Of a stretch of 64,000 nt of DNA, positions 1 through 64,000 are shown piece after piece (position 1 is the stretch's first letter; each line of letters opens with the position of its first letter). The position numbers and the translations under genes are program-made. Location of the stretch: assembly GCF_014697475.1 (NCBI RefSeq), contig NZ_JACJRV010000001.1, forward strand, positions 186,001-250,000, given 5' to 3'. The notes beneath the pieces were generated by a model. The model was not told where the DNA came from. It worked only from the letters and a program-made list of their open reading frames with translations, and searched no databases. The stretch comes from Nostoc sp. FACHB-152 (lineage in GTDB: Bacteria; Cyanobacteriota; Cyanobacteriia; Cyanobacteriales; Nostocaceae).

Positions 1-93
1 GAAAACTTAGAAGAATTATCTGTGGAGATAGACACTAATACAGCTTGGCGGCTGACTTCTAAATCTCAGGAATATAATGACGAGAATCCGTAA
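1..93 (+). CDS. C-terminal end of an unidentified protein (partial)
   Basis: Frame 1 is open from the first base and ends at TAA 91-93, giving 30 residues that finish in a polar, acidic tail (SKSQEYNDENP). A hairpin at 163-193 follows and could end the transcript. The piece is too short to identify. It may be a real gene end or a chance open frame, but the position just upstream of a hairpin favours a real end. Confidence 0.45.
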   Translation, partial: ENLEELSVEIDTNTAWRLTSKSQEYNDENP

Positions 94-162
94 AAAGTTT
101 TAATATTAATTAAAGTTCTTTAAAAAATTATAAAGTAGTTCTAAATAATTCTTATATAAAAA

Positions 163-193
163 GATCCCTGACTTCTTCGAGAAGTCGGGGATC
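163..193. repeat. Dispersed hairpin repeat (GATCCC..GACTTCTT family), copy 1
   Basis: A near-perfect palindrome: arm GATCCCTGACTTCT, short loop, arm AGAAGTCGGGGATC, with one mismatch. Closely related copies lie at 34348-34380 and 42593-42623. The trailing bases TGAAGCC / TGAGCC also resemble each other, so this is a repeat family and not just an independent terminator. There is no T-run, so a terminator role is only possible. Confidence 0.75.
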
Positions 194-354
194 TGAAGCC
201 CACTAATTTTTAAATTAAATTTTGAGTATCAGCAGTTACAAGCGTAAATAGTGCTAACAGCATAAAAAGTAACTTTTAAATACCAAAATAACAGATATAA
301 AGTTGATAAAGTTCCCGGTTGAGGCGGCAGATATCCGTTATTAAACCTAGGGAA

Positions 355-446
355 TATATAGCACTCCTACTTAATTTACAAACTAGTCGTGGAGGCAGGT
401 AATAGGCAACAGACTTTTTTGGATCTCATACACGGTTTGCTATATA
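355..446. mobile_element. MITE-like element, TATATAGCA family (copy 1)
   Basis: The ends are inverted repeats: TATATAGCACTCC on the left and GGTTTGCTATATA on the right. The interior contains GGAGGCAGGTAATAGGCAA. The element at 39095-39190 matches in reverse orientation, including the ATTTACAAACTA and GGAGGCAGG blocks. It is about 92 bp with no coding capacity and starts and ends on TA. It sits in the promoter region of the TPR lipoprotein gene. Confidence 0.6.
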
Positions 447-578
447 ACTTTTGCAGTCTCAGTGACTTTGCACGTCGGCAAAAAGTTAGAATCGCGTTCA
501 ATTTAAAAAACGAACCAAATTGGGTGCTAATTTAATCCAGGTAGATAACGGTTGAGAGCAACTTATAAAGCTGCGGTT

Positions 579-1406
579 ATGGAGCAAAAGCGGGTGAAGG
601 TAAAAAAAACATTGACCACAGTTGTGCTTGCCACATTGAGCGCAATTACTCTTGTCTCATGTAATAGAGACAAGAGTGTTTTAGTGACAGAAGTAGGAGT
701 CACACCTCCCAGCCGCCGTACCATTAAAACCTCTCAAGCTGGCGCACTGTATCTTCAGGGGCAAAATCAGCACCTTAAAGGTGATTTAGATGCAGCGATC
801 GCATCTTATACTAAAGCACTCAACCTAAATCCTGAATATGGTGCAGCCTACAAAGCACGCGGCCTAGCCCATTTTGATATGGGAGACAAGCAAAAAGCGA
901 TCGCAGATTACAACGAAGCCCTACGCCTTTCCCCCAACGATGCCGAAGCCTATAACAGCCGAGGAAATGCCCGTGCCTCACTGGGAGATAATAGAAGTGC
1001 GATCGCTGACTATAACCAAGCAATTAAGCTTTCACCCAACTATGCAGAAGCTTATAATAACCGCGCCAACGCCCGTGCAGCCTTAGGTGAAAAAGACGGC
1101 TCCCTAGAAGACTACGACCAAGCAATACTCCTCAATCCCCGATATGCGATCGCCTATAATAATCGCGGCAACGCCCGTGCAGTCAAGGGAGATAAACAAG
1201 GAGCCATAGCTGATTATAACGAAGCCATACGCCTCAACCCGCGTTTTGCCCCAGCTTATAATAACCGAGGTAACGCTCGTGCCGCCCAGGGAGATAAACA
1301 AGGCGCAATTAAGGACTTAGAACAAGCCGCAGCTATCTTTCAAAGCCAAAATAATCAACAACTGTATCAAGAAGTAATGAATAATCTCAGAGAACTGGGG
1401 CAGTAA
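579..1406 (+). CDS. TPR-repeat lipoprotein
   Basis: I chose the ATG at 579 because it gives a basic N-terminus followed by a hydrophobic stretch and a lipobox (LVSC, Cys28); an in-frame TTG at 552 would add nine residues. After a linker come about five tandem 34-residue tetratricopeptide repeats with the usual cyanobacterial consensus (AYNNRGNAR..GDKQGAIADYNEAIRLNP). TPRs bind partner proteins, and the lipid anchor suggests a membrane-attached scaffold facing the periplasm. The DNA repeats mirror the protein repeats, which suggests expansion by duplication. The partner is unknown, and no operon neighbour is evident since the next gene is on the other strand. Confidence 0.85.
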   Translation: MEQKRVKVKKTLTTVVLATLSAITLVSCNRDKSVLVTEVGVTPPSRRTIKTSQAGALYLQGQNQHLKGDLDAAIASYTKALNLNPEYGAAYKARGLAHFDMGDKQKAIADYNEALRLSPNDAEAYNSRGNARASLGDNRSAIADYNQAIKLSPNYAEAYNNRANARAALGEKDGSLEDYDQAILLNPRYAIAYNNRGNARAVKGDKQGAIADYNEAIRLNPRFAPAYNNRGNARAAQGDKQGAIKDLEQAAAIFQSQNNQQLYQEVMNNLRELGQ

Positions 1407-1593
1407 GCTGTTAATCACCTAATTTGCAGTTTAGACCGCAGAGGGGCAGGGGAGCAGGGGAGAGGCTTTGATACTCGTTCACCAGTATTAATAACAGTAA
1501 AATGAGTTAACGCGATCGCCTATTGCACCTAATTATCTGTTAAGCAGTGCATTATAGTTGTTGGGTTTTGCTATCGCTCTCCCCATGCTAAAA

Positions 1594-3348
1594 CTATTCA
1601 TTTTTCAGTACTTCTAAAGCTTTGAGAATACCTTTAGTAAGACTCTGACCAAGAATGTCAGCAGCACTAGGGTCTCGTTGTATCTTTTCTAGAGATTCGC
1701 GATCGCTTTTATTAGCTAAATCACCTACAAAAATTACAACTGCTGGTAGATTCACCTTTCGGCAAAACATTAAACCACGAGTATTGGTATAAGAATCAGG
1801 AAAGGCACGGATGTAGAACGATGGATTGTCTTGTTGAAGAACTGTTTCTAACACTTGTGCCAATTGTTGAGCGCGGGGATTGCCAGCGTTGTAGTAGAGT
1901 TTGATGCTAAAGTTTTTAGATTTATTAGAAGTATCTGAACTATTAACCAAAAGTTCAATCGCTAGTTCACCCTTTTGTTCCAGATTGCGCTGCTGGTTAA
2001 TATCTTGTACAGCCAGTTTCAAGGCTTCCGATTCATCTGTCCGTCCAGAGATGGAGACAACATCCACATTTTCACTTGCAGTCTTCATTTCTTTAATAAT
2101 TGACTGTCGCAGGTTCTCCATTGCTTTTTGTTCTAGTGCTGCGTCATTTCCTAAAACTGAATTTCTTTTTCTTGCGGCTAGGATAAATACTTGAGGTTTG
2201 ATGGATGGGATAATACCTTTGAGGTACGTATTAATAAAATCCTGCAACCGTGTATTGCTATTTTGTTGTTTCAGATCTTCCAAAATGCAATCCATCCGAA
2301 TGCCTAGATAACCCTTGACATTCCCCTCATTATTTAAGACTGCGGCTTGATGAATCCCAACTACCTGCCACTCTGTATTAAACACAGGACTGCCTGAGGA
2401 ACCTGGTTCAGCATCGGTGTCATATTCCAGAAAATTCTCATACACATTGACGAGACGATTATTAAACACAACAACTTCCTTGGGTCGTCCCCCAGGATGC
2501 TGAATCATGTGGATAGGATCACCGTCAATATTTTTGTTCTCGATGAGGGTTAAAAAATTAGGTTCAATGGCTGCTTTGAGGTCGGAATCAGTAGCCAAAA
2601 TGTCAATTATGCGCGGAGCCACTTCTCCTGTTAAGTCTTGTGCTAAATTAACTTGCCCAAAGGTTTTACTTGCAAAATTACCGTTGAGTGGCTTCAGTTT
2701 CAGCAACACGTAATCTAGTTCTGGCTTGGATGAAGTGACCCGAAAATCAGTGTCAAACTCATACTTGTCTAATTCAGCCAATAGTTCTGGGTCGCTTTTC
2801 TGTCCCAGGCGATCTGCTTCATAGTTAAACACCGCACGAAATTCATTCAGATCAATGTGGTCTTGATCTTCTACTACATGGCGATTTGTGAGCAAGTAGT
2901 CACCACCCACAAGAAATGCGGAGGCATAAGGTAAATAAACGTTTGGGGCTTGAGTTTTAAATCTATCTGGCTCATTAATGGGGTCAATGCCATACCATTT
3001 GAGGGTTGTTGCTTGCAGCTTTACATCCTCTCTAGCTGCTTCGATTAATTTATCTAAATCTTCGGGTTTATCAATTCGGCGGACTAGACAGCAAACACTT
3101 TTACCAGCCTCTAGGCCTGTCTCAAAAAAACTGAAAGGTAAAAAATCGTTCTCGTTTAAAACTGGAGTCAGAGGTTGACTAATTTTCTGCTGTAGTCGGT
3201 GTAATCGCTGATTGATCAAATTTGCCAGCAAGCTTCCTGAAACACGGCTTTCGTCTAAAGGTATGTCCTGTGCATCAGATTTAATGTCTTGTAGCACTGT
3301 CCAAATCTTGAATTTAGGCCATATTCTATTCAGTACAATCTTTGCCAT
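1594..3348 (-). CDS. Trypsin-like serine protease with a C-terminal amidase-like domain
   Basis: This 584-residue protein has three parts. Residues 1-120 form a helical N-terminal region of unknown type. Residues about 140-370 are a trypsin-like peptidase: His157 in LLTNRHVVE, Asp212 in LDYVLLKL and Ser318 in EPGSSGSPVFN make the triad. Residues about 386-584 look like an N-acetylmuramoyl-L-alanine amidase (Amidase_3) fold by layout: YYNAGNPRAQQLAQ, then NTRGLMFCRKVNLPAVVIFV, then GDLANKSD. Zinc-binding histidines are not evident, so the tail is probably not an active amidase. There is no signal peptide, so a cytoplasmic location is likely. It is divergent from the pentapeptide-repeat gene with 75 bp between the starts, which suggests joint control. 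The protease call is firm; the tail is my inference. Confidence 0.8.
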   Translation of the reverse strand: MAKIVLNRIWPKFKIWTVLQDIKSDAQDIPLDESRVSGSLLANLINQRLHRLQQKISQPLTPVLNENDFLPFSFFETGLEAGKSVCCLVRRIDKPEDLDKLIEAAREDVKLQATTLKWYGIDPINEPDRFKTQAPNVYLPYASAFLVGGDYLLTNRHVVEDQDHIDLNEFRAVFNYEADRLGQKSDPELLAELDKYEFDTDFRVTSSKPELDYVLLKLKPLNGNFASKTFGQVNLAQDLTGEVAPRIIDILATDSDLKAAIEPNFLTLIENKNIDGDPIHMIQHPGGRPKEVVVFNNRLVNVYENFLEYDTDAEPGSSGSPVFNTEWQVVGIHQAAVLNNEGNVKGYLGIRMDCILEDLKQQNSNTRLQDFINTYLKGIIPSIKPQVFILAARKRNSVLGNDAALEQKAMENLRQSIIKEMKTASENVDVVSISGRTDESEALKLAVQDINQQRNLEQKGELAIELLVNSSDTSNKSKNFSIKLYYNAGNPRAQQLAQVLETVLQQDNPSFYIRAFPDSYTNTRGLMFCRKVNLPAVVIFVGDLANKSDRESLEKIQRDPSAADILGQSLTKGILKALEVLKNE

Positions 3349-3423
3349 AAGATATTTTGAAATTATGTGCTAATTTTATACAAGCTTTTTACTGAAATAA
3401 TAAGTGGCTGTCATATTACTTAA

Positions 3424-5577
3424 ATGAATCAGGCATCACCATTAACCGGCCAGTCTCGCTTGATTGATCTCAGAGGAAAACGCGTTTCGCAAGAAATGCT
3501 GAGTCAAGTGGACTTGAGGCAATGTTTACTAGGACTTTCTTTAGCAAGCCGAATTGGTATATTTTTTTTCAGCTTATTACTGGGCGTATTATGTGCAGTA
3601 GTAGCAGCCATAGCTGGAGGTCGGTTAGCCCTGGATCTAGGATTTTTAGATCAGCTAGGGCGGTGCTATGTAACAATCGCAACTGTGGCAATTATTTTAG
3701 CTGCGTTTGTTTTCTGGGCGCACAGCCAATGGATGCAAAGTATTTTAGTTGCATTGGTTGGATGCTGGCTGGGTTTGCCGATTTTAGTGCTGGTTGTACT
3801 GGGTTATGGGGATTTTATGTTCCTTATCCCTTTAGTTGGTACTTTATTGACAGCTTGTTCGCTGTTGAGTTTAGTTGGTTTGAGCTTGACGAGTTCACTG
3901 TTAGCTATAGGCTTTCAACGACAATTTCGCTGGTTCCAAGGGTTGTTGCTAGGTAGCTTTATGGTGTTGTGTGGTGCAATGGGAGTGATCTTAGCGACAA
4001 GCGGTATTTTAGATAATGAGCATTTAGACAAAATACGGCCTACTGCACCCATGATAGTTTCTATGACTGGATTCATAGGATGGTTAGGTAGTAGTGTTTT
4101 GGCTGTAGCGATCGCTTTGGTTATTCTGCGATTACGGCAAAACAACCATCTTAACCCAGGACAACCTGATGTCATACTGGCATTGGGAAAAGCGATCGCT
4201 AACTTGGGAGGCACTTCTTTTCGGGAGTTAGACTTAAGCCAAATCAACTTTTCCGGCACATCCTTAGCAAACATCGACTTGCGGGCAACTAAACTCTACA
4301 GGACGAGATTTTCTCATACCACTGCTTGGGAAGCCGCAACGGTAGATAATTCCTACTTAGATTTGCATCAGCCCCAAGTTCAATCTTTACTAGCAGGAGA
4401 ACCCAAAACCAAAAATTTTTGTCGTACCAACTTGCGGGGAGCTTATCTGCAAGGGGCAAACTTAGAGGATTTCGACTTCACAGAGGCAATTTTGGATGGC
4501 GCAGACTTTCGAGGAGCTAACCTTCGTTATGCCAAATTTGTGCGATCGCTTGTGACTAATGTGGACTTTTCCCAAGCAGATTTAACTGGTTGCTGTGTGA
4601 GAGATTGGAGCTTTAATCGCCATACTTGTTTTCAAGGAGTTATTTGTGATTATATTTACCGTGACTTTGAAGATGGTAAGCCTGAACAGCGTTATCCATT
4701 AGACCGAAACTTTTTACCAGGAGAATTTGAGGCGATCGTTCGTAAGCTAGAAACTTCTTATGAACTAGTATTTGAGCAGGAAATTGACCCTATCTCCCTC
4801 AGTTTTGTGTTTGAAAAATTTCGTTTGGAAGATGAAAGTCTAGGCTTAGAGTTGCAGGGTTTAGAACAACGTGGCGATTTATGGATTGTTAAAGTGGGTC
4901 ATCGAGAAGGAGTTTCTCGTTCCCAAGTGGTGGAACGAGTTAATGAAACTTACGAAGAGCTACGTCAAATGTTTGAGGCTCGTTATCAGTTAGCTTTAGA
5001 AGCAAAGGAAGGTGAAATTGCTAGGCTGAATAGTTACTATCAGCTATTAATAGATATGTACGGACAATTCTTACAAAAATTAGTTGAACGTACAGGTAGT
5101 TCGGCTGCAATTTACCTGACAAATCAAGTAGGAAAAATTATGGAAAATCAAAACATTAGTGCTGGTGGTAATGTAGATGCCTCTACAGGGGCAAAAATTA
5201 CAGCAGGAAGAGATATTACAGGTTCAACTATTAATTTGGGCGAAATTAGTGGTAACGTGTCAAACGTTGTCAATCAACTGCCTAGTTCTCCAGATCCTAC
5301 TCAACCTGGAATTAAAGAACTACTGCTTCAACTTCAAAAAGCAATTGATGAAGATACTGATTTACCTTCCGAAGATAAAGCCGATTTATTAGAACAGGTG
5401 AAAGCTTTGGCAGAAGCAGAGCAAACACCTGAGCCAGAGAAAAAGAAAGGATTAGCGCGAAATGCCAAAAAAATCTTTGACGCGACATTGAAGAGTTTGC
5501 CAGACACTGCAAATATTATCGAGGCGTGCAGTAAGCTATTACCGCTTATTCTCAAAACTTTGGGATTTCCCGCATAG
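3424..5577 (+). CDS. Membrane pentapeptide-repeat protein with helical C-terminal module
   Basis: The 717-residue protein starts with a short pentapeptide-like stretch (LIDLRGKRVSQ). It then has six or seven hydrophobic segments (about residues 38-240) and a cytoplasmic pentapeptide-repeat region (about 265-430, for example ANLEDFDFTEAILDGADFRG). A conserved alpha/beta stretch (about 450-520) and a coiled-coil region follow. The tail carries the motif NVDASTGAKITAGRDITGST and a C-terminal helical bundle. From memory, this GRDITGS tail recurs in cyanobacterial multidomain proteins, some with caspase- or NTPase-type domains. The role is probably signalling or conflict-related but unproven. It is divergently paired with the protease at 1594-3348. 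Confidence 0.75.
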   Translation: MNQASPLTGQSRLIDLRGKRVSQEMLSQVDLRQCLLGLSLASRIGIFFFSLLLGVLCAVVAAIAGGRLALDLGFLDQLGRCYVTIATVAIILAAFVFWAHSQWMQSILVALVGCWLGLPILVLVVLGYGDFMFLIPLVGTLLTACSLLSLVGLSLTSSLLAIGFQRQFRWFQGLLLGSFMVLCGAMGVILATSGILDNEHLDKIRPTAPMIVSMTGFIGWLGSSVLAVAIALVILRLRQNNHLNPGQPDVILALGKAIANLGGTSFRELDLSQINFSGTSLANIDLRATKLYRTRFSHTTAWEAATVDNSYLDLHQPQVQSLLAGEPKTKNFCRTNLRGAYLQGANLEDFDFTEAILDGADFRGANLRYAKFVRSLVTNVDFSQADLTGCCVRDWSFNRHTCFQGVICDYIYRDFEDGKPEQRYPLDRNFLPGEFEAIVRKLETSYELVFEQEIDPISLSFVFEKFRLEDESLGLELQGLEQRGDLWIVKVGHREGVSRSQVVERVNETYEELRQMFEARYQLALEAKEGEIARLNSYYQLLIDMYGQFLQKLVERTGSSAAIYLTNQVGKIMENQNISAGGNVDASTGAKITAGRDITGSTINLGEISGNVSNVVNQLPSSPDPTQPGIKELLLQLQKAIDEDTDLPSEDKADLLEQVKALAEAEQTPEPEKKKGLARNAKKIFDATLKSLPDTANIIEACSKLLPLILKTLGFPA

Positions 5578-5624
5578 TGTTTTGCACCATCCTGCGCCCT
5601 CTTTTCATTCATGTCTGTGCATCT

Positions 5625-6467
5625 TTACTTATTACCAGCTACCAACCCAAACCGCACCAACCCCCGCTCATAACCGCGACTCATTAACCCCAGCGATAAT
5701 GCCCCCTGAATAGTATTCCAGCCAGAACGCAACAAGCCAAAAATTGCACTTGGAGTCAACGCCGAATCAATTACCATATTCCAAAATGGCGCAACAGCCT
5801 GCGACCAATCAGCTGTGCGGATATTGTGTAATGGTAATTGACGGGCAATTTCTTCATATTGGGGTAACGAAATCACATAAGGCAAACAATACACGCGGTA
5901 AATATCTTGCAAGTGCTTTTGTTCATCCGCCGTTAATGGTGCTTCATCTGTTGGTCGATGACACCATGTAACCATAATCAAAGTTCCACCGGGCTTTAAT
6001 ACTCGATAACACTCCTGCATAAACTTGGTTTTATCAGGCATATGTTCGCCACTTTCCAGCGACCACACCAAGTCAAAAGTATTATCTGCAAAAGGCATAG
6101 CCTGAGCATCAGCCACCAAAAACTTACTTCTGAGATTTAATAGCATTTCCTGGGCGCGTTCTGTGGCTCTCGCCGCTTGCACAGGACTTAAAGTAATACC
6201 AGTACTCCTAGCATGAAACTTTTCTGCCAAATATAAAGAACTACCGCCAATACCACAACCTACATCCAAAATATTAGTTGCAGTTTCTACACCAGCCCAA
6301 TTCAGAATTTCTTCAATTAAATCAATTTGCGCCTGACGACGGTCTTTTTTTAGCTTTCCATCTGCACCATAGTAGCCGTGGTGCATATGTTCTCCCCAAA
6401 TTTCTTCCCACAAACCAGAAGAAGCATCGTAAAACTGCTGAATTTGCTGATATAGTGTTGTACTCAT
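5625..6467 (-). CDS. Gamma-tocopherol methyltransferase-like SAM methyltransferase
   Basis: The ATG at 6467 gives MSTTLYQQIQQFYDASSGLW and about 280 residues. The SAM-binding motif I is ILDVGCGIGGSSLYLA, with the post-I region and WSLESGEHMPDK further on. The blocks WGEHMHHGYYG, DRRQAQIDLI, TWCHRP, VYCLPYVISLP and ADWSQAVAPFW match the cyanobacterial Slr0089 family as I remember it. That enzyme methylates gamma-tocopherol to alpha-tocopherol (vitamin E) at membranes. The gene is convergent with the pentapeptide-repeat gene, 47 bp from its stop. A related phytol-quinone methyltransferase specificity cannot be excluded. Confidence 0.82.
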   Translation of the reverse strand: MSTTLYQQIQQFYDASSGLWEEIWGEHMHHGYYGADGKLKKDRRQAQIDLIEEILNWAGVETATNILDVGCGIGGSSLYLAEKFHARSTGITLSPVQAARATERAQEMLLNLRSKFLVADAQAMPFADNTFDLVWSLESGEHMPDKTKFMQECYRVLKPGGTLIMVTWCHRPTDEAPLTADEQKHLQDIYRVYCLPYVISLPQYEEIARQLPLHNIRTADWSQAVAPFWNMVIDSALTPSAIFGLLRSGWNTIQGALSLGLMSRGYERGLVRFGLVAGNK

Positions 6468-6560
6468 AAAACAAATAATGCTAAGACAAATCAAAGTTTA
6501 AATAAACATACTCGTTAGGCTACCATGTGTGTTCTTAATTAAATAAAGTTTGTATATCAC

Positions 6561-6682
6561 TTAGGCGACTGGAAGTCTTAACTACATAGACAAAACCCAC
6601 GGAGGTGGGTTTGAAACTCTTGATCTTTATTAGTCTGCTTTCGCGGACTTTGTTTGTGTAGTAGTGAATTCTATTTGCCAAA
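6561..6682. mobile_element. MITE-like element with internal hairpins upstream of ktrB
   Basis: The terminal inverted repeats are imperfect: TTAGGCGACTGGAAGTC on the left, GAATTCTATTTGCCAAA on the right, about 12 of 17 matching when inverted. Inside are two hairpins: AAACCCAC-GGAG-GTGGGTTT (6593-6612) and AGTCTGC-TTTC-GCGGACT (6632-6649). From memory, the sequence GACTTTGTTTGTGTAGTAG is a recurrent intergenic motif in Nostoc genomes. The element ends 36 bp before the KtrB start and so may carry promoter or leader sequence. Confidence 0.55.
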
Positions 6683-6718
6683 TGCTTCCTTGGAAGAATT
6701 TAGAGGCTCTACCTAAAT

Positions 6719-8053
6719 ATGACTGTTTCGCGGACAATTTGCTTGGGATTTCTGGCTGTCATCACTGTGGGGACGATTTTGCTGATGCTGCCTATTTCAA
6801 CTAGCGACGGCAGCTGGAATAACTTAGTTGTGGCATTATTCACCTCAACATCCGCCGTTTGTGTGACTGGCTTATCAGTGGTTGACCCTGGGACTTATTT
6901 TTCTTTTTGGGGACAACTGTTTATTGCGCTGTTAGTTCAGATTGGTGGGTTGGGTTATATGACAACTACAACCTTTTTGATTTTGCTAATTGGGCGCAGA
7001 TTTGACCTCCGGCAAAAAATGGCGATTCAACAAGCATTAGACAGACCAGGAATGCACGGTAGCTCCCACGTTATTCGCTCAATTATTGCCACTACTTTAA
7101 TTTTTGAAATTACAGGTATATTTCTGCTTCTACCCGCTTTTGTTCCGCAATATGGTTGGTCACAAGGGCTATGGTTAGCGATTTTTCATAGCGTTAACTC
7201 TTGGAATAATGCAGGTTTTAGCTTGTTTAAAGATAACTTAATTGGTTATCAAACATCTGTGTTAGTGGTTTTCACAGTTACTACATTAATTATCTTTGGT
7301 GGCATTGGTTATCAAGTCATTTTAGAGATGTATCTTTGGTTACGCGATCGCGTACTCAAACAGAAGACAAATTTGGTACTTTCTTTAGATTTCAAAGTAG
7401 CCACCAGTACAACTTTAATCCTGTTATTTATCGGCACATTTGCTTTCTTTTGTATAGAAGGTAGAAACCTTGATACCTTTGGAAAATTAAATTTTGGTGG
7501 TCAATTTTTAGTGGCTTGGTTCCAATCTGTTACCCCTAGAACTGCCGGGTTTAATACTATTGATATTAGTCAAATGACCACGGCTGGTTTATTTATTACA
7601 ATCGCACTGATGTTTATTGGGGCAAGCCCTGGCGGTACAGGCGGCGGCATTAAAACTACAACTTTACGAGTTCTGACTAGTTGTACTAAAGCAATTCTTC
7701 AAGGCAAAGAAGAAGTTTTATTATATGAACGTAGCATAGCAATATCTTTAATATTAAAAGCTGTGGGTGTATTAGTCGGTTCCGTAGCTACGGTAATTTT
7801 TGCAACGATTCTTATCGCCCTTACAGACCCACAATTAGACTTTATTCAAATTCTGTTTGAAGTAGTATCTGCCTTTGCAACAGTCGGTCTTTCTACAGGC
7901 ATCACAGGCACAGTATCTACCGCAGCTAAACTGATATTAATTATGACTATGTATATCGGTAGAGTAGGTGTTTTACTATTAATGTCAGCTATTTTAGGTG
8001 ACCCTCGTCCTAGTAGAATTCACTATCCTGAAGAAAACTTACTGGTGGGATAG
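6719..8053 (+). CDS. ktrB: Potassium uptake channel subunit KtrB (TrkH/NtpJ family)
   Basis: The 444-residue polytopic protein has four pore-loop (MPM) repeats typical of Ktr/Trk subunits. Their filter-like glycines are in STSAVCVTGLS, SVNSWNNAGFS, SVTPRTAGFNT and FATVGLSTGIT. The glycine-rich stretch IGASPGGTGGGIKT marks the flexible gate region of TM3. It moves K+ (Na+-dependent in cyanobacterial Ktr) across the plasma membrane. The regulatory subunit gene ktrA lies 136 bp downstream on the same strand, so the two probably form one functional unit. The start is the ATG at 6719. Confidence 0.9.
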   Translation: MTVSRTICLGFLAVITVGTILLMLPISTSDGSWNNLVVALFTSTSAVCVTGLSVVDPGTYFSFWGQLFIALLVQIGGLGYMTTTTFLILLIGRRFDLRQKMAIQQALDRPGMHGSSHVIRSIIATTLIFEITGIFLLLPAFVPQYGWSQGLWLAIFHSVNSWNNAGFSLFKDNLIGYQTSVLVVFTVTTLIIFGGIGYQVILEMYLWLRDRVLKQKTNLVLSLDFKVATSTTLILLFIGTFAFFCIEGRNLDTFGKLNFGGQFLVAWFQSVTPRTAGFNTIDISQMTTAGLFITIALMFIGASPGGTGGGIKTTTLRVLTSCTKAILQGKEEVLLYERSIAISLILKAVGVLVGSVATVIFATILIALTDPQLDFIQILFEVVSAFATVGLSTGITGTVSTAAKLILIMTMYIGRVGVLLLMSAILGDPRPSRIHYPEENLLVG

Positions 8054-8189
8054 CCGTACTTTGTATCAGTGCCATTAACCTAAGCTGATAAAATGTAAAA
8101 CACTAGGCAAAAAATAAAAATTGTTACTTTAAGTTAGATTGAAGCATTTTTTGTCCTAAATACAGGGAGCGTTAATAAGGATAGCAACT

Positions 8190-8885
8190 GTGAATCTTGC
8201 ATCACTAGGATTTTTTCGCAGTTTACGTAAAGATAACCATCAATTTGCTGTAATTGGGTTAGGTCGCTTTGGTCGGTCTGTTTGTTCAACACTGCATAAA
8301 TTTGGTTATCAAGTGCTAGCAACAGATGTTGATGAAAAAAGAGTATCAGAAGCTTTGACAGAAGAAATAGTAAGTCATGCTTTGCAACTAGATTCAACAG
8401 AACCAGCAGCACTCAAAGAAGCAGGAATTTTTGAATTTGATACAGTAATTGTAGCGATTGGTAATTATGTTCAAGAAAGTATTGTGACTACTCTCAATGT
8501 TAAAGAAGGTGGTGTACCTCACGTTGTGGCCAAAGCATCAAGTGAAGTTCACCGCAAGTTATTAAAGAGAGTTGGTGCAGACCACGTTGTTTTTCCTGAA
8601 TATGAAGCAGGCTGTGCTTTAGCGCGTACCCTCACCAAACCATCGATATTAGATAGATTTGACCTCGACCCAGATCATAGTATTGTCGAGTTGATAGTTC
8701 CCGATGAATTTCATAGCAAAACCATTACAGAAATTCAACTGCGTAACCGTTATGGGTTAAATTTGCTGGCTGTGAGTCAAGATGGCAAATTTGTAATTAA
8801 TCCAGACCCTCTCAAGCGTCTAGAACGTGGTTCCGCAATGGTAGTTATTGGCTGCAACAAAGATATTAATCGCTTACCAATTTAA
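8190..8885 (+). CDS. ktrA: Potassium uptake regulatory RCK subunit KtrA (TrkA family)
   Basis: The gene opens with GTG. The N-terminal Rossmann RCK domain shows FAVIGLGRFGRSV (GxGxxG nucleotide motif) and an acidic residue after strand two (LATDVDEKR). A TrkA_C domain follows from about residue 145 (DHSIVELIVPDEF..NRYGLNLLAV). The 231-residue length fits KtrA, the octameric ring that gates KtrB in response to ATP/ADP or NAD(H). It sits directly downstream of ktrB. Confidence 0.9.
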   Translation: MNLASLGFFRSLRKDNHQFAVIGLGRFGRSVCSTLHKFGYQVLATDVDEKRVSEALTEEIVSHALQLDSTEPAALKEAGIFEFDTVIVAIGNYVQESIVTTLNVKEGGVPHVVAKASSEVHRKLLKRVGADHVVFPEYEAGCALARTLTKPSILDRFDLDPDHSIVELIVPDEFHSKTITEIQLRNRYGLNLLAVSQDGKFVINPDPLKRLERGSAMVVIGCNKDINRLPI

Positions 8886-8969
8886 TGCTCTAACTAAGGA
8901 AAATAAGAATTACACTTAAGTATATGGTGTAATAACCCTGAATAAAGAATTTTGTTTTTGATAGCGGTT

Positions 8970-9353
8970 ATGGATTTAATAGTTAAAGATTTAGCAGCCA
9001 TTGATGATCGACTTTCTCAGCGTCATATTGACCTTGACCCGGCTGGATATTTCATCATCTATTTAGATAGAGGCGAGGGATTAATTTATGCAAAGCATTT
9101 CACAAATGTCATTGATGAACGTGGTTTAGCTATAGATCCCGAAACAGGTAAAGTAATTCCTGCCAAAGGTAAAGTAGAAAGAACTCACACCACAGTTTTT
9201 AATGCTAGAACAGCCAAAGAACTCTGCGTCAAAATTTTTGAACAAACTCAACCCTGTCCAGTTACTCAGTTAGACCATGCAGCCTATTTAGGCAGAGAAT
9301 TTGTCCGGGCTGAAGTAGCTTTAGTGACAGGGCAAGAGTATGTTCAAGACTAA
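8970..9353 (+). CDS. DUF4346-like conserved cyanobacterial protein
   Basis: I chose the ATG at 8970 (MDLIVKDLAAIDDRL) over a TTG at 8952. The 127-residue soluble protein has the blocks DLDPAGYFIIYLDR, AKHFTNVIDERGLAIDPETG and NARTAKELCVKIFEQ, which I recall from the DUF4346 family of cyanobacteria. Its function is not known to me. It follows ktrA by 84 bp and could be co-transcribed. A perfect palindrome (9357-9390) directly after the stop probably ends the transcript. Confidence 0.7.
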   Translation: MDLIVKDLAAIDDRLSQRHIDLDPAGYFIIYLDRGEGLIYAKHFTNVIDERGLAIDPETGKVIPAKGKVERTHTTVFNARTAKELCVKIFEQTQPCPVTQLDHAAYLGREFVRAEVALVTGQEYVQD

Positions 9354-9356
9354 GAA

Positions 9357-9390
9357 AAGTATGAAGTCTGAAATTTCAGACTTCATACTT
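9357..9390. terminator. Perfect 34-bp palindrome between convergent genes
   Basis: The arms AAGTATGAAGTCTGAAA and TTTCAGACTTCATACTT pair over 17 bp without a loop. It lies 4 bp after the + strand stop at 9353 and 6 bp from the minus-strand stop at 9396, so it can act as a terminator for both convergent genes. Runs of A and T at the ends fit a bidirectional terminator. Confidence 0.75.
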
Positions 9391-9395
9391 CAGAA

Positions 9396-10130
9396 TTAGC
9401 CGTTAGATGGTGGTTGATAGACTAGATAGATGTAGTAAGTCGCCATCGGGATAATGGTTGCAGCAATTAGCAGTCCTACCACCCAAGCAGTCGCGTTACC
9501 TTGGTTGGTGTCTTCTGCTTTTGTGAAGGTGCCTTCTACCTGTACGTTGTCAGCAATTTGGGGTGGGCCGGGGTCGGGTTCACCAGAGAGAACTTTAACT
9601 AGGCGATCGCTCGCATCTAAAAATGCTTGATTATATTTATTACCATTGCGTAATGGTGCAGCTAAGGTTTCAGCTGCGATACTCTCGGCAATAGAATCAG
9701 TTAGCAAAGACTTGACTTTATCTCCGCTAAGAATCGCAGTATTGTTGGTAACGGTATCCAGCATTAACAAAGTTTGGTTGGCTTGCGCTTCCTTTGTCGG
9801 GAACCATTTTTCAAAAAGCCCTTTAGTAAAGCTTTCTGAGGTTTCACCATAGTCTAAACGGCGAATGGTGACAAATCTCACTTCATTGCCAGTTTTCTTT
9901 GCCAAATCCTCAAAGGCACTACTAATCTTACCTTCGTTGATGCGACTAATAACTTCACCTTGATCTACAACCCAGTCACCGCCTGGGGTTAAATTAGGAA
10001 TTTGATACACGCCAGTAGCTAGCGCAGGGCTAGCCAAAAGCGATGCACCAAGAATAATTGCCAGTATTGGTGTAAGCAGCCAAATGATGTATGTTTTAAT
10101 GCCAAATACTGTTCTGAGGAGCTGGTTCAT
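9396..10130 (-). CDS. psb32: Photosystem II repair protein Psb32-like (TPM domain)
   Basis: The ATG at 10130 gives a 244-residue protein with a signal-like hydrophobic segment (about residues 10-36, ending SPALATG). A TPM domain follows: WVVDQGEVISRINEGK, ANQTLLMLDTVTNNTAIL and ESIAAETLAAPLRNGNKYNQA. A single C-terminal membrane helix is at about 214-236 (WVVGLLIAATIIPMATYYIY). This architecture matches Psb32 (Sll1390 in Synechocystis), which aids PSII repair under photodamage, with the TPM domain expected in the thylakoid lumen. It is a single-gene unit. Confidence 0.82.
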   Translation of the reverse strand: MNQLLRTVFGIKTYIIWLLTPILAIILGASLLASPALATGVYQIPNLTPGGDWVVDQGEVISRINEGKISSAFEDLAKKTGNEVRFVTIRRLDYGETSESFTKGLFEKWFPTKEAQANQTLLMLDTVTNNTAILSGDKVKSLLTDSIAESIAAETLAAPLRNGNKYNQAFLDASDRLVKVLSGEPDPGPPQIADNVQVEGTFTKAEDTNQGNATAWVVGLLIAATIIPMATYYIYLVYQPPSNG

Positions 10131-10484
10131 TGGATTGATCCTAAGACAGACTAGCACCAAAAATACTACACAATTAATGACAAAATCACCTGGTTAGAGA
10201 ATTTATCTATGTAAAAAATTAGAATGCTGTTGAGAGTTGACTGTCAAAGTTCAACGACTCCATGAAGTGATCATGCAATAAATAGTAATTTTTGTACTGT
10301 CAGGCTGAATCCAAATGTTTAGAACTGACTTTGCTATCTATTCAAGAACATTATGATATAACCGAATTTCTGCCTTAGCTGCTACATAAAGTAATTTTTG
10401 GGAAACAGGGTGGTTTTTTTCCGGTTGCAAACGCAGAGTGAAGACAGACTTTTATAAAGTAGCAATTTGAATAGATACAAGAGT
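10131..10484. other. Divergent intergenic region psb32 / MFS transporter
   Basis: This 354-bp region separates two divergent starts and should hold both promoters. It is AT-rich, has no supported ORF and shows no clear inverted repeat that I could define. Confidence 0.5.
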
Positions 10485-11654
10485 ATGCCACAGAAATCAG
10501 CCGCCTTGAAGTTTGTGATTTTACTGGGCTTTGTTAGCCTCTGTGCTGATGCCACCTATGAAGGAGCGCGTAGTATTACGGGGGCTTATTTGCAGGTTTT
10601 GGGAGCAAGCGGCACTGTGGTAGGCCTAGTAGCAGGCTTTGGAGAACTAATTGGTTATGGCTTGCGCCTAGTCATTGGATATCTCAGCGACCAGACGCGC
10701 AAGTATTGGGGTATTACAACTTTAGGATTTATTTTGAACACTGCCGTTGTACCACTATTAGCCTTTGCAGGGAGATGGGAAGTTGCAGCAGGTTTGATGA
10801 TGGCAGAACGCACAGGTAAAGCCGTGCGTACACCCCCAAGAGATGCACTTCTGTCTCATGGTGTGAGTCAAATTGGCAGAGGTTTTGGCTTTGGTCTGCA
10901 TGAAGCAATGGATCAAACCGGCGCGGTGATGGGGCCTTTAGCGGTAGCCGCAATGGTTTATTTCCAAGGAGAGTATCGCAACGGCTTCACGATTTTGATT
11001 GTACCTGCGGTGTTGGGATTGATTGTGTTATTGGTTTTGCAATTCCTTTATCCCAACCCCAGCGATTTAGAAATCGAACATGAAATTAATGAAGAAGACG
11101 GAATCCCGCGAGCATTTTGGATTTATCTTGGTGCTGTTGCCATTATTGCGGCTGGTTATGCAGATTTTCCCTTAATCGCTTTTCATTTTCAAAAAGGAAA
11201 TATTGCTTCAGGACAAACAATTCCCCTATTTTATGCGTTTGCAATGGGAGTTGATGCTGTAGCTGCACTCATATTTGGCTATCTGTTTGACCGCGCAGGT
11301 ATTTCTATTTTGATGGTTGCGGCTTTTGTTTCATCCTTTTTCGCACCGTTGGTATTTTTCGGCGATACCCAACTAGCACTTTTAGGCATCGCATTTTGGG
11401 GTATTGGGATGGGCGCACAAGAGTCAATTTTAAAAGCGGCGATCGCCGGACTCGTACCCAAAAACAAACGCGCCACAGCTTATGGTATCTTTAGCACTGG
11501 CTATGGTTTTGCTTGGTTTTTAGGCAGCACTTTAATGGGTGTTTTGTATGATCGCTCTCTCACCCTATTAGTAGTATTTTCCACCGCCACTCAACTACTA
11601 GCAATTCCCTTCTTTGTTTGGGTGCAATTGCAAGCGAATAAATCTAAACTATAA
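10485..11654 (+). CDS. MFS transporter
   Basis: I prefer the ATG at 10485 over an upstream TTG at 10467. The roughly 390-residue protein shows about 12 hydrophobic segments and the MFS loop 2-3 region (GLRLVIGYLSDQTRKYWG), plus a cytoplasmic motif AERTGKAVRTPPRDALLSH. The central loop is acidic (EIEHEINEEDG). The cargo cannot be read from the sequence. The 336-bp AT-rich upstream region carries no gene. Confidence 0.75.
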   Translation: MPQKSAALKFVILLGFVSLCADATYEGARSITGAYLQVLGASGTVVGLVAGFGELIGYGLRLVIGYLSDQTRKYWGITTLGFILNTAVVPLLAFAGRWEVAAGLMMAERTGKAVRTPPRDALLSHGVSQIGRGFGFGLHEAMDQTGAVMGPLAVAAMVYFQGEYRNGFTILIVPAVLGLIVLLVLQFLYPNPSDLEIEHEINEEDGIPRAFWIYLGAVAIIAAGYADFPLIAFHFQKGNIASGQTIPLFYAFAMGVDAVAALIFGYLFDRAGISILMVAAFVSSFFAPLVFFGDTQLALLGIAFWGIGMGAQESILKAAIAGLVPKNKRATAYGIFSTGYGFAWFLGSTLMGVLYDRSLTLLVVFSTATQLLAIPFFVWVQLQANKSKL

Positions 11655-11671
11655 TTAACCGACAAGCCTTT

Positions 11672-12370
11672 TTAAATCAAAGAATCTGGGTCTACACCCA
11701 GGTTTCTCAATTGTTCGGCTAATATTTGAGCGCGTTGTTCTGCTTGTTGTAAGCGTTCTTCTGCTTGTTGCGCCCGTTCTTCGGGTGTTAACAAACGCCT
11801 TCCTTGTTCGTCATACCAATAAAGCCACTCTCGCGTAATTCCTAGATAAGTTCCTCTTTCATAGCCAATTTTTAAACCAATTTCTGTGAGCCAAACTGGG
11901 TTTCCTGGTAGTAATTTATATTTCCCATCCGCTAAATAATATACTTCTAAACGAGCTTTTTGCCGCCGTAGGGGATTGTAAATCACATAATACAAAATTC
12001 CCAACTTAGCATAAAATTCTTTTTTACTAGAATATTCTCCTCGACGTTTGTGAGAAACTACCTCTAACACCATCGTTGGTACGCGCCTTTCTTCCCAAAG
12101 CACATAGCTGAGACGCAAGTTTTCATCGAGAATGCGTTCTACACCCAGACTCAAAAACCCATCCGGAACAATAGCTGGCTCATCAGGATCGTAATAAATC
12201 CCCATATCAACGCCAAAAAACCAGTCCATTCGCTCTGGCCAAGCCATAGCTAAGATAGCTTTGAGTAAACCCGGAATTAAATCTTGTAGTTCGTTATCCA
12301 CAGGGGTGTCGTCTGAGTCTGGCAAATCCTCAGCCGAGGGTAAGCAATCCAACGGATCGTACTGTAGCAT
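11672..12370 (-). CDS. Uma2 family (PD-(D/E)XK-like) endonuclease domain protein
   Basis: The 232-residue protein has the Uma2/DUF820 fold seen in large paralogous sets in cyanobacteria: FGVDMGIYYDPDEPAIVPDG, VLWEERRVPTMVLEVVSHKR (Glu and Lys/Arg of the nuclease-like core), KKEFYAKLGILYYVIY. The C-terminal 45 residues form a Gln/Glu-rich coiled coil (PEERAQQAEERLQQAEQ), common in this family. The biological role is uncertain; the family is often annotated as a putative restriction endonuclease. It is convergent with the MFS gene, 17 bp apart. Confidence 0.85.
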   Translation of the reverse strand: MLQYDPLDCLPSAEDLPDSDDTPVDNELQDLIPGLLKAILAMAWPERMDWFFGVDMGIYYDPDEPAIVPDGFLSLGVERILDENLRLSYVLWEERRVPTMVLEVVSHKRRGEYSSKKEFYAKLGILYYVIYNPLRRQKARLEVYYLADGKYKLLPGNPVWLTEIGLKIGYERGTYLGITREWLYWYDEQGRRLLTPEERAQQAEERLQQAEQRAQILAEQLRNLGVDPDSLI

Positions 12371-12460
12371 GGGCTGATACGCGATTATTACCTAGTTTTA
12401 GTCTAATTAAATTAGGTTAAAGTTTTCAGAATTTTAAAATTACAGCAATATTGGGTACTT

Positions 12461-12542
12461 TTGGTGCCATTTTCTCCTATTTCCCTCAACTACACTCCTC
12501 TTCCTTTGCGTTCCTCCGCGCGTACTCTGCATCCCTCTGCGT
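12461..12542. repeat. Nostoc-type dispersed pyrimidine-rich repeat
   Basis: The motifs CTTTGCGTTCCTCCGCG and CCCTCTGCGTTTAAAATA are internal near-repeats of each other and recall a common interspersed motif in Nostoc intergenic DNA (from memory). It lies between the lnt stop and the Uma2 gene start. There is no coding evidence of its own. Confidence 0.35.
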
Positions 12543-14102
12543 TTAAAATACTTTCGCCACAAACCAACCTACAACACCCAAACCTAAAAATAACGGTGTC
12601 AACCAATCACCCCAACGCACATATAAAGTCTGCGTTTGGCGGCGATATATGGTTTCTGCGTGAGTTTGGTAGATGTTATAGCCAGATATCCACAGAGTTC
12701 TGCCGTGAGAGTCTACAAAAGCCGAATACCCGGTATTTGTTGCCCTTGCAGACCATCTATCAGTTTCAATTGCTCGCATAATATCCTGTGCATGATGCTG
12801 AAATGGCATAGCTGCACTGTAATGAGCATCGTTAGAAGAACTAAGGATAAATTGCCCACCCGCCGCAGCTTGACGGCGAAATATCTCAGGAAATGCAGAT
12901 TCGTAGCAAATACCTACAATTGCCCGTCCAAAGGGTGTATCAAATATCTGGTTGGCTGCACCATGAACTTGATGTTCATCCAAAGGTGACAAGCGGCTGA
13001 CTAGTTTACCTAAAATTTCTTCAAAGGGAATAAATTCACCCAATGGTACTAATTTAGATTTATCGTAGCGGCTGGTAACTTCGCCCTGACTATTAACTGT
13101 AAATAAACTATTTGTATAACTGCGTCCGCGTTCGCCAAAAGCGCCAACCCAAACCAAAACCCCTTTTTGCTGTACTGCGGAAATTAGAGGAGTGTCGCCT
13201 AAGTTACGTTCAAATATAGGTAAAGCACCTTCGGGTGTGAGAACGGCATTCACACCTTGTTCGGCTAGAGTTAAATAGCCGCTAGTATAGCCTGTGATGG
13301 CGCGGCGATAACCTTCGGGTTTGACTTTGATTTTGTTGGGGATGTTACCTTGAACAACTCCGATTTTTAAGGCGGCTTCTGGTGGTTGGGCTAAGGGTTG
13401 GCTATATAAGAAAAAGCCAAGCAGGTGTAAGGTGATGAATAGTCCTGTGGCAGTAATTAAATATTTATTTACGAACCGCCGAGGCGCAGAGAAGCCAGTA
13501 CGTTGGGCGGGTTCCCCGACTTGAAGCAACTGGCGCGACGCAGATGATAGATAGGCTTCGGCGATGAGGCCGTTGATAGCAGCGATCGCAGCTGTTACAG
13601 TATTAGGGCCAGAGAGTTGACCGAGATGTAAAATTACTAGATTATGCGGTGATTGAGTGTAAGCTAGAGAACTCCACCACAAGGAACCAGAACTCCACAA
13701 GCTTTCTAAGGCGCACCAGATGGCTGTACCAATTAGAACGCGTAACCACGGTTTTGACTGATTCAAGCGTGCCATGACAGCAGCCCAAATACTAACAAAT
13801 AGCCCTCCCCATAGGCTAATAAATCCCCAGCAAAATAGGGTAATAGCCAAACTCGGCCACCAAGGTACACCCAACCAATCCATAGGGTGAATCCCGGTAA
13901 TCCAAAAGAGGGCAACGCTGTGATAACCTATACCCCAAGCCAAGCCGAGGAGAGGAGAAGAGGCTTTTTTCTTATTTGCAGAAGTAACAACTAATACCCA
14001 AAGCGGGGCTAAGGCTATCCAAGCCAAAAACCATGCACCCACGGGGGCGACGGTTAGCCCCATCAAAACACCACTGAGTAAAGCAATTAAGTAAGGAAGC
14101 AT
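12543..14102 (-). CDS. lnt: Apolipoprotein N-acyltransferase
   Basis: I start it at ATG 14102 (MLPYLIALLSGVLMG); the longer frame would overlap gyrA with an unlikely charged leader. The roughly 519-residue protein has about six N-terminal membrane helices. A periplasmic nitrilase-type domain follows with the catalytic Glu (LTPEGALPIFE), Lys (YDKSKLVPLGEFIPFE) and Cys (VGICYESAFPE). It transfers an acyl chain to the N-terminal Cys of lipoproteins such as those at 579 and 38279. It lies 52 bp downstream of gyrA on the same strand and may be co-transcribed. Confidence 0.92.
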   Translation of the reverse strand: MLPYLIALLSGVLMGLTVAPVGAWFLAWIALAPLWVLVVTSANKKKASSPLLGLAWGIGYHSVALFWITGIHPMDWLGVPWWPSLAITLFCWGFISLWGGLFVSIWAAVMARLNQSKPWLRVLIGTAIWCALESLWSSGSLWWSSLAYTQSPHNLVILHLGQLSGPNTVTAAIAAINGLIAEAYLSSASRQLLQVGEPAQRTGFSAPRRFVNKYLITATGLFITLHLLGFFLYSQPLAQPPEAALKIGVVQGNIPNKIKVKPEGYRRAITGYTSGYLTLAEQGVNAVLTPEGALPIFERNLGDTPLISAVQQKGVLVWVGAFGERGRSYTNSLFTVNSQGEVTSRYDKSKLVPLGEFIPFEEILGKLVSRLSPLDEHQVHGAANQIFDTPFGRAIVGICYESAFPEIFRRQAAAGGQFILSSSNDAHYSAAMPFQHHAQDIMRAIETDRWSARATNTGYSAFVDSHGRTLWISGYNIYQTHAETIYRRQTQTLYVRWGDWLTPLFLGLGVVGWFVAKVF

Positions 14103-14154
14103 GGAAGTTATTCTTTCCCCCTGCTTCCTCTGCTTTCCTTGCTCCCCCGGCTTT

Positions 14155-16737
14155 TTACTCTGCTTCTTCTGCATCACCAGTATCAGGCGGAACGATCGCA
14201 ACGCCTGTAATTGCGTCATCTTCATCCAAGCGTTGCACTCTTACACCAGTTGCCGAGCGCGATTGGATGGAAATCGCATTGGTAGCCTGACGGATAATAA
14301 TACCGCGATTTGTCACCATCATGATTTCATCATCGCTGTTGACGATTTGCAAGGTTGCTAATTTGTCTTTGGTTTTGCGGTTCTTGAATTTGGTAGCCAT
14401 TAAACCTTGACCAGCACGGTTTTGCAATCGGAATTGGGCAACAGGTACACGTTTGCCATATCCGCCCATTGTGATGACTAACACCCAAGGCCCAACACTG
14501 CTGTTTTCGGGTACTTCTGTGGTTTCTTCCACAGTTTCGATATCTTCGGTTTCGACCTCTTCGATTTCTGGTTCCTCCGTGTTGAGGGTGTCCAGAATGG
14601 CTGCGGGAATAATATCCATCCCCACGAGTTCGTCGCCGGTTTTGAGTTTCATCGATTTCACGCCCCGCGTCGCCCTACCCAGAGGACGCAGTTGTTCATG
14701 GGTACATCTAAAGTGAATCGCCATCCCTAGACGAGAACCAATGATGATGCTGTCTTCGACTCTGGCGCGACGTACCCACCGCAGTTGATCACCTTCTTCC
14801 AAGGAAATGGCAATTAAACCATTCGCCCGAATATTACTAAAAGCAGCTAATGCGGTTTTCTTGATATTGCCACCTTTAGTCAGCATGACTAAATATTCGT
14901 CGTCGCTGAACTCGTCAACCGGGACAATCGAGGTGATTTTTTCTTCTTTGGGAATGGGTAGCATCTGCACTATGGGTGTGCCGCGACTGGTACGCGAACC
15001 CACTGGAATTTGATAAGCTTTGAGACAGTAAACTACGCCGCGATCGCTAAAGAATAAAACACTATCGTGATCGCAGCAAGTTAAGAAATGCTCTACGGTG
15101 TCATCATCTTTTACCTTGGCAGCAGCTTTGCCTCTGGTGGCACGGCTTTGTGCCTCGAAGGTGTTCACAGGCATCCGTTTGATGTAACCTTGTTCTGTTA
15201 ACAGAATAATTGCCTTTTCGTTAGCAATCAGGTCACGTTCATCAATTTCACCTTCGGCGTGAGTAATAACTGTACGCCGGGGTGTGGCAAAGCTAGTTTT
15301 AATTTGCGAGATTTCAGTTTCAATAATTTCTAAGATTCTTTCTCGCCGTGCCAAAATATCTTGCAAATTGGTAATCTGTGTTTGCAAATCTTCATGTTCT
15401 AGGCGAATTTTATCTGCTTCTAGGGCAGTTAACCGCCGCAGCTGCATTTGCAAAATCGCATCGGCTTGAACTTCCGAAAGCCCGTAAGTTGTGATTAACT
15501 CACCTTTAGCTGTGGGTGCATCAGGGGCATGACGAATTAGATTTATAATTGCATCTAAATGTGATAGAGCAATCAATAACCCTTGCAATATATGGTCGCG
15601 TTCTTCCGCTTTTCGCAGTTCGTAGCGGGTGCGTCTGGTAATAGATTCGATGCGGAAATCTAGGAAGACTTCTAAGAACTGCTTGAGGGTGAGAATTTGC
15701 GGTTCGCCGTTGACCAACGCCAGCATATTCGCCCCAAAGTTAGCTTGCAGTGGGGTTTGCTTGTAAAGGTTGTTCAATACCACACGGGGATAAGCATCGC
15801 GCTTGAGTTCGATGACAATTCGCATCCCGTCGCGATCGCTTTCGTCCCTGATATCTGCAATGCCTTCAATCCGCTTATCGTTCACTAATTCGGCGATTTT
15901 CTCGATTAATGCCGCTTTATTAGTTTGATAAGGCAGTTCGGTAACGATAATTGCTTCTCGTTCTGGACGACCGCGTTGTTCGATGGTTTCAATGTTAGCG
16001 ACACCGCGCATGGTAATGGAACCGCGCCCAGTGGTATAAGCTTCTTTAATTGCTGCCGTTCCGAGAATCTGCGCCCCAGTGGGAAAGTCTGGACCAGGGA
16101 TATGCTGCATTAACTGGAGGTCGGTGATTTCCGGATTGTGAATCAATGCGACTACCCCGTCAATCAGTTCGCCTAAGTTGTGGGGAGGGATATTAGTTGC
16201 CATCCCCACAGCAATGCCTGATGAACCATTTAGTAGAAGTTGAGGAATCCGCGATGGCAGAACTGTTGGTTCTTGCTGGGAACCGTCGAAGTTGTCAGCA
16301 AAGTCTACGGTTTCTGATTCGATGTCTTGTAGTAAAGCAGCACTAGTCAAAGCTTGCAAGCGACATTCTGTGTATCGCATTGCGGCTGGCGGATCGTTAT
16401 CTACTGAACCAAAGTTACCATGACCATTAATTAGGGGCGATCGCATGGAAAAATCCTGCGCCATCCGCACCAAGGCATCATATACTGCTGTGTCGCCGTG
16501 AGGGTGATATTTACCCAACACTTCCCCAACCACACGAGCGCACTTTCTAAACGGGCGATCGTGCAATAAACCTAGCTCGTGCATTGCGTAGAGGATACGG
16601 CGATGCACAGGTTTCAGACCATCCCTGGCATCTGGCAGCGCCCGACCCACTATCACACTCATGGCGTATTCCAGATAAGACCGGGACATTTCGTTCCGGA
16701 GATCTGTTGGGATAATCCTCTCCTGTGAGGTTGTCAT
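14155..16737 (-). CDS. gyrA: DNA gyrase subunit A
   Basis: At 860 residues it has normal length. The catalytic Tyr122 is in [11 protein letters not shown], the winged-helix/tower domain follows, and the C-terminal beta-pinwheel shows the GyrA-box-like motif ([13 protein letters not shown]; also [12 protein letters not shown]). The quinolone-determining region reads [14 protein letters not shown], with Thr at the usual Ser83 site. An acidic insertion (about residues 745-770, [20 protein letters not shown]) interrupts the pinwheel. GyrA cuts and rejoins DNA in the A2B2 gyrase that adds negative supercoils. gyrB is not in the window. Confidence 0.97.
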
Positions 16738-17213
16738 AACCTAAAAAACTCCAAAAATCGTAGATTTTAGCCTTTACAATTGGCAAAGCGTAAAATTATT
16801 CCAAATTACTCTTGAATAATTGACATATTTTGATACAATTCTAGCACGTATTGTTTTTTTTTGCCCCAACAGTTAACCTATAAGTATGATGGCAATTGGT
16901 ATTTTTGGGCGCGGTAAATAGCATCTAATTAAAAAAGTTTTAGCTACAAAAAATAAATTACTAAAATTCTCCCAAAAAAGGGTAAATCCGCCCAATTACT
17001 AAGGAATGACTGAGCCTACATCAGCAAGAGGAAGTAAATGGCATTCAGTTAAAAATTCCGATAGACACGATAAGCAGAAAAACTAACAATCTAAAGAAAT
17101 TTTGAATAATTTTTTTTAGCTCTTGTTATCAGATTATCCGGTTTATGATAGTAACGATCGCCAATCAATATTGATTTTCGCAGTAGTTATTTAATCGAGG
17201 TTCTGAGGCACTG
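16738..17213. other. Intergenic region upstream of gyrA
   Basis: This 476-bp AT-rich stretch lies between the divergent gyrA and the small ORF at 17214. I see no gene. A TTGACA at 16820 and poly-T at 16853-16861 are present but do not form a convincing promoter or terminator with good spacing. Confidence 0.5.
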
Positions 17214-17426
17214 ATGACATTTCAACAATTAGCAATAGGTAGCTATTTTCGTTTACCTGGTGTAAGTTATGGCTGTGTATATAGAAAGGCCAGCCATTCT
17301 TGTGGCAGTTTAAATGCATTATTACAGACAATACGCCCAACAACAAAAGTTATTCCCCTAAATGCGGCAGCAGTCGCTAAATATTTGGCGGATAAAAAAG
17401 AAGCTCTGAATAATCTCAAGATTTAG
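17214..17426 (+). CDS. Small conserved-looking protein, function unknown
   Basis: The 70-residue ORF begins MTFQQLAIGSYFRLPGVSY and has a Cys pair (GCVYRKASHSCGS) and a C-terminal helix (NAAAVAKYLADKKEALNNL). GAGG (17198-17201) and CTGAGG (17203-17208) precede the ATG as candidate ribosome sites. The composition and start context look like a genuine gene of the short proteins common in Nostocales. I do not recognise the family. Confidence 0.6.
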   Translation: MTFQQLAIGSYFRLPGVSYGCVYRKASHSCGSLNALLQTIRPTTKVIPLNAAAVAKYLADKKEALNNLKI

Positions 17427-17672
17427 TTATAAGTTTTGATAACTACACATACTTGTTTAGGCTAGGGAATAGGGGACAGCAAAGAAATAACATCGAAATT
17501 GAGTTTCTGCAAAAATCAAAATGAGTCGTGCATAAAGAATTGATTGCGAATTTTTAAACAAATGGGCTGAAAAAACCAAACTATACGCCTAAAAAACTAG
17601 TCCCTAGCCTTTAATCCCTAGTTCCTCTTTCATATATGTCTAAGAAATTTATTTCATCGAAACTCTCTGATT

Positions 17673-18968
17673 TTAATGAATAGCTTCTTGCTGAGACTTC
17701 AATTGAGCAGCAATCAAAGGAACTTTGGGAGCCAGAAAGAATCCCACCAAACTAGCAAATAAAATTGGTGTAAATGGACTAAAACCAGTCAGTTTTGATA
17801 ACAACAAAGTTGTACTTATGGGTGTGCGTGTTACTGCGGCGTTAATAGCAGCCATTGTACAAATCATCGCCAAGGCAGGATTAATTCCCGGAATTAAAGT
17901 TACTACGGCTTTGCCAATACAAGCACCAGTAAAAAATAAGGGGATAATGAATCCACCGCGCCACCCACCTGTAACTGTCATGCTAATGGCAGCCATTTTA
18001 CCTAAAGCTAAGGTTAACAAGAAAACAACAGAAAAGTTAGTTGTCAGAACTGTTTCTAATTCTTCATGTCCAAAATAACGGGTAAGTGGTAAGAGAGTTG
18101 CTAAACTACCAAGTCCTAATCCTGCTAGTGTGGTGCGTAAATAAATAGGGGTGGGAATGTGGGCAAAAAGTCTGTCGCAACTCCGAAAAATCCACATAAA
18201 AACCCATCCGGCGATCGCTCCAATTATGCCAAACAAGATAGCAAAGGCAAAATCATCGATGTTTTCCAGGCGATATTGCGGGAAATGCCAAGTCGGTGCA
18301 ATTCCCAAACGCGTAATCGCCGCAAATACCAAATAACTTGCACAACTAGAAACAATCGCTGGCATTAAAGCTTCGTAATATTCCACAATATGCTGATGGT
18401 GCAGAATCTCTAGGGCGAACATCGCCCCACCCAGAGGTGCGCCAAATAAAGCCGTAAAACCACCCGCCATCGCCGCCAAACTCATAGATCTGAGATCTTC
18501 GCCTTCGAGTTTGAGGCGATCGCCTACCCAAGTCCCAAAAGAACCTGTAACCTGTACTAATGGGGCTTCTGGGCCAGCACTCCCACCAGCAGCGATACTA
18601 ACTAACGAAGCCAGAATCATCGACGGATTTTTGCGCGCATCCAAGCGTCCACCGCGAAAGTGAATATTATCCACAATCACGGCAATTTCGCCCGGATTCC
18701 CCAAAAAATGAATTACTAGCCCAATAATTAAACCTGCTAACGGCATCACAATCAGCAGGCTGATACCTTGGAATTGATGCAACTGATGAGTTAATAGTTC
18801 TAGAACATTCCAATATAAACCAGCAAACAGACCACAAACGGTTCCCACAACAGCCCAGCGCAATACCCATCGGGAAATCATCAACGGATTTCGCCTTGAC
18901 AGTCCGAACATTTGAGCGAATTTCCAGCGTTGAGTTTGATTATCTGTGGGGGGCTGATTTGGTAGCAC
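17673..18968 (-). CDS. ClC-family chloride channel or H+/Cl- antiporter
   Basis: The 431-residue membrane protein opens with GTG; an ATG at 18911 is the alternative. Signature blocks are GGSAGPEAPLVQVTGSFG (the GxEGP-like selectivity motif, with the gating Glu) and GGWRGGFIIPLFFTGACIG in the second half. The inverted-repeat topology of about ten helices is visible. There is no C-terminal CBS domain. The Glu that marks proton-coupled exchangers is not obvious to me, so channel versus antiporter stays open. It is a single-gene unit. Confidence 0.85.
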   Translation of the reverse strand: MLPNQPPTDNQTQRWKFAQMFGLSRRNPLMISRWVLRWAVVGTVCGLFAGLYWNVLELLTHQLHQFQGISLLIVMPLAGLIIGLVIHFLGNPGEIAVIVDNIHFRGGRLDARKNPSMILASLVSIAAGGSAGPEAPLVQVTGSFGTWVGDRLKLEGEDLRSMSLAAMAGGFTALFGAPLGGAMFALEILHHQHIVEYYEALMPAIVSSCASYLVFAAITRLGIAPTWHFPQYRLENIDDFAFAILFGIIGAIAGWVFMWIFRSCDRLFAHIPTPIYLRTTLAGLGLGSLATLLPLTRYFGHEELETVLTTNFSVVFLLTLALGKMAAISMTVTGGWRGGFIIPLFFTGACIGKAVVTLIPGINPALAMICTMAAINAAVTRTPISTTLLLSKLTGFSPFTPILFASLVGFFLAPKVPLIAAQLKSQQEAIH

Positions 18969-19212
18969 TAGTGTTTTCCTGTTTTAGTGACTCTTAAGAT
19001 ACTGAATATTTACGTCTTTTATGGTAAATGCTATTTGCCTCTGTAAACCGAAGAAAAGACATCAACTTTACTGCTGCATCCGATAATATTTACCAATGGT
19101 TAAAATTTCCTGAATTAAGAAAGATAAGGCTAAAGTCCTTAAAATGCCCAAAAAAATTAGAGAGTTAAAAGCGATAAATAGAAAAATCTGGAGAAATTAA
19201 TGCGGAGGAAGA

Positions 19213-19443
19213 ATGAATTATCGCTATAGCATGATTATTCAATGGTCAGATGAAGATAAATGCTATTTAGTCCATCTACCGGAATTTCCTTGGCAGCAGT
19301 ACCACACTCACGGCGCAACCTACGCAGAAGCCGCCAAACACGGACAGGAAGTTATTGAATCACTCATTGAATGGTATCAAGAACAGGGAAAGCTTTTACC
19401 GGAAGCGATCGCTTTACCTGAAAAGCCGTTAAAAGTAGCGTAA
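19213..19443 (+). CDS. HicB-like antitoxin-fold protein (orphan)
   Basis: The 76-residue protein has the HicB/UPF0150 pattern: YSMIIQWSDEDKCYLVHLPEFP, then HGATYAEAAKHGQEVIESLIEWYQEQG. It lacks the C-terminal DNA-binding extension of full HicB. A good ribosome site (GCGGAGGAAG) precedes the ATG. No hicA-like small toxin ORF lies next to it, so it is either a solitary HicB-like regulator or a relic. Short HicB-like proteins of this kind are frequent in cyanobacteria. Confidence 0.8.
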   Translation: MNYRYSMIIQWSDEDKCYLVHLPEFPWQQYHTHGATYAEAAKHGQEVIESLIEWYQEQGKLLPEAIALPEKPLKVA

Positions 19444-19554
19444 TAACGTTGGAAATCTATCTAACACTGAGTACATAACAATTTAAGCCCCAAGATAGTG
19501 TGTGCTTCGTGGCTGCATTGCTTAGGCTTGGTCTAGAAATAGGAGACAAAACTT

Positions 19555-19773
19555 ATGAACAAAGAAACAGTTCCTAGCCAAGCTGAAAAAATGAATCCTG
19601 AAGGCCACGCATCAGAATTAAGCCCAGAAACGCTAGACAAAATCAAACATCCCGCGAAAATGGATGATGTGATTCGGGAACAATCAGCCGAAGAACGCCG
19701 GAGTAACCCAGCTTTAGTACCAGAAATGCTAGATGAACCTACCGATGAAATGATTGGGTTCACCAAAGAGTAG
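19555..19773 (+). CDS. Small hydrophilic protein, function unknown
   Basis: The 72-residue ORF is highly charged and Pro-rich with no hydrophobic core (HPAKMDDVIREQSAEERRSN, then PALVPEMLDEPTDEM), so it is probably disordered. A purine-rich site (AGGAGACAAAACTT) sits just ahead of the ATG. The stop is 49 bp before the deacetylase start, so the two may be co-transcribed. I do not recognise a named family. Confidence 0.65.
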   Translation: MNKETVPSQAEKMNPEGHASELSPETLDKIKHPAKMDDVIREQSAEERRSNPALVPEMLDEPTDEMIGFTKE

Positions 19774-19822
19774 TGAGACTGCTGAGGATACAATAGCCTC
19801 AGTGTCTTGCTTATCGCTCCCT

Positions 19823-20743
19823 ATGCTACCAGTCATCTATTCCGATGAGTTTTTAGATCACAAGACTGGAACCTATCATCCAGAAAACCCAGAACGTCTG
19901 ACGGCGATTGTCAAAGCTTTAAAGGAGGCTGCATTCGCAGAACAAATCGCTTGGCGATCGCCGACTCCCGTCTTTGATAAGCCATCATTGATGTCTTTGT
20001 TATTACAAGTACACAGCCCGTCCTACGTTAAAAAAGTTGGGGATATCGCTGCTAGTGGTGGTGGTTATTTAGATGGGGATACACCAGTTTCTCCCAACAG
20101 CTATGATGTGGCGTTATTGGCTGTAAGTGCTTGGTTGGATGGTATTGATATTGTCCTATCTACTGAAAACCCTGCGTTTGTGCTGGCGCGTCCACCTGGA
20201 CATCATGCTGAAAGTGATGCGGGAATGGGGTTTTGTTTATTTTCTAATGCGGCGATCGCCGCGTTTTATGCTTTAGAAAACCCTGAAGTGAACCGTGTCG
20301 CTATTCTCGATTGGGATGTGCATCATGGTAACGGTACACAGGCGATCGTCGAAACTCATCCACAAATTGCCTACTGTTCTCTACATCAGTACCCCTGTTA
20401 TCCCGGAACTGGCAAAGCTTCCGAACACGGTTTGCATCATAATGTTTTGAATATCCCGATACCGCCTAGTAGCGACATCGCTATCTATCAGCCCCTTTTA
20501 GAAAAAAAGATAATACCATTCTTAGAAAACTTTCAACCAGACTTGTTAATTGTCAGTGCTGGTTATGATGCCAATGCCGCAGATCCTTTAGCCAGTATCA
20601 ATTTGCAACCAGAAGATTATGGTTTATTTACTGATTACTGTTTAGGTATAACTCGAAAAATTCTTTTTGGTTTAGAAGGTGGCTATGATTTTCAAACTCT
20701 TTCTCAATCTGTTGTAGCAACAGTTGAACGCTGTTTACTATAA
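19823..20743 (+). CDS. Histone deacetylase family protein (acetylpolyamine/acetoin-utilisation type)
   Basis: I prefer the ATG at 19823 (MLPVIYSDEFLDHKTGTYHP); the frame is open to 19754 but that part overlaps the upstream gene. The roughly 306-residue arginase-like fold has the His pair (RPPGHHAESDAGMGFC), the zinc site (LDWDVHHGNGTQ), a second Asp (SAGYDANAADPL) and a C-terminal Gly-rich loop (GLEGGYDFQ). It is a Zn2+-dependent amidohydrolase that removes acetyl groups from small molecules or proteins; the substrate is unknown. Confidence 0.92.
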   Translation: MLPVIYSDEFLDHKTGTYHPENPERLTAIVKALKEAAFAEQIAWRSPTPVFDKPSLMSLLLQVHSPSYVKKVGDIAASGGGYLDGDTPVSPNSYDVALLAVSAWLDGIDIVLSTENPAFVLARPPGHHAESDAGMGFCLFSNAAIAAFYALENPEVNRVAILDWDVHHGNGTQAIVETHPQIAYCSLHQYPCYPGTGKASEHGLHHNVLNIPIPPSSDIAIYQPLLEKKIIPFLENFQPDLLIVSAGYDANAADPLASINLQPEDYGLFTDYCLGITRKILFGLEGGYDFQTLSQSVVATVERCLL

Positions 20744-20763
20744 TTTCAAGCCATTATTTCTTC

Positions 20764-20790
20764 AAGGGTGGTGTGAGTTAATCCACCCTT
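20764..20790 (+). terminator. Hairpin downstream of the deacetylase gene
   Basis: The stem AAGGGTGG (20764-20771) pairs with CCACCCTT (20783-20790) across an 11-nt loop, 20 bp after the stop at 20743. There is no T-run after it, so it is a probable but not textbook terminator. Confidence 0.55.
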
Positions 20791-21336
20791 TAGTATGTCA
20801 AACTAACTACATCAATAATTTTTTTTATAACTAATATATTCACTTTATCAAGTAGTTCTACTTAGAACCCCTAGAATTCGTAAAAGTTAATTACTCAATC
20901 AGCTTTACAATTCTTTACATTAGTTTTAATCATCATCACCATCAGGTTAACTATAATTTTGTCCCTTCATTGGGAATGAAATAACCAAAAATTTTGTTTA
21001 AAAAAATTGCCTAAAGTAAAAATAAATTGCTTACAAGTTTTTTTCAGTACAGGTTGGCAATAAAATTTGATATCGCAGCCTAAAATCCTTGTAGTGATGG
21101 AATTTGAGCGATAGTTGCCAGCTTCATAATTATATAGTTTTGACTAATATCAGTTAGTTGATTTACTAAATTAACAGGCAATTTTACTGTAAGTATGGAT
21201 GCATAAATTTCTACATAAAAAAACTTCTGTATTTGTTGTGCCTAAATTTTGATGGAATTCATCGAAACTTTAAAAAGAAAAATTTAGCAAACTCTTATCT
21301 AAGACCTAAAGTTTTGTTAAGATGCAATTGCTAGCA

Positions 21337-21375
21337 ATATTTCAACGGGAATCCTTAGTCACAGTGTTGAAATAT
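21337..21375. promoter_or_regulatory. Inverted repeat upstream of a small membrane protein gene
   Basis: The 10-bp arms ATATTTCAAC and GTTGAAATAT are perfect and 19 nt apart, ending 38 bp before the ATG at 21414. It could be an operator for a dimeric repressor or a leader hairpin. No factor can be named from the sequence. Confidence 0.45.
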
Positions 21376-21413
21376 CAAATAGTACTAGCCACATAGAGTT
21401 CAAAGGTGAAGGA

Positions 21414-21551
21414 ATGACCACCTACATTTTTTTTGATGAAGCCCTTCGGATGCTGACTAACGCCTACTTGCTATCAGCAGTTTTCCTAATAGCTGCCTCT
21501 GGTATAGGTTTAGCAGTGATTGAAACGATTGAAAAAACAGGAGAACGTTAA
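21414..21551 (+). CDS. 45-residue single-span membrane protein
   Basis: The ORF reads MTTYIFFDEALRML, a hydrophobic span (about residues 18-36, AYLLSAVFLIAASGIGLAVI) and a charged end (ETIEKTGER). A good ribosome site (AAGGTGAAGGA) precedes the ATG by a few bases. The single helix with short acidic/amphipathic flanks resembles small thylakoid or plasma-membrane subunits. I do not recognise it. The TerB-like gene follows 167 bp later. Confidence 0.6.
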   Translation: MTTYIFFDEALRMLTNAYLLSAVFLIAASGIGLAVIETIEKTGER

Positions 21552-21718
21552 TTTAGACTTTGACGGTGTACTGCTTGGCGAAAACCTCTGAGTGCAGGTG
21601 TTCGCTATAAAGAAATCCTGGGAACACTAAACCTTGAAAGTCTCACAGCGTTGCAGATCTATCTGATATTTGGAAGCAGGGAACTGTACGCTGAGACAAA
21701 AATCCAGGAGCATCAATT

Positions 21719-22165
21719 ATGAATTTATTAGACACAATCTTGGGCATAGACAACCAAAGCCCAGGGGTGTTGACATCGGCGGAAGCTTTTGCTGCTATTA
21801 CCTTAGTGGCGATTACCCCAGATGGTTTGCTGTCGGAACAGCAAACCCGTAGTATCTTTTCTGTACTATCGCGGATCAAGCTTTTTAACAGTTATTCGGA
21901 AGATAATATGAATAATCTGTTAGAAAAAATTCTAGGCATTCTGCGACGCGATGGTTTCAATGCCTTATTTAATGTAGCGAAAGAGTCTTTATCTTCAGAA
22001 CTAAGAGAGGCTGCTTTTGCTGTAGCTGCTGATTTGGTATTGGCTGAAGCCATAGTCACAGAGGAAGAGAAAAATTTTTTAAATGATTTATCTCATGCTT
22101 TAGATATTCCTCACGATACTGGCATCAAAATTTTGCAGGTATTAATGATCAAAAATCAGCGATAA
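21719..22165 (+). CDS. TerB-family (tellurite-resistance-like) protein
   Basis: The 148-residue all-helical protein has the TerB pattern: SAEAFAAITLVAITPDGLLS with an acidic metal-like site, a middle helix pair, and ALVLA-type second half (FAVAADLVLAEAIVTEEEKN, then FLNDLSHALDIP). The acidic residues in both halves fit the metal-binding TerB fold. In cyanobacteria these are widespread, and a role in tellurite resistance is not implied. The ATG at 21719 follows a GGAGCA site. Confidence 0.75.
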   Translation: MNLLDTILGIDNQSPGVLTSAEAFAAITLVAITPDGLLSEQQTRSIFSVLSRIKLFNSYSEDNMNNLLEKILGILRRDGFNALFNVAKESLSSELREAAFAVAADLVLAEAIVTEEEKNFLNDLSHALDIPHDTGIKILQVLMIKNQR

Positions 22166-22431
22166 TAGGTTGAAAGTGTCTAAATCAATTAATATCCTGC
22201 AATTTTAACTAACATGATTGGCTTACAACAGATTTGGCTGCTTAAATTCCAGTTGCCACACTGTGATTGTAATATTTGGTCGTGATGATACACCAACACA
22301 GTTGTTTAAATATTCACCATTTAAAATTATCAGGCTCAAAGAATAACTCCGGTATACCTATCGGAAATAATGACTTTTTGAGCAAAATTTGAGTATACTT
22401 TTTTTAATAGTTAGTTATTAGTCCTTGTGTT

Positions 22432-22983
22432 ATGGCAATCCTATTACTAGAAGACGGTACAGTCGAGAGCGATTTAAGTGAGATAGTTCATGAACTTGCT
22501 CCTATTGGGGTACATCTGAAACACTATGACCCCGGAACATCGCTGCTTTTCCCGGACTTACTAGAACAGGAAGTTTTGACTCATTCCGAGAAGCACTACA
22601 TTGTAGATTTGCATAGTAGTGTATTTGAATTTCTCCAGCAAGAAACAGGTTCTCTCTGGTGTGACTTATTGAATTTGCATCCAGGTGCGCCTAATCTTAA
22701 AATGCTGCTAGATACCTACAGTCGTTATCATACTCATACTGCTGCTGAACCTCTTTATGTATTGGCAGGCGAAATGATTTTTGGTTTTGTCAGACCTGAT
22801 GGTAGCCAAGTGCAGCTTTTAGTTCAGTCACAAGATTACATTTGTATCCCCGCAGGAGTAGAGCATTGGTGTAGTCTGACAGCATCTTTAAGTTTTAAAG
22901 CGGTGCGCTATTTCACTTCGGCAGAGGGTTGGGTTCCCAATTACACAGGAACTCAGTTAAATGATGCGCTCAAGCCGCGTTAA
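22432..22983 (+). CDS. mtnD: Acireductone dioxygenase-like cupin
   Basis: The 183-residue cupin carries the ARD metal site: HTHTAAE (HxHx3E) and, 39 residues after the Glu, the last His in IPAGVEHW. The ends also fit: PGAPNLKMLLDTYSRYH upstream and RYFTSAEGWVPNYTG at the end match ARD proteins. The enzyme oxidises the acireductone of the methionine salvage pathway (Fe form) to the methionine precursor. No other salvage gene is nearby. Its stop overlaps the convergent TPR gene stop by 4 bp. Confidence 0.78.
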   Translation: MAILLLEDGTVESDLSEIVHELAPIGVHLKHYDPGTSLLFPDLLEQEVLTHSEKHYIVDLHSSVFEFLQQETGSLWCDLLNLHPGAPNLKMLLDTYSRYHTHTAAEPLYVLAGEMIFGFVRPDGSQVQLLVQSQDYICIPAGVEHWCSLTASLSFKAVRYFTSAEGWVPNYTGTQLNDALKPR

Positions 22984-24803
22984 GCCTGAAGCTGGGCGAT
23001 CGCAGCTAGCATTTGTTGGTAGTATTCTATGTTTCCTTCTTGATAATAGATGTTGGCAGATTGTTGAAAATCAGCGATCGCGCCTTGATAATCTTGTAAT
23101 TGACGGTAAATATCAGCACGTAACATATAAGCTGATGCCCAATGAGGATGACGCTGCAAGGCTTGGTGCAAGTCTGTTAATGCTCCTTGTAAGTCTCCTA
23201 ATAGTAAACGGCTACGGCCTCGGTGATACCAGTCTTCTGCAAAACTAGGGTCAAGGGCGATGGCTTGGGTGTAATCTTCAATAGCTCTGTGATATTGTTT
23301 GAGAGCATAATAAGCACCAGCGCGATCGCTGTAAAATGCCGCAGATTTGGGATTAATTTGCAGCGCTTGGCTATAATCAGCAATTGCACCTTGATAATCT
23401 TGCAAAGCATAGCGCAGTGAACCCCGATTGTAATAAGCCTCCACTAATTTGGGGTTAACTTTTAATGCTTGATTATAATCTGCCATAGCTCTTTGTTCGG
23501 CTCCTAACAAGCGGAGTGCATTACCGCGATTGCAGTAAGCTTCGGCAAAATCAGCAGAGAGTTTGATGGCTTGGGTATATTCTTCGACGGCGGCTAAATA
23601 ATCACGTAGAGCTTCGCGGGCTAATCCCCGACCGTAGTATGCTGTAGCTAAATTAGGATTCAGCTGCAATGCGCGATTGTAATCTAAGATTGCGCCTTGA
23701 TAATCTCCCAAACAACGACGGGCCGTAGCGCGATCGCAGTATCCTTGGGCAAAGTCGGGATGAATTTGTAAGATGCGATTGCTATCTGCTAATGCGCCTT
23801 GATAGTCTCCTAGTTGGCAACGAGCATAAGCGAGAAAACCGTAAACTAAAGCTAACGTCGGATTTTTTGCTAGTGCTTGCTCATAATCAGCGATCGCACC
23901 TTGATAATCACCTAATGTTGCCCGTACCAGTCCTCTTTCGTAGTATGCTTGGACATCTTCAGGATTTAAACTTAGAGCTTGGTTAAAATCAGCAATCGCT
24001 GCTGGATAATCTTGTTGGTATGAACGGACTAGTCCGCGATTATAGTATGCAGGTGCAAAACTCGGATTAATTTGTAATGCCCGATTGTAATCAGCAATTG
24101 CGCCTTGACAGTCATTTAAGGCAAAGCGCGTATTACCTCGATAATGATAGGCTTCCACTAGATTAGGATCTAGCTGTAATGCCCGTTCATGATCGGCGAT
24201 CGCTTGCTGATACTCTTTTAAAATATGAAAAATATTACCGCGACTGCTATAAACGGCGGCATAATCGGGATACCACTGTAAAGCTTGTTGAAAATCTGCT
24301 AAGGCTGCTTGATAATCGCCGTTCTCGCTTCTGGCTACACCACGCTCGTGAAATGCCCGTGCAATATCAAAATCTATATATGTCACTAATTCCGGATTAA
24401 TCTCAATTGCTTGGTGATAATCAGCTATGGCTTGATCATACTCACCTAATGCACAGTAAACATTTCCCCGGCCGTGATACGATTCTGCCAAGTTGGGATT
24501 GATTGCCAATGCCCTCTCGTAATCAGCGATCGCTTCCTCATAATCGGCTAGAGAGTAACGACTATTACCTCTGTTATGGAAGGCTTCAGCAAACTTAGGA
24601 TTGATTTGGATTGCCTTGTCGAAATCAGCAATTGCTCCAGAATAATTTAGGAGTGAGCTATAAAGAATATTGCCGCGATTATAGTAGGCTTCAGCAAAGT
24701 TAGGATTTAACTTAATTGCTTCTGTATAATCGGCGATCGCTCCTTGATAATCTCCTTGCAAATTTTTGTGAAAACCCCTGTTAAAAAAATCGACAGCATT
24801 CAT
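22980..24803 (-). CDS. Giant TPR protein
   Basis: The ATG at 24803 (MNAVDFFNRGFHKNLQGDYQ) is preferred; a TTG at 24866 would add 21 residues. Almost the whole 607 residues is TPR: about 17 consecutive 34-residue units of the type AYYNRGN..GDYQGAIADYNQALQINP, with one interrupted unit near residues 150-170 (ELVTYIDFDIARAFHERG). No enzymatic domain or signal peptide is seen. It should form a long superhelical protein-binding scaffold. Regular HIP1 sites and repeated codons show recent repeat duplication. Confidence 0.85.
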   Translation of the reverse strand: MNAVDFFNRGFHKNLQGDYQGAIADYTEAIKLNPNFAEAYYNRGNILYSSLLNYSGAIADFDKAIQINPKFAEAFHNRGNSRYSLADYEEAIADYERALAINPNLAESYHGRGNVYCALGEYDQAIADYHQAIEINPELVTYIDFDIARAFHERGVARSENGDYQAALADFQQALQWYPDYAAVYSSRGNIFHILKEYQQAIADHERALQLDPNLVEAYHYRGNTRFALNDCQGAIADYNRALQINPSFAPAYYNRGLVRSYQQDYPAAIADFNQALSLNPEDVQAYYERGLVRATLGDYQGAIADYEQALAKNPTLALVYGFLAYARCQLGDYQGALADSNRILQIHPDFAQGYCDRATARRCLGDYQGAILDYNRALQLNPNLATAYYGRGLAREALRDYLAAVEEYTQAIKLSADFAEAYCNRGNALRLLGAEQRAMADYNQALKVNPKLVEAYYNRGSLRYALQDYQGAIADYSQALQINPKSAAFYSDRAGAYYALKQYHRAIEDYTQAIALDPSFAEDWYHRGRSRLLLGDLQGALTDLHQALQRHPHWASAYMLRADIYRQLQDYQGAIADFQQSANIYYQEGNIEYYQQMLAAIAQLQA

Positions 24804-25083
24804 CTGTGTTAATTGGGCTGTAAACTCCCGTCCAATAATTTTAAGATGGGTGCCGTTTTGTATCAATTGATTTGGGCGGATTTTTACAATTCCACCTGTA
24901 AATATTAATTAGAGGTTTGTAATGTACAGCAGAAATACGGATAATAGTATACTCGTGCAACAAAAAACACAGTTGTAGATATTTTAATATTTGTATTTTT
25001 GTCTTGGCATATTAGTTAGTAAAAAAGCTATTAATAGCAAAACACAGTAAAATTCAATAAAAGATAAAAGAGGTAATTAACCA

Positions 25084-25341
25084 ATGAATATCTTTGTCAC
25101 ATCTGAAGATGAGCAACTTAATAAATTACGGATTGAATTAGGAAAATATACAAGCACTCCCGAAGTGAATAGCAACACTTTGAAACTAATAGAAGAAAAT
25201 ACGCATCGCCCTACAGACATAAATCAAAAAACAACTATAGAAGATGAGCAACTTTGTTGCCGAACTTTCAGGGATCGCTCAATGGCAGAAGGATGTAGTC
25301 ATTATGAAGATTACATTTATACTGAATTGATTGAAAAATGA
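25084..25341 (+). CDS. Hypothetical 85-residue protein
   Basis: The ORF starts MNIFVTSEDEQLNKL after a GAGGTAATTAACC ribosome site. It is acidic and polar with a Cys pair (EDEQLCCRTFRDRS) and a Cys-His (GCSHYEDYIY) near the end. The motif EDEQL occurs twice (residues about 8 and 57), suggesting an internal repeat. I see no known domain. A perfect hairpin at 25543-25576 lies further downstream. Confidence 0.5.
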   Translation: MNIFVTSEDEQLNKLRIELGKYTSTPEVNSNTLKLIEENTHRPTDINQKTTIEDEQLCCRTFRDRSMAEGCSHYEDYIYTELIEK

Positions 25342-25542
25342 TGTCATAGCTAGTATAGCTAAGGAGATGTCAATTTACTAAGTATTGTTACAGCAACTTT
25401 TTATTAACCAAATTTCTCTATTTGTGCTAACAACTTTGTTTTATCAGACTGAAAAATTTAGCTTGCCTCTGAATAACAAAGATAAAGTTCATAAAATAGA
25501 GTAAATCAAAGATTTTGCCAAATTAGCTTTTTGAAAAAACTA

Positions 25543-25576
25543 CAGATAAACACAGAAAAACAACTGTGTTTATCTG
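25543..25576. terminator. Hairpin between convergent genes (rubrerythrin 3' side)
   Basis: The arms CAGATAAACACAG and CTGTGTTTATCTG are perfect (13 bp, 8-nt A-rich loop). It lies 50 bp beyond the minus-strand rubrerythrin stop and downstream of the + strand gene at 25084, so it can stop both. A second partial inverted repeat (GTTAGGTT..AACCTAC) follows at about 25580-25612. Confidence 0.65.
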
Positions 25577-25625
25577 GTTTGTTAGGTTGCGCTACGCTTG
25601 TTCTAACCTACTTATCTATGCCATC

Positions 25626-26339
25626 TTAGGCAGCAATTTTTTCTTCCAAAGGTTTAAACGTCTTTTTAGTAGCACCGCAAATAGGACATTGCCAATCATC
25701 GGGAATATCTTCAAATGGTGTACCAGGGGCAATTCCGGAATCGGGATCGCCAGCAACGGGATCGTAAATCATGCTGCATTGTCTGCAAATCCATTTCCGA
25801 GTTTGAGGATCATCACTAGCAACTTTGGTGGCGGCTTGTCCACCGTTTAATACTTCTAAAGCTTCAGTGTAGCGATCGGCGTGGTAGTTTTCGATAAATT
25901 TGAGCAAACCAAAACGGTGTGCTGCTTCCCGAAATGTATTAGCGTGTTCACCAGATTCTTGTGCTTGCTTGAGAAACTCTGCTGCGGCTGGGTTATCGCG
26001 CTCGCTTTGTGCTGCTTCTGCAAATTCAGGATACATTGTAGTGTATTCGTAAGTCTCACCTTCAATTGCCAAAGATAAGCAGCGAGAGACAATTGCCCGC
26101 TTTTGTTCCTCAGTTAAAGCGGCAGGATTTTCTACTACAAGTTCTGGATGCAGCAACTCAAAATGAGCAAAAGCGTGTTCAGTTTCTTGTTCTGCGGTTT
26201 CACGAAAAAGTTTTGCTAAGTCAGAAAATCCTAATTTACTAGCAACCTTAGCGAAAAATAAATACTTGCGGTTAGCCATCGATTCACCACCGAAGGCTGC
26301 TTCTAAATTTTTGAGAGTAGTAATGTTAGATAAATCCAT
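25626..26339 (-). CDS. rbr: Rubrerythrin
   Basis: The ATG at 26339 gives [20 protein letters not shown] and 237 residues. The ferritin-like diiron part has the Glu ligands ([52 protein letters not shown]). The C-terminal rubredoxin domain carries both Cys pairs ([10 protein letters not shown] and CPICGATKK). It reduces hydrogen peroxide using electrons passed through the rubredoxin centre and protects against oxidative stress, which suits diazotrophic or micro-oxic metabolism. Confidence 0.95.
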
Positions 26340-26543
26340 AATTTCTGGATGCCTGTCCACTGAGATTTACTAGTAAAAAAAATAGACTCTAAATCAGGTT
26401 AATGAGCCAATTTTGTATAATATAAAACGTTTTATACAATTTTTTCCGCCCATATGTCTTTACTTGATTTATTTGTCTTTCCAGGAGAATTAATCAAATT
26501 AAAAATGAGTAATTGTTTATATCTCATCCAGCTTTGAGATTAT

Positions 26544-28016
26544 CTAGATAATTGTGAAATACTTGTTAGTTTTTGTTAGAAGATCAGATGCGTTTTCACT
26601 GCTGGGTATCTGGGTAAATAAAATATCTTTCACGGTTGGCTCTAGAGGGACGGTAACGCCACTAATATTACCTTTTTTATCAGTTAAGAAAGATATAAGT
26701 TGTGGTTGATCATCCAAATCATCTGCAATAAAAATATCATAGTGGTAGTGTTCTAATTTATATACAGTTGAATTATAAATTGCTGTTAAATGGTTATCAT
26801 TAATTAAAATTGATAAGACCCCATAGGCTGGATGCTCAAAATCACCTGTGTAATCCTCTAGTGGATGAGAAGGCTGAGTTCCATTTTTACGGGCATCGAT
26901 GATTGACAATGCGGCTTTTGCTTTCTCTTCTTTGGCTTGAGCATATCTTTCCTTCATTCGTTCATTCCAAGGTGATTCGTCTAGACCGAGCAAGCGATCG
27001 CATACGTAATAAGTTACAGTATGTATCACTGGATTTTGCTTTAAATTAGTTAAAACTACTATGCCAATATTGTCTTGAGGTAGCAAAGTTGTCCTCGACG
27101 TAAATCCATCAATATTACCGCCATGCTGAATTAAATTATGACCTCTGTAAACACTAATAAACCATCCCAAACCATAAAAATAATGAAAAATATCATTAAA
27201 TTGCAGTCGTTGTGAAGTCCCAAATTGTGGAGAGTGCATCTCTTCCAAATGAAATGGTGAGATAATTTGTTTGTCGCCATATTTACCCTGATTAAGATGA
27301 AGTAAAAGCCAGTTAGCCATATCAGCAACATTGGAATTTATCGAACCTGCTGCGCTAGAGACATCAATATTACAAAAGGGTATTTTGTCTACTTTGTCAT
27401 CTTTTTCTTGATAAGGAAATGCAAAATCATCAGTTTTCGGGAATTCCGCAAGAGAGAAATTACTGGCTCTCATTTCTAAAGGGTTAAAAATCTCCTGTTG
27501 TACAAATTCTTCCCAGCTACTCCCTGCAATTTCACCAACTAAGTAACCAGCAACCATGTACATCAAATTCTGATACTGAAAAACAGTACGCAATTCGTGA
27601 GTGGGTTCGAGATATCTTAAGCGGTTCAATATCTCTTTAAGAGTGAAGGGACTTTTGAACCACATACGATCATGACGGGGTAAGCCAGAGCGATGAGTTA
27701 CCAGGTCACGAGGCGTGATGTGGTCAGTTGCATAGGAGTCATAAAGCTTCAAAGCGGGCAGATAATTTCTGACAGGTTTATCCCAATCTAATAAGCCACG
27801 TTCTACCAGGATACTCATCGCCATTGTGGTAAAGGGTTTGGTGCCAGAAGCAATAGCAAAGAGGGTTTGTGGTGTAACCATTAAATTTTGTTCGACATCT
27901 CGCAATCCAAAGCCTTCACAAAAAATTATTTCATTATCTTTAACGATTGCGATCGCCAGCCCAGGTACTTTCCACTGTTGCATCGTCTTGTTAATAAATT
28001 CACTTAGACCTTGCAT
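26544..28016 (-). CDS. Serine hydrolase, class C beta-lactamase fold
   Basis: The 490-residue protein has Ser57-x-x-Lys60 (IASGTKPFTTM), Tyr148-x-Asn150 (FQYQNLMYM) and the HGG triad element (LIQHGGNIDGF). The C-terminal 140 residues form a separate beta-rich domain (LEDYTGDFEHPAYGVLSI). Without a signal peptide it is likely cytoplasmic. The family includes esterases, D-aminopeptidases and carboxypeptidases, and an antibiotic resistance role should not be assumed. It is a single-gene unit. Confidence 0.88.
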   Translation of the reverse strand: MQGLSEFINKTMQQWKVPGLAIAIVKDNEIIFCEGFGLRDVEQNLMVTPQTLFAIASGTKPFTTMAMSILVERGLLDWDKPVRNYLPALKLYDSYATDHITPRDLVTHRSGLPRHDRMWFKSPFTLKEILNRLRYLEPTHELRTVFQYQNLMYMVAGYLVGEIAGSSWEEFVQQEIFNPLEMRASNFSLAEFPKTDDFAFPYQEKDDKVDKIPFCNIDVSSAAGSINSNVADMANWLLLHLNQGKYGDKQIISPFHLEEMHSPQFGTSQRLQFNDIFHYFYGLGWFISVYRGHNLIQHGGNIDGFTSRTTLLPQDNIGIVVLTNLKQNPVIHTVTYYVCDRLLGLDESPWNERMKERYAQAKEEKAKAALSIIDARKNGTQPSHPLEDYTGDFEHPAYGVLSILINDNHLTAIYNSTVYKLEHYHYDIFIADDLDDQPQLISFLTDKKGNISGVTVPLEPTVKDILFTQIPSSENASDLLTKTNKYFTII

Positions 28017-28142
28017 AGTAAATGTTTATACCTCAGTATAAAAACAGTCCCCGCTTTTTTCGTTCTCCCGTTTTTCACAAAATAGGCTGTTTAGTAGAGA
28101 TGATTAGCTGTTAGCCTACAACATCTAGGTTAAATTTATCGC

Positions 28143-29456
28143 TTACAAAGATTCAGGAACGATAGACACACCATTTCTCAGATTCAGCAGCCCTGTAACG
28201 ACAACTTCTTCTTGTGGCTGTAATCCTTCGAGAACTTGATAATTGTTACGTTTGATGTCACCTACCCTTACCCGCCTTTGTTCAGCTACTAATTGCTCTA
28301 CGCCTTGGGGAGTGGTTTGTTTTTTCGCCACATAAACATAAGTTTCACCAGCTATCCGCGCTACTGCTGTGGTAGGAATTAAAACCCCTGAACGCTGATT
28401 CCAAATTACCCTCGCCCTGACTAATTGATCAGTTCGTAGCAGCCCTTGGGAATTATTAAACAATGCTTTAATTACAATTGAGCGTGTGTCAATACTGGCA
28501 TTTGGCGCAATGAAAAATACTCGACTCATACCCAGTACCTGCCCTTGAGCATTCATAATCTCTACAGGCATTCCCTTGCGTAATTGTGACGCTTTTTCTA
28601 GAGGTACAGATATATTGACTTCTAAAGGTTTGTTTTGTGAGATGGTAACTAATGGTGAAGAAGGATTTACAAAATCACCAACTTTTACAGGAATGTTGCC
28701 GACTGTGCCATTCAAGGGAGCAGTAATTTTGTCATACTGTTGGACTGGTGGTTGTCTATTATTGGTATCAGCTTGCAACAAAGCTCTTTCAGCTTGCATA
28801 ATGCTGGCTTTTTGGGCTTCAATTCGAGAATTGAGTGCCGCCAGATTTGCCCTAGCTGTAGTCAGCCTAGTAGCGGATAAATCCTTAGTTTGTCGAGATA
28901 CTGCTCCTTGGTCTGCTAAATTGGCATATTTTTCGTAGTCTTGCTGATTTACCTGCAAGTCAGCAACTTTGGAGAAGCGTTCTGCTTCTAAGGCTCGGAG
29001 TGTAGTACGGGCATTTTCTAACTGTACTGCAACCATTTGTGTAGCAGCATTATTACCAATAAGCGCCGTTTGTGGCATTGGGTTGATTTGGATAATTGGT
29101 GTTCCTGTAGCGACAGTATCTCCTGGCTTGACAAATATCTGGGTGACTTGACCTTGAATGGTCGGCTGGAGATTTATAGAACGTCGAGATTCTAAACTAG
29201 CAATAAAATCTGTACTTTCTTCTACTGTGCCTATTTGTACAGGTGCAATTTTGACTCTTACTCCTGGTGGTTGAGAACTAACAGATGGTGCTTGTTTTAT
29301 CGGACTAAGTAAACGCCAAACTATGGCAGTTCCACCCCCCAATATGAGTATTAAAGCTAACAATAATCTTAACCACCGCCGTTTTTGTGGAGGTAGTTCA
29401 TAGGATTTTTCGGAAAGTTCGTTTCCAAAATCAGTTTGAGGCTCAGGGGATGTCAT
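28143..29456 (-). CDS. RND-type efflux periplasmic adaptor (HlyD/MFP family), no pump next to it
   Basis: The 437-residue protein has an N-terminal membrane anchor (about 28-46), a barrel-sandwich lipoyl part (GQVTQIFVKPGDTVATGTPI), a helical hairpin (about 140-235) and a second lipoyl half (YDKITAPLNGTVGNIPVKVG). A beta-barrel follows. This is the MexA/AcrA-like adaptor that joins inner and outer membrane parts of an efflux pump. The gene downstream on the same strand is the serine hydrolase, not an RND pump, so the partner lies elsewhere. Confidence 0.88.
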   Translation of the reverse strand: MTSPEPQTDFGNELSEKSYELPPQKRRWLRLLLALILILGGGTAIVWRLLSPIKQAPSVSSQPPGVRVKIAPVQIGTVEESTDFIASLESRRSINLQPTIQGQVTQIFVKPGDTVATGTPIIQINPMPQTALIGNNAATQMVAVQLENARTTLRALEAERFSKVADLQVNQQDYEKYANLADQGAVSRQTKDLSATRLTTARANLAALNSRIEAQKASIMQAERALLQADTNNRQPPVQQYDKITAPLNGTVGNIPVKVGDFVNPSSPLVTISQNKPLEVNISVPLEKASQLRKGMPVEIMNAQGQVLGMSRVFFIAPNASIDTRSIVIKALFNNSQGLLRTDQLVRARVIWNQRSGVLIPTTAVARIAGETYVYVAKKQTTPQGVEQLVAEQRRVRVGDIKRNNYQVLEGLQPQEEVVVTGLLNLRNGVSIVPESL

Positions 29457-29918
29457 GGCTTACAACTCATCTAAAAACAACAATAAAACTTCATTAAGTT
29501 TGGGGCTGTTGAGATGCAATTACCTGATATTGGTTGAGGAGCAAGGCCAAATTGTATATTAACTCGTCCAAATATACTGCTTTTAGAGATGATGGCTAAT
29601 CTACCAAAAGGTCAATGAGAAAAATTTAGATATAGGTAAGTTTTTTAACTGTCTTGTCAGTTATTGCTTACAGTATTCCAGTGTTGATAGACTCAGGTAT
29701 TTTAAAATATTTATCGAGAAATAAATATTAAAATTTTAGGGATTTAAGGTGATAAAAGTTACCCGATTTTAAAATGTTGTTTTAATAGCTTTTAGTCTTG
29801 AGATTTTTTCTTGAAGATTTATTGTGGCGCATGATAAAAATCACATTTTTATCTCAACAAAGGTAGAGACAGCCTATTTATTTAAATAGACTTAACTAAA
29901 ATTTGCATTTATTTAAAA
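29457..29918. other. Intergenic region between adaptor gene and tRNA
   Basis: No gene is supported in these 462 bp. The sequence is AT-rich with long T/A runs and contains no hairpin or tandem repeat I can define. It probably holds the adaptor promoter. Confidence 0.45.
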
Positions 29919-29991
29919 CGAGCGCGGCAGGGTTCGAACCTGCGGCCGATTGCTTAGAAGGCAATTGCTCTATCCACTGAGCTACGCGCCC
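29919..29991 (-). tRNA. tRNA-Arg (anticodon UCU)
   Basis: The minus-strand 73-nt sequence folds as a complete cloverleaf. The acceptor stem GGGCGCG pairs with CGCGCTC (one G-U). The D arm is GTAGCTCAGTGGATAGAGC, the anticodon stem-loop ATTGC-CTTCTAA-GCAAT gives anticodon TCT, and the T arm contains GGTTCGAACC. The CCA end is not encoded. It reads AGA codons. Confidence 0.95.
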
Positions 29992-30352
29992 AACATAAAA
30001 TTATGGCTCTGTTAAGAGTCACCTAAACAATTATATCGTTTTCTGAACTCAGAAGCAATCAAAAATTGCAGATCTGCTATGGGCAAGGCTAAGATGCTAG
30101 TCGCTAGTTAGTCAATTTCAGCTAACTAATGCAGCATAAGAGCGATTGATTAGCTATATTGTGTGGTCAAGGGTAAGCTATTTGCGTGTTGGTGTATGTA
30201 TCGTTGGGATAATTTACACTAAGGTGGCTAAAAAGCGATCGCGCTTTTTAACCTCTATTACACCTAAGTAATCGCACTCTTGGCGATACTACCAAATCCG
30301 ATTATAGATCGCATATCCACAAAGCCCCTGTGAGGAGTTATTTGCTAGTGCC
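29992..30352. other. Intergenic region upstream of the conserved gene at 30353
   Basis: No supported gene. A HIP1-type GCGATCGCGC lies at about 30235-30245. The promoter of the tRNA should be in the first 100 bp and that of the downstream gene in the last, but no clear boxes are visible. Confidence 0.45.
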
Positions 30353-31009
30353 ATGTTTATTCTCAAACGGCAGGATGTTGAAATATCAAGCATTCAGCAC
30401 CCAAAAAGGGATCAGCAGGTGCCGATCCTCCATTATCAGGGGCAAACCTTCCGGTTGATTAGTGTATTCAAAGCTAATCAAGAAGAAGAAGCGCGCTCCT
30501 TGTGGAGAGATTTAACTGATAACCGAGGCAAAGCTTGTGTCTTGTTGGAGGAACCAGAGCGGTTTAGCGTTTGGGGGAAAATCCGATTAGAACAGCTAGA
30601 AGGTGATACTGGTGGGCATGGTAAGACAGTAATACTTATCCAAGCCAGTATTTTGCTACTACAAGCAGTTCACATGGATATTGAAGAGTTTTTAGGCTCT
30701 CGCCAACTAACATTATTTGAAAAAGATCTTGGGGAAGTTTTGCGGCAGCAGAAGTTTCCTGAATTTTCCCCTGAGTCAGTTAAACACCTAGTAACGATAG
30801 ATCCCTTAGAAGGAACTAAACTTCCGGCTTGGCAAGAAAATCATGTCACTACTTTCTTGCAAGAACTATACAAGCTAGGGAAAACCTATTTTGGTAATGC
30901 CAACTTTGCCAACAAAGTAGCAGGTAGGTTACAGGATATGGCAGACGGCGAGCGATCGCTATTTATCTCTTGGCTAAACCAATCTTCACTCAATAAATTG
31001 TGGCAATAG
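30353..31009 (+). CDS. Conserved cyanobacterial protein of unknown function
   Basis: The 218-residue soluble protein begins MFILKRQDVEISSIQHP. It has a beta-rich N-terminal half (QTFRLISVFKANQEEEARSL, ACVLLEEPERFSVWGKIRLE) and a helical C-terminal half ending FISWLNQSSLNKLWQ. No signal, membrane helix or known motif is seen. It is upstream of a membrane protein and an HTH protein on the same strand and could be co-transcribed with them. I do not recognise the family. Confidence 0.6.
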   Translation: MFILKRQDVEISSIQHPKRDQQVPILHYQGQTFRLISVFKANQEEEARSLWRDLTDNRGKACVLLEEPERFSVWGKIRLEQLEGDTGGHGKTVILIQASILLLQAVHMDIEEFLGSRQLTLFEKDLGEVLRQQKFPEFSPESVKHLVTIDPLEGTKLPAWQENHVTTFLQELYKLGKTYFGNANFANKVAGRLQDMADGERSLFISWLNQSSLNKLWQ

Positions 31010-31155
31010 CCTCAAAAAGTATGAATTATGAAGTCTAAAGTCTGAAAACCCTGCTCTGACTCTATTCTTCACACTTCATACTAGCCTCCGGCAAGCCACC
31101 TCAAAGCTGTCTACACACTTCAGACTTCCAGCGTGCATATACATAATAAATTCCT

Positions 31156-32007
31156 ATGAGTAGCTCATACAAAAATTCTTTGCCTTCTAAATCGCTGTTT
31201 ACTAATCGCAACATCATCTTGGCAGCTATTGGCTGGGGTGTGATGGCGCTATTATATTTTTTGCTATTTAGTGCTAAAATTCCAGGAGCCAACGGCGTAG
31301 AAAGTCGTGCCGAATGGTATGTGATTGGCACAAATATTTTTGAAGCCTTAGCTTACTTGGGTGCTGGTATTTTATGCTTAAGGAATTGGCGTAGCCCCCA
31401 AATTGTTAGTAGTCGCAATGTTTGGCTGGCAATTGCCATAGGTATGCTTTCTTATTTCCTAGGAGGGATATTTTTTGGCTATACAGAAATAGTTTTAAAA
31501 GAAGAACCTGATGTATCGATTGGCGATGTATTTTTTGTATTGACTTATATTTCTCTTGGCGTAGGCATGATTTTAGCGGTGGCTTCAAGACGCATTAATT
31601 TAGAAAAATGGCAATGGCTGATTGTATTGGCGATAGGAGTGTTTGGCAGTTTGGTCGCATGGTGGATTTCTATGCAGCAAACAACACCCACAGAAATGCT
31701 AGCCGCAATTTTGAATTGGTTTTATGTAGTTAGTGATGTAGTGCTGTTGATTATTGCTACTACATTGCTGTTAGCTTTTTGGGGAGGACGGGTAGCTCAA
31801 TCTTGGCGAATGATTGCAGCGGCCGCGTTTTCGCTTTACATTGCAGATATGTGGTTTAAATTCGCTCAAGGGCCTAACTATCAAAGTGGAGACATATTAG
31901 AAGTGTTTTGGGTGTTTAGTGGAGTGCTATTTGGACTGGGCGCTGTTCTAGAACATGACGCTTCATTAAGTCGGACTCGGCGCGAGCGTGGACGTAAACG
32001 AGCTTAG
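31156..32007 (+). CDS. Polytopic membrane protein, function unknown
   Basis: The 283-residue protein has about eight hydrophobic segments (ILAAIGWGVMALLYFLLFSA and similar) and a strongly basic cytoplasmic end (SRTRRERGRKRA). The stop is TAG at 32005-32007, 2-5 bp before the next start, so translational coupling with the HTH protein downstream is likely. It resembles seven-helix sensor-type membrane parts in overall hydrophobic layout, but no catalytic or kinase domain is attached. The family is unnamed to me. Confidence 0.6.
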   Translation: MSSSYKNSLPSKSLFTNRNIILAAIGWGVMALLYFLLFSAKIPGANGVESRAEWYVIGTNIFEALAYLGAGILCLRNWRSPQIVSSRNVWLAIAIGMLSYFLGGIFFGYTEIVLKEEPDVSIGDVFFVLTYISLGVGMILAVASRRINLEKWQWLIVLAIGVFGSLVAWWISMQQTTPTEMLAAILNWFYVVSDVVLLIIATTLLLAFWGGRVAQSWRMIAAAAFSLYIADMWFKFAQGPNYQSGDILEVFWVFSGVLFGLGAVLEHDASLSRTRRERGRKRA

Positions 32008-32009
32008 AT

Positions 32010-33029
32010 TTGGTGTCTACCGTGAGAAAACTAACAGATTCAGATAAACAAGAAATTCTTAAGTTATATCGAGAAACTGCTGAAACAACCTCGACTTTAG
32101 CAGAGCGTTATGACGTGAGCAACTCGACAATTAGCCGCTTGCTCAAAAGCACCTTACCAGAAGATGAGTACGAATACCTCGTTTCTTTGAAACGGGCAGC
32201 ACGGACTCCTGAAGGTAGGGCGCAGGTAAACTATGACCAGTTGCCTTTGTTGATTCCTAAGGAGCCGGAATTAGAACCTCTTAAGAGCGAAAGCAAACCT
32301 ATCGAGTTGCCTAGGCTGAGGACACAGGAGCCAGTAATGGAGGCGCAGCCAGAACCGGAGCCTGAACTAGAAGAGGATACGGAAGAATCATCGGGTATTA
32401 GAAGAGTACGGCGGCGTTCTTCGGCACCAGTAGAAAAACCAAAGCCAAGAATCATCAAAAAATCGGATGCTCCTAAAGAAGAGCCACCGGAGATTCCTAG
32501 CATTCCTAGCCCAATATTGGATGAAGAACGTCCAAAAGTGGCCGTCTTTGCAGAAATGCTAGGCGAGGAAATATTAGACGAGTCTGAAGATTTAGATGAT
32601 TTAGATGACGATCTAGATGATGATGATTTAGATGATGAAGATTACGAAGAAGACGATGATGATCTAGATGAGCCAAGACCTTTAGTTACAAGACGTAGGT
32701 TAGGTGAAGCACCAGTTCAAGTTTTACCCTTGTCGGCTGCTAATTTACCGAGAACTTGTTACTTGGTAATCGACCGTTCCGCAGAGCTAATTACCCGACC
32801 ACTTAGGGATTTTGGTGATTTGGGGCAAATTCCCAGCCTGGAAACCCAGCAAAGAACCCTGCCAATATTTGATAATCATCGGGTAGCTAAACGCTTTTCA
32901 ACAAAGCGCGATCGCGTGATTAAGGTTCCTGATAGTAGAATGCTGCAAAAGGCTCGGACTCATCTCCAAGCTAAGGGTATTACTCGACTGTTAATTGATG
33001 GTCAGGTTTACTCTTTGTCTTCGCTTTAA
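32010..33029 (+). CDS. HTH-domain regulator-like protein with acidic linker
   Basis: A helix-turn-helix (about residues 8-50, KQEILKLYRETAETTSTLAE and RYDVSNSTISRLLK) resembles transposase/Hin-like HTH. A proline- and glutamate-rich linker (about 90-190), an extremely acidic Asp run (about 190-225, DLDDLDDDLDDDDLDDED) and a conserved C-terminal globular part (LPRTCYLVIDRSAELITRPL) follow. There is no DDE catalytic domain, so it is not a transposase. Start choices are TTG 32010, GTG 32013 or GTG 32022. It sits 2-14 bp after the membrane gene. Confidence 0.65.
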   Translation: MVSTVRKLTDSDKQEILKLYRETAETTSTLAERYDVSNSTISRLLKSTLPEDEYEYLVSLKRAARTPEGRAQVNYDQLPLLIPKEPELEPLKSESKPIELPRLRTQEPVMEAQPEPEPELEEDTEESSGIRRVRRRSSAPVEKPKPRIIKKSDAPKEEPPEIPSIPSPILDEERPKVAVFAEMLGEEILDESEDLDDLDDDLDDDDLDDEDYEEDDDDLDEPRPLVTRRRLGEAPVQVLPLSAANLPRTCYLVIDRSAELITRPLRDFGDLGQIPSLETQQRTLPIFDNHRVAKRFSTKRDRVIKVPDSRMLQKARTHLQAKGITRLLIDGQVYSLSSL

Positions 33030-33034
33030 GAAAA

Positions 33035-33094
33035 AGGCAATAGGCAATAGGCAATAGGCAATGAACACTATTCACCTGTTACCTGTTACCTGTT
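33035..33094. repeat. Short tandem heptamer repeats (STRR-type)
   Basis: Four tandem copies of AGGCAAT (33035-33062) are followed by three of ACCTGTT (33074-33094). These heptamer repeats are typical of heterocystous cyanobacteria and also occur at 38853-38877, 39128-39150, 57189-57219 and 58613-58638. They sit just after the stop at 33029. Confidence 0.8.
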
Positions 33095-33100
33095 ACCTTT

Positions 33101-34048
33101 TTAATTGTGAGTATACACAGCTATGGCAAAACGTCTAGCTAGATTAATAATGTCTTGTTTACGGGCGATGGAGTTAACCCACTGTTGCGGAATACCTTCT
33201 ACACCGTAATAAATTCCGGCTAACCCACCTGTGACAGCCGCAGTTGTGCTTGTATGTTCGCCCAAGTTCACCGCCTTTAACACTGTTTCTGCATAGGATG
33301 AGCTATTTAATAAACACCATAACGATGCTTCTAGGGTGTCAATGACATAGCCGCCAGATTTAATCTCTTCAATTGGTAGACTGGCAATGTCACCACTAAA
33401 TACCCTGGCAAAATGGGGCATTTCGCTCTGAAATTGTGCGTCAGAATAAATTGTTTGGATTTTTTGTAAGCCTTGTAAATAAGCTGTGGGTAGGTCAACA
33501 CCTTGCAGTAGTTCAATAGCGATACTAGTATAAATGCCACAGGCAATTTGCGATCGCAGATGAGCATGAGTAATACAAGACACTTGATGCACCCGCGAAA
33601 TTAATTCTGGAAAGTCTAAGGTTTTGTGACAATAAGCCATCGGCAAAATTCGCATCAACGAACCATTGCCATTACTCATTTCGCTAGTTCCCCCAGCTTC
33701 TAAAGATGGAACTCCTTGATTAAGACGCATAATAGCTGCATGAGTACTTTGCCCAATACCAAATATTTCTCCTCTGGGAGTCCAGTAAGCTTGCTTATAC
33801 CAACGCCAAAAAGACAAAGCTATAGCATCTAAGGAATATTCTCTACAAAGACTTTCTGCCAAGCAAAACGTCAACGAACTGTCATCTGACCAAGTTCCTG
33901 GCGGCTGATGCCATGTGCCATAACCTAGCATCTTCGTGACTGGGGACTTCATTCGTTCAGCGCGGCTAGTAAACTCCACTGGCACACCCAAAGCATCACC
34001 GACACATACACCCATCAAACCAGACAATGTTTGTGTAGCGGTTAGCAT
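33101..34048 (-). CDS. ADP-ribosylglycohydrolase family protein
   Basis: The ATG at 34048 gives MLTATQTLSGLMGVCVGDAL and 315 residues. Family motifs are GVCVGDALGVPVEF, the magnesium site TWSDDSSLTF, GNGSLMRILPMAY and GEHTSTTAAVTGGLAGIYYG. The fold hydrolyses ADP-ribose linkages or related bonds, as DraG does for nitrogenase reductase. No draT or nif neighbour is present, so the substrate is unknown. It is a single-gene unit convergent with the HTH gene. Confidence 0.88.
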   Translation of the reverse strand: MLTATQTLSGLMGVCVGDALGVPVEFTSRAERMKSPVTKMLGYGTWHQPPGTWSDDSSLTFCLAESLCREYSLDAIALSFWRWYKQAYWTPRGEIFGIGQSTHAAIMRLNQGVPSLEAGGTSEMSNGNGSLMRILPMAYCHKTLDFPELISRVHQVSCITHAHLRSQIACGIYTSIAIELLQGVDLPTAYLQGLQKIQTIYSDAQFQSEMPHFARVFSGDIASLPIEEIKSGGYVIDTLEASLWCLLNSSSYAETVLKAVNLGEHTSTTAAVTGGLAGIYYGVEGIPQQWVNSIARKQDIINLARRFAIAVYTHN

Positions 34049-34528
34049 TTTTCTATCTCCACGAAAATTGCCAAAAATGAACGCCAAAGTCTGATACAGC
34101 AGGGAACAGGGTTAAAATATTTAGGTACATAGCTTTTTTTGAAAATTTGTACCTCATTTATCTGTAATCTGCTGTATTTGAGAACTAAACTTTTATAAAT
34201 TAACTTTATATATTTCTGCTATAGCTTATTGCTATTGCTGTTACAGCCACTAAGAATAATTAACTTTAATTAGCAGTTGTGTATGCTGTATAAAATTAGC
34301 TTTTAAATTTAGAATGTGCCAGTTTCACAAGTGCATACTGAACAAAAATATTCCCGAATTCTTTAAGAAGTCGGGAATATGAGCAAACACGATTTTTTCA
34401 AATCAAATCTGTTAATTTTATGCACCAATCAGCATAAAAATTTAATAGCATAAAAAATTTAATGGAACCTTTTTACACAAGTTTCGACCTAGTAATTAAC
34501 AGCAAAAAACACAAATTTTTCCAAAATT
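34049..34528. other. Intergenic region between ADP-ribosylglycohydrolase and the barrel protein
   Basis: These 480 bp are AT-rich. The only structure is the hairpin repeat at 34348-34380. There is no supported ORF; the last 60 bp must contain the promoter of the barrel protein gene. Confidence 0.5.
34348..34380. repeat. Dispersed hairpin repeat, copy 2 (diverged)
   Basis: Near-perfect palindrome with arms ATATTCCCGAATTCTT and AAGAAGTCGGGAATAT. It shares the GACTTCTT..AAGTCGGG core with the copies at 163-193 and 42593-42623. Confidence 0.7.
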
Positions 34529-35065
34529 ATGAAGCGTTTACTTCAGTCTTTCGTGACAATTTCTGCATTGTCCTCTTTAGTTATAGCTCCTCTTGCTCTT
34601 AATGCTGGTCAAGCTGCTGCGGAACAGAAAAAAGGTACTGATGCTAGTTATATTGGTGCTGGTGTTGCAGCAAATGTCACTAATGGCGGACTCAACAATG
34701 ATGCTGCTAACTTGGGTGGTAATATTACTGGCCGGGTGAAATTGGGAAATCTTCCTGTTTCCGCGCGCGGTAATGTTTTATGGAATGATGATACAACTAG
34801 CATTATCCCAGAAGTTTCTGTAGACGTGCCAATTGCTAATAAAACTAATGCCTTTGTGACTGGTGGATATTCTTTTGTAGAGAAAAATGGCGCACCTAGT
34901 CCTTTAGGAAATAGAGATTCTGTAGTTGTGGGTGCTGGTGTAGAATCAGAGGTTGCTAATAACTTCCTTGTTTACACTAACGCCAAAGTTGGATTGCGTG
35001 CTTATCAAGATAGTCCTGCTTCTGCTGTTACTATTAATGGCGGAATTGGTTATCGGTTTAAGTAA
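34529..35065 (+). CDS. Secreted outer-membrane beta-barrel-like protein
   Basis: The 178-residue protein has a signal peptide (MKRLLQSFVTISALSSLVIA, cleavage near AGQAAAE). Repeated alternating beta strands with glycine turns follow (GGNITGRVKLGNLPVSARGN, FLVYTNAKVGLRAYQDS), ending in the typical aromatic C-terminus (NGGIGYRFK). This is the pattern of an eight-strand outer membrane barrel. Substrate and role are unknown. It is a single-gene unit. Confidence 0.75.
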   Translation: MKRLLQSFVTISALSSLVIAPLALNAGQAAAEQKKGTDASYIGAGVAANVTNGGLNNDAANLGGNITGRVKLGNLPVSARGNVLWNDDTTSIIPEVSVDVPIANKTNAFVTGGYSFVEKNGAPSPLGNRDSVVVGAGVESEVANNFLVYTNAKVGLRAYQDSPASAVTINGGIGYRFK

Positions 35066-35595
35066 GTGTCATTAGTCATTAGTCAATTGTCATTTGTAAT
35101 TAAAAATTAGCAAGGACGACAATAACGAGAGTTTTTATAACTCAATTAGGATTGCTATATGTGTTGAATAATCTGAAGAGATAGACAAGTAGACATAAAT
35201 TACTCAGTTCAAGTTAAAGCACATATAGATCAGGACGTTGTTTTTCTCTTGCTTTTTGGCTTCTAGTTTTAAACTAAAAATTCATACTTAAGTCGGTTGG
35301 TGGAATTACAGCCCAATATTGTGCATAACCCTGTTGAACTTTAAACGCTGATGAAGCATCGGATTTTTCGGTTAAAAGTCAACAAAAACCAATAAATTTT
35401 GAGTTGATTTACACCGCCTACTTATATATGCTATATGCTGGTTTTGTTATGTGTGACACCACCGACAAAGCCGGCTTTTTGCCGTGTTACAATTGTCATA
35501 TTCATCAGATTTCCGACCGAATTACCGGGAAACACTCAGCCGAAAACATGGCTTGGCTCTGATAGCTGCTTTATTGAGAATACTATACAACTCTA
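35066..35595. other. Long leader region of the sulfite reductase gene
   Basis: No gene is supported in these 530 bp. At about 35137-35165 the words CAATTAGGATTGCTATATG match the end of the TATATAGCA MITE family. At 35467-35478 there is a perfect 12-bp palindrome AAAGCCGGCTTT, about 118 bp ahead of the sir start, which could be an operator or leader hairpin. Confidence 0.5.
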
Positions 35596-37560
35596 ATGGT
35601 TAAATCTGCTCCTCCCCCACTCACCGCTCGTAAGCCCTCGAAAGTAGAAGGCCTCAAAGAAAATAGTAATTTTTTGCGTGAACCTGTAGCAACGCAGATC
35701 CTTGAGGATACTACTCACTTTAGTGAAGATGCGACTCAAATCCTCAAGTTTCATGGCTCCTACCAGCAGGATAACCGCGATAATCGCGTTAAGGGACAGG
35801 AGAAAGATTACCAATTCATGCTGCGGACAAAAAATCCTGGTGGACTTGTACCGCCGCAACTATATCTGGCTTTAGATAAGCTGGCTGATGAATATGGAAA
35901 CCACACCTTACGCGCAACTACTCGTCAAGGTTTCCAGTTGCATGGGATTTTAAAGAAGAATCTCAAGGCGGCGATCGCTACTATTATTAAAAATCTGGGT
36001 TCTACTTTGGGTGCTTGTGGTGACATCAACCGCAACGTTATGGCCCCCCCAGTTCCTTTCAAGAATCGCCCTGAGTATGGGTATGCTTGGGAATATGCCG
36101 AGAAAATTGCTGACTTACTCTCACCCCAAACTGGTGCTTATTACGAAATTTGGCTAGATGGGGAAAAAGCCATCAGTGCGGAAGAAGACCCAGAGGTGAA
36201 GGCGGCACGTCAACGCAACGGCAATGGCACAATTGTTCATGATAGTGAAGAACCGCTTTATGGTACTCACTATATGCCGCGCAAATTCAAAGTTAGCGTG
36301 ACAGTGCCAGGGGATAATTCCATTGATTTGTATTCCCAAGACTTGACTTTGGTAGTAATTACCAACCCTGGAGGCGAACTGGAAGGTTTTGATGTCTTTG
36401 CAGGTGGCGGTTTAGGCAGAACCCACAATAAAGAAGAAACCTTTGCGAGGTTAGCAGACCCCATTTGCTATGTAGACAAGGCAGATGTTTACGACATAGT
36501 TAAAGCCATTGTGGCGACTCAAAGAGATTATGGCGATCGCACCGACCGCCGTCACGCTCGATTAAAATATTTAATCAATGATTGGGGTGTAGATAAATTC
36601 CGCGCCAAAGTCGAGGAATATTTTGGTAAACCAGTCGCCCCCTTCAAGCAGTTGCCAGAATTTAAATATGAAGACTTTCTGGGTTGGCAAGAACAAGGCG
36701 ATGGCAAGTTATTTTTAGGTATCTCCATCGACAATGGACGGGTAAAAGATGAAGGTTCCTTGCAACTCAAAACTGCTTTGCGGGAAATTGTCGAGAAATT
36801 TAACTTAACTATTCGCCTGACACCCCACCAAAATCTGATTCTCTGCGACATTGACCCAGAAAATAAACCAGCCATTCAAGAAATTCTTGACCGTTGCGGT
36901 GTTGTTTCTGACCCTGGCAAAATCGAACCTTTATTCCGCTATGCAATGGCTTGTCCAGCTTTGCCTACCTGCGGCTTGGCTATTACCGAGTCAGAACGGG
37001 CAATACCAGGAATTTTAGAACGCGTCCGGGCGTTGTTGGATAAACTGGGTTTACAAGATGAACATTTTGTGGTAAGAATGACAGGCTGCCCTAATGGTTG
37101 CGCTCGTCCTTACATGGCAGAATTGGGTTTTGTGGGTAGTGCGCCGGAATCTTATCAAGTTTGGTTAGGTGGTTCACCACATCAAACCAGATTAGCGCAA
37201 CCAATTGTCGAAAAATTGCACCACAACGATATAGAAAGCTTCTTAGAGCCGATTTTTGTTTACTTTAAGAAATCACGGCAACTTGAAGAAAGCTTTGGTG
37301 ATTTTTGCGATCGCGTTGGCTTAGATGCTATACGTGAATTTGCGGCACAATATCAACCCGAAACTGTCCCAGTCACAACAGAAGAAACTCCAACCCAAGT
37401 AGCCGCAACCAAGAAAAAAGCTGCACCTAGCCGTTCTCGTTCTCGGATTAGCCTTTATGACGAGGTTTATAACAAACTCAAAGAAACCGCCACCAGTGAA
37501 GGTAAATCAATGACAGAGATCGTCAACGAAGCATTAAAAGCTTACTTGCAGATAGATTAA
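35596..37560 (+). CDS. sir: Ferredoxin-sulfite reductase with a C-terminal ribbon-helix-helix tail
   Basis: The 654-residue protein is the siroheme/4Fe-4S enzyme that reduces sulfite to sulfide with ferredoxin in sulfate assimilation. Motifs are [28 protein letters not shown], the first Cys pair [17 protein letters not shown] and the second [19 protein letters not shown]. After about residue 590 an Ala/Lys/Thr linker leads to [20 protein letters not shown] and [15 protein letters not shown], a clear match in pattern to ribbon-helix-helix (CopG/Arc) DNA-binding domains. Such a tail is unexpected on an enzyme. It is a single-gene unit with a long leader. Confidence 0.93.
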
Positions 37561-37654
37561 GGCTGGAATCACAAAGAATATCGTAAAAATAACAAGCTGT
37601 ACCTTAAATGCGGTGCAGCTTTCTCATTACTTGCAATTTTACCTGTTTTAGGGA

Positions 37655-37778
37655 CAATACGGTTCGGTTAAAGGGGAAAGGCGAAGGGGGAAAGGAGAAG
37701 AAAAAACCTTTAACCCTTACCCTTTAACCTTTTCCCCAAACCAATTTCTAGTTCAAAATGCTTATCCGAACCGTATTG
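37655..37778. mobile_element. MITE with perfect terminal inverted repeats and 10-bp target duplication
   Basis: The ends are CAATACGGTTCGG (37655-37667) and CCGAACCGTATTG (37766-37778), a perfect 13-bp inverted repeat. The element is flanked on both sides by the exact 10-bp direct repeat GTTTTAGGGA (37645-37654 and 37779-37788). Inside, a purine-rich tract (AAAGGGGAAAGGCGAAGG) faces a pyrimidine-rich tract, forming a long foldback. It has no coding capacity and must be moved by a transposase in trans. Confidence 0.82.
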
Positions 37779-37893
37779 GTTTTAGGGAATGAAACAGCCC
37801 TGGCCTTAAAAAGAGGGCTAGGGGCGAGCGAATCCTATGCAGCCTCATAAAAAATTGGAATTACGTAGTGATTAAAAGTATTATTTTTACAGA

Positions 37894-38015
37894 TATAGGA
37901 ATCATATTTGATTTGGGAAAAAAATCAGTACGCTCAGACAAGACTTATTTTCTACTCCCTACTCCCCATTCCCTATTTACACAAGTAAATTCCCAAATCA
38001 AACCGGATTCTTATA
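37894..38015. mobile_element. MITE-like element, TATAGGAATC family (copy 1)
   Basis: Left end TATAGGAATCATATTTGATT, right end ATCAAACCGGATTCTTATA: an imperfect inverted repeat of roughly 26 bp that includes TTGATTTGGGAA. Both ends carry TA. The interior (TACTCCCTACTCCCCATTCC) differs from the other copies at 38812-38938 and 38937-39034. Confidence 0.7.
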
Positions 38016-38278
38016 ATTGTCCATTAATCAGCTAAATAATCATTTTTGATTAATATAAATTTTTGACAAAATATAGGCAAATCTTCAATAATTTGATAAT
38101 ATCAGAAAACCGTAGTTTGATTCACAGCATAGGTCTGTAAAACTATCTTGGCATCTACAATACTTAATAACTATCAACTTGCTTATTCAACTCAGGGCTT
38201 CTTAGTTGTTTTTTTATTGACTCCTCAGCATAGCATCTATCTCAATTGACGCTTCAAGTATTCAATTCGGAGACAGAT

Positions 38279-38701
38279 ATGAAAAAGTTAATTCCGTTGC
38301 TCATCAGTGGTATTTTGGTAGTTGGTGCTTTTGGTTGTCAAGAAAGTCATAAAGATGCTGATAAAGCTCCTCAAAATCCCAGTGTAGTTTCACCACTACC
38401 AGTAAAACCAGCTTCTCAGACAACTCCAATTACAGATAAAATCGAAAAAGCAGCAGCAACAAAAAATACTACTGCAACTACAAAATCTGAAGGTGCATTA
38501 AAAACTGAAGTGGTTAAAAAGCTTAAACAAAGCCTACCAAATAATAAATTAGAGGTAGAAGCTAAAGCAGACCAGATATTAATTAAAGGTACAGCCACCT
38601 CACAAGCCGAATTACAAAAAGCAGAAAAATTAGCTAAAGAGGTTGAAGGGGTTACAAGCGTGAAAACAGAAGCTAAAGTGCAACCACCGAATAAAATTTA
38701 A
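38279..38701 (+). CDS. BON-domain lipoprotein
   Basis: The ATG at 38279 gives a signal peptide with lipobox VGAFGC (MKKLIPLLISGILVVGAFGC). A Pro/Thr-rich linker follows, then a BON domain (about residues 70-135: LKTEVVKKLKQSLPNNKLEV, ADQILIKGTATSQAELQKAE, VEGVTSVKTEAKV). BON domains bind membranes or phospholipid in the envelope (compare OsmY). An upstream GGAGACAG is a suitable ribosome site. It is a single-gene unit ended by the hairpin at 38747-38770. Confidence 0.85.
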   Translation: MKKLIPLLISGILVVGAFGCQESHKDADKAPQNPSVVSPLPVKPASQTTPITDKIEKAAATKNTTATTKSEGALKTEVVKKLKQSLPNNKLEVEAKADQILIKGTATSQAELQKAEKLAKEVEGVTSVKTEAKVQPPNKI

Positions 38702-38746
38702 ACCTACAACTAAGCTTTGTTTCCACATTTGAATTATTAATCTTTT

Positions 38747-38770
38747 AGGACTTCAATTTTAGGAAGTCCT
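38747..38770 (+). terminator. Rho-independent terminator of the BON lipoprotein gene
   Basis: AGGACTTC (38747-38754) pairs with GAAGTCCT (38763-38770) over an 8-nt loop, followed by ATTTTTTATTTG. This is a textbook intrinsic terminator 46 bp after the stop. Confidence 0.85.
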
Positions 38771-38811
38771 ATTTTTTATTTGTGTCGGCTGTTGTCAATA
38801 CTGAGAAAATA

Positions 38812-39034
38812 TATAGGAATCTGGCTTGATTACTGAAATACTTGTGTAGCGAGGCAATAGGCAATAGGCAATAGGGAACAGGAAAGAAGGGATAAAGGTA
38901 TACTGAGTTTTTTTCCCAAATCAAATATGAATCCTATATAGGAATCTGGCTTGATTCCTGAACTACTCGTAGAGAGAGGGAACAGGGAATAAAAGTGTAC
39001 TGAGTTTTTTTAGAAATTAACTATGATTTCTATA
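38812..39034. mobile_element. Two tandem TATAGGAATC-family MITE-like copies
   Basis: Copy A (38812-38938) and copy B (38937-39034) share the left end TATAGGAATCTGGCTTGATT and the later motif ACTGAGTTTTTTT, and both end near ATCCTATA / TTTCTATA in inverted orientation. They meet on a shared TA, as if B inserted at the TA of A or the pair arose by duplication. Copy A carries GGCAATA heptamers that copy B lacks. Confidence 0.72.
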
Positions 39035-39094
39035 GTTTACAACTTATTAAATAAAATTATAAATTTTGTGGTTTCTAATATCTATACCTGACTG

Positions 39095-39190
39095 CTATGG
39101 CAATCCGTGTAGGAGATTCAAACAAATGTATTGCCTATTGCCTATTGCCTGCCTCCGTAAGTAGTTTGTAAATCAAATAGGATTGCTATA
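39095..39190. mobile_element. MITE-like element, TATATAGCA family (copy 2)
   Basis: Left end CTATGGCAATCC, right end GGATTGCTATA, with AATCAAATA close to the right end. The interior (TTGCCTATTGCCTGCCTCC) is the reverse complement counterpart of the element at 355-446. About 96 bp. Confidence 0.6.
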
Positions 39191-39340
39191 TATGTATACA
39201 TAAACCTGATAAAGTAAAAAAGTATTGCTGTAAGAAACTACTTTGTGTTTAACAGACATAATTGCTGTACTTTGAGCTATCACAACATTATTGTTGATAT
39301 TTGAAGTAGTTTTGTACATAAGTTTAAATGTGAGGGTATT

Positions 39341-40294
39341 GTGAATATTACAGCTAATTTAAACTACTTATCTAAATTCAGAAGCATAATTAAATATACT
39401 CAGATTGCGATTCCTGCTTTTAGCCTCACTTTAGCAGCAATTATGCCTAGTGTATCTGCTGAGACTGTTATGCAAAAAGTTGCTCGTACAGGAATACTCA
39501 CTGCTGGTACTAGTAAAGATGCACTGCCTTTTGCCTATACCGATAACCAAGGTAATTTAACTGGTTATTCTGTAGATATGTTAATTGTAATCAAACAACA
39601 GTTAGAGAAACAATTAGGCAAAAAAATTCAATTAAAATTAGTCGGCTTGACTCCAGCACAGAGGATTCCGAAAATAGTTAACCGCGAAGTTGATATTGTT
39701 TGCGATGCTAGTAGTTTTACATGGGAACGAGATAAACAAGTTGATTTTTCTGTTAGCTATGGTGTGACTGGTACGCAATTATTGGTGAAATCAGGAAGTA
39801 ATATTGGTTCTGCTGAAACTTTGGTTGGTAAACGAATTGGTGTGCTGGCACAAACTACAAACGAACTCGCAATTAAACGGGCGCAACCTCAAGCTAAATT
39901 GGTGTATTTGAAAAATCGTGCAGAAGGATACGCTGCTTTAGAACAAGGCAAAATAGACGCTTTTGCATCTGATAGCATTTTGTTGGAAGGATGGTTGCAA
40001 AAGGCTAAAAATCCTGATAGTTTTGCGATCGCACCAGATCGTCCTTATTCACGAGAAGGTATTGCTTGCATGGTTCCAGAAAATAATTCTAAATTTCTGG
40101 ATACGGTAAATTATTCGCTGGTCAAGTTTATGCAAGGCTTTGTCAACGGCGAAAAACAATATGTATCGATTTTTGACCGTTGGTTTGGGCCACAAGGCGC
40201 GGTTTTTCTCAATCGAGATTTACGCGATTTAACTGTGGAAACGATGCAATTGGTTATAGAATTTCGTGAGGAAATTCCGAAAAGAGATCTTTAA
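39341..40294 (+). CDS. Amino-acid-type ABC transporter substrate-binding protein
   Basis: It begins with GTG after a GAGGG site. The 317-residue protein has an N-terminal signal segment (about residues 18-40, ending SVSAET). A periplasmic-binding type 2 domain follows: RTGILTAGTSKDALPFAYTD, LTGYSVDMLIVIKQQLEKQL, VDIVCDASSFTWERDKQVDF, VGKRIGVLAQTTNELAIKRA. The family binds polar amino acids outside the plasma membrane. No ABC permease or ATPase gene adjoins it, so it is an orphan binding protein or a sensor. Confidence 0.85.
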   Translation: MNITANLNYLSKFRSIIKYTQIAIPAFSLTLAAIMPSVSAETVMQKVARTGILTAGTSKDALPFAYTDNQGNLTGYSVDMLIVIKQQLEKQLGKKIQLKLVGLTPAQRIPKIVNREVDIVCDASSFTWERDKQVDFSVSYGVTGTQLLVKSGSNIGSAETLVGKRIGVLAQTTNELAIKRAQPQAKLVYLKNRAEGYAALEQGKIDAFASDSILLEGWLQKAKNPDSFAIAPDRPYSREGIACMVPENNSKFLDTVNYSLVKFMQGFVNGEKQYVSIFDRWFGPQGAVFLNRDLRDLTVETMQLVIEFREEIPKRDL

Positions 40295-40305
40295 TAAAGC
40301 CCCTT

Positions 40306-40333
40306 CTCCTGCGGAGACGCTACGCGAACGGGG
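40306..40333. repeat. Nostoc-type interspersed motif
   Basis: The motif TGCGGAGACGCTACGCG, followed by AACGGGG, is (from memory) one of the most repeated intergenic words in Nostoc genomes. It contains a short foldback with GCTACGCG. It lies 12 bp after the solute-binding protein stop. Confidence 0.45.
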
Positions 40334-40467
40334 CGGGTGTGGGGTGTAGGGAATTGAGAGAAAACTTTTGTTCTGGGTCTGAAGCGCAGTTTAACTTGAT
40401 TTTTTCTTAGTCCATGCACGTAGACTTTTCTTCTTCCCACTCCCCACTCCCAATTCCCCACTCCCCA

Positions 40468-42474
40468 CTATTCAATGTGTGCTAGAACTTGCGCTTTACT
40501 CAATTCATGTACTAAACGATGTGCTTGGTGCTTGTAGAGAGGATATTGTAGGGTGGCTGGTAGTTGATTCATTAAAGTTCTAGCTAGATGCATATCACAA
40601 CCAGTCACCCGTGAAATCACTGCTGCGCCTTCAAATGCGGCTTCTGGTGAGTTAACTCTTTTTATTCGCACTAGCAATTGACCTGGAGTGATGAGTCCCC
40701 GTTCTACTCGTTGCAGTCCTTCGATGGTGGCTAATACCACTAAGCGATCGCCTACAACTAGTTTGATATCATCAGAAGGCATCAATTTAGATGTGTATTG
40801 ATTAACCTTCATGTGTAAAATTGGTACTACTCCATAGCCATAGGCAACATCAGCAAGTAATTTTCCATTTAGATTATCGTCAGCTGCAATTTGATATTCG
40901 GTAACTAGCGTAGTTTGGTTATCCAAGCGAAACAAATTCAAGATATTTTCTCCAAATGCAGCCCCCGCAAATGCTTCGGCGGCTAAGGCATAAACCCCTA
41001 AAACTCTGGCATAAGGTAATAGTCGTGCTACATTTTCACTGAACCGGGGGTCAAAGGTACGAATTACCAAATTGGCTTGAGGGTTAACAGTCTTTGCTTT
41101 CAAGGCAATTTCTAAATTTGCCACTTCATCATCAGTAAGCACAATGACGCTTTTTGCGCTTTGAAGATTGACTTTAGTTAAAGCGTTGTTGATGTTTCCT
41201 ACAACTAAAGGCATTTGGGGTAATATTCCTGGTTCTAAGTCTTTAGTATGCACGCCTACCAAAGGTTGTCTCAGTTCTTGCAATAGCTGTGCAACTCTTA
41301 GACCTACTCTACCTATACCAATTAACACTACATGATCTAATTTCGGTACAGGAGGACGACCTTTAGAAAACTGGAATCTAGTCGATAACAGGCGTTCTGT
41401 CATCACAGCATAAATAATGCCGACAAAAATAGTCCCGGCTACACTCATACTGATACTAAATAAATACAGCCACCAAGGAACTGGATAAGATTTTTCTTGT
41501 AGTGTAAAAGATATTTCTTCTTGTCCAAATAAATCACCGTAGCCGCCGAGACTCAAAACTAAGGCAACATTAAAAGCATTTTGCCAAGCGATTTGGGGAT
41601 ACTGTAATTTGTACAGCAGTGTGCCACAGAGAAACAAACTTACAATCACAATACCAGCCGCAAAGGCCACACGCCTTGTTTGGCTACTTTCTGCCCAAAA
41701 CTGAGTTAACTTCTGGCTGAGATTTTGCCATGTCATCTTTGCAAAGATATTAAGCCAGCTTTGCCTACTGTTGTTAACATACCTTGTTTGTCGAGCAACT
41801 AAATTTTCATTGACATCAATATAGACAACTGTATCGCCAGGAAGGACTTGAGCATCCGGTTGCCATTGATAAAAACCTTTGAGTAGATGTTGGCTGGCTC
41901 TAGTATGGATAAGTACTCGTCGCTGAGAACTGTTGATTTCAGACAAAGGACAATTACACCAACGATGACAACTATCAATTGATAGGCTAATTACTCGCAA
42001 TAAGCGGTTTTCTAAAGTAAAAAACCCTCTAGTTTCACTACTTAATGCGGCGAGGGCAAAGCTGTTAGCTGGTAACTGGGTAGCTTCAAAGGCAACAAAA
42101 TTGCCTAAATTTTCCGCTAGTAATTCATTAAGATTATCTTGGGCGGAACGAATTACTAAGCGAACATTTGGATTGAGCGATCGCGCCGCAAATGCTACAG
42201 CTATATTCACACGCTCATCACTTGTTACAATCAAAATTGCCCGACACTGTTTAATTCCTGCCTGTTCTAATATTTTAGGTTGGCGACAATCACCAATCAC
42301 TAGTTCGTCTATCAAATCAGGTAATTCAGGAATTTCCCAATTTTGAATTTTTACCTCCTCAATTGCATTTACCTTAACTCCAAATTCCTTTAACGCAGAT
42401 ACACAATATTGACCTAAACTACCCAGTCCACAAACTAAGAACAAGTTCGGATCTATTGTTGTATTTTGTGTCAT
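40468..42474 (-). CDS. K+ channel-like protein with two RCK (TrkA) modules
   Basis: The 668 residues run as an N-terminal Rossmann RCK domain (LFLVCGLGSLGQYCVSALKE), a TrkA_C-type part (about 170-220), a membrane helix (about 268-290), a pore loop VLSLGGYGDLFGQEE resembling the TVGYGD filter, a second membrane helix (about 340-360), then a second RCK domain (HVVLIGIGRVGLRVAQLLQE) and TrkA_C (GKLLADVAYGYGVVPILHMK). This is an RCK-2TM-RCK ion channel arrangement. GYGD suggests K+ selectivity, although the first residue differs. It is a single-gene unit. Confidence 0.8.
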   Translation of the reverse strand: MTQNTTIDPNLFLVCGLGSLGQYCVSALKEFGVKVNAIEEVKIQNWEIPELPDLIDELVIGDCRQPKILEQAGIKQCRAILIVTSDERVNIAVAFAARSLNPNVRLVIRSAQDNLNELLAENLGNFVAFEATQLPANSFALAALSSETRGFFTLENRLLRVISLSIDSCHRWCNCPLSEINSSQRRVLIHTRASQHLLKGFYQWQPDAQVLPGDTVVYIDVNENLVARQTRYVNNSRQSWLNIFAKMTWQNLSQKLTQFWAESSQTRRVAFAAGIVIVSLFLCGTLLYKLQYPQIAWQNAFNVALVLSLGGYGDLFGQEEISFTLQEKSYPVPWWLYLFSISMSVAGTIFVGIIYAVMTERLLSTRFQFSKGRPPVPKLDHVVLIGIGRVGLRVAQLLQELRQPLVGVHTKDLEPGILPQMPLVVGNINNALTKVNLQSAKSVIVLTDDEVANLEIALKAKTVNPQANLVIRTFDPRFSENVARLLPYARVLGVYALAAEAFAGAAFGENILNLFRLDNQTTLVTEYQIAADDNLNGKLLADVAYGYGVVPILHMKVNQYTSKLMPSDDIKLVVGDRLVVLATIEGLQRVERGLITPGQLLVRIKRVNSPEAAFEGAAVISRVTGCDMHLARTLMNQLPATLQYPLYKHQAHRLVHELSKAQVLAHIE

Positions 42475-42592
42475 ATTTTGATAATAGTCAGACGATTGTA
42501 ATTGTCTTTACCTTTGTTCTGATTGTGAAAGCTGGATGATTTGCTGTGAGCCATGTATTAAGCGATCACAATTGCTTTATTGTATTTCACAA

Positions 42593-42623
42593 GATCCCCG
42601 ACTTCTTAAATAAGTCGGGGATC
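42593..42623. repeat. Dispersed hairpin repeat, copy 3
   Basis: Arms GATCCCCGACTTCTTA and TAAGTCGGGGATC pair almost perfectly. Its flank TGAGCC matches that of copy 1. It lies between the two minus-strand genes at 42474 and 42672 and may help to end the glycosyltransferase transcript. Confidence 0.75.
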
Positions 42624-42671
42624 TGAGCCTCTCGAATTATCCTAAACCAAATAATTTAGAAATTACAGGTA

Positions 42672-43868
42672 CTAATTCTCAGACATCCTTTTTGCGATCG
42701 CATTTTTGTAAATAGCCATCAACTCTTTGTAATTGCCTGCTGAACTGTATTTCGATTCATAAACCAACCGGGTATTTTTCCCCATAGCTTCTAAAATTTC
42801 AGGGTGATTAATTGCCCAGTTGATTTTATCAGCAAAATCTTGAGTATTTCCCAATTCAAAATGTAAACCCGTCACCTTATCTTCAACTATTTCCTTCATA
42901 CTTCCTAATTTGGAAACTACTACAGGTAAACCCGCAGCAAATGCCTCTGCTATTGTTGAAGGAAATCCTTCATACCAAATTGAAGGAAACAATAAAAGTT
43001 TGGCATTCCTCATTAATTTCATGACTGTTGATTCATCTTTAAAGCCTAAAAATTCAATCAAATTATCATAGCCAGCTTGCTTGACTTTTTGTTCCAAAGC
43101 TTGACGCAACGGCCCATCACCAACAATTTTTAGAGGCATAGACATTTTATGTTGGATATAAGTATCAATCAGAAAAAAAATTCCTTTTTCTTCTGATAAT
43201 CTGCCAACAAACAACAAATATTCTTGACCCTGATTATCTAACCCTAAAGTGTTAAGAGGAAAAACAAAGTGTGGTTTAATGTGAATTTTTTCTGCTGGTA
43301 GCCCTGCCTGAATCATTTTCTGTTTTTGAAATTGACTCAAAGCAATATAAGCATCCACTTTTTTGTGCCAAGTACCCCGCAATTTATGCAAAGTAGTCAT
43401 TGTAGCTACAACTAAGCTTTGCAGACGAGAATTACGATAGCAACCATGTACAACACCAGGTAACGGAATTAATTTACCAATGCAATCTTCACAAACTTTG
43501 CCATCTCGAAGCGGTATTGCTTTGGGACAAGCAAGGCGATAATTATGCAGAGTTTGCACAACAGGTACGCCCGCACGATAACAAGCATCATATACAGATG
43601 GAGAAAATAGGGGAAAAAAGTTATGTACGTGGACAATATCAGGGCGAAAGCGGTCAATTTCTGCTTGGACTCTTTTCTTGGCTGCAAAAGAATATATAGC
43701 ACCGCCAGCTGCAACTAATGTATCCCAAATATTGCCTATTCTATGATTATCTTCTTCCAAAAGAACTACATTATGCCCATTTGCTTCTAAAAGCCTTTTT
43801 TCTGCTTGGACTACCCTGTCTTCACCACCTGCAAGTCGGTAGCGATTATGCAAAATTAACAGCTTCAT
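42672..43868 (-). CDS. Glycosyltransferase, GT4 family
   Basis: I use the ATG at 43868 (MKLLILHNRYRLAGGEDRVV), giving 398 residues. A GT-B fold is indicated by the N-terminal donor region and the C-terminal motif IWYEGFPSTIAEAFAAGLPV with the GT4 EGFPST-type sugar nucleotide site (LFVGRLSEEKGIFFLIDTY earlier). A Cys-rich insert (DGKVCEDCIGKLIPLPGVVH, then GCYRN) occurs in related capsule GTs. It is 90 bp from the next GT on the same strand and likely part of a three-gene polysaccharide set. Confidence 0.88.
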   Translation of the reverse strand: MKLLILHNRYRLAGGEDRVVQAEKRLLEANGHNVVLLEEDNHRIGNIWDTLVAAGGAIYSFAAKKRVQAEIDRFRPDIVHVHNFFPLFSPSVYDACYRAGVPVVQTLHNYRLACPKAIPLRDGKVCEDCIGKLIPLPGVVHGCYRNSRLQSLVVATMTTLHKLRGTWHKKVDAYIALSQFQKQKMIQAGLPAEKIHIKPHFVFPLNTLGLDNQGQEYLLFVGRLSEEKGIFFLIDTYIQHKMSMPLKIVGDGPLRQALEQKVKQAGYDNLIEFLGFKDESTVMKLMRNAKLLLFPSIWYEGFPSTIAEAFAAGLPVVVSKLGSMKEIVEDKVTGLHFELGNTQDFADKINWAINHPEILEAMGKNTRLVYESKYSSAGNYKELMAIYKNAIAKRMSEN

Positions 43869-43958
43869 GCTTATGTCTATAACTGGTAGATGATATAGAT
43901 AGTCTACAGAGTAGGTAATCACAATTAAGCAAAGCAAAAGCAGATGGCAATAAATTAT

Positions 43959-45194
43959 TTATTGCTGATTACCCACATCTTGATAGCATTGAGACATAAA
44001 AGAACCTTTAAGTTCCCAACTAAAAATATCTCTTACCCTTTTTTGCCCAGCTTGACCCATACGTAATCTTAAATCCGCATCTTTCGCTAAACATATCATT
44101 GCTTGGGCAATATTATTTACTACTTTCTCAGGTGTACTTGCCGGAATTTTAAAGCCAGTTTCTTCTGTCACCTGAACTGCTGGGCCTCCTACATTCAAGC
44201 AAATTACTGGAATACCTGCTGCCATTGCTTCTAAACAGACTAATCCTCCAGAATCATGTAAGCTGGGGTGAATTAGTGTGTAGCATTCAGCTATTTTAGT
44301 TAAAGTTTCATTACGAGATAAATTACCCCAAAATTTTACTTGTTTCCTAATACCTAATTCTTGGGTAATATTTTCTAGATTTTGTTTTTCGCATCCTTCG
44401 CCAATAATCCAATACTCAGAATTAGGTAGCTTTGCTTGGGCAAATGCTGCTAATCCTAGATGGAATCCTTTCCAAGATATCAGTCTACCTACACTAATAA
44501 ATCTAACTGGGGATAGATTAGATTTAATGTCCTTGCTCAGGCTAACGAATTCTTCTTGAGATATGCCCAACTGAGAATATAATTGTACATTTTTGGCTCC
44601 TAATTGGCGTAACCTACAAGCAGTCTCCTCTGTAGTTGCCCAAGCTAAAACACTCCTTTTTGCAGCCAAGCGAACAGAAGGATCGTACTCTCCTATTGAG
44701 CGAGCTATGCTGCGAAAAAACTCATAAACTTTGCCATATAAACTTAAGCTTTGCCAAAAGTTTGAGGGAATTAACTCCCCACCTCCCACAGGCCCCCAGA
44801 TAAAAGGAATGGGTAATAAACAAAGAAAGCAAGGACTAGTATATTTAACATAAGTTACATGATGTAAAATATCAAATTTAATTTTTTTATGCAGCGAACA
44901 ACTAACAAAATAGGCTTTTATTTGCCAAAGATAATAATGAATATAAACCCATTTTTGAGTATGTTTTCCTTGGTGGTTCCAATTTATTTGGAAATCGAAA
45001 GGGTCTAAATAAATGAAGTTAAGTTGAGATTGAGGGTTACGTGCTAATTCGGTTTCAATAGCTGGGCGATGACAGTGAGATGTCAAAACCCAAACATGAT
45101 GATATTTACTCACTTCTCTCACAACATTCCAGCCTACTCCTGGTTCAGAACCTTGACCTGGTTCACAGGCGTAGGCAGAAATTAGAATTTTCAT
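43959..45194 (-). CDS. Glycosyltransferase, GT4 family
   Basis: This 411-residue GT-B enzyme begins MKILISAYACEPGQGSEPGV, a start shared with cyanobacterial EPS glycosyltransferases. The C-terminal acceptor/donor motif is LIHPSLHDSGGLVCLEAMAA with the ExxxE-like Glu, and FISVGRLISWKGFHLGLAAF precedes it. It likely builds an exopolysaccharide or glycolipid. It shares direction and spacing with the downstream GT (43868) and the WecB/TagA/CpsF gene (45373). Confidence 0.88.
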   Translation of the reverse strand: MKILISAYACEPGQGSEPGVGWNVVREVSKYHHVWVLTSHCHRPAIETELARNPQSQLNFIYLDPFDFQINWNHQGKHTQKWVYIHYYLWQIKAYFVSCSLHKKIKFDILHHVTYVKYTSPCFLCLLPIPFIWGPVGGGELIPSNFWQSLSLYGKVYEFFRSIARSIGEYDPSVRLAAKRSVLAWATTEETACRLRQLGAKNVQLYSQLGISQEEFVSLSKDIKSNLSPVRFISVGRLISWKGFHLGLAAFAQAKLPNSEYWIIGEGCEKQNLENITQELGIRKQVKFWGNLSRNETLTKIAECYTLIHPSLHDSGGLVCLEAMAAGIPVICLNVGGPAVQVTEETGFKIPASTPEKVVNNIAQAMICLAKDADLRLRMGQAGQKRVRDIFSWELKGSFMSQCYQDVGNQQ

Positions 45195-45294
45195 ACGATT
45201 TAATTTAGTAGCTTTTAAAAATAAAATAATGTGTTCATAAAAGCTATTATTCTTGAAACATTTTCGCCAAGTTCTACAACAGCTATACTGATAA

Positions 45295-45335
45295 AAATAT
45301 TACAGCTAATAATGAAGCTTTAAGCTGTAATATTT
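45295..45335 (-). terminator. Intrinsic terminator after the WecB/TagA/CpsF gene
   Basis: Arms AAATATTACAGCT (45295-45307) and AGCTGTAATATTT (45323-45335) are perfect over 13 bp with a 15-nt loop. Read on the minus strand, a T-run (TTTTTATC) follows. It lies between the stop at 45373 and the start at 45194 of the next minus-strand gene. Confidence 0.75.
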
Positions 45336-45372
45336 GGGAAAAAGTTATAGATTGATGATTCAAGAAGGTTGT

Positions 45373-46173
45373 TTAATCGCCAGTCGTGTGAATAAATACA
45401 CCAGAGATACTATTACGATTAGATAACAACTGCCTAGTCGCCAACCAAATAAAAGCTGGAATTGTTGTTGTATAACGCCGCCAAAGCCTACGCGGCTCTT
45501 GCATCCAACGGTAAAACCATTCTAGCCCTAAGTCACGTACTAGACGGGGTGCGCGTTTCTGTATTCCGGCATAGACAGGGAAAACCCCACCCACTCCTAC
45601 CATGACTGCCTGAATTTTACCTTTATGTTTAATCATCCACTTCTCTTGTTTTGGACACCCTAGAGATACCCAGACTATACCAGCACCACTAGAGTTGATT
45701 TCGTTAATTAAAGGTTTGTCTTCAATTTCTCTAAGTGGGCAGAAGGGTAAGGGTTCCATTCCCGCTATTTTTAATTTCGGAAATTCCTGTTTTAATTTTG
45801 TGTGTATTTTGTCAAGAATTTCTTTCTTTGAACCGACAAAGAAAACACTAATATTATGTGTTTGTGCGTGTTGACATACCTCAAGAAAAATATCCATTCC
45901 GGCCACACGATCTTGACAACGTACCCCCATGTGGCGCATCATCCACACCAACGGCATACCATCAGGAGTAACTATATCTGAATTTTGGAGTCTGTTTGCA
46001 AATTCGGGATTCCAGTGAGCCTCCATGAGCATATGTACATTTGCTACACATACTGTTTTACTTTGTCGAGACATCCCCCATTTGAGTATTGTTTGTATCT
46101 GATCCTCAAAACGTAAGGCTGTAATAGGGAAATCAAGCACTCTTTGAGTGGGCAGAAACACCTTTCCTACCAT
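45373..46173 (-). CDS. WecB/TagA/CpsF-family glycosyltransferase
   Basis: The 266-residue GT26 enzyme has the family landmarks: AHWNPEFANRLQNSDIVTPD followed by GMPLVWMMRHMG (Thr-Pro-Asp-Gly catalytic region), VWVSLGCPKQEKWM, VGGVFPVYAG and LEWFYRWMQEPRRLWRRYT at the end. GT26 enzymes transfer ManNAc-A, GlcNAc or similar residues onto lipid-linked carriers for polysaccharide. The start is the ATG at 46173 (MVGKVFLPTQRVLDFPIT). Upstream is a long gene-free AT-rich region. Confidence 0.9.
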   Translation of the reverse strand: MVGKVFLPTQRVLDFPITALRFEDQIQTILKWGMSRQSKTVCVANVHMLMEAHWNPEFANRLQNSDIVTPDGMPLVWMMRHMGVRCQDRVAGMDIFLEVCQHAQTHNISVFFVGSKKEILDKIHTKLKQEFPKLKIAGMEPLPFCPLREIEDKPLINEINSSGAGIVWVSLGCPKQEKWMIKHKGKIQAVMVGVGGVFPVYAGIQKRAPRLVRDLGLEWFYRWMQEPRRLWRRYTTTIPAFIWLATRQLLSNRNSISGVFIHTTGD

Positions 46174-46683
46174 AGCTTACTCCTTGTATCCAAGATAGGC
46201 AGTGACAGATTATTTCTGGCACTCTCAATCTTTGAATGAAACAATTATCTGAATATTAACTTTGATTTAAGGTTAGATCATTTTTACTTAAAAACACATG
46301 GTTATAAAATACTTTGTTCAGTAATTTTACTATTTACTTATTGTACTTGAACCATTAAAACTGGCTCTTAGCTTACTAGCTTAACAAACTTTATTTAAAT
46401 ATTAATGCTTAACTTTATAATTCCCTTATAATATTTAGTGATTTGTTTACACTAGCATTACATTTATACTTAGCTGATTTTATGTAGTTGTATATGTTAC
46501 ATAAGTAAATATAATACAGCGTTTCTCAGTTTTGTGCAGTACATATTTCAAGGGTAGAGAGGTTAGAGGCTAGGGGCTAGAGGCTAGAAAAATGCTGTAT
46601 GTAATCCAATAAGATTTCCAAACTTATTCATCCAGAGGTTTTAGTAGATTCACTATGTAGCAACTGTCTAGATGAAATGAGAA
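46174..46683. other. AT-rich intergenic region upstream of the glycosyltransferase genes
   Basis: No gene is seen in these 510 bp. A tandem GA-rich word (GAGGCTAGGGGCTAGAGGCTAG, 18-22 bp scale, 46562-46588) is the only repeat. The promoter of the 45373-46173 gene should be in the first 100 bp. Confidence 0.45.
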
Positions 46684-46881
46684 TCAGAAACAAAAAAGAG
46701 GGAAGAATTGTTTTTCTTCCCTCTTTTTCTCATTGTTATTGTTATTTGAACTGTTGTTTTCTTTTAATCGCTGCCGCAGCATTTGTCTTTGTTTTTTGAG
46801 TTGCCGCTTTCTGGCCGAACCACCTTTGCCTTTATCGTTTCTCCCTTCTCGGCGGGGAGATTCCCATCTTTTTAAACGCAT
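46684..46881 (-). CDS. Possible small basic protein (65 residues), uncertain
   Basis: The frame reads MRLKRWESPRREGRNDKGKG, then SARKRQLKKQRQMLRQRLKE and a Glu/Asn-rich tail. AAGGT sits about 12 bp ahead of the ATG on the minus strand. Against it, the last dozen codons cover a terminator-like hairpin (46693-46728), which implies that the stop lies beyond the terminator. A small nucleic-acid-binding protein or a non-coding transcript are both possible. Confidence 0.35.
   Translation of the reverse strand: MRLKRWESPRREGRNDKGKGGSARKRQLKKQRQMLRQRLKENNSSNNNNNEKKREEKQFFPLFCF
46693..46728 (-). terminator. Terminator-like hairpin inside the end of the small ORF
   Basis: AAAAAGAGGGAAG (46693-46705) pairs perfectly with CTTCCCTCTTTTT (46716-46728). 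Read on the minus strand a T-run follows, so it should stop minus-strand transcription coming from about 46881. Confidence 0.7.
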
Positions 46882-47030
46882 AATTGAGATTTACCTTTGT
46901 GTCAATCAATTTGTCAGCTAGATATGCTTATTTTTGATTACTTATTCAATATTAGCTCATTTTTCTATCTTGCGATCGCTAAAATTTAAAATGACTGCAA
47001 AAAGTCACCATATAAACCATCCTACTAGTT

Positions 47031-48263
47031 ATGTTTGAGGATGTCAGTAGCCAAATCGCCAGATCCAGGAGCATTCAGCCAATGAGAGATTATCAAAAAA
47101 CTCTACCGCCTCTGTGGATTGGGGTAGCGATCGCCTATTATGCCTTTATTGCTATTGGTATTGCTGAAGCGGGATTAGGAGTTCTGTTACCTTCGATTCT
47201 GTCTACCTATAATCTGACTCCAGCTACTGTTACGTTACTATTTGTCAGTCAAATTAGCGGCTACATTTTAGCAGCCTTCACTAGCAGTATTGTAAGTAGT
47301 CGGCTGGGGTTAGGGCGAATGTTATTGATTGCTGCGATCGCCTTGACGATGGCTTTGGTAATTTATGCCGCTTCACCCTACTGGTTAATTATGGTTGCAG
47401 CCGGCACAATATTGGGATTAGGCATTGGGCTGATTGATGCAGGGATCAATACTTATATTGTGCAAGATTCACGCAGTGCCAATCTGATTGGTTCGCTACA
47501 TGGATTTTATGGGATTGGCGCACTCTCTGGCCCGGCGATCGCAACTACATTGTTAGCAATTGGGATGAACTGGCGACAGGTTTATTGGGTGTTAGCCGGA
47601 ATTGTCAGCTTATTAATTGTAAGTGTGCTGGGTGTGATTATCTACAATTACACACCCATGACAGTCAAAGTATCAGCATCAAATACAAACGCGTGGGAAA
47701 ATTTAGGGCGATCGCTCAAAACTCCGATAGTATTACTAACTGGGCTACTGTTGGCGGTTTATGTTGGCACTGAAGCCTCCATTGGTAACTGGGCATACAC
47801 TGTGCAATCTGTCGCGCGTTCCACTCCTACACTGATTGCTGGTTACAGCGTGAGTGCCTACTGGTTCGGATTAACATTGGGACGTTTCATCTTAGGTTAT
47901 TTTTTGCAAAGGCTGGGGGGAGTCCGCACCATCACTATGTCTCTTAGCCTGGTGATAATTGGATTGCTGGCTTGGTGGCAACTGCCAGATCAATTGATTA
48001 GCTTACCTTTAATTGGGTTTGGGTTAGCAGCAATCTTTCCTGCCACCATTTGGTTAATTCCGCAACGATTGCCAGATACTCTCGTTCCTGCGGCTGTTAG
48101 CTTTGCCACCAGTGTTGCCAGTATCGGTGCAGCCCTCATCCCTACGGCTACAGGCTGGATTGCAAGTTGGACAAGTTTAGAAATTATTCCCATTTTGATG
48201 CTGCCATTAGCAGTTTTCATGGTAGGTTTACATTGCTGGCTGGCGCAACATTCGGTAAGTTAA
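47031..48263 (+). CDS. MFS transporter
   Basis: The 410-residue protein has about 12 membrane segments and a typical N/C two-half layout (VTLLFVSQISGYILAAFTSS, GLGRMLLIAAIALTMALVIY, SLHGFYGIGALSGPAIATTL). The C-terminal half contains FGLTLGRFILGYFLQRLGG, the second MFS motif A-like loop. The ATG at 47031 or 47082 could be the start. Cargo is unknown; sugar-type MFS proteins share the HGFYGIG motif. Confidence 0.78.
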   Translation: MFEDVSSQIARSRSIQPMRDYQKTLPPLWIGVAIAYYAFIAIGIAEAGLGVLLPSILSTYNLTPATVTLLFVSQISGYILAAFTSSIVSSRLGLGRMLLIAAIALTMALVIYAASPYWLIMVAAGTILGLGIGLIDAGINTYIVQDSRSANLIGSLHGFYGIGALSGPAIATTLLAIGMNWRQVYWVLAGIVSLLIVSVLGVIIYNYTPMTVKVSASNTNAWENLGRSLKTPIVLLTGLLLAVYVGTEASIGNWAYTVQSVARSTPTLIAGYSVSAYWFGLTLGRFILGYFLQRLGGVRTITMSLSLVIIGLLAWWQLPDQLISLPLIGFGLAAIFPATIWLIPQRLPDTLVPAAVSFATSVASIGAALIPTATGWIASWTSLEIIPILMLPLAVFMVGLHCWLAQHSVS

Positions 48264-48280
48264 TACCAAGGTGAATACTT

Positions 48281-48669
48281 CTAATTAAGAGTTTGCACAT
48301 CCGGATAGTCAAGAATCTTCGCATCCGCCGTTAATAATGGACAATTATAAAATCTGGCTGTAGCCACAATAAGTTGATCAAACGGGTCGCTATGGAAACC
48401 GCTTAACTGAGTTGAATCAATTACTATCGGCAAGGACAAATTTAATAGTGTACACCAGGATAAGCTAAAGCCACTTCTAGCCATTTATCAATAGCCAAGG
48501 GTAAAATTAATCTATTTTTCTCTACCAATTTGGCTACTTCCCAACAAGAAAGAATGCTCACTCCTAAACCGTCAGACTCGTAATCTTGTAACCATTGTCG
48601 CTGTTGCTGGGTCAGTCGTGAATCGTTTTGTACCCACCAAACCCAAATATGAGTGTCAAGCATAATCAT
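48281..48669 (-). pseudogene. Frameshifted VapC-type PIN toxin
   Basis: The N-terminal part (frame from ATG 48669) reads MIMLDTHIWVWWVQNDSRLT to ALAYPGVHY and stops. The C-terminal part (IDSTQLSGFHSDPFDQLIVA, then TARFYNCPLLTADAKILDYP) is in another frame to 48281. PIN acidic residues are present on both sides (Asp in LDTH, Glu in CWEV, Asp in DPFDQLI). Restoring one base near 48448-48455 gives a normal 129-residue PIN protein. It is either a natural one-base deletion or a sequencing error. Its antitoxin gene overlaps it by 4 bp. Confidence 0.8.
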
Positions 48670-48908
48670 TGCAAAACTTCCCAGTCTTCTAAAGCGACGG
48701 GTTCTGTGGGGTCGTCATAACGGTATGGCTGTGTGTTGTGCAAATGATAAGGATTTGTACCTGATTGGGGTAAATGTTGGGCTTGCTGCTGTGGAGTTTT
48801 AGTTTCTAGAATAATCACTTCCACAGCATCCCCAGCATGAAAAGGTAAACCCTGTAGCGTCAGGGTTCCATCTTCAGTTAAAACGACTTCTATCTTGTGA
48901 GCGTTCAT
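48666..48908 (-). CDS. Antitoxin of the VapBC-type pair
   Basis: The 80-residue protein begins MNAHKIEVVLTEDGTLTLQG with an AbrB/Phd-like beta start, GLPFHAGDAVEVIILETK, and a toxin-binding tail (YDDPTEPVALEDWEVLQ). The stop overlaps the toxin start (ATGA). Such small proteins precede PIN toxins in many cyanobacterial TA loci. With the toxin frameshifted the antitoxin would remain as a relic. Confidence 0.75.
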   Translation of the reverse strand: MNAHKIEVVLTEDGTLTLQGLPFHAGDAVEVIILETKTPQQQAQHLPQSGTNPYHLHNTQPYRYDDPTEPVALEDWEVLQ

Positions 48909-49135
48909 ATTTCACACAATAAGCAGGGTTTTTAGTCTGAGTTACAGTTGTAATAATGTAATTAAATACAAAGGCTATCTGTTACTCAAGATAAAATACA
49001 AATTTGTAAAAAAAAGAGAGGCGTAATACGCCGAAAGAAAACCGAAGTACCTGCACAATAATATTAATGTGATCGCCCTTCACTGTTTGGGTGTCCGGCT
49101 GGGACGATCGCTCTGACATTGTTCAGCAAGTATTG

Positions 49136-52054
49136 CTATGGTTTATGTCTTCGATTTATGCTCAATGAGGCTTTTCGTAGTTCGTCTGCGCCTAAAAGGA
49201 TGGGTGGACATATCAGCAGCAGCAACCATTGCCAGGGTGCTAAAGGTGCAGTAGAAAAAATGTTGCTTAAAGATGGGCTGTTGGTAATCAGCAGGACTAA
49301 AATCCATTCGATCGCAATTCCTAACCAGATGAATGGATTAGAAAATAACCCCAACCGCCGAATAGAAGTGTGTTCGGAACGGCACGCAAAAACATTTCCA
49401 TCCTGACAAGCCACAATTGTGGCTAAGGTCATTGTTGTCGCTTGGGTATAAATTGCAATGGTGGCGGCGTTGGCTGAGTGAGACAGAATATTAGGGGTTA
49501 AAAGTTGTAACTCTTTTAAACCATAGCCGTAACTCCACCAAACGAGAAAGAATGCAATCATTCCCAGAACAGCTTCGATTAATCCTAAAAAACAATAGGC
49601 ACGTAAAATCAGAGAACGGTCAAGGAGCGATCGCGTTTTTTTCCGGGGTGCTTGCTGCATTGTGCCGGCTTCTGGCTTTTCTGCACCCAAGGCGAGAGCA
49701 GGTACTAAGTCTGTACCTAAATCAATGGCGAGAATCTGCATTATCACTAACGCTGGGGGAATTTTTAATCCCACCATCAGCAAGAAAGGTAATAATTCCG
49801 CTACATTGGATGCCAAAATATACGTGATAAATTTGCGGATATTTTGATACACAGCGCGACCCTGTTCGATCGCTGCAACAATGGTAGCAAAATTGTCATC
49901 CGTGAGAACTATATCTGCGGCTTCTCGTGCCACATCTGTGCCATTCATCCCCATTGCGATCCCAATGTGGGCGGCTCGTAAGGCGGGGGCATCATTGACT
50001 CCATCGCCTGTTACCGCTACGACTTCGCCAATATCTTTGTAGGCTTGGACTAACCGCAGTTTGTGTTCAGGAGACATTCGCGCAAACACCAACCCAGACC
50101 TATATTTGACAATTTGCCTTAGTTGTGCGTCTGATAAATGTCCCATACCTTCACCAGTGACTACCCGTACTGTGTTATTTATCAGTCCAATTTGACGAGC
50201 GATCGCCTCCGCCGTCAGACCATAATCACCTGTGACCATAGTTACTTTCACGCCTGCGGAATGGCACTGAACCAGCGCATCTTTAACTTCTGGACGGGGT
50301 GGATCAAACATGGCCACCAGTCCAATAAATGTCAAATTTTGCTCTAAGTCTTGCGATCGCATATCCAACATTTCACTATCTCCACGCCGCGCTGCCACCC
50401 CCAACACCCGAAAACCTTGGGCAGCTAATCTATCGTTACTGGTCAATACTTGATCCCGGTCATCTGGGGTGATGTCTGCAATCATGCCATTGCGTAAGAT
50501 AGATGTGCAGTGCCGCAACACTTCTAATGGTGCGCCTTTGGTAAAAGCTAGGTTGGGCAAGTCACTACCCCATACCGTCGATGTTCGCCAATCTAATACC
50601 ACTGTCATCATCCGTCGCTGGGAATCAAACGGCACTTCGCGCAAACGTGGCAGTTGTTTTTGCAAGATTTCCAAATTCAGCCCGGCTTTGGCAGCAGCTA
50701 CTAACAAAGCCGCTTCGGTGGGGTCGCCAATCTCTTGCCAACGACTCGGTGCAGTCAGATGAATTAGACGCGCATTCGAGCAAAGTGCTGCACCTGTAAG
50801 TAATAAATTCACTTTCCAGGAGGCGGTAAAATTCCGGGGCATTTTTACTTTGCCTTGTGTGGGATCATATCCAGCCCCAGTCACTTCAATTAAATAGGGC
50901 GCGATCGCTTGTTTAGTTTCAGGTTGTGCATCGTCAGTAGGTTGCCAAGGAATCCAGAGATAATGCACAGTCATTTCGTTTTTGGTTAACGTTCCGGTTT
51001 TGTCGGTACAAATAACCGTTGTCGCGCTTAAAGTTTCTACAGCCGAAAGGCGACGGACTAGGGCATTACGCCGCACCATTCGCCGCACTCCAACCGCTAA
51101 TGACAATGTGACTGTCGGTAATAATCCTTCTGGGACTAACGCTACAATAATGCCGATCGCAAAAATAAAGCTTTCTTTCACCTCCATACCTACTAGTAGG
51201 GATGTCAGCAAAAATACAACAATCCCCATAGTCAGAGCGATCGCCGTAATCACCCGCACAAGTTGACTGACTTGCACTTCTAAGGTGCTGGGTTCCCGTG
51301 TGACAACAGTTGTCAGATGAGCTACATGACCAAACTCGGTTTGTGCGCCAGTAGCATACACCACAGCCACGCCTCGTCCTGATGAAACTGTCGAACCTGC
51401 CAATACTAGATTAGGAATTTCAACTAAATTGACTTTCTCTTGTTGAGTCTGTTCACCAGATGGAATAGTTTTACCGCCTCGGAGGGAAGCAACTTCACGT
51501 ATCCGCACCGGATGGGCATTTCGAGCCACAGGCAGAGATTCCCCTGTGAGAACAGAGATGTCTAAATATAGGCTTTCAGCAGCCACAAGACGAGCATCCG
51601 CCGAGACGCGATCGCCTTCTTCTAATTGCATCACATCTCCTAGCACCAGTTCCCGCGCTGGAATCTGCTTCAGTTCGCCATTCCGATACACCTTTACCTG
51701 CATCGGCAACACATTCTTTAATGCTGACAATGCCTGTTCAGCCTGAAATTCTTGCCAGAAACTGAAAATTGCATTAATCCAAATCACCGCCCAGATTGCC
51801 CAACCTAACTGCGGTGTACCAGAGATAAATGCCAAAATTCCTGCCACCCACAACAAAAGAGCCATGAAGTGTCGCAATTGGTCGGTGAACCTTAACCACA
51901 AGGGGCGATGAGGCGGTTCTGGCAGTTCATTCGCACCAAATTTAGCTAGTTGCTGGTCAGCTTTGTCATCAGATAAGCCACTTTCAGTAGTCTCAAGAAA
52001 GTGATATACATCTTGAGTTGATAAAGACCAAATCGGTTGATGATTTAATTCCAT
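49136..52054 (-). CDS. P2C-like (Na+/K+-ATPase type) cation P-type ATPase
   Basis: The 972-residue ATPase has the phosphorylation site Asp351 (CTDKTGTLTKNE), TGES in the actuator domain (LTGESLPVARN), KGAPLEVLRHC in the nucleotide domain and VTGDGVNDAPALRAAHIG in the hinge. The ion-binding helices resemble animal Na+/K+-ATPase more than Ca2+ pumps: M4 VALVPEGLLPTVTL (Glu309), M5 SNVAELLPFLL and M6 LAIDLGTDLVPALALG (two Asp). There is no beta subunit gene near. It likely moves Na+, K+ or H+ across the plasma membrane. It is divergent from ppsA. Confidence 0.88.
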   Translation of the reverse strand: MELNHQPIWSLSTQDVYHFLETTESGLSDDKADQQLAKFGANELPEPPHRPLWLRFTDQLRHFMALLLWVAGILAFISGTPQLGWAIWAVIWINAIFSFWQEFQAEQALSALKNVLPMQVKVYRNGELKQIPARELVLGDVMQLEEGDRVSADARLVAAESLYLDISVLTGESLPVARNAHPVRIREVASLRGGKTIPSGEQTQQEKVNLVEIPNLVLAGSTVSSGRGVAVVYATGAQTEFGHVAHLTTVVTREPSTLEVQVSQLVRVITAIALTMGIVVFLLTSLLVGMEVKESFIFAIGIIVALVPEGLLPTVTLSLAVGVRRMVRRNALVRRLSAVETLSATTVICTDKTGTLTKNEMTVHYLWIPWQPTDDAQPETKQAIAPYLIEVTGAGYDPTQGKVKMPRNFTASWKVNLLLTGAALCSNARLIHLTAPSRWQEIGDPTEAALLVAAAKAGLNLEILQKQLPRLREVPFDSQRRMMTVVLDWRTSTVWGSDLPNLAFTKGAPLEVLRHCTSILRNGMIADITPDDRDQVLTSNDRLAAQGFRVLGVAARRGDSEMLDMRSQDLEQNLTFIGLVAMFDPPRPEVKDALVQCHSAGVKVTMVTGDYGLTAEAIARQIGLINNTVRVVTGEGMGHLSDAQLRQIVKYRSGLVFARMSPEHKLRLVQAYKDIGEVVAVTGDGVNDAPALRAAHIGIAMGMNGTDVAREAADIVLTDDNFATIVAAIEQGRAVYQNIRKFITYILASNVAELLPFLLMVGLKIPPALVIMQILAIDLGTDLVPALALGAEKPEAGTMQQAPRKKTRSLLDRSLILRAYCFLGLIEAVLGMIAFFLVWWSYGYGLKELQLLTPNILSHSANAATIAIYTQATTMTLATIVACQDGNVFACRSEHTSIRRLGLFSNPFIWLGIAIEWILVLLITNSPSLSNIFSTAPLAPWQWLLLLICPPILLGADELRKASLSINRRHKP

Positions 52055-52106
52055 GCTGCTGCCTTTAAACGTAATCTTTATTTATAGGCAAAGAACTTGG
52101 CAAAAT

Positions 52107-52169
52107 TGTGAGGAATTGAATGAATTTGGTAATTTTGTACTGTGATGTAATGCTCACAAATTCCTCACA
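52107..52169. promoter_or_regulatory. Inverted and direct TTCCTCACA repeats in the ppsA divergent promoter
   Basis: AATTCCTCACA (52159-52169) occurs inverted as TGTGAGGAATT at 52107-52117. The word CTCACA also repeats directly at 52153 and 52164 with an 11-bp period. The same CTCACAAATTCCTCA occurs ahead of nifJ (60717-60731). I infer a binding site for a response-regulator type factor in the divergent ATPase/ppsA promoter. Confidence 0.5.
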
Positions 52170-52284
52170 TTATTTTAGTAAAAGCATAGATGTCAGGGTT
52201 ACAGGGCTTAATAGAAAGTAATCGCCTACTACACAATTGCTTGTAGCTGTGTAACTAAGCTTTGGTATTTAGGGAATTTAAGGT

Positions 52285-54786
52285 ATGTTGCTAAAAACAG
52301 TCGAGCTAGACAATAACCTCTCAGTTTCTAAAGAACAAGCTTTAGTGCTGTGGTTTGAAGAAGTCGGAATTGCTGATATTGCCTTAGTTGGCGGCAAAAA
52401 TGCTTCTTTAGGGGAAATGTTACAACAGCTAACACCATTAGGAATTAAAATTCCTGCTGGCTTTGCTACTACTGCTTATGCTTATCGTTATTTTATTGAA
52501 AAAGCCGATTTAGAGCGGAAATTACGGCAATTATTTGCAGATTTAAATGTCGAAGATGTTCAGAACCTACGCGATCGCGGGCAGCAAGCACGTGCTTTAA
52601 TTTTACATACTCCCTTTCCCAAAGAATTAGAAGAGGCGATCGCCACTGCTTATTTACAGTTATGCAAACGATATAGTGCAGATTCCGAATTTTGCCAGCG
52701 AGTTGCACCTGAAGAAAGAGAAGCCTGTCAACAATATAGTAGTAATGTAGATGTGGCAGTCCGTTCTAGTGCGACAGCCGAAGATTTACCTGATGCTAGT
52801 TTTGCCGGTCAGCAAGAAACTTACTTGAATGTACATGGAGTTAATGCCGTATTAGAAGCTTGTCATAAATGCTTTGCTTCTCTATTTACTGACCGGGCAA
52901 TTTCTTACCGGACTATCAAAGGTTTTGACCACTTTAATGTCGCGCTTTCTGTGGGTATCCAAAAGATGGTGCGTTCTGACCTCGCATCCTCTGGAGTTAT
53001 GTTTTCTATCGACACAGAAACAGGCTTTAAAAATGCTGCCTTAATTAGTGCTGCCTATGGACTCGGAGAAAACGTTGTCCAAGGTGCAGTAAATCCCGAT
53101 GAATACTTTGTATTTAAACCAACTTTACAACAAAATTTCCGCCCCATTTTACAAAAACGCTTGGGTACTAAAGAGTTGAAAATGGTTTACGACTTGGGCG
53201 GCAGCAAGTTGACAAAAAACATACCAGTACCCGAATTAGAAAGACGTAAATTTGCCCTCAAGGATGAGGAAATCCTACAATTAGCTAAGTGGGCTGTCAT
53301 TATCGAAGAACACTATTCTTTAGTACGTGGTAGCTACACTCCTATGGATATGGAGTGGGCAAAAGATGGGCTTACAGGCGAACTCTTCATTGTGCAAGCA
53401 CGTCCAGAAACAGTGCAATCCCAAAAGTCTAGTAACATCCTGCGTAACTATAATTTACAAGGTAGTAGCGAGGTATTAATCACAGGTCGTGCTGTTGGTG
53501 AAATGATTGGTAATGGTAAAGCACGAGTAATTTTAGATGTGCATAACCTAGACCAGTTTCAAGCAGGAGAAGTTTTAGTTACCAACCGGACTGATCCTGA
53601 CTGGGAACCAATTATGAAAAAAGCTAGTGCGATCGTCACTAATCAAGGTGGACGCACTTGTCACGCCGCGATAATTGCGAGAGAAATGGGTATCCCTGCA
53701 ATTGTGGGTTGCGGTAGTGCTACAGAAGTTCTGCACACAGAACAAGAAATCACGATTTCTTGTGCTGAAGGAGAAGAAGGTAAAGTTTACGCTGGTTTAG
53801 TACCGTTTACAGTTCATGAAACTACTCTAGATACATTACCTCACACTCAAACCAAAATTATGATGAATGTGGGGAATCCAGACCAAGCGTTTGGTTTAGC
53901 TGGGATTCCTTGTGATGGTGTGGGTTTAGCCAGATTAGAATTTATCATTGCTAACCATATCCAAGTTCATCCTCTGGCGTTAATTCACTTCTCGCAGTTA
54001 GAAGATCAAGAAGTTAAGCGAAAAATAGCTAACTTAACAGCATTGTATCCCCATAAACCAGATTTCTTTGTGGATAAATTAGCTCAAGGTATCAGCATGA
54101 TTGCGGCTGCTTTTTATCCTTTGCCTGTAATCGTGCGAATGTCTGACTTCAAGAGTAATGAATACGCCAACTTACTAGGAGGTAAGCAATTTGAACCCCA
54201 TGAAGAAAACCCAATGATTGGTTGGCGGGGTGCTTCTCGTTACTACGATGAAAAATATCGTGATGGTTTCGCCTTAGAATGTCATGCGCTAAAACGAGTC
54301 AGGGATGAGATGGGCTTAACTAACGTCATCCCAATGGTTCCATTCTGCCGCACACCTGCTGAAGGTCGTAAAGTATTAGCCGAAATGGAGAAAAACGGAC
54401 TCAAGCGCGGGGAAAATGGTTTGCAAGTTTATGTGATGTGCGAAATTCCTAATAACGTGATTTTGGCAGATCATTTTAGTCAAGTATTTGATGGTTTTTC
54501 CATTGGTTCTAATGACTTAACTCAACTTACCTTAGGACTAGATCGAGATTCTGCCTTAGTAGCCCATATCTTTGACGAACGTAACGAAGGCGTGAAAGAA
54601 ATGGTACAAATGGCGATCGCTAAAGCTAAGAAAAATGGGCGTAAAATTGGGATATGCGGTCAAGCACCGAGCGATTATCCAGAGTTTACGCAATTCTTAG
54701 TAGAACAAGGCATTGATTCTATTAGTCTGAATCCCGATTCTGTAGTCAAAACCCTCTTAGCAGTCGCAGCTTTAGAAACGAAGTAG
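52285..54786 (+). CDS. ppsA: Phosphoenolpyruvate synthase
   Basis: The 833-residue protein has the N-terminal PEP/pyruvate-binding ATP-grasp domain (VGGKNASLGEML, SSATAEDLPDASFAGQQ), the swivelling phosphohistidine domain (GGRTCHAAIIAREMGIPA, His in TCHAA) and the C-terminal TIM-barrel PEP-utilising domain (SIGSNDLTQLTLGLDRDS). It converts pyruvate + ATP + water to PEP + AMP + Pi. It stands between the P-type ATPase and the hox genes, which fits recovery of pyruvate-derived carbon. The start at ATG 52285 follows TTTAAGG. Confidence 0.93.
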   Translation: MLLKTVELDNNLSVSKEQALVLWFEEVGIADIALVGGKNASLGEMLQQLTPLGIKIPAGFATTAYAYRYFIEKADLERKLRQLFADLNVEDVQNLRDRGQQARALILHTPFPKELEEAIATAYLQLCKRYSADSEFCQRVAPEEREACQQYSSNVDVAVRSSATAEDLPDASFAGQQETYLNVHGVNAVLEACHKCFASLFTDRAISYRTIKGFDHFNVALSVGIQKMVRSDLASSGVMFSIDTETGFKNAALISAAYGLGENVVQGAVNPDEYFVFKPTLQQNFRPILQKRLGTKELKMVYDLGGSKLTKNIPVPELERRKFALKDEEILQLAKWAVIIEEHYSLVRGSYTPMDMEWAKDGLTGELFIVQARPETVQSQKSSNILRNYNLQGSSEVLITGRAVGEMIGNGKARVILDVHNLDQFQAGEVLVTNRTDPDWEPIMKKASAIVTNQGGRTCHAAIIAREMGIPAIVGCGSATEVLHTEQEITISCAEGEEGKVYAGLVPFTVHETTLDTLPHTQTKIMMNVGNPDQAFGLAGIPCDGVGLARLEFIIANHIQVHPLALIHFSQLEDQEVKRKIANLTALYPHKPDFFVDKLAQGISMIAAAFYPLPVIVRMSDFKSNEYANLLGGKQFEPHEENPMIGWRGASRYYDEKYRDGFALECHALKRVRDEMGLTNVIPMVPFCRTPAEGRKVLAEMEKNGLKRGENGLQVYVMCEIPNNVILADHFSQVFDGFSIGSNDLTQLTLGLDRDSALVAHIFDERNEGVKEMVQMAIAKAKKNGRKIGICGQAPSDYPEFTQFLVEQGIDSISLNPDSVVKTLLAVAALETK

Positions 54787-54846
54787 ACTGTTAACTAACT
54801 TCCTTAACAAGGCTATAGTTGCACAAGTTTAATTACCCCCCTTAAT

Positions 54847-54906
54847 CCCCCCTTGGAAAGGGGGGAAACTAACTAATCTAGTTCCCTCCCCTTTATAAGG
54901 GGAGGG
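54847..54906. repeat. Two GC-rich hairpins between ppsA and hoxE
   Basis: Hairpin 1: CCCCCCTT (54847-54854) with AAGGGGGG (54858-54865). Hairpin 2: CCCTCCCCTT (54884-54893) with AAGGGGAGGG (54897-54906), perfect. The words recall dispersed GC-rich repeats seen in cyanobacterial intergenic DNA. They sit 60-120 bp after the ppsA stop and could slow or stop ppsA transcription. Confidence 0.7.
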
Positions 54907-55051
54907 TTAGGGAGGGGTAAAACCAAGAATGAGAGCATGGCTATAAATTTCAGGCTTAACAATTCTAATCTCAAAATATTAGCTAATACCTATTTTACAA
55001 AAATACTATTCATAAGTTGAAAAATCATCGCAACCAATCGATTCCTAGAGC

Positions 55052-55588
55052 ATGAAAATTATGGTTGATGCCGTAGAAAAATCACAAATACCTGCCTCGC
55101 AAACACATCCAAGTGGTGACAAACGCTTCAAAATGTTGGATGTTACCATGAAGCGTCATCACTATAAACAAGATGCTTTAATCGAGATTCTGCATAAAGC
55201 TCAGGAACTTTTTAGTTATTTAGACAATGATGTTTTAATTTACGTTTCTCGCCAACTAAAATTACCACCTAGTCGTGTTTATGGTGTAGCGACATTTTAT
55301 CATTTATTCTCACTTGCACCTAAAGGAGTTCACACTTGTGTTGTTTGTACTGGGACGGCTTGTTATGTCAAAGGTGCAGCTAATTTACTGACAAACATTA
55401 ACCAAAATTTGCAGATAAGTGCTGGTGAAACAACTCCAGACAATCAAATATCACTGCAAACAGCGCGTTGTTTAGGTGCTTGTGGAATTGCCCCTGCGGT
55501 TGTTTTTGATGGCACAGTAGCAGGAAATCAAACACCAGAATCAGTAGTCACTCACTTGCAAGGATGGCTAGAAAATGGATCTAATTGA
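55052..55588 (+). CDS. hoxE: Bidirectional hydrogenase diaphorase subunit HoxE
   Basis: This 178-residue subunit of the NuoE family has the 2Fe-2S cysteines in [13 protein letters not shown] and [15 protein letters not shown]. The start is the ATG at 55052. It belongs to the HoxEFU diaphorase that passes electrons between NAD(P)H/ferredoxin and the HoxYH hydrogenase. It overlaps hoxF by 14 bp, indicating translational coupling. A regulator site upstream was not identified. Confidence 0.95.
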
Positions 55589-57185
55589 ACTACAAGAAAT
55601 TGCTCAAAAGGAACGCCAATCTCAGAAACCAGTGGTGATTCGTTGTTGCACTGCTGCTGGTTGTGTGTCGTCTCAATCACAAGCAGTCAAAGAAGAACTA
55701 GAAACAGCAGTCAAAGCATTAGGTTTAGAAGATAAAGTACAGGTTTCTGGTGTGGGCTGTATGCGCCTTTGTTGCCAAGGGCCGTTAGTTGAAGTACAGA
55801 AATTTAATGAAGAAACTCTTTATCAAAAAGTCCAAGTTAATAATGCCTCATCAATTGTTGCTGCAATTAATGGTGAAGCAACTACTATTCAAAAAGGTAA
55901 TCTTAATCAACCATTTTTCACACAACAACTACCCATTGTCCTAGAAAATAGCGGCAAAGTTGAACCAGAAAAAATTGAATCTTATATTGCTGCTGAAGGG
56001 TATCAAGGACTATACCATGCACTAATAGAAATGAATCCACAGCAAGTAGTAGAAGAAATTTCTCGTAGTGGTTTAAGAGGGCGTGGTGGTGCAGGTTATC
56101 CTACAGGTTTAAAATGGGCAACTGTAGCCAAAGCAGCAGGAGAACGGAAGTTTGTTATCTGTAATGCTGATGAAGGCGATCCTGGTGCATTTATGGATCG
56201 TAGCGTCTTAGAAAGCGACCCGCACCGAGTTTTAGAAGGAATGGCGATCGCGGCTTATGCTGTAGGCGCAAATCAAGGTTATATCTATATTAGAGCCGAG
56301 TATCCTTTAGCCATTGACCGCTTACAAAATGCTATTAAACAAGCACAAAAATTAGGGCTTTTAGGTAGTAAAATTTTCGATTCTCCATTTGATTTTCGGA
56401 TTGACATTCGTATCGGTGCTGGTGCATATGTTTGTGGTGAAGAAACCGCTTTAATGGCATCAATTGAAGGCAAACGTGGCACGCCTCGCCCTCGTCCACC
56501 TTACCCAGCACAATCAGGTTTATGGGGTTCTCCTACATTAATTAATAATGTAGAAACTTTTGCTAATATTGCACCCATTATTCGTAAAGGTGCTGATTGG
56601 TTTGCTGGTATTGGTACAGAAAAAAGTAAAGGTACTAAAGTTTTTGCTTTAGCTGGCAAAATTAGTAACACGGGATTAATTGAAGTCCCAATGGGAACAA
56701 CATTGGGCGAAATTGTTGAAACAATGGGCGGCGGTATTCCTGATAATGGCAAAGCTAAAGCAGTACAAACAGGAGGCCCTTCTGGAGGGTGTATTCCGGC
56801 ATCTGCATTTGATACTCCTGTAGACTATGAATCCTTAACTCATCTTGGTTCAATCATGGGTTCTGGCGGCATGATTGTTATGGATGAATCGACCAATATG
56901 GTTGATGTTGCAAAATTCTTCATGGAATTTTGTATGGATGAATCTTGCGGTAAATGCATTCCTTGCCGCGCGGGTACTGTGCAAATGTATCAATTATTAA
57001 AAAAGATTAGTGAAGGTAAAGCATCATTAACTGATTTACAACTATTAGAAGAGTTGTGCGATATGGTAAAAAATACTAGTCTATGTGGTCTTGGTCAGTC
57101 TGCACCGAATCCTGTATTGAGTACATTGCGTCATTTCCGCAATGAATATTTAGATTTGATTAATGTAACTGTAGAAAGGAGATAA
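55575..57185 (+). CDS. hoxF: Bidirectional hydrogenase diaphorase subunit HoxF
   Basis: The 536-residue protein begins with a thioredoxin-like 2Fe-2S domain ([24 protein letters not shown]). A NuoF-type FMN/NADH domain ([29 protein letters not shown]) and the 4Fe-4S motif [13 protein letters not shown] follow. It binds NAD(P)H and FMN and feeds electrons to HoxU. The stop is followed by a repeat-containing 105-bp gap before hoxU. Confidence 0.96.
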
Positions 57186-57202
57186 ATATAGGCAATAGGT
57201 AA

Positions 57203-57276
57203 GAGGCAATAGGCAATAGTAAAGGAGGCAGGTAATAATATACTGCTTTTTTCAAAAATCAAATATTATCTTAATA
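57203..57276. mobile_element. Partial TATAGGAATC-type MITE remnant between hoxF and hoxU
   Basis: GAGGCAATAGGCAATAG followed by TATACTGCTTTTTTCAAAAA and TCAAATATTATCTTAATA matches the right half of the element at 38812-38938. The left terminal repeat is missing or decayed. GGCAATA heptamers span about 57189-57219. Confidence 0.6.
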
Positions 57277-57290
57277 GATGCTGACTCATT

Positions 57291-58007
57291 ATGACAGTAA
57301 AAACCCTCACAATAAATGAGAAACTAGTAAGTGCTAATGAAGGACAAACAGTTTTAGAAGTAGCACAAGAAGCTGGTATTCATATTCCTACACTCTGTTA
57401 TTTAGAAGGAGTATCAGAGGTGGGTGCTTGCCGACTATGTTTAGTAGAAATTGCTGGTAGCAATAAATTACAACCTGCTTGCGTTACCCAAGTTTCTGAG
57501 GGGATGGAAATAAAAACTCGGACTGAGCAGTTACAAAAATATCGGCGCATGATTATTGAAATGTTATTTGCTGAAGGCAATCATATTTGCTCTGTTTGTG
57601 TAGCTAATGGTAATTGCGAATTGCAGAATTTAGCTATCGAAATGGGCATGGATCATGTGCGATTAAATTATCAATTTCCTCAGCGTTCAGTTGATATTTC
57701 GCATCCAAGATTTGGTGTTGATCATAATCGTTGTGTTCTTTGTACTCGTTGCGTGCGTGTATGCGATGAAATTGAAGGCGCACATACTTGGGATGTCGCA
57801 GGTAGAGGTTTTAATTCGCACGTAATTACTGATTTAAATCAACCTTGGGGAACCTCTCAAAGTTGTACTTCTTGTAGTAAATGTGTTCATGCTTGCCCAA
57901 CAGGTGCAATTTTCTTCCAAGGTTCTACGGTGGGTGAAATGACCCGCGATCGCACCAAGCTGGAATTTATTATGAATGCAAGAGAGCAGAAACAATGGAA
58001 CGTTTAA
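57291..58007 (+). CDS. hoxU: Bidirectional hydrogenase diaphorase subunit HoxU
   Basis: The 238-residue NuoG-like N-terminal module has a 2Fe-2S ferredoxin domain ([19 protein letters not shown]), a His/Cys 4Fe-4S centre ([15 protein letters not shown]) and two 4Fe-4S ferredoxin-type centres ([29 protein letters not shown]). It connects HoxF to HoxY electrically. It overlaps hoxY by 13 bp. Confidence 0.96.
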
Positions 58008-58537
58008 AATTAGCAACAGTTTGGTTAGGCGGCTGTTCAGGTTGCCATATGTCTTTTTTAGATTTAGATGAATGGTTATTTGAATTAGCAGCCAAATTTG
58101 ACATAGTTTTTAGCCCTTTCATCGATATCAAAGAGTATCCAGAAGGAGTAGATTTCGTATTAGTAGAAGGCGCAGTTGCTAATGAAGATAACTTAGAATT
58201 GATTCTCAAAGTTAGAGAGCGATCGCACACACTCATTTCTTTTGGCGATTGTGCCGTCACAGGAAATGTTACGGCTTTACGCAACCCTTTAGGTAATGCT
58301 CAATCTGTTTTACAACGCAGCTATATTGAAACCGCAGATATTAATAAACAAGTTCCATCAGAACCAGGTATCTTACCAACCTTACTAGATAAAGTACAAC
58401 CTGTTCATACAATAGTACCTGTAGATATTTATCTACCTGGATGCCCACCTCCAGCAGATAGAATTAGGGCAGTACTAGAGGCAATAATCGCAGGAGAAAA
58501 ACCTCATTTAACAGGTCAAGAAATCAAGTTTGGTTAA
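57995..58537 (+). CDS. hoxY: Bidirectional [NiFe] hydrogenase small subunit HoxY
   Basis: The 180-residue small subunit has the proximal 4Fe-4S ligands in [23 protein letters not shown] and [11 protein letters not shown]. Such a short small subunit (no Tat signal) is cytoplasmic, as in HoxYH hydrogenases. It pairs with HoxH. The 141-bp gap to hoxH is occupied by a MITE-like element. Confidence 0.95.
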
Positions 58538-58554
58538 CTAAATTTATTGCCTAA

Positions 58555-58681
58555 TATTAGGACTCAGATTTAATTTTTTCAAAAATCAGTATATGTTACT
58601 AGCCTTCTTTACTATTGCCTATTGCCTATTCCCTATTGCCTCCATACCCAAGTATGTTCACTAATCAAACCAGATTTTATG
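58555..58681. mobile_element. TATAGGAATC-family MITE-like element ending on the hoxH start
   Basis: In reverse orientation it matches the copy at 38812-38938: TATTAGGACTCAG, then AATTTTTTCAAAAATCAGTA, heptamer TATTGCC repeats, and the end CTAATCAAACCAGATTTTAT. The last bases overlap the ATG of hoxH (58679-58681). The element spans almost the entire hoxY-hoxH gap. Confidence 0.68.
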
Positions 58682-60130
58682 TCAAAACGCATCGTTATCG
58701 ATCCAGTAACTAGAATCGAAGGTCACGCCAAAATAACAATTTATCTTGATGACTCTGGACAAGTTACTGATGCTCGTTTTCACATTACAGAGTTTCGAGG
58801 TTTTGAAAAATTTTGTGAAGGCCGTCCCCTGTGGGAAATGCCAGGAATTACTGCTCGTATTTGTGGTATCTGTCCGGTTAGCCATTTGCTAGCTTCTGCT
58901 AAAGCAGGCGATCGCATTTTGTCTGTCACCATTCCGCCTGTTGCCGAAAAGTTACGCCGCTTAATGAATTTAGCACAAATTATTCAATCTCATGCTCTCA
59001 GTTTTTTCCATCTCAGCGCGCCAGATTTACTATTAGGAATGGATAGTAATCCTGCCACACGCAATGTATTTGGATTAATGGCAGCCGAACCAGAATTAGC
59101 CCGTGGCGGAATTCGCTTACGCCAATTTGGACAAGAAATTATTGAACTATTAGGAGGTAAAAAAATTCACCCATCTTGGGCAGTTCCAGGCGGCGTGAGA
59201 CAAGCCCTTTCGGAAGCAGGACGTACTCATATTCTGAGCCGGATTTCAGAAGCGCGAACTACAGTTATCAATGCTTTAGAACATTTTAAAAAATTACTTG
59301 CAAATTACGAACAGGAAATCCAAACTTTTGGTAATTTCCCAACCTTATTTATGGGGTTAGTGAGTGCTGATGGCACGTGGGAAACCTATGATGGTTATAT
59401 TCGGTTTGTAGATAGTGGTGGCAATATTATTGCTGATAAACTCGATCCAACTCGCTTTCAAGACTATATTGGAGAAGCAGTTGAAAGTTGGTCATACTTA
59501 AAATTTCCCTACTATCGTCCCCTTGGTTATCCAGAAGAACAAAATCGTTGTAATTTAAATAATGGTATTTATCGAGTTGGGCCGCTAGCACGCCTAAATA
59601 TTTGCGATCGCATTGGTACACCTCTAGCTGATCAAGCGTTGCAGGAATTCCGCCAAAGGGGAAAAGGCACGGTTAACTCATCCTTCTTTTATCACTACGC
59701 ACGTTTAATTGAAATTTTGGCTTGTATTGAACACATTGAATTATTACTAGATAATTTAGATATGTCGCCTTCTCATTTGCGTGCTAATGCTGGTATAAAC
59801 CAATTAGAAGGAGTCGGTGTCAGTGAAGCACCGCGCGGTACATTATTTCACCACTATCAAGTAGATGAAAATGGCTTAATTCAAAAAGCCAATTTAATTA
59901 TTGCTACAGGTCAAAATAATTTAGCAATGAACCGGACTGTAGCTCAAATTGCTAAAAATTTCATTCATAGTTCAGAAATAACTGAAGGAATATTGAATCG
60001 CATTGAAGCGGGAATTCGGGCTTTTGATCCTTGCTTAAGTTGTTCAACTCATGCAGTCGGACAAATGCCTCTACACGTACAATTAGTTAGTTTGAATGGT
60101 AGTCTGCTTAACGAAGTTTGGCGAAATTAA
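58679..60130 (+). CDS. hoxH: Bidirectional [NiFe] hydrogenase large subunit HoxH
   Basis: I choose ATG 58679 ([20 protein letters not shown], the usual HoxH beginning) rather than an upstream in-frame start inside the repeat element. The 483-residue protein has both Ni-Fe site motifs: [10 protein letters not shown] near the N-terminus and [15 protein letters not shown] near the C-terminus. The 22-odd residues after the last His are the expected cleaved tail. It makes or consumes H2. It is 9 bp upstream of the maturation protease. Confidence 0.96.
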
Positions 60131-60139
60131 AAAAAGTAA

Positions 60140-60595
60140 GTGAAGAAGAAAGTTAATCCATCTATTTTAGTAATTGGCTACGGAAATGAATTACGTAGTG
60201 ATGACGTTGTTGGCAAACAATTAGCTGATATTATTGCAACTTGGAAAAATCCTTGTTTACGTTCGTTGCCTGTACATCAACTCACGCCTGAATTAGCTGA
60301 AGAATTAGCAAATGTTGATATTGCTATTTTTATAGATGCTTATCCAGCTATAGATGCAAAGGAAGTAGAAATAATACCTCTAGAAATAACTACTAGCTTA
60401 ACATTAGGACACATTTGTGACCCTCCAGTACTATTAGCGATCGCATATGCTATTTATGGCTACTACCCCCAAGCTTGGTTAGTTAAAGTTCCAGCAGAGA
60501 ATTTTGAAATAGGCGATCGCATTTCACCTTTTGCTAGAGAAAGTATGAAGCAAGCTTTAGCAGAAATAAATAAATTATTAAATTTAAAACAGTAG
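60140..60595 (+). CDS. hoxW: HoxW-like hydrogenase maturation protease
   Basis: The GTG at 60140 gives a 151-residue protein. Family motifs are ILVIGYGNELRSDDVVG, the metal-binding Asp in IFIDAYPAID and the His in TLGHICDPPVLLAIAYA. The HybD/HoxW fold cleaves the C-terminal tail of HoxH once Ni is inserted. It follows hoxH by 9 bp, which supports this target. hyp genes are not seen. Confidence 0.9.
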   Translation: MKKKVNPSILVIGYGNELRSDDVVGKQLADIIATWKNPCLRSLPVHQLTPELAEELANVDIAIFIDAYPAIDAKEVEIIPLEITTSLTLGHICDPPVLLAIAYAIYGYYPQAWLVKVPAENFEIGDRISPFARESMKQALAEINKLLNLKQ

Positions 60596-60716
60596 GTAGT
60601 TAATTAAATATTATTTCACTTTTCTTGTAAATACTTAATATTTATAGTAATTATTTTTAATAAAATTGTTGTAGAAATAGTAGTAGCGATCGCGCTTATT
60701 AGTTTAGCTCAATCTC

Positions 60717-60733
60717 CTCACAAATTCCTCAAA
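60717..60733 (+). promoter_or_regulatory. CTCACA direct repeat upstream of nifJ
   Basis: CTCACA (60717) and CTCAAA (60728) have an 11-bp period within CTCACAAATTCCTCA, the same 15-mer as at 52153-52167 upstream of ppsA. It lies about 50 bp before the nifJ ATG, so it could be an activator or repressor site. Confidence 0.45.
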
Positions 60734-60779
60734 CTTTTGTCGTAACTTAGGGTTAGAGGTAGATTAGCGGTGTAACGCA

Positions 60780-63700
60780 ATGAAAGCGAAAATCTTTGCA
60801 ACTATAGATGGTAACGAAGCTGTTGCCAGAGTTGCATATAAACTCAATGAAGTTATCGCTATTTATCCCATTACTCCTTCTTCTGTGATGAGTGAATGGG
60901 CAGACACCTGGACAGCAGAAAAAAAAGCAAATCTCTGGGGTACTGTACCTACTGTTATAGAAATGCAGAGTGAAGCGGGTGTCGCTGGTGCAATCCACGG
61001 TGCTTTACAAACAGGTTCTCTGGCTACAACATTTACTGCATCTCAGGGATTATTATTAATGATCCCAAATATGTATAAAATTGCCGGAGAGCTAACGCCT
61101 ACAGTATTTCATATTGCGTCGCGATCGCTAGCTGCTCAGGCTCTCTCTATTTTCGGCGATCATAGTGATGTGATGGCAGCGCGTGCCACTGGTTTTGCAA
61201 TGCTTTGTGCTGCTTCGGTACAAGAAGCACATGATTTTGCTTTAATTGCTACTGCTGCGACTTTAAAATCCCGCATACCTTTTGTACATTTCTTTGATGG
61301 CTTTCGCACTTCTCACGAAATATCTAAAGTGGAATTATTATCAGATGATGATTTGCGATCGCTAATTGATGAAAACTTAATTTTAGAACATCGTTATCGA
61401 GCCTTATCCCCAGATCATCCAGTTATTCGAGGAACAGCACAAAATCCTGACGTATATTTTCAAGCGCGCGAAAGTTTGAATTCTTACTACGCAGCTTGTC
61501 CAACAATTGTGCAACAGGTAATGGATAAATTTGCTCAATTAGTAGGCAGGCAATATCAATTATTTGAATATTATGGCGCACCTGATGCTGAGAGAGTCAT
61601 AGTTTTGATGGGTTCTGGTTGTGAAGCTGTACAGGAAACCGTTGATTATCTCAATAATTGCGGTGAAAAAGTTGGTGTCGTAAAAGTTAGATTATATCGG
61701 CCATTTGATACTGAAAAGTTTATTGCGGCTTTACCATCCACTGTCCACGCGATCGCTGTTTTAGATCGTACTAAAGAACCAGGCAGTACAGGTGAACCTC
61801 TTTATTTGGATGTGGTTAATGCTATTTACGAATTACAGTCTAAATCGACTAAAAATTTGACAAATCTCAAATCTATTGTTGGCGGACGCTATGGTTTATC
61901 TTCTAAAGAATTCACGCCAGCAATGATTAAAGCTGTATTTGATAATTTAGGGCAAAGTGAGCCGAAAAATTATTTCACAGTCGGTATTAATGACGATGTT
62001 ACACATACTAGTCTGACTTACGATCCTGATTTTTCTATTGAATCAGATAATGTCATTCGCTCGATATTTTATGGGCTAGGTGCTGATGGTACTGTAGGAG
62101 CAAATAAGAATTCTATTAAAATTATTGGTGAAGAAACAGATAACTATGCCCAAGGCTATTTCGTTTACGATTCTAAAAAATCAGGTTCAGTTACTATTTC
62201 TCATTTACGCTTTGGTTCCCAACCTATTCATTCTACCTACCTAATCAATCAAGCTAACTTTGTTGCTTGCCATCAATCACCTTTTTTGGAACGATTTGAT
62301 ATGTTAGATCATATTGTTCCAAACGGAATATTTTTACTGAACACTGCTTATACTTCAGAACAAATTTGGGAACATCTGCCGAAAACAGTTCAATGTCAGA
62401 TTATAGATAAACAAGTCAAATTTTATGTGATTAACGCCTATAAAGTAGCGCGAGAAAGTGGGTTGGGCGGACACATTAATACAGTGATGCAAGTTTGCTT
62501 CTTTGCTTTATCTGGCGTTTTACCAAAAGAAGAAGCGATCGCTAAAATCAAACAATCAATCGTCAAAACTTACAGTAATAAAGGCGATGAAATTGTGCAA
62601 ATGAATCTGTTTGCGGTTGACCATACGTTAGCAAATCTCTATGAAGTAGCAACTAGTGATCGCACTATTAACAGCGACATAGAACAGCTTTTACCTGTAC
62701 CAGAAAATGCACCTCAATTTGTGCAACAAGTTTTAGGTAAAATGATTTCTGGTTGTGGAGATGAGTTACCTGTCAGTGCCTTACCAGTGGATGGTACATA
62801 CCCTACAGGTACGTCTAAATGGGAAAAACGTAATATTGCTCAAGAAATTCCAGTTTGGGAACCAGATATCTGCGTACAGTGTGGTAAATGTGTCATGGTT
62901 TGTCCCCATGCTGTAATTAGAGGTAAAGCTTACGAAGCAGAATATTTAGAAACAGCACCAGCTACTTTTAAAGCGAGTGATGCACGCGACCACGATTGGA
63001 CTAATTTAAAGTATACGATTCAAATATCACCAGAAGATTGTACAGGCTGTGGCATTTGTGTAGATGTTTGTCCAGCAAGAAATAAATCAATTCCTGCCCA
63101 AAAAGCAATCAATATGCAACCGCAACCACCTCTGCGGGAACAAGAAACAGAAAATTGGGATTTCTTCTTAAACATTCCGCCTTTAGACAGGAGAAATTTA
63201 AAACTGACAACTATTCGCCAACAGCAACAACAAGAACCCTTATTTGAATTTTCTGGTGCTTGTGCAGGTTGTGGTGAAACACCTTATGTAAAATTAGTGA
63301 GTCAACTATTTGGCGATCGCGCTATTATCGCTAATGCTACTGGTTGTTCTTCGATTTATGGCGGTAACTTACCTACTACACCTTGGACTCACAATGCTGA
63401 AGGACGAGGCCCTGCTTGGTCTAATTCTTTATTTGAAGATAACGCCGAATTTGGTTTAGGTTTTCGAGTATCCATCGACCAACAAATAGAATTTGCTACT
63501 CAGTTACTTAACCAACTAGCATCCTTAGTAGGAGAAGAATTAGCTAATAGCATTTTAAACGCACCGCAAACCGATGAAGCTGATATTTACGAGCAGCGTA
63601 CTCGTATAGTTTTACTGAAACAAAAGTTAACAGCTTTATTAGATAATAACCAACAATTACAAGTTACCAATCAAATTAAACAACTGCTCAGTTTAGCTGA

Positions 63701-64000
63701 CTATTTAGTGAAAAAGAGTGTCTGGATAATTGGTGGTGATGGCTGGGCTTATGATATTGGTTTTGGTGGATTAGATCACGTTTTAGCAAGTGGTCTAAAC
63801 GTGAATATTTTGGTACTAGATACAGAAGTTTATTCTAATACTGGCGGACAAAAATCTAAAGCAACTCCGCGTGCGGCTGTAGCGAAATTTGCCGCATCCG
63901 GTAAATCTGCACCGAAAAAAGATTTAGGTTTAATTGCTATGACTTACGGCAATGTTTACGTTGCTAGTGTAGCGATGGGTGCGAAAGACGAACATACTCT
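60780..64000 (+). CDS. nifJ: Pyruvate:ferredoxin (flavodoxin) oxidoreductase, 3' end outside window
   Basis: The frame is open from ATG 60780 to the window end (1073 codons). Normal PFOR is about 1190-1200 residues, so roughly 120 are missing. Motifs: ITPSSVMSEWADTW in domain I, the two ferredoxin-like centres CVQCGKCVMVCP and CTGCGICVDVCPARN, and the TPP-binding part GACAGCGETPYVKLVSQLFG and IIGGDGWAYDIGFGGLDHV. It oxidises pyruvate to acetyl-CoA + CO2 and reduces ferredoxin, which can feed Hox. The name does not imply nitrogenase here. Confidence 0.96.
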   Translation, partial: MKAKIFATIDGNEAVARVAYKLNEVIAIYPITPSSVMSEWADTWTAEKKANLWGTVPTVIEMQSEAGVAGAIHGALQTGSLATTFTASQGLLLMIPNMYKIAGELTPTVFHIASRSLAAQALSIFGDHSDVMAARATGFAMLCAASVQEAHDFALIATAATLKSRIPFVHFFDGFRTSHEISKVELLSDDDLRSLIDENLILEHRYRALSPDHPVIRGTAQNPDVYFQARESLNSYYAACPTIVQQVMDKFAQLVGRQYQLFEYYGAPDAERVIVLMGSGCEAVQETVDYLNNCGEKVGVVKVRLYRPFDTEKFIAALPSTVHAIAVLDRTKEPGSTGEPLYLDVVNAIYELQSKSTKNLTNLKSIVGGRYGLSSKEFTPAMIKAVFDNLGQSEPKNYFTVGINDDVTHTSLTYDPDFSIESDNVIRSIFYGLGADGTVGANKNSIKIIGEETDNYAQGYFVYDSKKSGSVTISHLRFGSQPIHSTYLINQANFVACHQSPFLERFDMLDHIVPNGIFLLNTAYTSEQIWEHLPKTVQCQIIDKQVKFYVINAYKVARESGLGGHINTVMQVCFFALSGVLPKEEAIAKIKQSIVKTYSNKGDEIVQMNLFAVDHTLANLYEVATSDRTINSDIEQLLPVPENAPQFVQQVLGKMISGCGDELPVSALPVDGTYPTGTSKWEKRNIAQEIPVWEPDICVQCGKCVMVCPHAVIRGKAYEAEYLETAPATFKASDARDHDWTNLKYTIQISPEDCTGCGICVDVCPARNKSIPAQKAINMQPQPPLREQETENWDFFLNIPPLDRRNLKLTTIRQQQQQEPLFEFSGACAGCGETPYVKLVSQLFGDRAIIANATGCSSIYGGNLPTTPWTHNAEGRGPAWSNSLFEDNAEFGLGFRVSIDQQIEFATQLLNQLASLVGEELANSILNAPQTDEADIYEQRTRIVLLKQKLTALLDNNQQLQVTNQIKQLLSLADYLVKKSVWIIGGDGWAYDIGFGGLDHVLASGLNVNILVLDTEVYSNTGGQKSKATPRAAVAKFAASGKSAPKKDLGLIAMTYGNVYVASVAMGAKDEHT

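Follow-up and report, generated by a model that had tools for sequence, protein, structure and literature searches.

The window, by which we mean the whole stretch of 64,000 nucleotides of Nostoc sp. FACHB-152 DNA that was analysed, contains a gene for a sulfite reductase that continues beyond its catalytic core. A single open frame of 654 codons holds both the core and a C-terminal tail, and a conserved element lies in the leader upstream. The features concerned are as follows.

35499..35536, + strand: conserved sir leader element, candidate operator, with its core TTTCCGACCGAATTACCGGGAA at 35510-35531 (weight-matrix scan of sir upstream regions)
35596..37560, + strand: sir, ferredoxin-dependent sulfite reductase with C-terminal tail, 654 aa (open reading frame, TIGR02042)
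35608..37353, + strand: catalytic core, residues 5-586 (extents of the TIGR02042 and maize 5h8v matches)
37354..37431, + strand: linker, residues 587-612, basic at its end and probably flexible (pLDDT, length variation, dN/dS)
37432..37551, + strand: ribbon-helix-helix (RHH) domain, residues 613-652 (family profiles, PDB matches, fold prediction)
37438..37455, + strand: predicted beta-strand, residues 615-620, RSRISL (CopG profile register; CdbA register extrapolated)
37459..37500, + strand: helix A, residues 622-635 (AlphaFold2 models)
37510..37551, + strand: helix B, residues 639-652 (AlphaFold2 models)

The core, Sir residues 5-586, matches the sir equivalog model TIGR02042 over all of its 581 positions (1095.5 bits, where the cut-off is 731.5). 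Among solved structures, the maize chloroplast enzyme 5h8v is closest to it (E 2e-217, residues 12-585). Four cysteines that presumably hold the iron-sulfur/siroheme centre (Cys453, 459, 498 and 502) show no variation in 45 aligned Sir sequences. Between core and tail, residues 590-620 have pLDDT values below 50 in a full-length AlphaFold2 model that is itself poor, and the offset from an FGDF-like core motif to the RHH domain varies from 27 to 70 aa in 183 of 187 loci, three loci being without a measurement. In the one other locus (L175, genome G320) the offset is 282 aa, and its linker is enlarged by degenerate QQEGQTTVEPTIPSTSG-like repeats. Downstream of sir, at 38246-38701, lies a frame for a small lipoprotein-like product, the end of which in our estimation resembles BON.

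That an RHH pattern follows the Sir core had been proposed in a first-pass annotation, and family profiles, fold prediction and conservation now bear this out. The interval given there, 37350-37560, does contain the domain, but it also takes in linker; the domain proper occupies 37432-37551. We located the domain with a profile iterated from the window's tail, and aligned 64 tails less than 75% alike taken from a set of 187. Searched alone, the window's tail is matched weakly by several RHH families at one and the same place, all below curated cut-offs (a 44-aa piece reaches 19.6 bits with Pfam RHH_1, for which the cut-off is 20.5). The suggested profile search against RHH families thus gives a weak answer for this tail and a firmer one for its relatives: counting RHH_1, RHH_3, RHH_5, FitA-like, 56B and ParG as the RHH-type Pfam families, 15 of the 64 non-redundant tails exceed a cut-off, one more ties that of RHH_1 and 48 reach none. 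At E<=0.01, the PHROG 'Arc-like repressor' family 3180 matches 54 of the 64 (best 1e-9), the NCBIfam RelB-like family 44 and Pfam RHH_5 30. When compared with the PDB, the profile of the 64 tails obtains 21 matches at E<=1, solved RHH proteins among them: AvtR (1.4e-4), ORF56 (7.3e-4), StnY (2.0e-3), ParG (2.2e-3) and, more weakly, PutA (2jxg, 0.094) and CopG (0.93). The best row, 8fje (8.2e-5), was dropped as a relative, as it consists of five short partial matches on helix B.

A profile built from half of the tails recovers all 32 held-out tails, each with at least 48.6 bits. Of 1344 controls made by shuffling or reversing tails, none exceeds 14.1 bits against the full profile, and ten have E<=1. 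This contrast establishes that the tails form one family; which family it is can be read from the matches to the PDB and to family models. The assignment of the Sir tail as an RHH domain is therefore well supported. Routine annotation could miss the domain, since some three quarters of the non-redundant tails stay at or below the Pfam cut-offs; in the titles and abstract beginnings of the open-licence PMC literature, we found no paper on an RHH tail of sulfite reductase.

The predicted fold is consistent with this assignment. AlphaFold2 models the tail monomer (from 71 aligned tails) as two helices with pLDDT of about 95, preceded by a stretch without assigned structure, and in this single-chain prediction no strand is assigned. 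The full-length model, with a mean pLDDT of 52.7, recovers both tail helices and is too poor to tell whether the tail docks on the core. Foldseek returns 75 PDB matches of the tail model at E<=10, none of them at E<=0.001, and among the 50 of these 75 that were listed most are RHH proteins (CopG, PutA, Arc, ParG, CdbA). Superposition by VIA-align places PutA first (2ay0, Z 4.4, rmsd 1.9 over 36 residues), followed by ORF56 (3ft7, 4.3), PutA with its operator (2rbf, 4.3), CopG (4.2), Arc (4.2) and CdbA (3.8), where rows within 1 of each other are to be read as tied; 73 of 88 chains reach Z 2 and none reaches Z 5. Such scores are modest, in line with a length of 36 residues, and a Z of about 4 for a predicted model is not decisive. 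The small stand-alone proteins CopG, Arc, ParG and ORF56 share the predicted helix pair and strand register of the Sir tail, and differ from it in that they are not joined to an enzyme and in that the window's tail stays below the Pfam cut-offs.

Which residues of the tail might face DNA? In the CopG profile match (profile 5-40 on chain 4-39), Arg615, Arg617 and Ser619 correspond to CopG residues 4, 6 and 8. The superposition with CdbA of Myxococcus xanthus starts at Ser619 (model residue 17), which equals CdbA residue 12; extended back without gaps over four residues, a short extrapolation, it aligns Arg615 with Lys8, Arg617 with Ser10 and Ser619 with Tyr12. According to PMC7156744, these three CdbA residues form the exposed face of the strand, and the K8A/S10A protein loses DNA binding. 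By this register, Arg615, Arg617 and Ser619 are predicted to face DNA, and Ile618 and Leu620 to be buried. The position of Arg617 is arginine in 187 of 187 tails (a few genes being counted twice), and the triad at 615, 617 and 619 reads RRS in 27, RRG in 10 and QRS in 7 of the 64 tails.

Judged from the sequence, DNA binding is the most likely role of the tail. The basic arm and strand favour this role, and the helices, which are slightly acidic on average (mean net charge -1.1), count against it. We envision that two Sir chains would pair via their tails, that the resulting two-stranded ribbon would enter the major groove with Arg615, Arg617 and Ser619 on its outer face, that helix B would touch phosphates with its N-terminal end, and that flexible linkers would tether the enzyme cores. 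The closest known mechanism would then be that of PutA, which likewise carries an RHH domain on a metabolic redox enzyme and which gave both the top superposition and one of the profile matches of the tail. In PutA the RHH domain is N-terminal and represses the put genes. Sir differs in that the domain is C-terminal and follows a variable linker, in that the enzyme contains siroheme, and in that its leader is a candidate operator only. We assign a probability of roughly one half to the reading that Sir is a DNA-binding, bifunctional enzyme of the PutA type. Such an enzyme might signal to a site on the DNA how sulfite reduction is proceeding, and the leader of sir itself would be our best guess for this site.

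Alternatively, the tail might be a module for dimerisation or docking only, which joins Sir chains to each other or to a partner protein and does not touch DNA. RHH domains are obligate dimers, so the fold by itself would pair Sir chains, and the positions expected to form its hydrophobic core are indeed conserved (Leu628 in 60, Ala646 in 61 and Tyr650 in 61 of the 64 tails). However, pairing has no need of the invariant, outward-facing strand arginine, and a linker that varies so widely in length fits a rigid enzyme dimer poorly. We consider this alternative improbable, though worth keeping beside the PutA-like one.

How widespread is the tail, and is it maintained? Among 386 genomes of the phylum, 187 have a Sir match at E<=1e-100. 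We read 211 Sir frames, 204 of them distinct (seven genes occur both among the genome matches and among 80 named loci from GTDB contigs; the window's own gene was read twice, as L001 and L003), and the iterated profile detects the domain in 187 of these frames and not in 24. The survey of cyanobacteria that the first-pass annotation had called for thus finds the tail in 106 of the 130 genomes in which the end of the gene was read (30 loci and 100 stretches). The 24 tailless genomes belong to families f25 (17), f27 (2), f23 (2), f22 (2) and f1 (1), of which we take f25 to be the marine picocyanobacteria, f27 to look like Thermostichus and f23 like Gloeomargarita; all 17 genomes fetched from f25 are tailless, a count that is no measure of prevalence. 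The tail is present in all 80 named GTDB loci (Nostoc, Anabaena, Scytonema and similar genera), a set made up of the top matches to a query that itself has the tail. In family f38, which belongs to a different class of the phylum, six genomes carry tailless Sir frames of 546-586 aa, the match in L225 including one stop. Five genomes (G048, G058, G080, G083 and G211, three of them from one family, f9) have no Sir match at E<=1e-100, and they are listed as at least 99% complete and of the same family or order.

In the window's genome, no protein but Sir carries a close relative of the tail. The tail profile finds sir at 1.7e-21 and its next match at 2.7e-6, and what follows sir are short RHH frames that stand alone, one of 89 aa and one of 117 aa. 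In 25 chosen genomes, seven matches are sir tails (E<=8.1e-14) and the other 29 are weaker (5.1e-6 or worse); 28 of these lie in frames 56-184 aa long, and the remaining one belongs to a frame of 309 aa in G177. A tail common to other large enzymes was accordingly not seen in the window's genome or in these 25. One stand-alone 89-aa RHH frame of the window's genome (C126, L214 1354-1846) is directly followed by a 73-aa frame that to our eye resembles XisI, and the two are perhaps a linked pair.

Rates of change differ along the protein: in 21 rows of close relatives (L010 and L046 being the same gene), dN/dS is lowest in the core (about 0.06), intermediate in the RHH domain (about 0.12) and highest in the linker (about 0.27), rough figures in that synonymous sites are near saturation. 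The RHH domain is, by these estimates, under purifying selection. On a tree built by a quick method from the core alone (101 rows, with 18 near-identical rows omitted, both strands read and f38 as root), presence of the tail requires four changes, at least three of which are forced by well-supported branches. The history fits a single gain, after f27 and f23 had split off, followed by three losses, one in f25, one in the pair L177/L180 and one in L121. No remnant of a tail was found downstream of the 24 tailless genes in three frames (best E 0.71; for the seven genes listed, the scan reached 470-512 bases past the stop) or at the six f38 loci in six frames (best E 0.31).

It is in the light of this history that one may ask whether the tail is a functionless relic of a past gene fusion. 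Its three inferred losses suggest that some lineages have dispensed with it, as a relic would allow, but the low dN/dS, the invariant arginine and the persistence of the domain in many families of the class argue against drift, and we regard a relic as very improbable indeed.

The plant enzyme offers another comparison. The sulfite reductase of chloroplasts, also known as the nucleoid protein DCP68, has a core homologous to that of Sir, as 5h8v illustrates. Plant Sir is reported to bind and compact plastid DNA (PMC4154389) and to localise to nucleoids by way of a C-terminal peptide of its own (PMC6249382, citing Kobayashi et al. 2016). The 583-aa maize chain 5h8v, a crystallised construct, aligns up to Sir residue 585 and ends eight residues later, which leaves no room for an RHH domain, and there are no plant chains among the PDB matches of the tail profile at E<=1. 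If the maize enzyme lacks the tail in this way, its DNA binding should use another part of the protein. Given where the maize chain ends, the lack of a plant profile match in the PDB and the Sir tree, descent of the cyanobacterial tail and of chloroplast DNA compaction from a common source is unlikely, as far as the one plant chain seen can tell. The link to the chloroplast drawn in the first-pass annotation is hence an analogy at best: the crystallised maize chain is tailless, and on the Sir tree the gain of the tail postdates the split from two early-branching tailless families.

Convergence is a separate matter. Conceivably, the tail would attach to DNA of almost any sequence, and Sir would be a nucleoid-associated protein that functionally resembles plant Sir or CdbA by convergence. 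The 15-residue stretch of arm and strand is basic, with a net positive charge in all 64 tails (mean +4.1), and the whole tail is net positive in 60 of 64. Besides the plastid case, CdbA would provide a precedent, being reported as an RHH protein that acts as a global nucleoid protein; it differs from Sir in that it is a small stand-alone protein that responds to c-di-GMP and contains no enzyme (PMC7156744). Against such a role speak the modest net charge of the tail (mean +3), the Glu or Gln found at residue 615 in 12 of the 64 tails, which would weaken non-specific binding, and the crystallised maize chain, from which the RHH domain is missing. We judge a general nucleoid function to be improbable as well, yet worth keeping as an alternative to the PutA-like reading.

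If the tail does read a particular site, where might this be? The leader of sir contains an element with the consensus AATTCCGACCGGATTACCGG (also written TATTCAtCAtAATTCCGACCGGATTACCGG). It occurs once within the window, where no copy is expected, and its exact form is found once in the genome; at up to three mismatches, there are 8 matches, against 10 for a reversed-pattern control. In a weight-matrix scan the element lies above the best shuffle in 158 of 186 tailed loci, with 28 without it, and in 5 of the 24 tailless ones; each locus was shuffled once and the highest score taken as the threshold, which L157 passes only narrowly, and the counts include many close relatives and seven genes twice. 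The five tailless cases comprise L192 and L193, as well as L121, L177 and L180, in which the element is present after loss of the tail. The scan did not find it in the 17 f25 genomes, and it scored as absent two further tailless loci, L194 and L195, in which a partial element is visible by eye. The element is thus older than the tail and outlives it, which implies that the tail, if it reads the element, joined an older site. Since 5 of 24 tailless genomes carry the element and 28 of 186 tailed loci do without it, we do not put forward simple autoregulation as a settled claim.

We take the element tentatively to be a DNA site. An RNA hairpin in the leader was considered and set aside, as pair statistics of 54 distinct elements show no clear covariation, and Rfam yields two matches only to the leader, both far below gathering scores. 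A scan of 35060-38250 for the sigma-70 consensus returns 10 sites (mean of shuffles 7.1), none of them before the start codon of sir.

The presence of the element differs with residue 615 of the tail. By a stricter score per genome, it is present in 74 of 83 genomes with Arg615 (three more have it weakly), in all three that have Ala, His or Pro at this position, in 0 of 20 with Gln, Glu or Lys and in 5 of 24 that lack a tail. However, these 20 genomes amount to one or two events, so that no significance is attainable: on a tree of 80 of the 106 tailed genomes, with near-copies removed by hand, the association is represented by one independent pair on supported branches and by two on all branches. 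On the best tree, the element changed a further six times while Arg615 stayed in place (L156/L160, with weak scores, were counted as without). At about the place of the element, L139 and L145, which have Gln615, show by eye a degenerate AATCTGACT stretch that may be a diverged version of it. One could imagine a trigger enzyme that regulates itself throughout the class, in which the tail would read the leader (AATTCCGACCGGATTACCGG) and repress sir, residue 615 would set specificity, and the element would be lost together with Arg615 in favour of Gln, Glu or Lys. In this specific and class-wide form the proposal appears unlikely, and we treat the switch at Arg615 as a lead, not as proof.

The tail itself is real, and the observation goes further than the first-pass annotation had claimed. 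If it binds DNA, a housekeeping enzyme of sulfur assimilation may also sit on the chromosome or control a gene, and Sir would extend the few cases, to our knowledge, of an RHH domain on a metabolic enzyme. The plant relative of Sir is a puzzling nucleoid protein that compacts DNA, and by our comparison plastids seem to call for an explanation of their own. In cyanobacteria, a tail that binds DNA would be a defined part that can be deleted in order to learn whether there is a direct line from sulfur assimilation to the genome.
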